DNA of 33,389 nucleotides, taken from assembly GCA_012965315.1 (NCBI GenBank), contig DTSO01000050.1, positions 1 to 33,389 on the forward strand, read 5' to 3'. Within the stretch, counting starts at the first letter, position 1. Every line of letters starts with the position of its first letter. Positions 1-33,389 of the stretch are shown in pieces. This stretch comes from Phycisphaerales bacterium (GTDB lineage: Bacteria > Planctomycetota > Phycisphaerae > Phycisphaerales > SM1A02). The position numbers were made by a program, and so were the translations under genes. The notes beneath the pieces were generated by a model. That model made no database searches and was not told the DNA's origin. It saw only the letters and a list, made by a program, of their open reading frames with translations.

Positions 1-200
1 TCACGGAGCAATGGTTCAATTTGTTGCCCCTTGGGAATGGCTACGATGAGCATTGGTGGCTCTGTACTGCACTGTTGAACCCAGCTAGTCAGTATGCCGT
101 CACGAAATTTGTCGTGTGCGCATGTTAAAACAAAGGTTGCAGAGGGCAATAGCTGCAAGGCCTTGTGGATTAGTTGTGGATGGGCAGTTTCTTCAGCCAT
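1..200 (-). CDS. Flavin reductase-like domain protein (partial, N-terminus only)
   Basis: Only the first 66 codons are inside the window; the gene reads leftwards off the edge. The start is the ATG at 200-198. The translation begins MAEETAHPQL and continues with an ATFVLTCAHD stretch, then SWVQQCSTEPPM, then VAIPKGQQIEPLLR. The order 'hydrophobic strand, small turn, WVQQCS.EPP, strand, KG..IEPL' is characteristic of the FMN-binding split-barrel flavin reductase / flavoredoxin family. Members of that family bind FMN and often reduce it with NAD(P)H. It is divergent from mraZ across a 184-base gap. The substrate cannot be inferred from a fragment. The family call is fairly secure; full length and partner are unknown. 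Confidence 0.72.
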   Translation of the reverse strand, partial: MAEETAHPQLIHKALQLLPSATFVLTCAHDKFRDGILTSWVQQCSTEPPMLIVAIPKGQQIEPLLR

Positions 201-319
201 TTTATTTGGGGAACATAAAAAATGTCGGAACTACTTGTTCCTACAGTACTTAAGATGCCACAAAACGAGATAAATGCAACGTCCGAGAACTAACAACTTC
301 ATCTTTTTTTAACAAAGTG

Positions 320-348
320 TTGCAAAATGGGGAAAGGTGGGGTACTGT
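320..348 (+). promoter_or_regulatory. Candidate sigma70-type promoter of mraZ
   Basis: TTGCAA (320-325) and TACTGT (343-348) are separated by exactly 17 bases. The match to consensus is partial: 4/6 for the -35 and 3/6 for the -10. What favours it is that two MraZ boxes lie in the spacer and the third overlaps the -10 end, so bound MraZ would block polymerase. This is inference from position. Confidence 0.35.
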
Positions 349-360
349 GGGGGCGATTGG
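328..360 (+). promoter_or_regulatory. MraZ operator: TGGGG boxes at 10-base period
   Basis: TGGGG occurs at 328-332, 338-342 and 348-352, each starting exactly 10 bases after the previous one. A decayed fourth copy (TGG) is at 358-360. Tandem TGGGN boxes with 10-base spacing ahead of mraZ are the established binding site of the ring-shaped MraZ repressor, with successive subunits each contacting one box. The array ends about 25 bases before the mraZ start codon and overlaps the candidate promoter, which is consistent with autorepression. Confidence 0.85.
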
Positions 361-384
361 TAATGAAGAACCCAAAAGTACACC

Positions 385-846
385 ATGTTAATTGTAGGCG
401 AAACAGCACGATCTATCGACGAAAAACAGCGAATCTCTATACCAAAAGAGATGCGGGAGTTTTTTGCAATGGAGAATGGCCCCAGTATTGTCTATGCAAC
501 ACCTGGAGCAAATGGCTCAATTTGGTTATATCCAAAAGCGGCGTTCGAATCCAGAGCGAACGTTATGGAAAACTCGCTACTTCCCAACGAAGACGAAATG
601 GAACTCGAGCAAATACTGTTCTCTCAAACGACTCGTCTCGAGATAGACAAGTCGGGCAGAATTCGGTTGCCCGAAGTCTTACTCTCCTTCGTTGGAATAG
701 AAGCGCAAGCAATACTTTTAGGAGTTCGGGACCATCTCGAAGTAGTCAACCCAAAAAATTGGGAAGTGCAGAAACGAGAAGGATTGCCAAAACTGAAAGA
801 AATAATGGCTCGAATCAGAAACAAAAAAGAGGGGAAACCTTGCTGA
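385..846 (+). CDS. mraZ: Transcriptional regulator MraZ
   Basis: This 153-residue protein has the family's two SpoVT/AbrB-like halves. The first carries SIDEKQRISIPKEMRE near residues 10-25, with Q where DEKGR is usual. The second carries EIDKSGRIRLPEV near residues 86-98, followed by the LLGVRDHLEVVNPKNWE segment that is diagnostic of MraZ. MraZ is a DNA-binding repressor that normally controls its own division and cell-wall (dcw) operon. Here the operator upstream is well preserved, but no rsmH, ftsL or ftsI follows. Instead a structured non-coding stretch and terminator follow. The start ATG at 385 gives the standard N-terminus (MLIVGE...); only a weak ribosome binding site (GAAGAA) is visible. 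Length is normal for the family. Confidence 0.93.
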   Translation: MLIVGETARSIDEKQRISIPKEMREFFAMENGPSIVYATPGANGSIWLYPKAAFESRANVMENSLLPNEDEMELEQILFSQTTRLEIDKSGRIRLPEVLLSFVGIEAQAILLGVRDHLEVVNPKNWEVQKREGLPKLKEIMARIRNKKEGKPC

Positions 847-869
847 TGGGTTCGAGGCAACACATTTTG

Positions 870-1149
870 ATTTCTAACGCTGAGCAAGGACGCTCGGCTC
901 GCAAGGGGGAGGGCGTCAGGGACGATGCAACCACCTTGCATGAAATATACGCAGTAAATACTGCACAAAGTGAGTCAAGGATGACTCGCAATCGAGAAAG
1001 TACCAGCACGGACGCACGGTACTAATCAACCCTGGTTCTCGACTCAAGACCGAGTCGAGAACTATTCCTCAAGTCGGTCGAGCGAAATGCTCGACTACCT
1101 TCCCTTTTGACCCTCGGCATGACCCACCACATGCCGCGGGTCATTTTTT
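870..1149 (+). ncRNA. Candidate CsrA-sequestering RNA (CsrB/RsmZ-like) or long structured mraZ 3' UTR
   Basis: No credible protein is encoded between the mraZ stop (846) and the terminator (1109-1149), but the plus strand folds into a series of hairpins. Four have a hexaloop closed by C-G and matching the CsrA target A-N-GGA-C/U. They are 879-898 (7-bp stem, loop AAGGAC), 913-928 (5-bp, loop AGGGAC), 970-989 (7-bp, loop AAGGAU) and 1006-1015, stacked on a 6-bp stem 999-1004/1018-1023 (loop ACGGAC). Known CsrB, CsrC and RsmY/Z RNAs present repeated GGA motifs in hairpin loops to titrate CsrA. The SELEX-defined optimum contains CARGGAUG, which the third hairpin matches exactly. Further stable hairpins without GGA are at 1033-1064 (13-bp stem, loop AAGACC) and 1077-1095. 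csrA lies next door, convergent. The 5' end is not defined: no convincing separate promoter was found, so it may be processed from the mraZ transcript. Confidence 0.6.
1109..1149 (+). terminator. Intrinsic terminator of the mraZ / candidate sRNA transcript
   Basis: GACCC (1109-1113) pairs with GGGTC (1138-1142), and GGCATG (1116-1121) pairs with CATGCC (1130-1135). One mismatch interrupts the stem, the loop has 8 bases, and six T residues follow at 1144-1149. There is no matching A-run on the left, so it acts on plus-strand transcripts rather than on csrA. It shows that a transcript runs through the non-coding stretch after mraZ. Confidence 0.85.
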
Positions 1150-1154
1150 ATGCA

Positions 1155-1373
1155 TTATTCGTTTGAAGCTGGGCGAATTTTACCAGCAATCGCAGGGCCA
1201 TTTTTGGTAATTTCTTCAGCAACCTCATGCCGATGAACCGGGACCTCTCTTGGGAAATCGAATGCAATTCGAACTCGGTCGCCTTTGATTGAGGCAATGC
1301 GAACAACTCCTAGTGGATTTGCTGGATCACCAATAACAACCTCTTCCCCTTCTCTTCTTGTAATTACGAGCAT
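1155..1373 (-). CDS. csrA: Carbon storage regulator CsrA
   Basis: This 72-residue protein begins MLVITRREGEEVVIGD, the canonical CsrA N-terminus. It carries the second RNA-contact region as FPREVPVHRHEV, with R48 equivalent to Arg44 of the E. coli protein. CsrA is a dimeric RNA-binding protein that binds GGA motifs in mRNA leaders and blocks or promotes translation. A short insertion (DPANPLG) lengthens the loop before the second strand, so the protein is slightly longer than the usual 61-70 residues. The start is supported by AGGAGG 8-9 bases upstream. Two GGA triplets in the leader, one inside the ribosome binding site hairpin, suggest autoregulation. No fliW, the protein antagonist of CsrA in many bacteria, is seen in this window. 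The gene is convergent with the candidate sponge RNA. Confidence 0.95.
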   Translation of the reverse strand: MLVITRREGEEVVIGDPANPLGVVRIASIKGDRVRIAFDFPREVPVHRHEVAEEITKNGPAIAGKIRPASNE

Positions 1374-1376
1374 AAC

Positions 1377-1392
1377 GCGAACCTCCTGTCGC
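1377..1392 (-). promoter_or_regulatory. csrA ribosome binding site in a small GGA-loop hairpin
   Basis: Read on the minus strand, GCGA (1392-1389) can pair with UCGC (1380-1377), leaving an 8-base loop CAGGAGGU that contains the Shine-Dalgarno sequence and a GGA. A second GGA lies 13 bases further upstream at 1400-1398. Two GGA sites, one over the ribosome binding site, is the arrangement by which CsrA represses its own translation elsewhere. The stem is short (4 bp), so this is suggestive only. A stronger hairpin (CGCGCA/UGCGCG, 1412-1426) lies further up in the leader. Confidence 0.45.
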
Positions 1393-1550
1393 CACTTCCA
1401 TTTAGAAATATCGCGCAGCCTGCGCGAACCACCATTAGGTATGGTAGCAAAGAAATAGCAAAAATATGTATCTAAAATTGGAGAATTTGCTTCACTGCTC
1501 CTTCATAACCCATTTACTGGCAATATGTTGCGTTATTGAACGTGTAGGTG

Positions 1551-1808
1551 TTATTCCACAGCTTCAACGCATGTAACTACAGTAATTCGGTCTTTCAGCG
1601 TTGTTTCAATGGTTGTTTGAAGGGTCATGCCAAGGGAAGGGCAACCAATGCAGGCACCCAAGAAGCGAATGGAGACGACTCCAGATGCATCCACAGCAAC
1701 GAGTTCGATGTCTCCCCCATCAGCTTGAATTGCTGGCCTAATTAACTCAATGACAGCATTGACTTCATCGAATATAGGGGAATTGGATTTTGTGTTTTCG
1801 TTCGTCAT
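1551..1808 (-). CDS. NifU C-terminal (Nfu-type) Fe-S scaffold protein
   Basis: This 85-residue single-domain protein contains the Nfu signature. A helix ending RPAIQADGGDIELV (about residues 24-37) is followed by the cysteine pair GACIGCPS, with C53 and C56. In the family a CxxC from each of two subunits coordinates a 4Fe-4S cluster that is passed to target proteins. The length is that of a stand-alone Nfu domain, without the A-type domain of NfuA. It is separated from csrA by 177 bases and divergent from the operon starting at 1865. A cysteine desulfurase elsewhere in the window (16316-17488) could feed the same pathway, but the genes are not linked in an operon. Confidence 0.88.
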   Translation of the reverse strand: MTNENTKSNSPIFDEVNAVIELIRPAIQADGGDIELVAVDASGVVSIRFLGACIGCPSLGMTLQTTIETTLKDRITVVTCVEAVE

Positions 1809-1864
1809 CTTGCTAAATGGTACGCTGAAGTCGTTTTCTCTGCTAGCGGTTGTACACTGTAAAC

Positions 1865-3283
1865 ATGATTCGATTATTGCTTATTTCTATTTTTGTTTCT
1901 TTACTACTGTTTAACTGTGGAGGACAGACGATTCACAATCCCAGCGCAACGCTCAAGGAGATAGGTCGTCCGTCGAGTGTGCATATAGAAGCAATGGCGA
2001 TGCTTGACGTAAATGTTGGAAAGGCAGATACAAACTACCAAGCCATAATGCAGCGAATGCTCTGGGTTCCCGGTTACACAAATGAAGCGAGGTTAGAGGC
2101 ATTAGCACGTCTTTGGTTCATTGATAGAGAAGGCACTATCCGAACAATTCGTCAACGACTCTCTCGTTTGGATAACCCGACTTGGTTGAAAGGGCTTTGC
2201 AAGTGGATTGCAGATGAAGATGTAAAAGAGTTGGACGAAGCGCTCATTAGTTCATGGGCGAATAAATCTTTCTTAATGCAAACAGACAACGAGCGTCCAG
2301 AGTATTTGGCGCTAGTTCAAATGTACGATGAAACGGTAATTGCAGATTTGATTTTTGATTCTATGCTCCAAGAGAAAAAAGCATGGAAACAAAGTTATCG
2401 AACTCGTTGTTGGGAATTACTTCACCGTCTATCGCAACGCGACCGTTTAATTGCACTATTGGAAGAAACGACCTTTGACGAAGATGATTTGTTTTTTATT
2501 GACTTACAAAAAGCAAAAAATGAATTAGGCATAGTTCCGTTATGCCGTGAAGAAATATTATGGATTCGTGAATTGTCAAAACCAGAGTACAGTTCGTTTT
2601 GGGGAGAAGCAGTAGAAGCACTCAACGAACTCGACATAGATCGACGGTCAGAAATAGAAATGCGAGATATTCCGATTGCAGTTTCGTTAAAACGACACGG
2701 CGGGGATAGTGCATTTTCAAGATCAGTTCCAGCGATGCTACGCGAGATAGCTACGCGAACTGATAACCAAAAGCATTACACTGAAACAAAGGGCGGTGGT
2801 CAATATGTTCCTGGAAGTGAACGGTTAAAAACTTACAGAGACAAATTAACATGGGGTGATGCAGTTGCGCTTGAGATGGTGATCGCGGCTCTTGATGTAC
2901 CTCAAGTACGCGAGCATCTGTTTGATTATGCAATACGAGATAATTTGGACGTGACGACTGAATACGGCGGAGTGCTTGCCCTAGATAAAAAGGGCAGGTT
3001 TGAAGTCCTTGAATTTAAGCCGAAGGTTCGGCATCATGATCGTAGATTTAATGCATCGCAAGAAATGTTCGACGCCGCATACACCGCACTATTTCATTTT
3101 CATTTTCACGCACAGAAACTGAGGAATGGCGACCACGCAGGCCCAGGCGTGGGTGATAAAAATTATGCAAACAATACTCGTGCAAATTGCCTTGTATTTA
3201 CATTTGTTGATAAAGATACTTTAAACGTTGATTTTTACAGGCATGGTGGAATTGTGATTGACTTAGGCACGATTTCCAAATAA
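1865..3283 (+). CDS. Putative lipoprotein with JAMM-like C-terminal region, unknown function
   Basis: The ATG at 1865 is preferred over a TTG 15 bases upstream because it gives MIRLLLISIFVSLLLFNCGG, a hydrophobic leader ending at Cys18. The -1 residue is Asn, so the lipobox is imperfect and a plain signal peptide is possible. Residues about 25-330 are helical and not recognised. The C-terminal 110 residues show the order TEYGG (E366), then a hydrophobic strand ending HFHFH (H411, H413, H415), then GPGVGD (D431), then a CLVFTFV strand and FYRHGGIVIDLG. The spacing of E, HxH, a small residue and D resembles JAB1/MPN/Mov34 (JAMM) metalloproteases, with Gly where Ser is usual. That resemblance is my inference. 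The stop codon overlaps the start of the M48 peptidase gene by one base, so the two are probably translated together. Confidence 0.6.
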   Translation: MIRLLLISIFVSLLLFNCGGQTIHNPSATLKEIGRPSSVHIEAMAMLDVNVGKADTNYQAIMQRMLWVPGYTNEARLEALARLWFIDREGTIRTIRQRLSRLDNPTWLKGLCKWIADEDVKELDEALISSWANKSFLMQTDNERPEYLALVQMYDETVIADLIFDSMLQEKKAWKQSYRTRCWELLHRLSQRDRLIALLEETTFDEDDLFFIDLQKAKNELGIVPLCREEILWIRELSKPEYSSFWGEAVEALNELDIDRRSEIEMRDIPIAVSLKRHGGDSAFSRSVPAMLREIATRTDNQKHYTETKGGGQYVPGSERLKTYRDKLTWGDAVALEMVIAALDVPQVREHLFDYAIRDNLDVTTEYGGVLALDKKGRFEVLEFKPKVRHHDRRFNASQEMFDAAYTALFHFHFHAQKLRNGDHAGPGVGDKNYANNTRANCLVFTFVDKDTLNVDFYRHGGIVIDLGTISK

Positions 3284-4497
3284 TGATTCGACCAATTTCT
3301 TTATTTTTACTTCTTATGATTGTATTAGCCGGTAGAAAAACCGCCGATGGAATGCAACTGAGTGAACTTGGTCTTCTTATTTGCTTATGTATTGTGCCAT
3401 TGTGTGCAATCGTCGCAATGCGGTTCGAAAAATATACAAAAGTTGTTCCGTTGTACGCGACATTTATACTTTTGCTTAGTCTGTATTTAGCGATTGAAAA
3501 CTTTGGTTGGAAATTTTTCCTAGAAAAACAATTTGGTACTAATGAACTTTTGATTGGTTCTTTAATACTACTGCCGACAATACTATGGTTACTTATTCTT
3601 TGGTGGATTTCATCTCCGATTGCTAATAGACTTTCGTGGGTTTCACATCGGCTTCGATTAGACGTTTTGCTCCTTTTGATTCCAGTGTTTTTGTTTTTTA
3701 TGGTTGAAGAAATTGCAACTGGACTAAACTTTGGCGAAGATGTACGAAGTGTTGTGGAATTAGGTGCTTTTTTGTTATTGCTTGCCTTTATGCCATTTCT
3801 TATGACGTTTATTCTTTCAGCAAAACAAATGGAAAATTATTCCTTACGAACTGCGATAATGGAGGTGGCAGCACGTGCGCGCATCCGAAATTCAAAAGTA
3901 TATGTTTGGAATACGCATAATCGAATCATGAACGCGTTTGCGACAGGACTTATATTACAACCAAAACTCGTAGTTTTGACAGATAAGTTAATCACTCGAT
4001 TAACTCCTAGGGAACTATTAGCAGTCACCGCACATGAATACGCCCATCACAAATATTTGCATACAACCTTTCTTGTCCTAACTGCTTTTGTTTCTATGAG
4101 AGTGATGAGTATTGTGTTTCCACTTCTTGGTGCATCTAATTCAAATAACTCAGTACAAGTTGTTCAGTTAGTCTTAACCATTCTTGCAATTATTCTTGTC
4201 TCGCGACAATTCGAACGCCAAGCAGACGCATATTCGGCGTTGGAAATGTCCAAAAACTCCGATGGAGAAATAACAGAAGAAGGTGGAAGTGCACTTGCGG
4301 ATGCACTCGGAGCGATTGCATTCGCTCAGAGCATAAAACCAACTGTATTTGATTTATTGCATGGTTCAATTGCCTCTCGGCAACAGTACTTACTTGGGAT
4401 AATTGGTTCAAAGTATTCAGCAATAGCCGTGAACAAAAGAGTATTTTGGTTAAAATTGGGACTGGCAATCATTTTAGTTGGAACTTTTTTCCTATGA
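3283..4497 (+). CDS. M48-family membrane zinc metallopeptidase (HtpX/Ste24-like)
   Basis: This 404-residue protein has hydrophobic segments near residues 5-17, 28-46, 53-72, 90-110, 127-145 and 160-180. A protease domain follows: NAFATG (217-222), a helix with TPRELLAVTAHEYAHH containing the HExxH zinc motif (251-255), two more membrane segments, and ERQAD (311-315), whose Glu is the third zinc ligand. This is the order found in HtpX/Ste24 M48 peptidases, which cleave membrane or misfolded envelope proteins. The substrate is unknown. The start ATG overlaps the preceding stop (TAATG), and the stop overlaps the dapF-like start (ATGA), giving a tightly coupled operon. The long N-terminal membrane region makes it Ste24-like rather than a classic 290-residue HtpX. 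Confidence 0.85.
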   Translation: MIRPISLFLLLMIVLAGRKTADGMQLSELGLLICLCIVPLCAIVAMRFEKYTKVVPLYATFILLLSLYLAIENFGWKFFLEKQFGTNELLIGSLILLPTILWLLILWWISSPIANRLSWVSHRLRLDVLLLLIPVFLFFMVEEIATGLNFGEDVRSVVELGAFLLLLAFMPFLMTFILSAKQMENYSLRTAIMEVAARARIRNSKVYVWNTHNRIMNAFATGLILQPKLVVLTDKLITRLTPRELLAVTAHEYAHHKYLHTTFLVLTAFVSMRVMSIVFPLLGASNSNNSVQVVQLVLTILAIILVSRQFERQADAYSALEMSKNSDGEITEEGGSALADALGAIAFAQSIKPTVFDLLHGSIASRQQYLLGIIGSKYSAIAVNKRVFWLKLGLAIILVGTFFL

Positions 4498-5210
4498 CAC
4501 ATAAAAACATTCTTTTTATGCATGGAGCAAGCAACAGATTCCTTGTTCATTTTGGCGATTCGAAACCATCAGCTCTGTTGAAAGAACTCAATGGTGCTGA
4601 CGGGCTTTTACTTGTTGAAGAAGATGCAGAATCTGATGCATTCATGCGCATTTATAATGCCGATGGTAGCGAAGCAGAACAGTGCGGGAACGGTTTGCGA
4701 TGCGTTGCATTGCATTTAGTCCGAAGCAAATTAATCGAAGGTAGTGCAGTTACTATTCGAACTCTTTCGGGCAGCAATTTGTGTGTCGTACGCGAAGATT
4801 GTAATGAAGTTGAAGTTACGCTGTGTGTCCCAACTCTCGAAACGTATTCAATTGAATCGTATCCTGAACTTGCTTTCATACAAATGGGCAATCCTAATGC
4901 GGTGTTGTGGACAGAAGACGACCCATTAAAAGTACGGGAAGAGGTTGGCGAGTTACTTTCGCGCATGGAACAATTTCCAAATGGAATGAATATTCATATT
5001 GCTCGTCGGGATGGCGATCAATATGCTACTTGTGCTTCCTATGAACGCGGTGTTGGTAATACGCACGCATCCGGAACGGGTGGAGCATCGGTGTTTGTTG
5101 CTTCTGGCGCACAGGGTCCATTTTATGTGTCGAGTACAGGCGGTACGCTAACTTACCGTTATAACGAAAAAGGTGAAGTGTTAATGGCTGGACCTGCAGG
5201 TTATGAATGA
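4494..5210 (+). CDS. DapF-like diaminopimelate epimerase-fold protein lacking the second catalytic Cys
   Basis: The start at 4494 overlaps the upstream stop as ATGA and gives MTHKNILFMHGASNRF, which aligns with the family's MHGLGNDF opening. The protein is 238 residues, shorter than the usual 270-280. Preserved features are N14, NADGSEAEQCGNG with the first catalytic Cys (C64), GNPNAV with N133, FPNGMN, and the substrate-binding pair E184-R185 in YERGVGNT. The second base, normally Cys in ACGTG, is Ser (S193 in HASGTGG). DapF interconverts LL- and meso-diaminopimelate with two cysteines acting from opposite faces. With one missing, the protein may be a weak epimerase, a one-sided enzyme or a divergent isomerase. 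The gene overlaps tilS tail to tail by 10 bases. Confidence 0.75.
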   Translation: MTHKNILFMHGASNRFLVHFGDSKPSALLKELNGADGLLLVEEDAESDAFMRIYNADGSEAEQCGNGLRCVALHLVRSKLIEGSAVTIRTLSGSNLCVVREDCNEVEVTLCVPTLETYSIESYPELAFIQMGNPNAVLWTEDDPLKVREEVGELLSRMEQFPNGMNIHIARRDGDQYATCASYERGVGNTHASGTGGASVFVASGAQGPFYVSSTGGTLTYRYNEKGEVLMAGPAGYE

Positions 5211-6154
5211 TGAATTATTACTTTTTTAGAAGTAACAGTTGCTGAATATCCATTTTGTAATTGAAACGTTCTCGGTTCTGTGTTTGAATCAACGATTGCA
5301 TCGCGTATAGATTGAATAGATTCAAAAGTGGAGCGTTCGCCAATAGCTTTTTGCAACGCTGCATCAATTATTGGAATCGGCAGTTTGGCGAATGTCACTC
5401 GGTCCCACTCATTTCCTCGGGGCACGGTTGCGTCGAATGTATCAACAGCAGCGTGCAACATCGTTGAAGCATTGGACGCATGTCTATCTGCAGAATTCCA
5501 CAACTCTCTTAAAATTGGAATGACGTCCTGTCGTAATCGGCCACGGGGCGTTGTGCTGTTCTGATTTGTTGGGTCTTCGCACCATTTGATTTGGCCTAGG
5601 TTGCAAATTGAAATGAGTTCGTTTTTTTCAACATGAAGAAGGGGTCTGAACAAAACAATTGAATCGGATAATGGTCTGGAAGCTGCAATGCCGGAAAGTT
5701 TTCGTAAACCCCCGCCACGGCAGAGCGCCATCAACATCGTTTCAAGTTGATCTTCAGCATGATGAGCAACCGCGACTGCATTGAAACCGAGCGCTGTTGC
5801 CGTTGCTTGTAGTGCTTCGTACCGTACCTTCCTAGCGCCTGCTGCTATAGAGCCGTTTTCTGGTGTGACGGTTACTCTTGTGGAAATACAATGAACGCCA
5901 AGAGATTCGCAGAGCGTTTCCACCATCTTTTGTTCCTCATCGGATTCATCTCGAAGTCCGTGATGAATGTGGGCTACAGCTACTTTATACTTTGCACTTT
6001 CCTGTAATGCGCCCGCACAGCAAAGAAGTAGAAGCGCCACAGAATCTGCACCACCACTTACGCCAACAAGAACATCTTGGTTTCCGATTGCTTTTCGTAC
6101 CGTGGCAACAAGTTGATGCCTGCGTACCGCAAGTGGAACCGCCTGCTTGTTCAT
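5201..6154 (-). CDS. tilS: tRNA(Ile)-lysidine synthase
   Basis: This is a PP-loop ATPase of 317 residues from the ATG at 6154-6152, which overlaps the serS stop as ATGA. An in-frame ATG 21 bases further upstream is possible but lies inside serS. The ATP-binding motif SGGADS is at residues 33-38, followed by VAHIHHGLRDESDEE, the family's conserved HHGLR block, and later AVAVAHHAEDQLETMLM, the second family signature. TilS attaches lysine to C34 of the AUA-decoding tRNA-Ile and is essential in bacteria that use this tRNA. The protein is short, with little room for the extra C-terminal domains of the E. coli enzyme. It is the last gene of a minus-strand run. Confidence 0.92.
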   Translation of the reverse strand: MNKQAVPLAVRRHQLVATVRKAIGNQDVLVGVSGGADSVALLLLCCAGALQESAKYKVAVAHIHHGLRDESDEEQKMVETLCESLGVHCISTRVTVTPENGSIAAGARKVRYEALQATATALGFNAVAVAHHAEDQLETMLMALCRGGGLRKLSGIAASRPLSDSIVLFRPLLHVEKNELISICNLGQIKWCEDPTNQNSTTPRGRLRQDVIPILRELWNSADRHASNASTMLHAAVDTFDATVPRGNEWDRVTFAKLPIPIIDAALQKAIGERSTFESIQSIRDAIVDSNTEPRTFQLQNGYSATVTSKKVIIHHS

Positions 6155-7572
6155 GTGTTCAGTGGAGCAGTGCATGGTTCAAGCACTTTCATTCCGTTCA
6201 TGTACGGTTGTAAACATTCAGGTATTGCGACCGAGCCATCTTTTTGTTGGTGCATTTCAAGCAATGGAATTAAAATTCGCGGGCTTGCAAGAACGGTGTT
6301 GTTGAGTGAATGTGCAAAAACAGTATTACCGTCTTCGTCACGGTATCGCATATTCAATCTTCGACATTGATAATCGTAAAGTCGGGACGCAGAGTGTGTT
6401 TCACCCCAACCACCTTGCGGTTTTCCATTTGCATCAAGTTCACCGCGGCCGGGCATCCAACACTCGATATCTATCATGTCAGCATTTTTCGAACCCAGGT
6501 CAGCGGTGCAACATTGCAAGAGACGATAGGGGAGTTGCAATTTTTGCAGAAGTTCCTCAACGATCGAAAGCATTTGCGTGTGGAATTCACGGCTGATTTT
6601 TTTATCTGCTTTACAAATTACAACTTGTTCAACTTTATCAAATTGGTGAATCCGATAAAGACCAGCAGTATCTCGTCCAGCTGCGCCTGCTTCTCTTCTG
6701 AAACAAGTCGACACGGTTGCCATTTTGATTGGCAATTTGTCGTTGTTAATAATTTCATCTGCGTACATACCCATTAAGCCAACTTCGCCAGTTCCTGCGA
6801 GGTACAAGTCGTGACCTGCTCCACGTTTGGATTCTTCAATGTGGTATGCCTGCTCACGGCCTGAAGGGAAAAACCCTGTACCAACCATGCATTCTTCACG
6901 AAGAATGACAGGCACAGACATTGGGGTAAAACCATGTTCATTCGTAATTAAATCGAACGCGAATCGAAGCATACCTTGGTGCAATCGCATCCCGTTGCCA
7001 GTCATCATGTAATGTCTAGTGCCCGACATTTTTACGCCACGATCAAAGTCGGCGAGTTTAAGTTCGTTGACAATTTCTAAGTGTGTTTTAGGTTCAAACC
7101 CACGGTTTGATTCAAAAGAAATATCCAAGTCATACGTTTCTGGAGACCAAGTTCTTAACTGAACATTGTCATCTGCGCTCGTGCCTTTTGGAACGTCGGG
7201 ATCAGATGGTTGAGGAATTTGTAATAAAAGGGCTTTCCAATTTGGTTCAATTTCAGAGATGGAATCATCAAGCCGTTTGATTTCATTTTTTAGTGCGAGG
7301 GGTTTTGCTTCAAGCGTAGCAAGTTCCGATTTAAGTTCAACCCTCGTTGCATCGTCTGCGCTTTTAATTTGTCCTTTGAGTTTTCCTATCTGAGGACCGA
7401 TTTCTTTTGAAATCTTCTTTTGTTCAGCACGATGCTCTTCGCGTTGGCGAGTGAATAGCCGTCGTTGTTCGTCGAGGTCGAGCAACGTAGCAATGTCAAC
7501 AGAGATGTTTTTCTCTGCTGCTCCGTCAATAAATTGCTGAGGGTTTTCTCGAAGTTGCTTAATGTCAATCAT
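6151..7572 (-). CDS. serS: Seryl-tRNA synthetase
   Basis: The start at 7572 gives MIDIKQLRENPQQF, the standard SerRS opening; longer readings run into the upstream nadK gene. The protein is 473 residues. An N-terminal charged coiled coil (about residues 30-110) binds the tRNA long arm. The class II core has motif 2 as FRREAGAAGRDTAGLYRIHQF and motif 3 as LNNTVLASPRILIPLLEMHQQ, with the invariant Arg in SPR, followed by DGSVAIPECLQPYM. It charges tRNA-Ser with serine. Its start lies 8 bases inside the nadK reading frame and its end overlaps tilS, so the three genes are probably on one transcript. Confidence 0.95.
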   Translation of the reverse strand: MIDIKQLRENPQQFIDGAAEKNISVDIATLLDLDEQRRLFTRQREEHRAEQKKISKEIGPQIGKLKGQIKSADDATRVELKSELATLEAKPLALKNEIKRLDDSISEIEPNWKALLLQIPQPSDPDVPKGTSADDNVQLRTWSPETYDLDISFESNRGFEPKTHLEIVNELKLADFDRGVKMSGTRHYMMTGNGMRLHQGMLRFAFDLITNEHGFTPMSVPVILREECMVGTGFFPSGREQAYHIEESKRGAGHDLYLAGTGEVGLMGMYADEIINNDKLPIKMATVSTCFRREAGAAGRDTAGLYRIHQFDKVEQVVICKADKKISREFHTQMLSIVEELLQKLQLPYRLLQCCTADLGSKNADMIDIECWMPGRGELDANGKPQGGWGETHSASRLYDYQCRRLNMRYRDEDGNTVFAHSLNNTVLASPRILIPLLEMHQQKDGSVAIPECLQPYMNGMKVLEPCTAPLNT

Positions 7573-8401
7573 TGAGTGGTGGCTTTTCTTGAAGTTCAGG
7601 ATGTGCTGCCCAGTGAAGTTTATCAACTAATGTGTTCCAGTAGGAACGCGCGGGGTTTCGCACGATTGAGAGCGTGTGTTTAGATTGCTGTACTGACATT
7701 TTCATGCCTGCTCGCATGATGCATTGTACTTGCCCATCGATTACTAATGAAGTTCCTTCGTTGGCTTGAAGTATTTCAATTGTGATTTTTGCTTTACCAT
7801 CTAAGACAATTGGTCGGATGGCTAGTGAATGTGCAGCAATCGGTGCGAGGATAAAAGCATTTGAGGAAGGATCAACTATTGGGCCACCAACTGAAGCGTT
7901 GTGTGCAGTCGAGCCAGTTGGGGTTGCAACAATAACGCCGTCTCCATGGAGAGTTGGGGCGGGAACGCCGTCAATGGATAAGCCAAGTTTTAAAATCCTA
8001 AATGGTGCTCCAGCGGCAATCATCGCTTCGTTAGTAACAGTAATTGGAGTTTGATTATCAACTTGGATTTCCAAAAGCATAGCTTTCAGAATCTTCGGTG
8101 AATCTATAAAAACTGCATGGCGATGTTCAATGAGTGAGTCCGCGTCAAATCGAGCAAGGAACCCAAGTCGGCCACTATTTACACCAACAAGTGGAATGCC
8201 TTGTTCAGCAAGTTCTCTGCTGTGCTTGATGAGTGTTCCATCTCCACCAATTGCGATTGCCAAGGAGGCCTTGTTGCTGTCAGAAGGTAAAAATTCGACA
8301 ACATCTGCAAGTTCTTTTTCCAATGTCTGAGCAATCGCATCAACATCTTTTAGCGTTCTATCTGCAAGCATTTTAATAGGGCTCAGAGTCATATTTACCA
8401 T
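7565..8401 (-). CDS. nadK: NAD kinase
   Basis: This 278-residue protein has the NAD-kinase signatures GGDGT (residues 52-56), NSGRLGFLA, GDGVIVATPTGSTAHNASVGG and a C-terminal VIDGQ. It phosphorylates NAD to NADP in the cytoplasm. The first 45 residues lack the clear nucleotide-fold opening strand of many homologues. The reading frame starts at 8401, but GAGGT sits only 3 bases before that ATG and 12 bases before the next in-frame ATG (8392), so initiation at 8392 is plausible. A 77-base gap with a small hairpin (GCGG-TATT-CCGC) separates it from the upstream ABC gene, the only appreciable gap in this minus-strand run. Confidence 0.93.
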   Translation of the reverse strand: MVNMTLSPIKMLADRTLKDVDAIAQTLEKELADVVEFLPSDSNKASLAIAIGGDGTLIKHSRELAEQGIPLVGVNSGRLGFLARFDADSLIEHRHAVFIDSPKILKAMLLEIQVDNQTPITVTNEAMIAAGAPFRILKLGLSIDGVPAPTLHGDGVIVATPTGSTAHNASVGGPIVDPSSNAFILAPIAAHSLAIRPIVLDGKAKITIEILQANEGTSLVIDGQVQCIMRAGMKMSVQQSKHTLSIVRNPARSYWNTLVDKLHWAAHPELQEKPPLND

Positions 8402-8478
8402 TGTACCTCAACCGGCAAATCCACAAGGCAAGTCGAAGGAATCAGAGCGGAATACCGCCTTGGCCCTGCTGAGTGAGT

Positions 8479-9420
8479 TTATCCGACAAGACCTTTTGTT
8501 AATCGCATGAATGCGGTTTCAAGATTGACTTGTTCACCTTGCATTGACGTGATTCGGAATCCTTGAGCGATTAATCTATTTGGCAGTTCAGATACTTCAA
8601 GTTTTGTTGTTGCGTCGATGGTGACATCGATGCGCGAACTGCCATTTTCAGTGACAACATCAACGCATTTAATTCCATCGACTGAGCGCAGCAGGGTGGC
8701 AGCATCCTCAGTACGTTCTGTGACTTCAATATGGACAATTTGCCCAACTTTTGCTTGTGCGAGAATAGCATCAACTTTCCCAGAGAACAATAATTTGCCT
8801 TGCTCGATAATTCCAACACTCGTGCAAAGTTCTGCAAGTTCGTGAAGAATATGAGAACTAATCAGAATGGTTTTTCCCATTCGATGCAATTCTTTTAACA
8901 GTTCACGAATTTCTATTCTCGCACGAGGGTCTAGGCCAGATGCGGGTTCGTCAAGCAACAACACTTTTGGGTCATGTAATAGAACGCGAGCAATGGAAAG
9001 TCGTTGACTCATGCCACGACTCAGACTGGCAACTTGTGAGGTTGCTTTGAAATTCAAATCAGTAAGTTCGAGCACATCGCCAACGGCACGTAATCTTTGA
9101 GAGCCACTAAGCCCGTAGCAGGTTGCAAAAAAGTCTAAATACTCATTTACATTCATGTCGTCATAGGAACCCATAAAATCAGGAACGTATCCAATGATTG
9201 GGCGAATTTCTGCATTTTGGTATCCAATCACTTTTCCGTCAACTCGCGCCTCGCCCCAAGAAGGTTTTAAAAGTGTTGATAAGATTTTTATTGTTGTCGT
9301 TTTTCCAGCGCCGTTTGGACCAATGAAACCGTAACATTCCCCCTCATCAATTGTGAGATTGAGATTGTCTAGCGCGATGAGTTCGCCGTATTTTCTAGTT
9401 AGATTTGTCGTTTGAATCAT
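8479..9420 (-). CDS. ABC transporter ATP-binding protein (ABC-2 type)
   Basis: The start at 9420 overlaps the upstream stop as ATGA and gives MIQTTNLTRKYGE. This is a 313-residue ATPase with Walker A GPNGAGKT (34-41), signature LSRGMSQR (133-140, the LSRGM variant typical of ABC-2 exporters and gliding/GldA-like ATPases), Walker B VLLLDEPASGLD and an H-loop in ISSHIL. A C-terminal domain of about 90 residues follows the ATPase core, as in CcmA/NatA/GldA-type subunits. No recognisable permease gene lies alongside. The upstream partner is a 756-residue membrane protein with only two clear internal membrane segments. The substrate is unknown. Confidence 0.9.
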   Translation of the reverse strand: MIQTTNLTRKYGELIALDNLNLTIDEGECYGFIGPNGAGKTTTIKILSTLLKPSWGEARVDGKVIGYQNAEIRPIIGYVPDFMGSYDDMNVNEYLDFFATCYGLSGSQRLRAVGDVLELTDLNFKATSQVASLSRGMSQRLSIARVLLHDPKVLLLDEPASGLDPRARIEIRELLKELHRMGKTILISSHILHELAELCTSVGIIEQGKLLFSGKVDAILAQAKVGQIVHIEVTERTEDAATLLRSVDGIKCVDVVTENGSSRIDVTIDATTKLEVSELPNRLIAQGFRITSMQGEQVNLETAFMRLTKGLVG

Positions 9421-11687
9421 TGTGATTGTTCTAAAGGATACACCCAACGAACGAGTGTTGTTCCAGCGCTCTTATTGATTTGTTCGCCATCCATAGAGAT
9501 ATCAACTGGGATTGGTGAGTTATGCAGAAACCCCATCACGATAATACATGGTCTGCTAAACCAAGTAGATAAATCTAAATCACGGCCACCTTCTCGAATG
9601 GTACGGTGACTTGCAGGTCCTTGCTTGGCATTTGCATTTTTCTTGTATATGGGTGGCGAAAGGTGCGAGTAAAACGATAGCATTTCCATTTTAGTGTGCC
9701 AATCTTTGTCGCTAACACCGCTGGATTGGAACAGCTCTTCAAGTTGGTATCGGGCTTTTACCGCGTTAGTAAATGAACTGAGGTTGCTGACTTTGAGAGA
9801 ATTAAAATTTAGTTCTTCGCCGTTTTTAAGATAAGGGAATCGCCAAGTATGCATTTTGTTTAATACTCTGCCAGTTGCAACTTGATTTGGATTGTCGTTT
9901 TGTTCATCAGTAACCCAGATAATGGTTACATCTTGAAAAATCCCTGACGCATTGTTTTTGATGATGCCGCTAAGAGCAAGTCCATTATTGAAATCACTAT
10001 TCACTTTTGGTACGTTGTTTGGGTCAACTCGTAACAGGGAATTAAAATAGGTGCTGTCGATGCCGCCAACCCAATCAAATGCAAAATTCGCAGTGGTCGA
10101 TCTTGCTGGTTGATTAAAAGAATTGGGCACACTGTCAAGATTCAAACGAACTTCTCGTCTGTCAATAAAGTCAGGGGTCATCGAAGCGTCCGGAGGGGTC
10201 CAAGGGGTAAGCAGGTTATTACTTTGACCGTGCAGTGTTATTTTTGCATTTCCAAAATTAGGCAGAAAAACAGAAAACCAACCAGTTACTTTTTGTCCAG
10301 TTCCGCCATACACGTGGTCAATTATGCTGACATGCTTAATAGGCGTGGAAACTCCAGAAGTAATACCAGCCAACACCCATGTTCCGCCTGTGAAAATGAT
10401 TGCTGAAGAAACAAAAAGTACCCATGACCACTGCAATTTTTTACGTCTGTACAGAAAGTAAAAGCCTCCAGGGCACGCGACAATCCAGTACATAAGTATT
10501 ACGATAAAAACAGTCCCAAGTTTTCCACTAGCAGTAGTAGACATTGCAATATATTGCGCAATCAAATTGCCTGCTAATAAATACGTTACTTTAGAAATGG
10601 TTGGTGATAGTTCGTTGTCATCTTTTAACTTCTGTAATTCAAAAGTAGAAGGTGTAGTGTTTCTTTTTCCGAAAATTCGATTCCAGAATATGTCTGTTTT
10701 AGGTAAGCCGAGTGACGAAAGATTTCCACTTGTTACATCAATACCAATTACTGTTAAGGTACCAAAACCAAATGTTTTTTGGACAGCAATAACACTGCCG
10801 TCGTCGAGCCAGAGAATCGGTGTGTAATGCGTATCCCATTCGTCTTTTATATTTCCAAAAATCCGAACAGTCGCTATCGATTGTGGAAGTCTTGTTGCCT
10901 TACCTAGAACTTTTTGTAATTTTTCTATCGGAATTTGCGTTATAAATGGTTCGACGCCTTGCGTAAGATTTGCAAGTGGAGCATTTTGCCTTCCAAGAGA
11001 CCATGGGTCACCGATGTTTGGGAGCGTAATTATGAAATGCCCACCCCGAAATACCCAGTCTTCAATCGCTTGAGTTTGTCGAAAAGAAAATTCTGGAACC
11101 GTGTCTGCCCAGACAAGAGCTTCGAGTGATGTAAAACAAGGCCATGCATCAGGAAGATCCTTTGATTTGAGCCCTGAAACAAGGAAAGAAGTTTCCTGTT
11201 TTGTTTCTGGCGAGGTAGGCAAATAGCCAGGCAACCCAAGGCGGCGTGTTCCGAAAATCACAGTGAGTGCGCTTCGAACTGGAACATAAATTGCTCTAAC
11301 CGAATATGGAGAAAATTGAAGTAATTCTAATTCGCCACTTGGCATATTGTCTTCTAATTCCCGAAGACGAATTGTCCAAACAGTATCGCCATTATCCCAA
11401 GCACGAGTTGGCGCGTAAAGCCATGTTGAAGTGTCAGACATTGGCGAAAGCGTAATTGCTCTTCCCCATAAAACAAGATCGCCGTCTGCATCAGGAACTT
11501 CCCACTGAATCCATGCTTGAACGGGTTCGTTGGTATTTGAATTGACAGTGATATGAACCGGCGTAATTTCACCCGCGCGCCAATTGTTACCGATGCCAAC
11601 TGAATTTACGGTAATTGAAAAATCGCTCGCATAACTGGCTGCGGTTATAAAAAAAATCAACAGTATGCTACGGAGTGATATTTGCAT
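9417..11687 (-). CDS. Large membrane-anchored exported protein of unknown function
   Basis: This is a 756-residue protein. Residues 1-20 form a signal peptide ending in ASYA-SDF. Residues 21-135 look like beta-rich extracytoplasmic sequence. Residues about 140-345 contain EFSFRQTQAIEDWVFRGG (about 199-216), the 'LxxxQxxALxxWVxxGG' pattern seen in glutamine-amidotransferase-like domains of bacterial membrane proteins. Two membrane helices at about 392-414 and 419-441 flank a short basic loop (RRKK). The remaining 315 residues are probably outside the cytoplasm again. The gene overlaps the upstream M20 gene by 20 bases and the downstream ABC ATPase by 4, so it is presumably a partner of that ATPase. 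No catalytic triad was identified, and the function is unknown. Confidence 0.75.
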   Translation of the reverse strand: MQISLRSILLIFFITAASYASDFSITVNSVGIGNNWRAGEITPVHITVNSNTNEPVQAWIQWEVPDADGDLVLWGRAITLSPMSDTSTWLYAPTRAWDNGDTVWTIRLRELEDNMPSGELELLQFSPYSVRAIYVPVRSALTVIFGTRRLGLPGYLPTSPETKQETSFLVSGLKSKDLPDAWPCFTSLEALVWADTVPEFSFRQTQAIEDWVFRGGHFIITLPNIGDPWSLGRQNAPLANLTQGVEPFITQIPIEKLQKVLGKATRLPQSIATVRIFGNIKDEWDTHYTPILWLDDGSVIAVQKTFGFGTLTVIGIDVTSGNLSSLGLPKTDIFWNRIFGKRNTTPSTFELQKLKDDNELSPTISKVTYLLAGNLIAQYIAMSTTASGKLGTVFIVILMYWIVACPGGFYFLYRRKKLQWSWVLFVSSAIIFTGGTWVLAGITSGVSTPIKHVSIIDHVYGGTGQKVTGWFSVFLPNFGNAKITLHGQSNNLLTPWTPPDASMTPDFIDRREVRLNLDSVPNSFNQPARSTTANFAFDWVGGIDSTYFNSLLRVDPNNVPKVNSDFNNGLALSGIIKNNASGIFQDVTIIWVTDEQNDNPNQVATGRVLNKMHTWRFPYLKNGEELNFNSLKVSNLSSFTNAVKARYQLEELFQSSGVSDKDWHTKMEMLSFYSHLSPPIYKKNANAKQGPASHRTIREGGRDLDLSTWFSRPCIIVMGFLHNSPIPVDISMDGEQINKSAGTTLVRWVYPLEQSQ

Positions 11688-13065
11688 ATGCTTCTAAAAT
11701 GGTTGCGTGTGAAAGAATGCCACGATGAAAGCAAGTGACTTCAAACTTTTCATTTGGAGCATGTATTAAATCGTCATCTAATGAAAAGCCAATCATGACG
11801 GTGTCGATTCCGAGGATTTCTTGGAATTCTCCAACAACAGGAATAGAACCGCCTGTGCCAATCGTGACGGTAGGGTTAGGAAAGACTTTAGTTAGCGATT
11901 CAATTGCAGCAGTCAGCCATGGCGAATTTGTCGGAACAGCAATTGCAGGTGATGCACCGAAATCTTTAAAGTCCCAGTGGCAACCAATTGGCGTTCGGTC
12001 TTTTAAAAAGGCAAAAAGAGCATTTTGTATCTGTTTTGGATTTTGCTTTGCGACAAGCCGACAACTGATTTTTGCAGTTGCAGTTGCGCCAATAACAGTT
12101 TTGGCACCTTCGCCAGTGTAGCCAGCGAAAAGACCGTTGATATCACAAGTTGGTCTTGACCAAAGTCGTTCTAATGTGCTGAATCCTTTTTCTCCAAAAA
12201 TTGCTTTTGCTCCGGAGCCCTCAAGAGTGAGTGCGTCTGCGTCACCTAATGCATTCCACTGGGCAACTTGTTCAGCGCTTACTTCAACTACATCATCGTA
12301 GAACCCGTCAATTTGGATTCGCCCATCATCATCGTGTAATTGCCCAAGTATTTTCGTTAATGCATTAGCAGGGTTTACAACCGCACCACCATACCCACCA
12401 CTATGTAAGTCATGGGATGGACCATGCAATGTTGCTTCAATATAAACAATGCCTCGAAGTCGACTGGTAATGGCGGGGGTGTTTTCGTCCCACATACTAG
12501 TGTCACAAACAATGCAAGTATCTGCTTGAAGCGCATCTTTGTGTTCAGTCAAAAATGGAACAAGTGATTCGCTTCCGCTTTCTTCTTCACCTTCAAGCAA
12601 AATGACAACTCGCACTGGTAAAGATCCGTGAATTTGTTTCCAAGCGCGAATTGCTTCAACGAACGTCATGAGTTGACCTTTGTCATCTGCAGCACCACGA
12701 GCAACAAAGCGTTTCCCGCGGGGGCCGTCTATAACAACGCCATCAAAAGGCGGGTGCTCCCACTCATTTAGCGGTTCGACTGGTTGAACATCGTAGTGGC
12801 CGTAATATAAAATTCTTGGAGCATTTTCGCCTGCGCTGTCGTCAGTTGCAACAACCATCGGATGACCAATCGTGTCGTGTAAAGTAGCATTAAGACCAAT
12901 GGATTCTAATTCATTGGTGATGTGCTCTGCGCACCTTCGGACTTCAGATTTATACTCAGGATTAGTGCTGATGCTTGGGATTTTTAGAAATGTTTGCAGC
13001 CGTTCGACTGCATTATCGAAATCGTTTTCAATTTGTTCTAAAACGGGTGTTAATGGACTAGACAT
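11668..13065 (-). CDS. M20-family dipeptidase (CNDP/Dug-like metallopeptidase)
   Basis: This 465-residue protein has the di-zinc M20 ligand set in order. YYGHYDVQP supplies H90 and catalytic D92, ARGAADDKGQ supplies the bridging Asp (D127), and LEGEEESGS supplies the general-base and metal Glu pair. CDTSMWDE supplies a further Asp, and a lid domain follows with SGGYGGAVVNP. This layout belongs to the carnosinase-like dipeptidase branch rather than to DapE or ArgE. It probably hydrolyses dipeptides in the cytoplasm, as no signal peptide is seen. Its start lies 16 bases inside the upstream MauE-like gene and its end overlaps the 756-residue protein gene. Exact specificity cannot be read from sequence. 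Confidence 0.9.
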   Translation of the reverse strand: MSSPLTPVLEQIENDFDNAVERLQTFLKIPSISTNPEYKSEVRRCAEHITNELESIGLNATLHDTIGHPMVVATDDSAGENAPRILYYGHYDVQPVEPLNEWEHPPFDGVVIDGPRGKRFVARGAADDKGQLMTFVEAIRAWKQIHGSLPVRVVILLEGEEESGSESLVPFLTEHKDALQADTCIVCDTSMWDENTPAITSRLRGIVYIEATLHGPSHDLHSGGYGGAVVNPANALTKILGQLHDDDGRIQIDGFYDDVVEVSAEQVAQWNALGDADALTLEGSGAKAIFGEKGFSTLERLWSRPTCDINGLFAGYTGEGAKTVIGATATAKISCRLVAKQNPKQIQNALFAFLKDRTPIGCHWDFKDFGASPAIAVPTNSPWLTAAIESLTKVFPNPTVTIGTGGSIPVVGEFQEILGIDTVMIGFSLDDDLIHAPNEKFEVTCFHRGILSHATILEAYANITP

Positions 13066-14012
13066 GCAGGGGCCTCGTAGTTTTCATTTTCAGTTGCACA
13101 TTTGACAATGCCATTATCGATAGCGACTAAGAGCGGAGTCCCAATGATCCAGTCTGTGCCAATGAGTAATTCGGTTGTGTCACAATCCATGCAAGGATTT
13201 TCAAATGCGCCATCGTAATTAAACCCATCTGTTGATTGTGGTATTGCTACTAATGTTGTTGGGATGGTTTGAAATTCAAAATACTCCCACAACAATGCTT
13301 CGCAATGATCGCAGGTAAGTGAATAAAAAATCACATACTGTTTCCCGTTGCTTATGTCGTGTGGCCATTCTTTTACCCATGAAAATAGGTCAATCGAGTG
13401 GATGTCTTTTCCAACCCAAGTGCTAATATCTTTTGGATACCAAGATGCTGGCAACATGACATCGGTTGTTTTTTGATTTAAAACCGAATTGAATGTGAAG
13501 AATCCTGCGATAACAGTAAAGGCTATAACTAAAAGAAGACTTCGGTTTCCTTTGCTCAAAGCTCCGTTACTTGGTCTTGGCTTGATCAAGAGAATGCCAA
13601 GAAGGAGCGAGAAATCGATGGCGAACATCGCCATTGGCGACAATGATTTTTCGCCAAAGCAACCACAACTTTCAAAATTGCCATAGCCAAACATTTCTAC
13701 ACTTAAGACTAGGAGGAATGTTCCTAGCATGACTATTCCAGAAAGTTTTGCAAACTTTGGTGAAAAAAGCATGAACGCAACAAAAAAGAATTCAATAGAA
13801 ACAAGACTTGCAAGTAAAAGGAAATGGTCATTTATGCCAAAGGTACTTCCGGCATCAAGAATAGATCGCGGTAGTGATTTTGGCGTGCCCCCGAGCGCTT
13901 TCTGAAGGGCTCCAAAAATAATCCATGCTGGAACAACAACTCGAATGAGGAGTGTGCCAATCCATCCAACAAGAATAACTTGCTTTGATGCAAGTGCTTT
14001 TGATTCAGTCAT
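13050..14012 (-). CDS. MauE/DoxX-like membrane protein fused to a thioredoxin-like domain
   Basis: This is a 320-residue protein. The N-terminal half has about four membrane segments (near 14-35, 64-83, 92-110, 125-143) with ESCGCFGEKSLSP at 115-126, the Cys-rich loop typical of MauE/DoxX-type proteins. A fifth segment at about 158-176 leads to an outward-facing domain with CDHC (234-237) in a YSLTCDHCEALLWEYF context and a cis-proline-like GTPLLVAID at 291-299. That is a thioredoxin fold. An additional CMDC pair lies at 274-277. MauE-like proteins support disulfide or cofactor maturation of exported enzymes, and the fusion suggests a self-contained thiol redox relay across the membrane. The domain calls are sound; the role is inference. 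Confidence 0.78.
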   Translation of the reverse strand: MTESKALASKQVILVGWIGTLLIRVVVPAWIIFGALQKALGGTPKSLPRSILDAGSTFGINDHFLLLASLVSIEFFFVAFMLFSPKFAKLSGIVMLGTFLLVLSVEMFGYGNFESCGCFGEKSLSPMAMFAIDFSLLLGILLIKPRPSNGALSKGNRSLLLVIAFTVIAGFFTFNSVLNQKTTDVMLPASWYPKDISTWVGKDIHSIDLFSWVKEWPHDISNGKQYVIFYSLTCDHCEALLWEYFEFQTIPTTLVAIPQSTDGFNYDGAFENPCMDCDTTELLIGTDWIIGTPLLVAIDNGIVKCATENENYEAPACLVH

Positions 14013-14038
14013 ATTTGGATTTTAGCGTAGGTGGGCGG

Positions 14039-14752
14039 TTACTGCCGTCTTCGACGGCAACTCAATGTGAGAGCAGCAACTAATAACGCAGCAGGTGGAC
14101 CAGGAATAGTCATTCCTGTGAATTCCCATGAGCGATTTGAGTCAAAACTGCTTGTTGCAACTATTTCCCATCCACCATCATTCCAACTTGCGAATTGGAA
14201 GGCCTCGTCGTCAAAGGTAGATGCAACACCGTCTAGGTCATTAAAGGAGTATGCGAATGTGTCTCCAAGGGTTAGACCAGTCCAAGCAAAGCCATCACCG
14301 CTTCCAACGCTACCCCAGACAAACGTTGCACCTAGTGTTTGCGAGCCAAACGGGGGTGTTATGAGTTGCCAAACATCTTGTGAGTAGTCATTTATGTACA
14401 TTCCTAATGTTGAAGATGCTGTGCTCGTGACTCCGAGAGTCGCATTTGATCCAGTATCGCCATCGCCAAGTTCTTTGTCAATAAGTGTTAAAAAAGATAA
14501 ACCAGCGCTGGTATTGATAGGGAGAATAGTAATTTTTCCGTCTGTAGAAATTCCCCAATTACTCAATATTTCATGTGCAGTGGCAAGATCAGTTGAAGAA
14601 AAATAGGGTGCTGCTGAATTAAGTATGTTCATCGGGTTCGCGTTTAATTCAAAGGTTCCCGAATCGTGGCTAATTTGGATAATGCTTGCGTTTACAGGAA
14701 CTGCAACGAGGCAAAAGAGCAAGGATGTTGTAATGAGTCGGTTTAGTTGCAT
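14039..14752 (-). CDS. Exported protein with PEP-CTERM-like (PGP) sorting tail
   Basis: Starting at the ATG at 14752 (a TTG nine bases upstream is less likely), the 237-residue product has a signal peptide (MQLNRLITTSLLFCLVAVPVNA). A beta-rich, Ser/Thr/Gly/Asp-rich body follows, and the C-terminus reads IPGPPAALLVAALTL then CRRRRQ. A short Pro motif, a hydrophobic helix and a terminal Arg cluster form the PEP-CTERM sorting-signal layout, with PGP in place of PEP. Such proteins are processed by an exosortase and often end up in the envelope or extracellular matrix. No exosortase is in this window. The body family is not recognised. It lies 26 bases upstream of the MauE-like gene on the same strand and may share its transcript. 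Confidence 0.75.
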   Translation of the reverse strand: MQLNRLITTSLLFCLVAVPVNASIIQISHDSGTFELNANPMNILNSAAPYFSSTDLATAHEILSNWGISTDGKITILPINTSAGLSFLTLIDKELGDGDTGSNATLGVTSTASSTLGMYINDYSQDVWQLITPPFGSQTLGATFVWGSVGSGDGFAWTGLTLGDTFAYSFNDLDGVASTFDDEAFQFASWNDGGWEIVATSSFDSNRSWEFTGMTIPGPPAALLVAALTLSCRRRRQ

Positions 14753-14942
14753 AGTGATCAATCTCTGATTTGCACCAAAATCTGTGCTTATGCATATATC
14801 TTCGGCATGAGCGAAGGTGGTGCTAAAGTACTTTGTATATTCTATGAACGTCCTGTTCGGTTTGTGCGGTTTGCGTACTTTACGTTGTTAATTTGGGCAA
14901 TATGTCGATGTGCTTGCACTCAAAAATTGGTTCTAGCGTACT

Positions 14943-16307
14943 ATGCGGGGCATGTTGAGCCACTATTTGACGCAATTAATTTTAAGTACAGTGCCTAATT
15001 CTCTAAGTTCAGTCGAAGGTTGGGCGAATACGAATCTGTCTTCTTGGTTTCATCTTGATTTCATAGGGATGGAATATTGGCGATGGGCGGCAATTGTCAT
15101 CACTATTGCAATTGGATTTGCAGTGAATGTAATTGTGCGATTTGTTTTGCGAAGTGTGCTTCGAACACTTACACACGCCGACCAAGAAGACCATGAGCTA
15201 ATACAAATTATTAAGCGAGTTCCCAAGCCCGCCGGCAGTGCAGCTGGCGGTGCCACTTGGCTTCTCATGTTGCCTCTTATTAGTTTGTCATCGGGAGTGC
15301 AACAAATTATAGAACCCGCCGTTCATATTTATATCACTCTTGCTTGTATTTGGTTTGGATTTAGAGGAACAGATTTAATCGCTTGGGTGGCAGAGCAAAA
15401 AGCAAATAAAACCAATAACAAATTAGACGATTTACTTGTTCCGCTTTTGCGAAAAACACTCAAAGCAATCGTAGTTGTATTCGGTGTAGTTTATCTTGCT
15501 GATAGTATGCAAATTCAATTGACTCCGATTATCGCAGGATTGGGTATCGGCGGATTGGGGTTTGCATTTGCAGCGAAAGATACCATCGAAAACTTTTTTG
15601 GTTCCATCACCGTTATTCTCGACAAGCCCTTTGAAATTGGTGACTGGGTGGTTATTGACGGAGTTGAGGGAACAGTTATTTCTGTGGGAATGCGTTCAAC
15701 ACGCATTCGTACGTTCTATGACACAGTCGTGACAATCCCAAACTCAATTTTAGTTACTTCAAAATGCAATAATTATTCAAAGCGGCGGTACCGACGTTGG
15801 AAACAAATGGTCGGCGTAGGATATTCCACGCCTCCTGAGAAAATCGCTTCATTTTGTGAAGGAATTCGCGAATTGCTTCGAGTGCACCCGTACACACGAA
15901 AAGATTATTACCAAGTTTGGTTGAATGAATTTGCGGGTTCAAGTTTGAATATTCTTGTGTATGTTTTTTGGACAGCGCCAGATTGGCAAACTGAATTAAG
16001 AGAACGTCACAGATTTATGCTTGACATTATTCGATTAGCAGGGGAATTAGAAGTTGAGTTTGCTTTCCCAACTCGTACTCTCTATCTTCGCAACGAAGAA
16101 AATTGGCAACAAGGGTCCAACAAAATTTCAGCAATGCGTCCAGAAGGATGGATGGAAGATGCTGAAGGCGAAGGTCGAGAAGTCGTTGAGAATTTCACAT
16201 CTGCAGACGACTGGCGTAAACACTTGCCTCCACCCTATACATTCACCGGAGCGCGTGATGGCGGTAATGGTCCAAGTGGCGAAGGCGGCGAAGGCGGCGA
16301 GGGTTAA
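14943..16307 (+). CDS. MscS-family mechanosensitive ion channel
   Basis: This is a 454-residue protein. Membrane segments lie near residues 40-65, 95-115, 120-145 and 175-195. They are followed by the pore-lining region with GLGIGGLGFAFAAKDTIENF and the beta domain beginning GSITVILDKPFEIGDWVVIDG, the hallmark of MscS channels. These open under membrane tension to release solutes on osmotic downshock. The C-terminal cytoplasmic domain ends in a low-complexity tail (GPSGEGGEGGEG). An in-frame ATG at 14952 is an alternative start. The gene is divergent from the PEP-CTERM-like gene across about 190 bases with no convincing promoter. It stops 8 bases before the convergent desulfurase gene, leaving no room for a conventional terminator. 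Confidence 0.92.
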   Translation: MRGMLSHYLTQLILSTVPNSLSSVEGWANTNLSSWFHLDFIGMEYWRWAAIVITIAIGFAVNVIVRFVLRSVLRTLTHADQEDHELIQIIKRVPKPAGSAAGGATWLLMLPLISLSSGVQQIIEPAVHIYITLACIWFGFRGTDLIAWVAEQKANKTNNKLDDLLVPLLRKTLKAIVVVFGVVYLADSMQIQLTPIIAGLGIGGLGFAFAAKDTIENFFGSITVILDKPFEIGDWVVIDGVEGTVISVGMRSTRIRTFYDTVVTIPNSILVTSKCNNYSKRRYRRWKQMVGVGYSTPPEKIASFCEGIRELLRVHPYTRKDYYQVWLNEFAGSSLNILVYVFWTAPDWQTELRERHRFMLDIIRLAGELEVEFAFPTRTLYLRNEENWQQGSNKISAMRPEGWMEDAEGEGREVVENFTSADDWRKHLPPPYTFTGARDGGNGPSGEGGEGGEG

Positions 16308-16315
16308 AACGCAAT

Positions 16316-17488
16316 TCAGACTAAACACTGTTCTGTGCAGTACGAAATCGCTTTGCAAAGTTGCCGTACATCTTCGGGAGTATGAAACGGTCCGAATGAA
16401 ACACGAAGCGTGCCGCCCTGTACGTCTGTGCCAATAGTTTGGTGTGCAAAAGGAGCACAGTGTAGACCGCTGCGAGAACAAATACCAAAATCAGTTTCTA
16501 GTTTTTTTGCAGTTGCATGCGGGCAATTTTCAAAAACTAGAGAGAAGACTGCGCAGCGATTTTCAGTTGATTGTGGACCAGCAATTCTCACACCATCAAT
16601 CTCCTTCAGTGCGTTAATGAACTGTAGCGTGAGTGCTTTTTCTTTCTCAAGTAGGCAATCAATTCCTTTGGATAAAATCCAGTTTGTGCTCGCGACAAGA
16701 CCAGCGACGCCAATCATATTGTGTGAACCAACCTCGTACTTGTCCGGCATAGTTGATGGCTGGACAGGGTGCTCGCTTTCGCTTCCTGTTCCACCAGTTC
16801 TTGTAGGAGAAAGTATATTTTCCACCCCTGGTTTTAAAATAAGACCGCCGATTCCAAGTGGACCAAGCAATCCCTTATGTCCAGGAAATGCAAGTAAATC
16901 GATGTTCATTTCTTGGACATCGATTGGAAAGTGACCCATTGTTTGCGCGGCATCAACGAGGAACGGAATATCGCCACAAATAGAACCAATGGCTTTGATG
17001 TCTTGAATTGTTCCTGTGACATTAGAACCATGCGCAACAACTACAAGCCGAGTTGTACTTGAGATAGCTTTTTTTATTGCACTAGGATCGACAACGCCAG
17101 TTTCTGGATTCGCTTTTACGATTGTGCATGTAACACCAGTTTTTGAAAGCTCGTTGATTGGGCGAAGTACAGAATTGTGGTCCATTGCTGTTGTAACAAT
17201 ATGAACAGGAAAATTATTTGAAAGGTGCTGCTGTGCGATGCCGTTAATTGCAACGTTCAGCGCATCAGTGCAGTTGTTTGTAAAAATGCAGTGATTAGTA
17301 GATGGCGCGTTTACGATTTTGCAAAGTTGTTTTCTACAAGTGTCAAGTAAATTTGTCGCTTCAACCGCTTGCGAATAGGCGCCTCGACCTGGACTGGCAC
17401 CACAGTTGTATTGGTACTGCACAATGGCATCTAAAACAACATCTGGTTTTGGAAATGAAGTAGCAGCGTTATCAAAGTACAGTTGCAT
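16316..17488 (-). CDS. Cysteine desulfurase family PLP enzyme
   Basis: This 390-residue class V aminotransferase-fold protein opens with YFDNAATSFPKPDVV. It has VVAHGSNVTGTIQD, LVDAAQTMG with the PLP-contacting D179 and Q182, the PLP-binding lysine in FPGHKGLLGP (K205), and a cysteine in SRSGLHCAPFAHQTIGT (C344) at the active-site loop. That combination matches the SufS/CsdA-related group often annotated simply as cysteine desulfurase family protein, which takes sulfur from cysteine. It starts 3 bases after the alanine dehydrogenase stop, so the two genes are probably co-transcribed. No sufE, sufU or iscU is adjacent. Fe-S or thio-cofactor supply is possible, but the acceptor is unknown. Confidence 0.88.
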   Translation of the reverse strand: MQLYFDNAATSFPKPDVVLDAIVQYQYNCGASPGRGAYSQAVEATNLLDTCRKQLCKIVNAPSTNHCIFTNNCTDALNVAINGIAQQHLSNNFPVHIVTTAMDHNSVLRPINELSKTGVTCTIVKANPETGVVDPSAIKKAISSTTRLVVVAHGSNVTGTIQDIKAIGSICGDIPFLVDAAQTMGHFPIDVQEMNIDLLAFPGHKGLLGPLGIGGLILKPGVENILSPTRTGGTGSESEHPVQPSTMPDKYEVGSHNMIGVAGLVASTNWILSKGIDCLLEKEKALTLQFINALKEIDGVRIAGPQSTENRCAVFSLVFENCPHATAKKLETDFGICSRSGLHCAPFAHQTIGTDVQGGTLRVSFGPFHTPEDVRQLCKAISYCTEQCLV

Positions 17489-17491
17489 TGA

Positions 17492-18601
17492 TTAGACAGT
17501 CATCGCCTCAAATGGCAAGTCGTGTGCTTCTGCAACAGGTTGATTTGTGAGAACTCCACGATGTGTGTTGATTGCATTTGCAAAGTGATGGTCGTCTTTT
17601 GCAAGTTTCATTGCCGAAGATGATGCAAGTTTCGCAACCCAAGGCATCGTTGCATTCGTTAATGCTTGCGTTGAAGTTCTTGCAACTGCGCCTGGCATGT
17701 TGCCGACACAGTAGTGCACAACGCCATCGATGGTATAAATTGGATCACTGTGCGTTGTAACTTTTGCAGTCTCAACACATCCGCCTTGATCAATAGCAAC
17801 ATCTACAATTACCGAGCCAGTTTTCATATGGGATAAATCAGCACGAGATACTAAATTTGGTGCTTTTGCTCCTGGAATTAGTACTGCACCTATGACGAGG
17901 TCTGCCCACGCCAAGTGGTCACGAATTGCTTCTGGGTCTGAATAAATAGTTCTGCAATTTGCAGGCATAAATTCATCGAGTTGCCGCATGCGGTCAATGT
18001 TGATATCCATCATGACGACATCTGCGCCCATGCCTGCGGCAACCGTAGCTGCACAAGTTCCAACAACGCCACCACCAAGGACAAGCACCTTGCCGGTTTC
18101 AACTCCTGGTACACCGCCAAGCAAAATTCCTCGCCCGCCTTGTGGCCGTTCTAAATATTTAGCGCCTTCTTGAACAGAAAGTTTTCCCGCAATTTCACTC
18201 ATTGGTGTGAGTAGTGGGAGGTGCCCGAGGTTATCTGTAAGTGTTTCATATGCAACCGAGATACATCCTCGTTCAAGGCAACCAACGGTTAACTCGCGAT
18301 CTGCAGCAAAATGGAAATAAGTGAATACGGTTTGGCCATCTCTTATTAGTTCAACTTCTTGAGGTTGTGGCTCTTTCACTTTGACAATCATGTCAGCAGT
18401 GCCCCAGACTTCTTCCGCTGTTGGGACGATTTGAGCTCCGACTGCCAGATAGAGGGCGTCGTCGTAGCCACTGCCAATTCCAGCACTTGCTTGTACAAGC
18501 ACTGAATTGCCGTTGCGAATCAGAATTTCGGCTCCTACAGGGCGTAGGCCTACGCGATATTCATCTTTTTTTACTTCGGTTGGGACTCCAACAATAGTCA
18601 T
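17492..18601 (-). CDS. ald: Alanine dehydrogenase
   Basis: The start at 18601 is chosen because it gives MTIVGVPTEVKKDEYRVGL, the canonical opening, and has GGAG 7 bases upstream. The frame stays open further upstream but would run into the promoter and gene of the opposite strand. The protein is 369 residues, normal for the family. Conserved elements are VKVKEPQ with the substrate lysine, FTYFHFAAD with the catalytic His, the NAD-binding VLVLGGGVVGTCAATVAAGMGADV and the C-terminal PGAVARTSTQALTNAT block. It oxidises L-alanine to pyruvate and ammonia with NAD, or runs in reverse. A sodium:alanine symporter is encoded elsewhere in the window. Confidence 0.95.
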   Translation of the reverse strand: MTIVGVPTEVKKDEYRVGLRPVGAEILIRNGNSVLVQASAGIGSGYDDALYLAVGAQIVPTAEEVWGTADMIVKVKEPQPQEVELIRDGQTVFTYFHFAADRELTVGCLERGCISVAYETLTDNLGHLPLLTPMSEIAGKLSVQEGAKYLERPQGGRGILLGGVPGVETGKVLVLGGGVVGTCAATVAAGMGADVVMMDINIDRMRQLDEFMPANCRTIYSDPEAIRDHLAWADLVIGAVLIPGAKAPNLVSRADLSHMKTGSVIVDVAIDQGGCVETAKVTTHSDPIYTIDGVVHYCVGNMPGAVARTSTQALTNATMPWVAKLASSSAMKLAKDDHHFANAINTHRGVLTNQPVAEAHDLPFEAMTV

Positions 18602-18650
18602 AATGACGCTCCTTTTTCTCAACTGGACATGATATCCGCATGTGAGCAAC

Positions 18651-18681
18651 TCGACCAGAGGTACATCGCATCTGGTACACT
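18651..18681 (+). promoter_or_regulatory. Candidate promoter with embedded inverted repeat for the secreted-protein gene
   Basis: TACACT (18676-18681), preceded by TGG as an extended -10, lies 19 bases from TCGACC (18651-18656). The spacer holds an inverted repeat CCAGA (18655-18659) / TCTGG (18671-18675), and GGTACA occurs twice (18660 and 18674). This resembles an operator overlapping a promoter, but the hexamers are weak. Confidence 0.3.
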
Positions 18682-18719
18682 CACGCAACCTTGGAGATGA
18701 CTTTTCAAGAGAGGAATAA

Positions 18720-20192
18720 ATGATGACAAGTAGATTTATAACATTACTTCTAATTGGGTTATTACTACCCACAACTGCGATTGCTGGCAACAGAGAGGAC
18801 GTTTTAGAAAAACTGAACTCTGGTGCTTCGACTGAGGGCAGTGAAGACTCAAAATCATGGCAAATATTTTTTGATGCTTGTCTTCTATTGTCTCCTCCGC
18901 CGCACGCAGTTGGAGAATCGTTCAATATGGGAATGGTCTGGCCAGGCATGGCAGACTGGTCAACAGTATCTGATTGGGCTTCAAATAACGAGCACATGGA
19001 GAATGCTTTTATTGAATCTGCAAAACGTGCGCTCATTGGTTTGCCATATGGTTCTGAACATGTCCCAGATGCATATCAGACGGCTGGAATAGTTGCAGAG
19101 ATAGGCGTCGATGGTAGTTTGCAACATTTTAATTTTGAATATATCAATACAGTACGAGCTGCCTGTCTCTGGGCAACAGCAGAAACCTACCGATTGTTTG
19201 AAGCAGGTGACACTGATCGTGCGATTCGTTTACTAATGTCAGAGTTAATTGTTTTACGAAAATTTTGTGACAGAGATTTTCTTAAAGAACAATTGGTATT
19301 CATGCCAATGCTTGGAGTTGCGCTAGAAAATACGAGAGATATGTTTTTCAAATATCTCGAATCTATTTCATCAATCCAATTTCGTACTTTTGCAAAAGAG
19401 TGGATTCCATATTTGCAAACAGGACCAAATCGATTATTGATGCCAGAAGGCGACCGAGTGGTTGGCGAGGCATTGGTGATGGAATTATTCTTGCCAAACG
19501 GAGACCCACACCCTGCGAAATTTAGAGAAATTCTCACTGATGTGCAATCAGCACGTGAACCATTAACACGAATTGGTGCATCGAAATACTGGGCAACAAT
19601 TGCAACAATACATCGAGGTCGTGATGACTCATTGAAACGCCTACATCTTATTTATGATGATTGGTGGAGAAGATGGAAAATGCGTGCATTTCATCCACAA
19701 TTGAAAGTGGATACGGCTTTGCAACGCTCGAATCCAGTGGTATACGCTGCGGTGAATTTAATCATTCGGGATATTCAAGAGCTATTCGTTCAACGTGATT
19801 TGGTTACAACGCAAATAAATGGGACTGCTGTTTCTGCTGCTCTTTGCGGATATATCAATCACTACAAAGTGTATCCATCTGCAATTAAGAAAATGTATGC
19901 ACAACTTCTTAATCGTTCCTCTAATCTGGATTACCTGCGCCCGCTCGACTTACGTACTGATGCCGCATGGGAGTTATACACGTATCCAGTTGGCGGTTTT
20001 CATTTTAGAAGAATTGAAAAAACGACAAAAATTCAAACGCTCGCAGGTGAAGTAATACTTAAAGACGGCGATTGTTTGTTGTATAGTGTTTCGCAAAACA
20101 ATGAAGATGATCGCGGATTGAGCGCAGGCGATGACATAATCATTTGGCCTCCACTTAAATCACTTGAACGTAACGCAGGATTGTTGGATTAA
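18720..20192 (+). CDS. Secreted protein of unknown function
   Basis: This is a 490-residue protein with a clear signal peptide (MMTSRFITLLLIGLLLPTTAIA, cleavage likely before GNRED). GAGGA precedes the first ATG by 4 bases and the second ATG by 7, so either may initiate. The body is largely helical with no family I recognise. The last 60 residues (GEVILKDGDCLLYSVSQNNEDDRG...DDIIIWPP) resemble the short C-terminal signature of type II pseudopilin-like proteins in planctomycetes, where a 'LYSxGxDGxDDGG...DDIxxWP' tail is common. No N-terminal methylation motif is present, so it is not itself a pilin. The gene lies 5 bases ahead of trxB and probably shares its transcript. It is presumably periplasmic, with unknown role. 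Confidence 0.72.
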   Translation: MMTSRFITLLLIGLLLPTTAIAGNREDVLEKLNSGASTEGSEDSKSWQIFFDACLLLSPPPHAVGESFNMGMVWPGMADWSTVSDWASNNEHMENAFIESAKRALIGLPYGSEHVPDAYQTAGIVAEIGVDGSLQHFNFEYINTVRAACLWATAETYRLFEAGDTDRAIRLLMSELIVLRKFCDRDFLKEQLVFMPMLGVALENTRDMFFKYLESISSIQFRTFAKEWIPYLQTGPNRLLMPEGDRVVGEALVMELFLPNGDPHPAKFREILTDVQSAREPLTRIGASKYWATIATIHRGRDDSLKRLHLIYDDWWRRWKMRAFHPQLKVDTALQRSNPVVYAAVNLIIRDIQELFVQRDLVTTQINGTAVSAALCGYINHYKVYPSAIKKMYAQLLNRSSNLDYLRPLDLRTDAAWELYTYPVGGFHFRRIEKTTKIQTLAGEVILKDGDCLLYSVSQNNEDDRGLSAGDDIIIWPPLKSLERNAGLLD

Positions 20193-20197
20193 CCACG

Positions 20198-21169
20198 ATG
20201 GCAGAAATTGAAAACGTAGTAATTATTGGTAGTGGTCCAGCTGGATGGACAGCTGCAATTTATGCGGCTCGTGCGGACCTTCGACCATTGGTCTGTATTG
20301 GAGTACCAAAATCGTCACCAGCAATTGTTTTACCTGGTGGACAACTGATGTTGACTACCGAAGTCGAAAATTACCCCGGTTTTCCTGACGGGATTACTGG
20401 CCCAGACATGATGGCTGATTTTCAAAAGCAAGCGGAGCGATTTGGCACACGTATACGTGGTAATGATATCGTATCTTGTGACTTCTCAGAAAAACCATTT
20501 AAACTTGAAACGAACAAAGGCGAAACAATTCTTGCGAAAGCAGTAATTATTGCAACTGGTGCAACTGCGAATTGGATGGGTTTAGAAAATGAAATGCGAT
20601 TAGCTCGAAGCGGTGGTGGTGTTAGCGCTTGCGCAGTCTGTGATGGTGCATTACCGGCATTTCGTGATCAACCACTGGCTGTTGTCGGCGGTGGTGACAG
20701 TGCACTCGAAGAAGCAAGTTACTTAACTAAGTTTGCTTCTAAGGTTTATGTTATCCATAGACGTGATGAGTTCAGGGCATCCAAAGCAATGCAAAAACGT
20801 ATTTTTGCTTCTGCAAATGCAGAACCACTTTGGAACAAAGTAGTGGTAGATGTTTTGGGCGATGATGTGATTACAGGCGTGCTCTTGAAAGATACAGTGA
20901 CTGGCGAAGAATCAACACTTGATTTGCGCGGACTTTTTGTCGCTATTGGACACACTCCAACAACTGAATTTTTAGATGGCACTGGAATCGAATTAGATGA
21001 TGCAAAATATATTCAATTGAAAACTCGCAGTAGCAAAACAAACATTCCAGGTGTGTTTGCCGCTGGCGACGTAGCGGACTCAGTCTATCGCCAAGCGGTA
21101 AGTGCAGCAGGGATGGGTTGTATCGCAGCCTTAGATGCTGAACATTATCTCAGCGCACTCTCAGATTAA
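20198..21169 (+). CDS. trxB: Thioredoxin reductase (NADPH)
   Basis: This 323-residue flavoprotein has the FAD-binding GSGPAGWTAAIYAARA (11-26), the NADPH-binding VVGGGDSALEEASYL (about 159-173), a redox-active pair in CAVCDG (C145, C148; Ala replaces the usual Thr) and the C-terminal FAD motif GVFAAGDVADSVYRQAVSAAGMG. It reduces thioredoxin with NADPH in the cytoplasm. A stretch of about ten residues (VPKSSPAIVLPG) enlarges the loop after the first strand. It could supply electrons to the thiol domain encoded at 13050-14012, but that link is speculative. It ends 14 bases before the convergent symporter gene with no terminator between them. Confidence 0.94.
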   Translation: MAEIENVVIIGSGPAGWTAAIYAARADLRPLVCIGVPKSSPAIVLPGGQLMLTTEVENYPGFPDGITGPDMMADFQKQAERFGTRIRGNDIVSCDFSEKPFKLETNKGETILAKAVIIATGATANWMGLENEMRLARSGGGVSACAVCDGALPAFRDQPLAVVGGGDSALEEASYLTKFASKVYVIHRRDEFRASKAMQKRIFASANAEPLWNKVVVDVLGDDVITGVLLKDTVTGEESTLDLRGLFVAIGHTPTTEFLDGTGIELDDAKYIQLKTRSSKTNIPGVFAAGDVADSVYRQAVSAAGMGCIAALDAEHYLSALSD

Positions 21170-21183
21170 TTGGGGGACAGTCC

Positions 21184-22488
21184 CTACGCTGATTCAAGGG
21201 GATCGTCTGGCGCGATTCGAGTGATGATTTTTGCTCCAACGGCGTCGCCCCATACATTTACGGCAGTTCGGCACATATCTAGAATTCTGTCAACTCCGAT
21301 GATTATGCCTATCGCAGCCACTGGAAGTGGTCCGTTTGGCGATCCAGTTAAATTCGTATTCACAGCAGAGATGACGATGACCATCGTGACAAGACCTGCA
21401 GAAGGAATACCAGCGGCGCCAATTGCTGCGAGGGTTGCTGTGATGACAACTATGACAAGTTGGCCAAATTCCAATTGAATCCCAAACAGTTGGAATAGAA
21501 AGACGACTGCCACAGCTTCATACAAGGCGGTTCCATCCATATTGATTGTTGCTCCAAGAGGCAATACAAAATTGGCTGCTCGCTTTGAACAACCTCCTTC
21601 GCCTTCAGCAGAATCTATTGTGACAGGCAATGTTGCAGAACTGGAATCTGTGCCGACAGCAGTCATCAAAGCCCGTTTCATTTGCCACATAAAAGTAAAT
21701 GGATTTTTGCGTGAGAAGAGATATAAAACCAGTGGCAAAACGATGAAACCGTGAATCGCAAGACCGATTAGAACGGTTGCCATGTACCAGCCAAGCGGAC
21801 CGTAAATCGAATTGAATCCAATTTTTTCAACTGTCCATGCAACTAAGAAGAACACGCCAATTGGTGTGAGCCAAATAACCCATCGAACAAGAATCATAAG
21901 TCCTTCAAAGCAAGCGTTGCAAAGGTCTCGTGCAGTTTTGGTTTTATCTCCGCCCGCTGCTAATGCAAGTCCAAATGCGATTGCAAACACAATGATTCCT
22001 AGTGGCCGCACTTTCACCATATCATCAAGAATGTTGACAGGTACAAGTTGGTACAAAATATTCATCCACGCAGAACCGAGCGAGCGTGTAGCAGTTTCCC
22101 CCGCGCTAAAACTGCCCGCAGTTTGTCGCAATGTCTCTTGCACTTCTTGTGGGAGAATCCCCGGAGAAATCCAAGTTACAAGTACAGTGCCAAGGCTGAC
22201 GGCCATAAACATTGTTGCTAAATAATATATCAGCGTTGCGCCACCAACTACACCTAGTTTTGATGGATCGCCAATACGAGTAATACCTGAAATCACACTA
22301 AAGAAGATGAGTGGAATGATGAGGAGTTTCAGAGGTCGGATTAAAATGATATCGCCAGCAACTTTGTACCAATGTTCGCCGTCTACAACTGAAGTTGTAG
22401 AACCATGGGCAAACTCTCCGACGAGTGCGCCTGCAACGAGGCCTATGAGTATAAGTATCGTCAATAAATTTGTACTTCGATGTGTCAT
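21184..22488 (-). CDS. Dicarboxylate/amino acid:cation symporter (GltP/DctA family)
   Basis: This 434-residue polytopic membrane protein has the family's transport-core motifs: a serine-rich re-entrant loop (TDSSSATLPVTIDSAE), the NMDGTALYEAVAVVFLFQ segment with the cation-binding NMDGT, and the second loop IGAAGIPSAGLVTMVIV. About eight membrane helices are visible. The family takes up glutamate, aspartate or C4-dicarboxylates with sodium or protons; the exact substrate cannot be assigned. It is divergent from the asparagine-synthetase-like gene with only 19 bases between the start codons, so each promoter must lie within or beside the other gene. Confidence 0.92.
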   Translation of the reverse strand: MTHRSTNLLTILILIGLVAGALVGEFAHGSTTSVVDGEHWYKVAGDIILIRPLKLLIIPLIFFSVISGITRIGDPSKLGVVGGATLIYYLATMFMAVSLGTVLVTWISPGILPQEVQETLRQTAGSFSAGETATRSLGSAWMNILYQLVPVNILDDMVKVRPLGIIVFAIAFGLALAAGGDKTKTARDLCNACFEGLMILVRWVIWLTPIGVFFLVAWTVEKIGFNSIYGPLGWYMATVLIGLAIHGFIVLPLVLYLFSRKNPFTFMWQMKRALMTAVGTDSSSATLPVTIDSAEGEGGCSKRAANFVLPLGATINMDGTALYEAVAVVFLFQLFGIQLEFGQLVIVVITATLAAIGAAGIPSAGLVTMVIVISAVNTNLTGSPNGPLPVAAIGIIIGVDRILDMCRTAVNVWGDAVGAKIITRIAPDDPLESA

Positions 22489-22507
22489 GCGATGTACCCT
22501 ATCCGAA

Positions 22508-23707
22508 ATGAGCGGTATTGCAGGAATTTTAAGACGTGATGGTCAGCCAATTAAAGAAAGTTGGGTTGCCAAGCTTGAAAATTCGTTGCAGGGCAGACTT
22601 TGGCGATTTGAGGATAGCGTTGAACTTTCAGAAGGAAGCGCAGAACTTCTGTTTATCTCTGATACAAAAATGAGCGATAATTGTGTGATTGGGAATGAAA
22701 GTACTTCCGTACTCTGGAATAAAGAAACACTGGAGTTATTTTTTGCTAGAAATGGTATTGGAAATCATCAACTTTATGTCCTGAACTTAGGAAAAGCTGG
22801 GGATGGTGTAGTTTTTTGTTCAAATCCGATGCCGTTGTTGCATATTGCTTCAGAGTTAGAACTGCAAGCAACAAATCTATTGAATGCTACTCAGCAATTT
22901 TTACAACTTGGATTTGTAACAGGAAATGAGTCCCTCTTGTCACCGGTGTTAAGTGTTCCACTTGAGATCGATTTGGCATTTTCATCATGCAACCAAACCG
23001 AGAGTGAAATTGAGAGGAGTTCTTCAGTAGCAGAAGATTTAATCTCTTTAGTTTCAAGAATTGGATTGCCATTTTCAGACTACACACTTTTATCTAAATT
23101 ATGGAAGTATAGAAATGCAAGCAGTAAAGGAAAATCTACTTGTGACGGTTTTGAAAATTCAAGTGTGCGAATAAAAGAATCGGTAAAACTTTCAAGATGG
23201 CAGGGCATGTTGTCTCAACTTCCAAAACAAACGAAAGCGCGAGATTGGGCAATGTTTGGCATTACAACTTTTGATTCGATTTTTTCCATTGCGCGTATTG
23301 AACAACTTACTTCACATCCTTTTGATTCGCCGTTTAACCCACAATACATGGGTTCAATCGAGGAGCAACTGAAACAGTACGATAACGAAGTCCGAAACCC
23401 AGATTCGGTATTTCGTGGGATGGATGCAGCAGCTGATCTTGCTCAAGTTGAATTAGAAATTTGCGACGAATGTGCAAACCCTATTGAATCGTTCCCTCTT
23501 TCATCTTGGTTGCGAAGCCCGCAAAGTAGTCTTGGGCAACTTGCGGGCGACACATTTTCGTCAAAAGATCCATTTGGCAATTTGCCTATTGATAACTCTG
23601 TTGTGCTGAAACTTTTTAGTGCGCACAATCAAGAAACAAAAGATTATTCAAAAGAATTGTTTGCTTTACTTACTCTGAGTTTGTGGTCTGCGCAGGTTCA
23701 CGCATAA
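22508..23707 (+). CDS. Reduced asparagine-synthetase-like pseudoenzyme
   Basis: From the ATG at 22508 the product is 399 residues and opens MSGIAGILRRDG, the class II glutaminase start MCGIAGIL with the catalytic Cys2 changed to Ser. Further family landmarks are ELFFARNGIGNHQLY (77-91, matching 'laRDrfGikpLYy'), VVFCSNPMPLL (101-111, matching 'FaSE.kaLl') and FLQLGFVTGNESLLSPVLSVP (131-151, the linker to the synthetase domain). The synthetase half, normally 350-400 residues, is shrunk and has no SGGxDS ATP-binding motif. The extreme C-terminus (ELFALLTLSLWSAQV) still matches the end of AsnB. Both active sites appear lost while the reading frame stays intact. Its last 38 bases overlap aspS on the opposite strand. 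A structural or regulatory role is possible. Confidence 0.7.
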   Translation: MSGIAGILRRDGQPIKESWVAKLENSLQGRLWRFEDSVELSEGSAELLFISDTKMSDNCVIGNESTSVLWNKETLELFFARNGIGNHQLYVLNLGKAGDGVVFCSNPMPLLHIASELELQATNLLNATQQFLQLGFVTGNESLLSPVLSVPLEIDLAFSSCNQTESEIERSSSVAEDLISLVSRIGLPFSDYTLLSKLWKYRNASSKGKSTCDGFENSSVRIKESVKLSRWQGMLSQLPKQTKARDWAMFGITTFDSIFSIARIEQLTSHPFDSPFNPQYMGSIEEQLKQYDNEVRNPDSVFRGMDAAADLAQVELEICDECANPIESFPLSSWLRSPQSSLGQLAGDTFSSKDPFGNLPIDNSVVLKLFSAHNQETKDYSKELFALLTLSLWSAQVHA

Positions 23708-25460
23708 TGATTCCAAGCTCATGAAGTTGAGCTGGATCTGCTGCGCCCGGCGCTTCGCACATAAGGTCTGCACCAGTTTGCGTTTTTGGAAACGCAATGA
23801 CGTCTCTGATATTGTCAGTGCCAATCATCATCATAACCAAGCGGTCTAATCCGAACGCTACACCGCCATGTGGAGGAGCGCCAAAACGAAGTGCGTTTAG
23901 GAGGAAACCAAACTTGTCTTCCGTTTCTTCTGCGGATAATCCAAGGAGACCAAACACCTTTGCTTGTACCTCTGGGTTATGAATACGGATTGAACCGCCT
24001 CCAACTTCAGCGCCGTTAATGACTAAGTCATATCCCGACGAAAGGCAATTTCCTGGGTCAGTTTCTAATATGTCAATGTGCGTTTCAAGTGGTGCGGTAA
24101 ACGGATGGTGTTCACTTACCCAGCGGCCAGCATCTTCATTCCAATCAAACATTGGAAAGTCAACAACCCACAACCCTCGGAACAAGCCCTCGGGAATTAA
24201 TGCAAGTTCTTTAGCAACAGCAAGGCGTACTTCGCCAAGGGCGATGCAAGAAACTCGGTAGGAACCCACGCCGAACATCACGATGTCGCCATCTTCGAGG
24301 CCGAGTGCTTCAACAAGTTCGTCCTTTATTGGTTCTACAAACTTTGCAACACCAGTTAAGAATTCGCCACCTTGGTACTTCACAACTGGAAGGCCTCCAG
24401 CGCCGTATGTTTTAGCAACTTCAGCGAAGGCATCAGTTTTCTTTCGTGATAATTTTTCAGCACCACCCGGAACACGCATCGCTTTTACATTACCACCAGT
24501 ATCGCATGCTTCTTTAAAAACTTTAAAATCTGTTTTGCTGGCAATGTCTGTAATGTCTTTCAATTGCAAATCAAAACGAATATCTGGTCGGTCAGAACCA
24601 TACTGGTTCATTGCGTCTTTCCAAGATATTTGTGGAAGGTCACCGAGGTCGATTCCACCAACTTCTTTGTATAAGTTTTTTGCAAACGTGCTCATTAATT
24701 CAAGAATGTCATCTTGATCGACGAAACTCATTTCGAGGTCGATTTGCGTGAACTCAGCTTGTCGATCCGCGCGAGGATCTTCGTCTCGTAGACATTTGCA
24801 GATTTGTAAATACTTATCACAGCCAGCGACCATTAAGATTTGCTTAAAAATCTGTGGGCTCTGGGGTAGCGCATACCATTGTCCTGTTTGGTGCCTTGAT
24901 GGAACGATAAAGTCACGTGCACCTTCTGGTGTTGGGGTAATGAGAAGGGGTGTTTCGATTTCAAGAAATTCGCGATCAGCAAAAAAGTTACGTGTGAACT
25001 GAGTAATTTTGTGCCTGATTTGTAGAATTTTTTGCATTTTAGGTCTGCGCAAATCGATGTACCGATAGCGAAGCCGGTGTTCTTCCCCAATTTTGTCTGC
25101 ATCGTGATCGTCTGGGAGAATTGGAAGTTTTGCTGTTCTGTTTATTATTTCTATTTCTTTTGCTACAAGTTCGATTTCCCCAGTGGCAAGTTTTTCGTTT
25201 GGCTTGCCATCTCGAAGGCGTATTTCGCCTTTAACGGTTACAACATCCTCGCGCCGAAGCGACGCTCCGAGTTCCATAATATTTTCAGGTGTATCTTCTG
25301 CATCAAAGACAACTTGAGTCAAACCATATCTATCTCGTAAATCGATAAAAACAAGCCCTTTGCCCTGGTCTCGGTAGGTGTTGACCCAGCCACTGAGTAT
25401 GCCAGTTTCGCCAGTATTTTGTTTCCGTAGGTCGCCACATGTACATGTTCTTTTAAGCAT
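23670..25460 (-). CDS. aspS: Aspartyl-tRNA synthetase (bacterial type)
   Basis: This 596-residue class II synthetase opens MLKRTCTCGDLRKQNTGE. The N-terminal OB-fold anticodon domain (about 15-105) includes LSGWVNTYRDQGKGLVFIDLRDRYG. The catalytic core has RHQTGQWYALPQSPQIFKQ, motif 2 in CLRDEDPRADRQAEFTQID, and motif 3 in GVAFGLDRLVMMM followed by DVIAFPKTQTG. The bacterial GAD insertion lies between motifs 2 and 3. It charges tRNA-Asp and, in lineages lacking an asparaginyl-tRNA synthetase, can also mischarge tRNA-Asn; which applies here cannot be settled from the window. The start is 32 bases from the divergent lpxB start. Length is normal. Confidence 0.96.
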   Translation of the reverse strand: MLKRTCTCGDLRKQNTGETGILSGWVNTYRDQGKGLVFIDLRDRYGLTQVVFDAEDTPENIMELGASLRREDVVTVKGEIRLRDGKPNEKLATGEIELVAKEIEIINRTAKLPILPDDHDADKIGEEHRLRYRYIDLRRPKMQKILQIRHKITQFTRNFFADREFLEIETPLLITPTPEGARDFIVPSRHQTGQWYALPQSPQIFKQILMVAGCDKYLQICKCLRDEDPRADRQAEFTQIDLEMSFVDQDDILELMSTFAKNLYKEVGGIDLGDLPQISWKDAMNQYGSDRPDIRFDLQLKDITDIASKTDFKVFKEACDTGGNVKAMRVPGGAEKLSRKKTDAFAEVAKTYGAGGLPVVKYQGGEFLTGVAKFVEPIKDELVEALGLEDGDIVMFGVGSYRVSCIALGEVRLAVAKELALIPEGLFRGLWVVDFPMFDWNEDAGRWVSEHHPFTAPLETHIDILETDPGNCLSSGYDLVINGAEVGGGSIRIHNPEVQAKVFGLLGLSAEETEDKFGFLLNALRFGAPPHGGVAFGLDRLVMMMIGTDNIRDVIAFPKTQTGADLMCEAPGAADPAQLHELGIIMREPAQTTNSE

Positions 25461-25492
25461 TCGGGTATCGTATCAGAGCAATCGAGTTACTT

Positions 25493-26593
25493 GTGGATAA
25501 CAGCAAACCAAAGACAATCTTACTCACAGCTTTTGAGCCAAGCGGCGATGCTCTTGGCGCAATGGCTACTGCGGGTTTAAAGGCAATAGACCCTACCATT
25601 AGAGTGGTAGGGCTTGGCGGTACTCTGATGAAATCAGCCGGGGTTGAATTGCTTGCGCACACTACAAAAGAAGCAGCGATGGGTGTCGGCGCTATCTCAG
25701 AAATCAAGCGTATTAAAAGGTTGGTAGATTTTATTGGTGCGTGGATAAAAGAGAACAAGCCAGATGTTGTCGTTGCGGTTGATTCGCCTGCTGCGAATTG
25801 GCCAGTATGTAAAGTAGCTAGAAAACATGGTTGCAAAGTTATTCACCTTGCTGCCCCCCAACTTTGGGCGTGGGCACCGTGGCGAATCAAAAAAATGAAA
25901 CGACTCAGCGATCATGTCATGTGCTTGCTTCCGTTTGAACCAGAATGGTTTGAATCAAGAGGAATGCCAGCAACATTTATCGGCCATCCCGCAATGAAAA
26001 AAAATGAAATTGAAGAAGTGCAACTTCCAACCGGTAAGCCGAAAATTATTCTTTTGCCTGGTTCGCGCAAAAGTGAAATTCAAAAGAACTTACCGATGCA
26101 ACAGGAAATTTTGCGTCGAATCAAAATGGAGTTTCCCGAAACTACCGCAGTTATAGCTTGTAGGGGCGAAGATGTTGAACGAGTTCAAGCGTGTTCAAGC
26201 GATGTGCAAATTATTTCAGATGCATTGCCAGCCGTTTTAGAGTGGGGCGATTTAGCACTTTGTGTTTCGGGTACAGTTTCATTACATGTGATGAATCATG
26301 AAACACCAATGATTGGGATGTACAAAGTGAATGCACTTTCGATGTTATGTTCAAAAATCGTATTGAATACACCACATAGATTATTGCCAAACCTAATTGT
26401 TGGAAAAAGAATCGTTCCAGAGTTCATTCCTTGTAAGTACACACCTCGTGCCATTGCGGATGTTGCAATTGAATTACTTGCAGATGAAGAGGCGATGAAA
26501 GCGATGCGAAATCGTCTCAAACAAGAAGCGTCTGTCTATACAGAACATAATCCGAGCAAGGAAGCTGCGGAACTTATTCTGAGTTTTGCTTAA
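25493..26593 (+). CDS. lpxB: Lipid-A-disaccharide synthase
   Basis: The likely start is GTG at 25493, giving 366 residues opening (V/M)DNSKPKTILLTAFEPSGDALGA, where the EPSGD motif is the LpxB hallmark. VVGLGGTLMKSAGVELL follows, then VVVAVDSPAANWPV, then APQLWAWAPWRIKKMKR, the conserved 'PQvWAWr..Ri..i' block. Later LLPGSRKSEI marks the UDP-binding C-terminal half. LpxB condenses UDP-diacylglucosamine with lipid X to form the lipid A disaccharide at the inner face of the inner membrane, so the organism makes LPS. No other lpx genes are adjacent. Its end overlaps the convergent symporter gene by 20 bases. Confidence 0.92.
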   Translation: MDNSKPKTILLTAFEPSGDALGAMATAGLKAIDPTIRVVGLGGTLMKSAGVELLAHTTKEAAMGVGAISEIKRIKRLVDFIGAWIKENKPDVVVAVDSPAANWPVCKVARKHGCKVIHLAAPQLWAWAPWRIKKMKRLSDHVMCLLPFEPEWFESRGMPATFIGHPAMKKNEIEEVQLPTGKPKIILLPGSRKSEIQKNLPMQQEILRRIKMEFPETTAVIACRGEDVERVQACSSDVQIISDALPAVLEWGDLALCVSGTVSLHVMNHETPMIGMYKVNALSMLCSKIVLNTPHRLLPNLIVGKRIVPEFIPCKYTPRAIADVAIELLADEEAMKAMRNRLKQEASVYTEHNPSKEAAELILSFA

Positions 26594-28379
26594 ACTCGCC
26601 TCGTTTTAATTTGCCAATATATTCGTGGTAAGCGCGCATTGCTTTTGGTCCGTAAACCCACATGATTGGAATATTTGCTACTAACATTGCTCCAAGGCCA
26701 AGTGTTGTCCACATATCAAGTTCGGCATCGGTCTCAATGAAGCCGATGGTTGAAACAGCAACGAGCACGGTGTACGCCAATCTGTAGAAAGTCACTGCGA
26801 AAACAGACACCGCTCCTTCTTTACCAAAGATATAAATGACACCTTGTTCTCCGTAATAACTCCATGAAATCATGGTAGAAATCGCAAAGAGCCAACATGC
26901 GATGACGACGAGCCATTTGCCAAGACCAGGAATTGAACGATCAAACGCATGTGCAGTAAGACTTGCTCCAGGGTAGTTTGTCCAGATACCGTTAGACACG
27001 AGGGTCACAGGAACCGTATTTCCGTCTTCATCTTCTTCAAGGCCAATAGTCTTCCATTTGACAGCAAGTTCTCCAGCATCACCATTTACGACGGTTCCCT
27101 CTATTCGTTGAATATTGGTTCCTGTATCTTCGCTTGTATTTGCGTGTGCCATCATAAAGACGGAATCATTTAATGACCAGCCAGTGGTACCTTCTTCAAC
27201 TTGGTTGATTTTTTTTGCTTCTTCATTTTTATGTGGAAGCACAGGAGTTGAAAGATGCCATGCATCCCCATCGAGGGTTAGTGCTACGGGAGCATCGTCA
27301 GCAAATGAAGCTTCCGCGCCTCTGTTCCAAGCGCCAGTGGCAAGGATGATAAGAGCTGTAACAGTACAGACGACAAGCGTGTCAACGAATGGTCCGATGC
27401 CCGCAACGATTCCTTCTCGGACTGGTTCCTTGCATTTCGCTGCTGCATGTGCGACAGGGGCAGAGCCCTGACCTGCTTCTGAAGAAAAGAGTGCTCGTTT
27501 AATTCCCCACATCATTGCATACCCAAATGTTCCTCCGATGAAAGCGCCTCCGGCCGATGCGTCGCCAAACCCAAGACCGTACTTAAAGATGTCCATAATT
27601 ATTGCAGGAATTGCTGAGATGTTCATGAGAAGAACGACGATGCCGGCGATAAGGTAGAGACCGCACATGAATGGGACGAGTTTACTCGCGACAGAACCAA
27701 TTCGTTTGATACCACCGATGATGACACTACCGACGATAATGGCGAGCAAGATGCCGATTGCGAATGTTTCAGGATTGAATCCATTTTCGGCTTTCTCTAT
27801 TCCTGAGACACCCGGAATATCGAAATATTGCGTTGTTACTGCTGCAACATTCCATGCTTGGAACATATTGCCACCAGTGATTGCTGACAAGATGAGCGTG
27901 AGACAAAAAATGCCACCAATGGTTGCACCAAATCGCCCGCCAGCTTTTTTAAATAAAGAATCGACAACGTACATCGGACCACCATGCGGATTGTCCGGAT
28001 CAGACAAATCTCGACTCAGCATTGACTGCGTAACTTCTGTCATTTTCAATGCCATTCCAAGAAGCCCAATCACCCACATCCAGAAGACGGCACCCGGACC
28101 ACCTAAAGCAATTGCAAGTGCAACGCCAGCAATGTTTCCTAGCCCGATAGTTGCAGAGAGCGCCGCTGAAAGAGCTTGGAAATGGCTGATGGCACCTGGG
28201 TCATCTTTTTTGTCGTATTTGCCTCGAGTTACATCGACGCCATGTGTCAGGGCTCGATACTGACCAAAGCCAGTCCAAAGCGTGAAGAGAACACCAGTAG
28301 CTAAAAGGGCGTACACCACGTAATCGTGAAAGAAGATACCGTTGATTGCATTGATGACATCGTTTGTGGTGAATTCCAT
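26574..28379 (-). CDS. Sodium:alanine symporter family protein (AGCS) with a large loop insertion
   Basis: This 601-residue polytopic protein has the AGCS core: GNIAGVALAIALGGPGAVFWMW (82-103), then KRALFSSEAGQGSAPVAHAAAK (294-315), then the ATGAW end of helix 8 near 347-351. In ordinary members (450-480 residues) the following loop is short. Here about 120 residues (roughly 352-470) rich in Asp, Glu, Thr and Asn intervene before LTAHAFDRSIPGLG resumes the family pattern. The inserted stretch has no cysteines and no clear membrane segment, so it probably forms an outward-facing domain. AGCS carriers import alanine or glycine with sodium. Specificity is inferred from the family, and alanine dehydrogenase in the window is compatible with alanine use. 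Confidence 0.9.
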   Translation of the reverse strand: MEFTTNDVINAINGIFFHDYVVYALLATGVLFTLWTGFGQYRALTHGVDVTRGKYDKKDDPGAISHFQALSAALSATIGLGNIAGVALAIALGGPGAVFWMWVIGLLGMALKMTEVTQSMLSRDLSDPDNPHGGPMYVVDSLFKKAGGRFGATIGGIFCLTLILSAITGGNMFQAWNVAAVTTQYFDIPGVSGIEKAENGFNPETFAIGILLAIIVGSVIIGGIKRIGSVASKLVPFMCGLYLIAGIVVLLMNISAIPAIIMDIFKYGLGFGDASAGGAFIGGTFGYAMMWGIKRALFSSEAGQGSAPVAHAAAKCKEPVREGIVAGIGPFVDTLVVCTVTALIILATGAWNRGAEASFADDAPVALTLDGDAWHLSTPVLPHKNEEAKKINQVEEGTTGWSLNDSVFMMAHANTSEDTGTNIQRIEGTVVNGDAGELAVKWKTIGLEEDEDGNTVPVTLVSNGIWTNYPGASLTAHAFDRSIPGLGKWLVVIACWLFAISTMISWSYYGEQGVIYIFGKEGAVSVFAVTFYRLAYTVLVAVSTIGFIETDAELDMWTTLGLGAMLVANIPIMWVYGPKAMRAYHEYIGKLKRGEFKQNSE

Positions 28380-28452
28380 GGCCAGCGAGTTCCTAAGTAA
28401 TTTTGAGTGAACGTGGGTTTATATTCCTTATTGATGATATACGATATGAGGG

Positions 28453-28878
28453 ATGAGCGAATGGTATAAAGACGGACTTAGTTTTTCTTGTACCCAGTGT
28501 GGCAATTGTTGCACTGGTCCTCCAGGGGCGGTTTGGTTTACTGACGAAGAGGGTGTCGCGATGGCGAAAAAGCTCAAAATTAGCTTGGAAGATTTTTATG
28601 GTCGTTACGCTCGCAAAATTGGCATTCGTTGGTCATTGACAGAAAATGTTATCTCTGGAAAATATGATTGCGTTTTTCTCGATAGGACAGCAGAGAAAGC
28701 GACTTGTTCGCTCTATGAAGCTCGCCCTTTGCAATGTCGTACGTGGCCTTTTTGGCGCGAAAATTTACGTTCAGAGGCAGCTTGGCAACGAGCGAAGGAC
28801 GATACTCCTTGCCCTGGTATGGATACAGGCAAACTGATTCCCGCAAACGAAATCCGAATTATTCGTGACGCAGAGTAA
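28453..28878 (+). CDS. YkgJ-family cysteine-cluster protein
   Basis: This 141-residue cytoplasmic protein has the family's CxxCxxCC opening (FSCTQCGNCCTGPPG, cysteines at 14, 17, 20 and 21), then KYDCVFLD, CSLYEARPLQCRTWPFW and a final CPGMD. The regularly placed cysteines are thought to bind zinc or an Fe-S cluster. The biochemical role of the family is not established; some members are linked to flagellar or maturation functions elsewhere. The start is the ATG at 28453 (MSEWYKDGLSF), preceded by GAGGG. It reads away from the symporter gene and towards tRNA-Pro. Confidence 0.88.
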   Translation: MSEWYKDGLSFSCTQCGNCCTGPPGAVWFTDEEGVAMAKKLKISLEDFYGRYARKIGIRWSLTENVISGKYDCVFLDRTAEKATCSLYEARPLQCRTWPFWRENLRSEAAWQRAKDDTPCPGMDTGKLIPANEIRIIRDAE

Positions 28879-28915
28879 ATAATCACGGTAGTCAATTATC
28901 ACTTTTGAATATCGT

Positions 28916-28921
28916 TATCAT
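28916..28921 (+). promoter_or_regulatory. Candidate -10 element of tRNA-Pro
   Basis: TATCAT (5/6 match to TATAAT) ends 9 bases before the first base of the tRNA. No good -35 hexamer is found 16-18 bases upstream (TCAATT is the nearest), so this rests on position and one hexamer only. Confidence 0.35.
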
Positions 28922-28930
28922 GCACTTCCG

Positions 28931-29005
28931 CGGGCTGTAGCGCAGCTTGGTTAGCGCGCCTGACTGGGGGTCAGGAGGTCGGAGGTTCAAATCCTCTCAG
29001 CCCGA
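28931..29005 (+). tRNA. tRNA-Pro (anticodon GGG)
   Basis: The cloverleaf is complete. The acceptor CGGGCTG (28931-28937) pairs with CAGCCCG (28998-29004), with discriminator A at 29005. The D-arm holds AGCTTGGTTAGC. The anticodon stem CCTGA/TCAGG encloses CTGGGGG, giving anticodon GGG. The T-arm is GGAGG-TTCAAAT-CCTCT. A GGG anticodon reads proline CCC and CCU. CCA is not encoded, and a run of six T follows directly (29006-29011 region), probably part of termination. Confidence 0.96.
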
Positions 29006-29049
29006 TTTTTTATGGGCTTAGTCGTTTTGTTCAACATCAATAAGTACGT

Positions 29050-29961
29050 ATGCAAAAAACACTGAACATTTGGAAATTCACCGATGGAAAGCAAGGACAC
29101 ATTAGTCAGACTGATGGGTTGATTGCGGCAATTCGCAACTCGCACGATATAGTTGAGTCTGTCGTAGATGTGAACGAGTTGCCCAATGCATTTTTCATGT
29201 TTTTTAGTTGGTTGTTTCGCAAGCGACCAGCCATTTTCCCAAACAACACGCCCGATTTTATAATTGGAGCAGGTCACAGGACACATGCTTCGATGCTATT
29301 GGCAAATTCACTTTGCGGTGGCAAAACAATTGTATTGATGAAACCATCCTTGCCATTGAAACGATTTGATTTTGTTGTTGTACCGAGACATGACGGCGTT
29401 ACCCCGAGAACAAACACAATTGAGATACAAGGTGTATTGAATGCAATTGAGTTTGTTGAACATAAATCTTTGGAGAAGGGGTTACTGCTTATTGGCGGAG
29501 ATTCGACTCATTTTGAATGGGACAATGCTTCTGTTGTCAAACAAATCGTTGAAATAATTAAAAGCGATCAACAAGTCGCGTGGACATTGACTACATCAAG
29601 AAGAACACCAGCTTCATTTTTGTCTTTATTAAAGGGTTTGCAAATGACCGTTGTTCCATTTGAAGATACGGACAAAGAGTGGTTGCACGAGCAATACAAA
29701 AATGCTGGTAGGATTTGGATTACGCCGGATAGTGTGTCTATGGTGTACGAGTCGCTATCATCGGGAGCAGTAGCAAACGTATTTTCTCTTTTGCCAAAAG
29801 AAAAGTCATCACGCGTTCGTGCTGGATTAGATCAATTAATTGACTCGGGAACTGTTCGGACGTTTGATGAGTGGAAATTACACTCAATGGATGACCAAGT
29901 ACCACAAAAATTTGATGAGTCAGCAAGAGTCGCTGAAGTTATTCTGGATTCAAATTTATGA
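29050..29961 (+). CDS. ELM1-family protein (mitochondrial fission ELM1-like, GT-B-like)
   Basis: This 303-residue protein opens LNIWKFTDGKQGHISQTDGL, the conserved N-terminus of the ELM1 family. The family is widespread in bacteria beside LPS or capsule glycosyltransferases despite its plant-derived name. Further family blocks are IGAGHRTHASML, VLMKPSLPLKRFDFVVVPRHD, LLIGGDSTHFEWD, WTLTTSRRTPASF and a C-terminal WITPDSVSMVYESLSSGA, where the Ser/Glu-rich loop is like a nucleotide-sugar site. The reaction is not established. The stop overlaps the next start as ATGA, tying it to the GT4 glycosyltransferase. It begins 45 bases after tRNA-Pro. Confidence 0.83.
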   Translation: MQKTLNIWKFTDGKQGHISQTDGLIAAIRNSHDIVESVVDVNELPNAFFMFFSWLFRKRPAIFPNNTPDFIIGAGHRTHASMLLANSLCGGKTIVLMKPSLPLKRFDFVVVPRHDGVTPRTNTIEIQGVLNAIEFVEHKSLEKGLLLIGGDSTHFEWDNASVVKQIVEIIKSDQQVAWTLTTSRRTPASFLSLLKGLQMTVVPFEDTDKEWLHEQYKNAGRIWITPDSVSMVYESLSSGAVANVFSLLPKEKSSRVRAGLDQLIDSGTVRTFDEWKLHSMDDQVPQKFDESARVAEVILDSNL

Positions 29962-31064
29962 GTAAGCCATTAACGGTCATACAAATGCTCCCCGAGCTTG
30001 AAAGTGGTGGAGTTGAGCTAGGTACACTTGAGATGGGAAAATACCTTGTAAGCCAGGGGCACCGTTCGATTGTGATTTCTGCTGGCGGTTCGATGGTAGC
30101 ACAACTTTTGAAAGAAGGAAGTGAACATGTTGCATTACCAGTTGGCAAGAAATCATTAAGCACGCTTCGCTACATCTCTAAAGTAAAAAAAATAATGCAA
30201 GATGAAAAACCAGACGTGTTGCATCTTCGTTCAAGAGTGCCTGCCTGGATTGGCTACCTTGCGTGGAAGAAAATTCCTACATGCAATCGCCCAACATTAA
30301 TTACAACGGTGCATGGACGATACTCCGTAAGTAAATATAGTGGAATTATGATGCGAGGCGATACGGTGATAGCAGTCTCTGAAATGATAAAAAAGTACAT
30401 TTTAGAAAATTATCCATTTGTGGAACCAGAGCGAATCAAAGTAGTTTGTCGGGGTGTCGATACTTCAGAATATACATTTGGATATAAGCCGAATGCTGAT
30501 TGGAAGAATGCCTGGTTTGCGAACTATCCGCAGATGCGTGGCAAGAAATTGCTAACACTTCCTGGCAGGTTGACTAGGCTAAAGGGGCATGCAGATTTTA
30601 TTGCTATCATCGATGCTCTTGTAAAAGCAGGAGAAAACGTGCATGGAATAGTTGTGGGTGGGGCACACCCTAAGAAAAAGAAATATGAAATTGAACTTCA
30701 GGAACGAGTGCGTGCATTGGGTTTGCAATCTCAAATTACATTTGTTGGACAAAGAGCTGATGTAAAAGAAATCCTTGCAATTTCATCGATTGTATATTCA
30801 CTTTCGCAAACACCAGAATCATTTGGCCGCACAACTTTGGAAGCTTTGAGTATTGGGAAGCCAGTTATTGGCTATTCCCACGGTGGTGTTGAAGAACAAT
30901 TGAAATCTATGTTTCCAATGGGGTTGATTCCTTTGGGTTCAGTTCAAAACGCTGTTTCGAAAACTGAAGTATTGCTTGCGAAAGAACAATTTCCAACGGA
31001 AAATTCTATGTACACCCTGGAAAATATGTGTAAAGGTGTGCTCGCTGTTTATGAAGGCGATTAG
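29958..31064 (+). CDS. GT4-family glycosyltransferase
   Basis: This 368-residue GT-B protein has an N-terminal Rossmann half opening VIQMLPELESGGVELGTLEMGKYL, the 'GGvE' acceptor-side loop, then DVLHLRSRVPAW and ITTVHGRYS. The C-terminal donor half has LLTLPGRLTRLKGHADFI, ITFVGQRADVKEILA and the nucleotide-sugar site TPESFGRTTLEALSIGKPVIGYSHGG, with the conserved E-x7-E layout. It transfers a sugar, probably to the LPS core, O-antigen or another envelope glycan, at the cytoplasmic face. Donor and acceptor are unknown. It is co-translated with the ELM1-family gene and ends ahead of a convergent-facing hairpin. Confidence 0.9.
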   Translation: MSKPLTVIQMLPELESGGVELGTLEMGKYLVSQGHRSIVISAGGSMVAQLLKEGSEHVALPVGKKSLSTLRYISKVKKIMQDEKPDVLHLRSRVPAWIGYLAWKKIPTCNRPTLITTVHGRYSVSKYSGIMMRGDTVIAVSEMIKKYILENYPFVEPERIKVVCRGVDTSEYTFGYKPNADWKNAWFANYPQMRGKKLLTLPGRLTRLKGHADFIAIIDALVKAGENVHGIVVGGAHPKKKKYEIELQERVRALGLQSQITFVGQRADVKEILAISSIVYSLSQTPESFGRTTLEALSIGKPVIGYSHGGVEEQLKSMFPMGLIPLGSVQNAVSKTEVLLAKEQFPTENSMYTLENMCKGVLAVYEGD

Positions 31065-31079
31065 TTATTTTCGCCAATA

Positions 31080-31107
31080 AATTGTAATTAAATAGTTAAT
31101 TACAATT
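31080..31107. terminator. Probable bidirectional terminator between convergent genes
   Basis: A perfect 12-bp inverted repeat (31080-31091 with 31096-31107, loop ATAG) lies between the stop of the GT4 gene and the stop of the O-antigen ligase-like gene. The stem is AT-rich (one G-C pair), so it is weak thermodynamically, but position and perfect symmetry favour a shared terminator. Confidence 0.5.
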
Positions 31108-31125
31108 TCTACTTCAGTTATTTGA

Positions 31126-32388
31126 CTAGGAAGTATTCTTGTTTTTCTTTTTCATAGTTACTGCAAGTGCCCAGCCAACAGTCATCCAAACAATTACGGC
31201 ATGCTTGTTTGTGAAATAATTCATGCTAAAAGTCAACGGCCAAAAGGTAGTCATAAAAACTGCTGTTGCAAATACAGGGAGTGCAGGCTTTGTTGAGTTA
31301 AGATTGCGCCAAATCAAATCTTTTAAGATAAGCACAACCATTGTAGAGAATCCAATAAATCCTATTATTCCTGCTCCGACAAGCCATTCAATATAAAAAT
31401 TGTGTGGATGAAGGTAGTATCTATCTAAATTGAGGTGGAATTTATTTTTTATGCTTGCATTTTTTGGGTCATTAATTATTTCTCGATAATTTCGTAGCCC
31501 TACACCTGAAAAAATATTTGTTTCAGGCGTGTTCATCCAAATATCAATTGCCGACCTTGTAATATTTCCATATGGAGAATTAGGCCAATCCGCTATTGTT
31601 TCATACGTGCTAATTATGCTGCGTTTCCTCATGGCTGGGTTTGAAACGGCAACTATTCCAGCACTGATGATCATCGCGATGCAACCGGATAGTATCCAAA
31701 ACCTAAGTTTAGGATAGATAATAAAAAAACCTGTAAATACAATTGCGCAACCGAGTAGAAAGTTAAGTAGCGCTGTTCTCTCGCCTGTCAGCAATAAAAA
31801 CACAGTGGCAACAACCATTGATGAAAGTAGTAAAGAATTTTTGATTTTAAGTGAACTAAATTTAGTAGTGTAAAAAATACTTGCCAGTGCTATGAATATC
31901 AATTTTGTTACATAAATGCCTGGAACTAAATCCGTAAATGGACCCGAAAGCCTGTTCGAAATTTTTGTATAGCCAAACAAATCTTTACCAAAATATGCTT
32001 GTATGAAGCAGTCTATGATTATGAAAACAACTACTGAAACTACACCATATTCAAACCATTTTTTTGTTGTTTTGTCTTGTAAAATCCAGTACGCAAGAGC
32101 AGCGCCGAAAATAATAAATCGTATGAATAAAAATGAAATTTTGAAAGACGCTTCTGGGTAAACTGCAAGGGGTGAACTTATTGTAATTGCATACACCCAA
32201 AGCGAAAAAGCAGCAATTACCCATGGCTTTCTAGTCCACTCCCAATTTTTTCTATTTCCAGAATGAAAAAGAAATAGAATAGCGATTACGGTTGCTATTG
32301 CATCTGCTCCTGTATGCCAAAACAGAAAGAGGGCGGGCATTAAGAATATTGATTTTTTAAGGAAGTTTTCTGAAATCAGTGAAGGCAT
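31126..32388 (-). CDS. O-antigen ligase / Wzy-like polymerase family membrane protein
   Basis: This 420-residue protein has about ten to twelve membrane helices. The family's key features are LTGERTALLNF in the middle of the protein (an Arg at the start of the long periplasmic region), a periplasmic loop with GVGLRNYRE, and YYLHPHNFYIEWLVGAGIIGFIGF, the 'HNxxl.xlvexGiiGl' signature of WaaL/Wzy_C proteins. The family joins O-antigen or other glycans to lipid A-core or polymerises repeat units. Ligase and polymerase cannot be told apart by sequence reading alone. It lies 24 bases downstream of a glycosyltransferase gene on the same strand. Confidence 0.88.
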   Translation of the reverse strand: MPSLISENFLKKSIFLMPALFLFWHTGADAIATVIAILFLFHSGNRKNWEWTRKPWVIAAFSLWVYAITISSPLAVYPEASFKISFLFIRFIIFGAALAYWILQDKTTKKWFEYGVVSVVVFIIIDCFIQAYFGKDLFGYTKISNRLSGPFTDLVPGIYVTKLIFIALASIFYTTKFSSLKIKNSLLLSSMVVATVFLLLTGERTALLNFLLGCAIVFTGFFIIYPKLRFWILSGCIAMIISAGIVAVSNPAMRKRSIISTYETIADWPNSPYGNITRSAIDIWMNTPETNIFSGVGLRNYREIINDPKNASIKNKFHLNLDRYYLHPHNFYIEWLVGAGIIGFIGFSTMVVLILKDLIWRNLNSTKPALPVFATAVFMTTFWPLTFSMNYFTNKHAVIVWMTVGWALAVTMKKKNKNTS

Positions 32389-32412
32389 GGGCTGTAACTT
32401 TTTTTATGTGTT

Positions 32413-33389
32413 TCAATTTGCATTGTAAAATTGAGGTAGGAGTTTAGTGGTAGATGACTCAAGAAGTTTACTTACAACTGACATGGTAAATTTAGTGCGT
32501 ACGGTCTCTCGCCCCGCTTCACCAAATTGAGTACAGAGAGAGTAATCGGAAAGTAGTAATTTAATTGCATTCGCTAATGCTTCCGCATCATCAATGGGGG
32601 TAAGTAAACCATCCATCTTATCTGTGAGAATTTCAATGGGTCCTTCGCTTCTAGTGGAAATGCATGGGACTTCTTCGTTCATCGCTTCAATTAATACAAT
32701 ACCGAATGCTTCATGTTTAGAAGGTAAAACAAAAACATCAATACTCTTAAAAAACGCATCTTTGTCAGTTATCCAACCAATCATAGTTATATCGTTTGTG
32801 AGATTCGCTTGTTTTATTTCAGAGCGCAGTTTTTCTTTGTTCGGGCCATCACCGCCAAGAATTGCATTGCACTTTATGCCTTCATTTTTCAGGATTGCGA
32901 GGGCCCTGATGTACACCCCAAACCCCTTCTTGTCGACAAACCTGCCAAATGCACCTATCACTGGAGGAGTCCTAAGAGTCGGACGATTAGGGGCTTCGGC
33001 AAATGCAACCATGTTCGGGATATGAAAGATTTTTTCTTCTGGAATTCCAAAGGAATGCATTCGTTCTACTAATTGCTTTGTGATGCAAAAGATGGCGTCG
33101 CATTTATCAAATTTTTTATTTTTGTAATTATGCGCAACAGCAATAATTGGCGCACTTCCATTTGAACCCTTTAGACAAATGCGAATGGCGCGATTTCCAT
33201 GGCAAATAATTGCGTCTGGTTTTTCTCGTTTAATTATTTTCGACAATTTGTATGCAGCAATGGGATCCCATTCGCCAGCATTTTTAAAATCGATGATGTT
33301 AGAAGTAAACGATAAAAGAATAGTCTTAGCCCAAGAGTTTGGTGGAACTACAGTTGTGACTTTGTGACCTCTGGATTCAAAAGCAAGAT
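32413..33389 (-). CDS. GT4-family glycosyltransferase (partial, N-terminus beyond the window)
   Basis: The frame is open to the right edge, so 325 residues are visible and the true start lies outside. A TTG at 33246 is not the start, because the residues before it (LAFESRGHKVTTVVPPNSW) are the normal N-terminal strand of a GT-B fold. Later landmarks are DAIICHGNRA, IIAVAHNYKN, PPVIGAFGRFVDKKGFGVYI (donor domain start), AILGGDGPNKEKL, ITMIGWITDKDAFFKSIDVFVLPSKHEAFGIVLIEAMNEEVPCIST (the E-x7-E nucleotide-sugar site) and a C-terminal GRETVRTKFT. It is a retaining sugar transferase presumably acting in LPS or O-antigen assembly with the downstream ligase-like gene. Confidence 0.9.
   Translation of the reverse strand, partial: LAFESRGHKVTTVVPPNSWAKTILLSFTSNIIDFKNAGEWDPIAAYKLSKIIKREKPDAIICHGNRAIRICLKGSNGSAPIIAVAHNYKNKKFDKCDAIFCITKQLVERMHSFGIPEEKIFHIPNMVAFAEAPNRPTLRTPPVIGAFGRFVDKKGFGVYIRALAILKNEGIKCNAILGGDGPNKEKLRSEIKQANLTNDITMIGWITDKDAFFKSIDVFVLPSKHEAFGIVLIEAMNEEVPCISTRSEGPIEILTDKMDGLLTPIDDAEALANAIKLLLSDYSLCTQFGEAGRETVRTKFTMSVVSKLLESSTTKLLPQFYNAN

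Follow-up and report, generated by a model that had tools for sequence, protein, structure and literature searches.

The mraZ–csrA2 locus

The window, the whole stretch of DNA analysed here, comprises 33,389 nucleotides of Phycisphaerales bacterium (SM1A02; GCA_012965315.1, contig DTSO01000050.1, positions 1–33,389, forward strand). Its plus strand carries mraZ (385–846), encoding an MraZ transcription factor with two MraZ domains (Pfam PF02381, E = 2e-16), the one MraZ found in this genome. Upstream of the gene are MraZ-box-like repeats of the form TGGGG-N5-TGGGG-N5-TGGGG (320–352, plus strand; repeats at 328–332, 338–342 and 348–352), which probably mark the mraZ promoter, their promoter and operator roles being inferred. 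Directly behind mraZ, on the same strand, lies a candidate CsrA-sponge RNA of approximately 300 nucleotides (847–1149), either the mraZ 3′ untranslated region (3′UTR) or a product cut from it, defined by its fold, a covariance model and compensatory base pairs. It is followed by the convergent gene csrA2 (1155–1373, minus strand; PF02599, E = 7e-16), which encodes a second CsrA paralogue.

The original prediction held that no credible protein lies between the mraZ stop codon and a plus-strand terminator, and the relatives agree, as the stretch contains many indels there that are not multiples of three and is non-coding. An open frame of 232 codons (327–1025, plus strand), which overlaps mraZ in another frame and enters the RNA, is unlikely to be coding because of these indels.

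Architecture of the RNA

The RNA contains four hairpins, all on the plus strand, that present GGA in a C-G-closed hexaloop of the form C-ANGGA(C/U)-G, each where it had been predicted. Hairpin 1 (879–898) has the loop AAGGAC (886–891), with 96% of its cells paired in the genus alignment described below. Hairpin 2 (901–939), defined by fold and alignment, consists of an outer stem and an inner hairpin (913–928) with the loop AGGGAC (918–923). Hairpin 3 (970–989) has the loop AAGGAU (977–982) and double changes in 5 of 7 pairs, and hairpin 4 (999–1023) has the loop ACGGAC (1008–1013), a stem interrupted by a small internal loop, and 97% of cells paired. The folding program renders the loop of hairpin 3 as a tetraloop closed by A-U; the hexaloop is favoured because relatives have C and U equally often at the sixth loop position.

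Beyond these hairpins, a long perfect hairpin without GGA (1033–1064, plus strand), whose structure is kept across genera and in which 7 of 13 pairs show double changes, precedes the single-stranded segment UUCCUCAAG (1065–1073, plus strand), which is unchanged in all 11 genomes of the genus and of which UUCCU also appears in other genera. The predicted terminator is present at 1108–1149 (plus strand) and comprises a covarying stem (1108–1143), with the conserved loop CCCACCAC (1123–1130), and a U tail; CCCACC of this loop occurs in 30 of 55 family loci. CCCACCAC, like UUCCUCAAG, does not vary within the genus and is retained in part by other genera; the two could serve as seeds for base pairing or as a switch by which the RNA masks its own GGA loops.

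The region 847–1152 (plus strand, 306 nucleotides) folds with −127.2 kcal/mol, compared with −85.6 ± 4.8 kcal/mol in shuffled sequences (z = −8.64). The 8-mer CANGGANG occurs 11 times in the whole window, against a chance expectation of 12.6, and four of these occurrences are the four loops, on one strand and within 130 bases. Under a strict hairpin criterion (an uninterrupted stem of at least 4 bp), three of the four hairpins pass, the remaining one having an internal loop, and at least three such hexaloop hairpins arose in only 7 of 20,000 dinucleotide shuffles. Folding of the stretch and loop enrichment against shuffled sequence were among the checks proposed with the original prediction, whose observation is confirmed.

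Covariation within the genus

Conservation was assessed in an alignment of the whole element from 11 genomes of the genus; the genomes are metagenome-assembled, yet many independent assemblies agree. All four GGA loops (A-N-GGA) are invariant in 11 of 11 genomes, while the stems vary. Counted on the window’s own structure, 90.2% of alignment cells are paired and 35 of 73 pairs carry a double compensatory change, compared with a mean of 18.3 in shuffled controls (0 of 500 reaching 35) and 3–13 when the partner strand was slid. RNAalifold, run without a given structure, predicted 62 pairs, 31 of them with compensatory change. Free divergence of the stretch in related genomes, with no stem covariation and no retained GGA loops, had been named in advance as grounds for refutation; the comparison did not refute the prediction, and the loops reappear across dozens of genera.

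Distribution across the family, order and phylum

For 80 named GTDB loci, the analysis covered the strand antisense to csrA; it took in the region behind mraZ at these loci and at approximately 120 further places across the order, class and phylum. The 55 distinct csrA–mraZ loci of the family contain 161 hexaloop hairpins, usually two to five per element, compared with 11.9 expected from shuffled sequence and 11 on the opposite strand. The search for these hairpins itself required GGA; elsewhere in the motif, A occupies loop position 1 in 158 of the 161 and C or U loop position 6 in 142, and 156 are closed by C-G. Convergent genes often share structured terminators, and the region could on that general ground be a structured insulator or terminator between two such genes, with no role for CsrA. 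This reading is strongly disfavoured and carries next to no weight, since it leaves unexplained both the invariant A-N-GGA-N loops on covarying stems and the strand bias of 161 versus 11, and the element persists when csrA is not convergent.

Outside the family, order families f2, f3, f5 and f6 have fewer hexaloops (means of 1.3–2.0), and in order family f4, csrA2 is present with no such hairpins behind mraZ, which counts against a CsrA sponge. Elsewhere in the phylum, counts are close to background, single cases in family f30 excepted. A phylum-wide feature was rejected, as 56 representatives average 0.20 hexaloops behind mraZ and 0.02 on the opposite strand. In single genomes of f30, loci L170 and L198 carry two or three GGA hexaloop hairpins downstream of mraZ, most of them between mraZ and rsmH; these could be ancestral or an independent case.

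A covariance model, R1, was built from the genus alignment. It scores 318 bits against the window, which was among the sequences used for building it, and, at E values up to 1, gives hits in 27 of the 61 family genomes, with many genera outside the building set among them; the weakest of these hits may be due to chance. With R1, no second sponge copy was found in the window’s own genome, where the element is single-copy. Of the partial matches inspected in other genomes, L254 was read in detail, and it too follows an mraZ gene. Genome G024 has two copies of the element, L254 and L261, in one bin, at least L254 being behind mraZ; duplication and contamination were not distinguished, and this case is unresolved.

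Linkage to mraZ

The original prediction placed the sponge RNA next to csrA. The RNA does adjoin csrA in the window, but its linkage is to mraZ: hairpins lie behind mraZ on the same strand in 55 of 55 distinct family mraZ loci, with at least two in 53. The gene csrA is convergent in 47 of these loci and downstream and co-directional in 7, and in the remaining locus mraZ lies beyond csrA. Among the 80 loci (587 kb), csrA loci without a detected mraZ have no hairpin cluster, except for three RNA-carrying contigs, in which mraZ is missing because the contig ends within approximately 600 nucleotides of csrA; loci with mraZ have no cluster elsewhere in the sequence read. An RNA tied to csrA was therefore rejected, as the element follows mraZ wherever csrA sits, and the neighbourhood of csrA is frequent, not required. 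Where the gene neighbours were read in more distant planctomycetes, rsmH comes after mraZ, as is usual for the dcw cluster, which mraZ heads; by comparison of the window (385–846) with L163, L210, L228 and L238, the gene seems to have moved out of this context in the present order.

Transcription

In the closest cases, the first stem begins 12–22 nucleotides past the mraZ stop codon. The RNA is more likely to be a product of the mraZ 3′UTR than a free-standing csrA-linked gene, and the simplest model would be one transcript, comprising mraZ and the sponge, that starts at the mraZ promoter and ends at the terminator (1108–1149). Room for a promoter exists in many genera, where 80–170 nucleotides separate the mraZ stop codon from the first hairpin, so that a free-standing small RNA gene, with its own promoter in the mraZ 3′ end or just behind it, could yield a sponge independent of mraZ expression. 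Such a gene is unlikely, although it keeps some weight: in the window’s genus the gap is often only 12–40 nucleotides and variable, no −35/−10 elements are conserved between the mraZ stop codon and the hairpins in five clades, and a consensus scan found no sigma-70 promoter belonging to the RNA.

Upstream of mraZ, the three TGGGG repeats at ten-base spacing lie in one of the most conserved blocks of that region in the genus, and TGGG-N6-TGGG occurs there in 36 of 55 family loci and in none on the opposite strand. PMC8475190, citing Eraso et al. 2014, describes MraZ as an autorepressor acting on upstream MraZ boxes. The window meets the MraZ definition of an MraZ domain protein with a repeated-box operator upstream, the operator being recognized by sequence pattern only; the repeats at 328–352 are inferred to be probably this operator. 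Given these repeats and the probable autorepression of mraZ, sponge output would follow MraZ activity.

CsrA paralogues and FliW

The window’s own genome encodes two CsrA proteins, one directly behind fliW and the other being CsrA2 of the window; two paralogues per genome are common in the order. CsrA2 keeps R6/R7 and the HR segment of E. coli CsrA, positions that bind RNA in the CsrA family in general, and has a 4-residue insertion. It has a conserved tail of its own, and the fliW-linked CsrA in the same genome has a longer C-terminal tail. FliW was found in 27 of 27 order genomes checked.

CsrA2, encoded next door, would be the most likely partner of the RNA in this family. In the sister family f5, a single CsrA match was obtained in 8 of 9 genomes checked, of the FliW-linked type where compared. 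Some f5 genomes keep hexaloop clusters behind mraZ (G040 and G335 have three hexaloops each), which indicates that the RNA does not depend on CsrA2; there it would act on the single, FliW-linked-type CsrA.

Relation to known CsrA-binding RNAs

CsrA-titrating RNAs have been described mainly from Gammaproteobacteria. The candidate meets three features of such sponges: multiple GGA motifs exposed in the hairpin loops of a single short RNA, the high-affinity ANGGAN hexaloop (here closed by C-G) and an intrinsic terminator at the 3′ end. CsrB/CsrC and RsmX/Y/Z share all three, and titration of CsrA/RsmA is presumed to be common to them and the mraZ-linked RNA. They differ in being free intergenic genes, whereas the candidate is attached to mraZ in a planctomycete host. 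Its four sites are also few beside the 22 GGA motifs of E. coli CsrB. The ANGGAN hexaloop is known from RsmE structures, and CsrA hairpins selected by SELEX mostly have six-base loops (PMC7652899). Stems of four or fewer pairs are common among the SELEX ligands (PMC7652899), however, and some stems here, at 7–12 bp, are longer.

CsrB-type RNAs are driven by BarA-UvrY, whereas the hosts of the candidate RNA carry FliW; in a genome survey, the two were anti-correlated and almost mutually exclusive, and FliW was proposed as a possible control of CsrA in planctomycetes, among others (PMC4682653). The Campylobacter jejuni flaA mRNA decoy (PMC4894983) resembles the candidate in placing CsrA sites on a protein-coding transcript in a FliW-bearing organism, but the flaA transcript is itself the main CsrA target, whereas the sites of the candidate sit on several near-perfect hairpins in a 3′ region that is devoted to them and closed by a terminator. 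RsmA-binding small RNAs derived from 3′UTRs, predicted in Vibrio fischeri (PMC5568370), are likewise GGA-loop sponges; they come from another phylum and a one-species prediction, whereas the candidate is backed by covariation and by dozens of genera.

The TwoAYGGAY RNA motif (Weinberg 2010, PMC2864571), reported from the human gut, Gammaproteobacteria and Clostridiales, has by its name repeated AYGGAY loops like those of the candidate; it was not among the matches of the Rfam scans. A known Rfam family was rejected, as there was no match at gathering score and the scan of the window gave only a tRNA. In an E-value scan of seven loci, the best Csr-type match was RsmW, at 32 bits against a cut-off of 52. 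A search of open-access literature turned up no description of a Csr sponge RNA in planctomycetes; subscription papers and preprints lay outside its scope.

A putative CsrA sponge in the mraZ transcript

The reading judged probable is that the 3′ part of the mraZ transcript, with its hexaloops and its own terminator, titrates CsrA. The sponge interpretation put forward in the original prediction is supported by covariation, invariant loops and recurrence. The RNA would be made with mraZ and present four high-affinity C-[ANGGAN]-G hexaloops to CsrA, which would be titrated away from mRNAs when mraZ is expressed. The sequence, structure and covariation, the identity of the loops, the mraZ linkage and the presence of FliW and CsrA paralogues, from which this reading starts, are observed. 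Transcription as one unit, CsrA binding, titration and control by MraZ are inferred, with no transcript or binding data.

The main uncertainty is between titration and local control. A 3′UTR array could act on the mraZ mRNA only, with CsrA governing its stability, decay or termination and no meaningful titration taking place; this would fit an array that accompanies mraZ in all loci read and lacks a conserved promoter of its own. Local control is nevertheless considered quite improbable: such control is usually exerted at the ribosome-binding site, and that of mraZ has none of the CsrA sites nearby; the RNA has an elaborate 3′ module and terminator of its own; and several near-perfect consensus sites side by side across genera are the pattern of a titrator. 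Alternatively, the RNA might act by base pairing, its segments UUCCUC, CUUCCC and CCCACCAC pairing with ribosome-binding sites and CsrA serving as a helper that is not titrated. Although the genus conserves these C/U-rich segments, and other genera do so in part, many family loci lack them, and no part is retained as widely as the GGA hairpins, which makes such a mode of action very unlikely.

Titration of CsrA by the mraZ 3′ region would work like that by the CsrB/RsmZ RNAs, yet in a different context and host. The broader proposal, that an autoregulated mraZ transcript doubles as a CsrA sponge and couples the MraZ circuit to global post-transcriptional control, besides restraint by FliW, remains tentative, the balance falling slightly short of even. 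If it is true, two CsrA antagonists, one an RNA and the other a protein (FliW), would be present in the same cell. Whether FliW and small RNAs act jointly on CsrA in any species is still to be determined (PMC7652899), and a conserved sponge candidate in FliW-bearing planctomycetes makes this question directly testable. The covariance model provides a starting point for a new RNA family, and the attachment to mraZ hints at an unexpected connection between the control of cell division and the Csr system.
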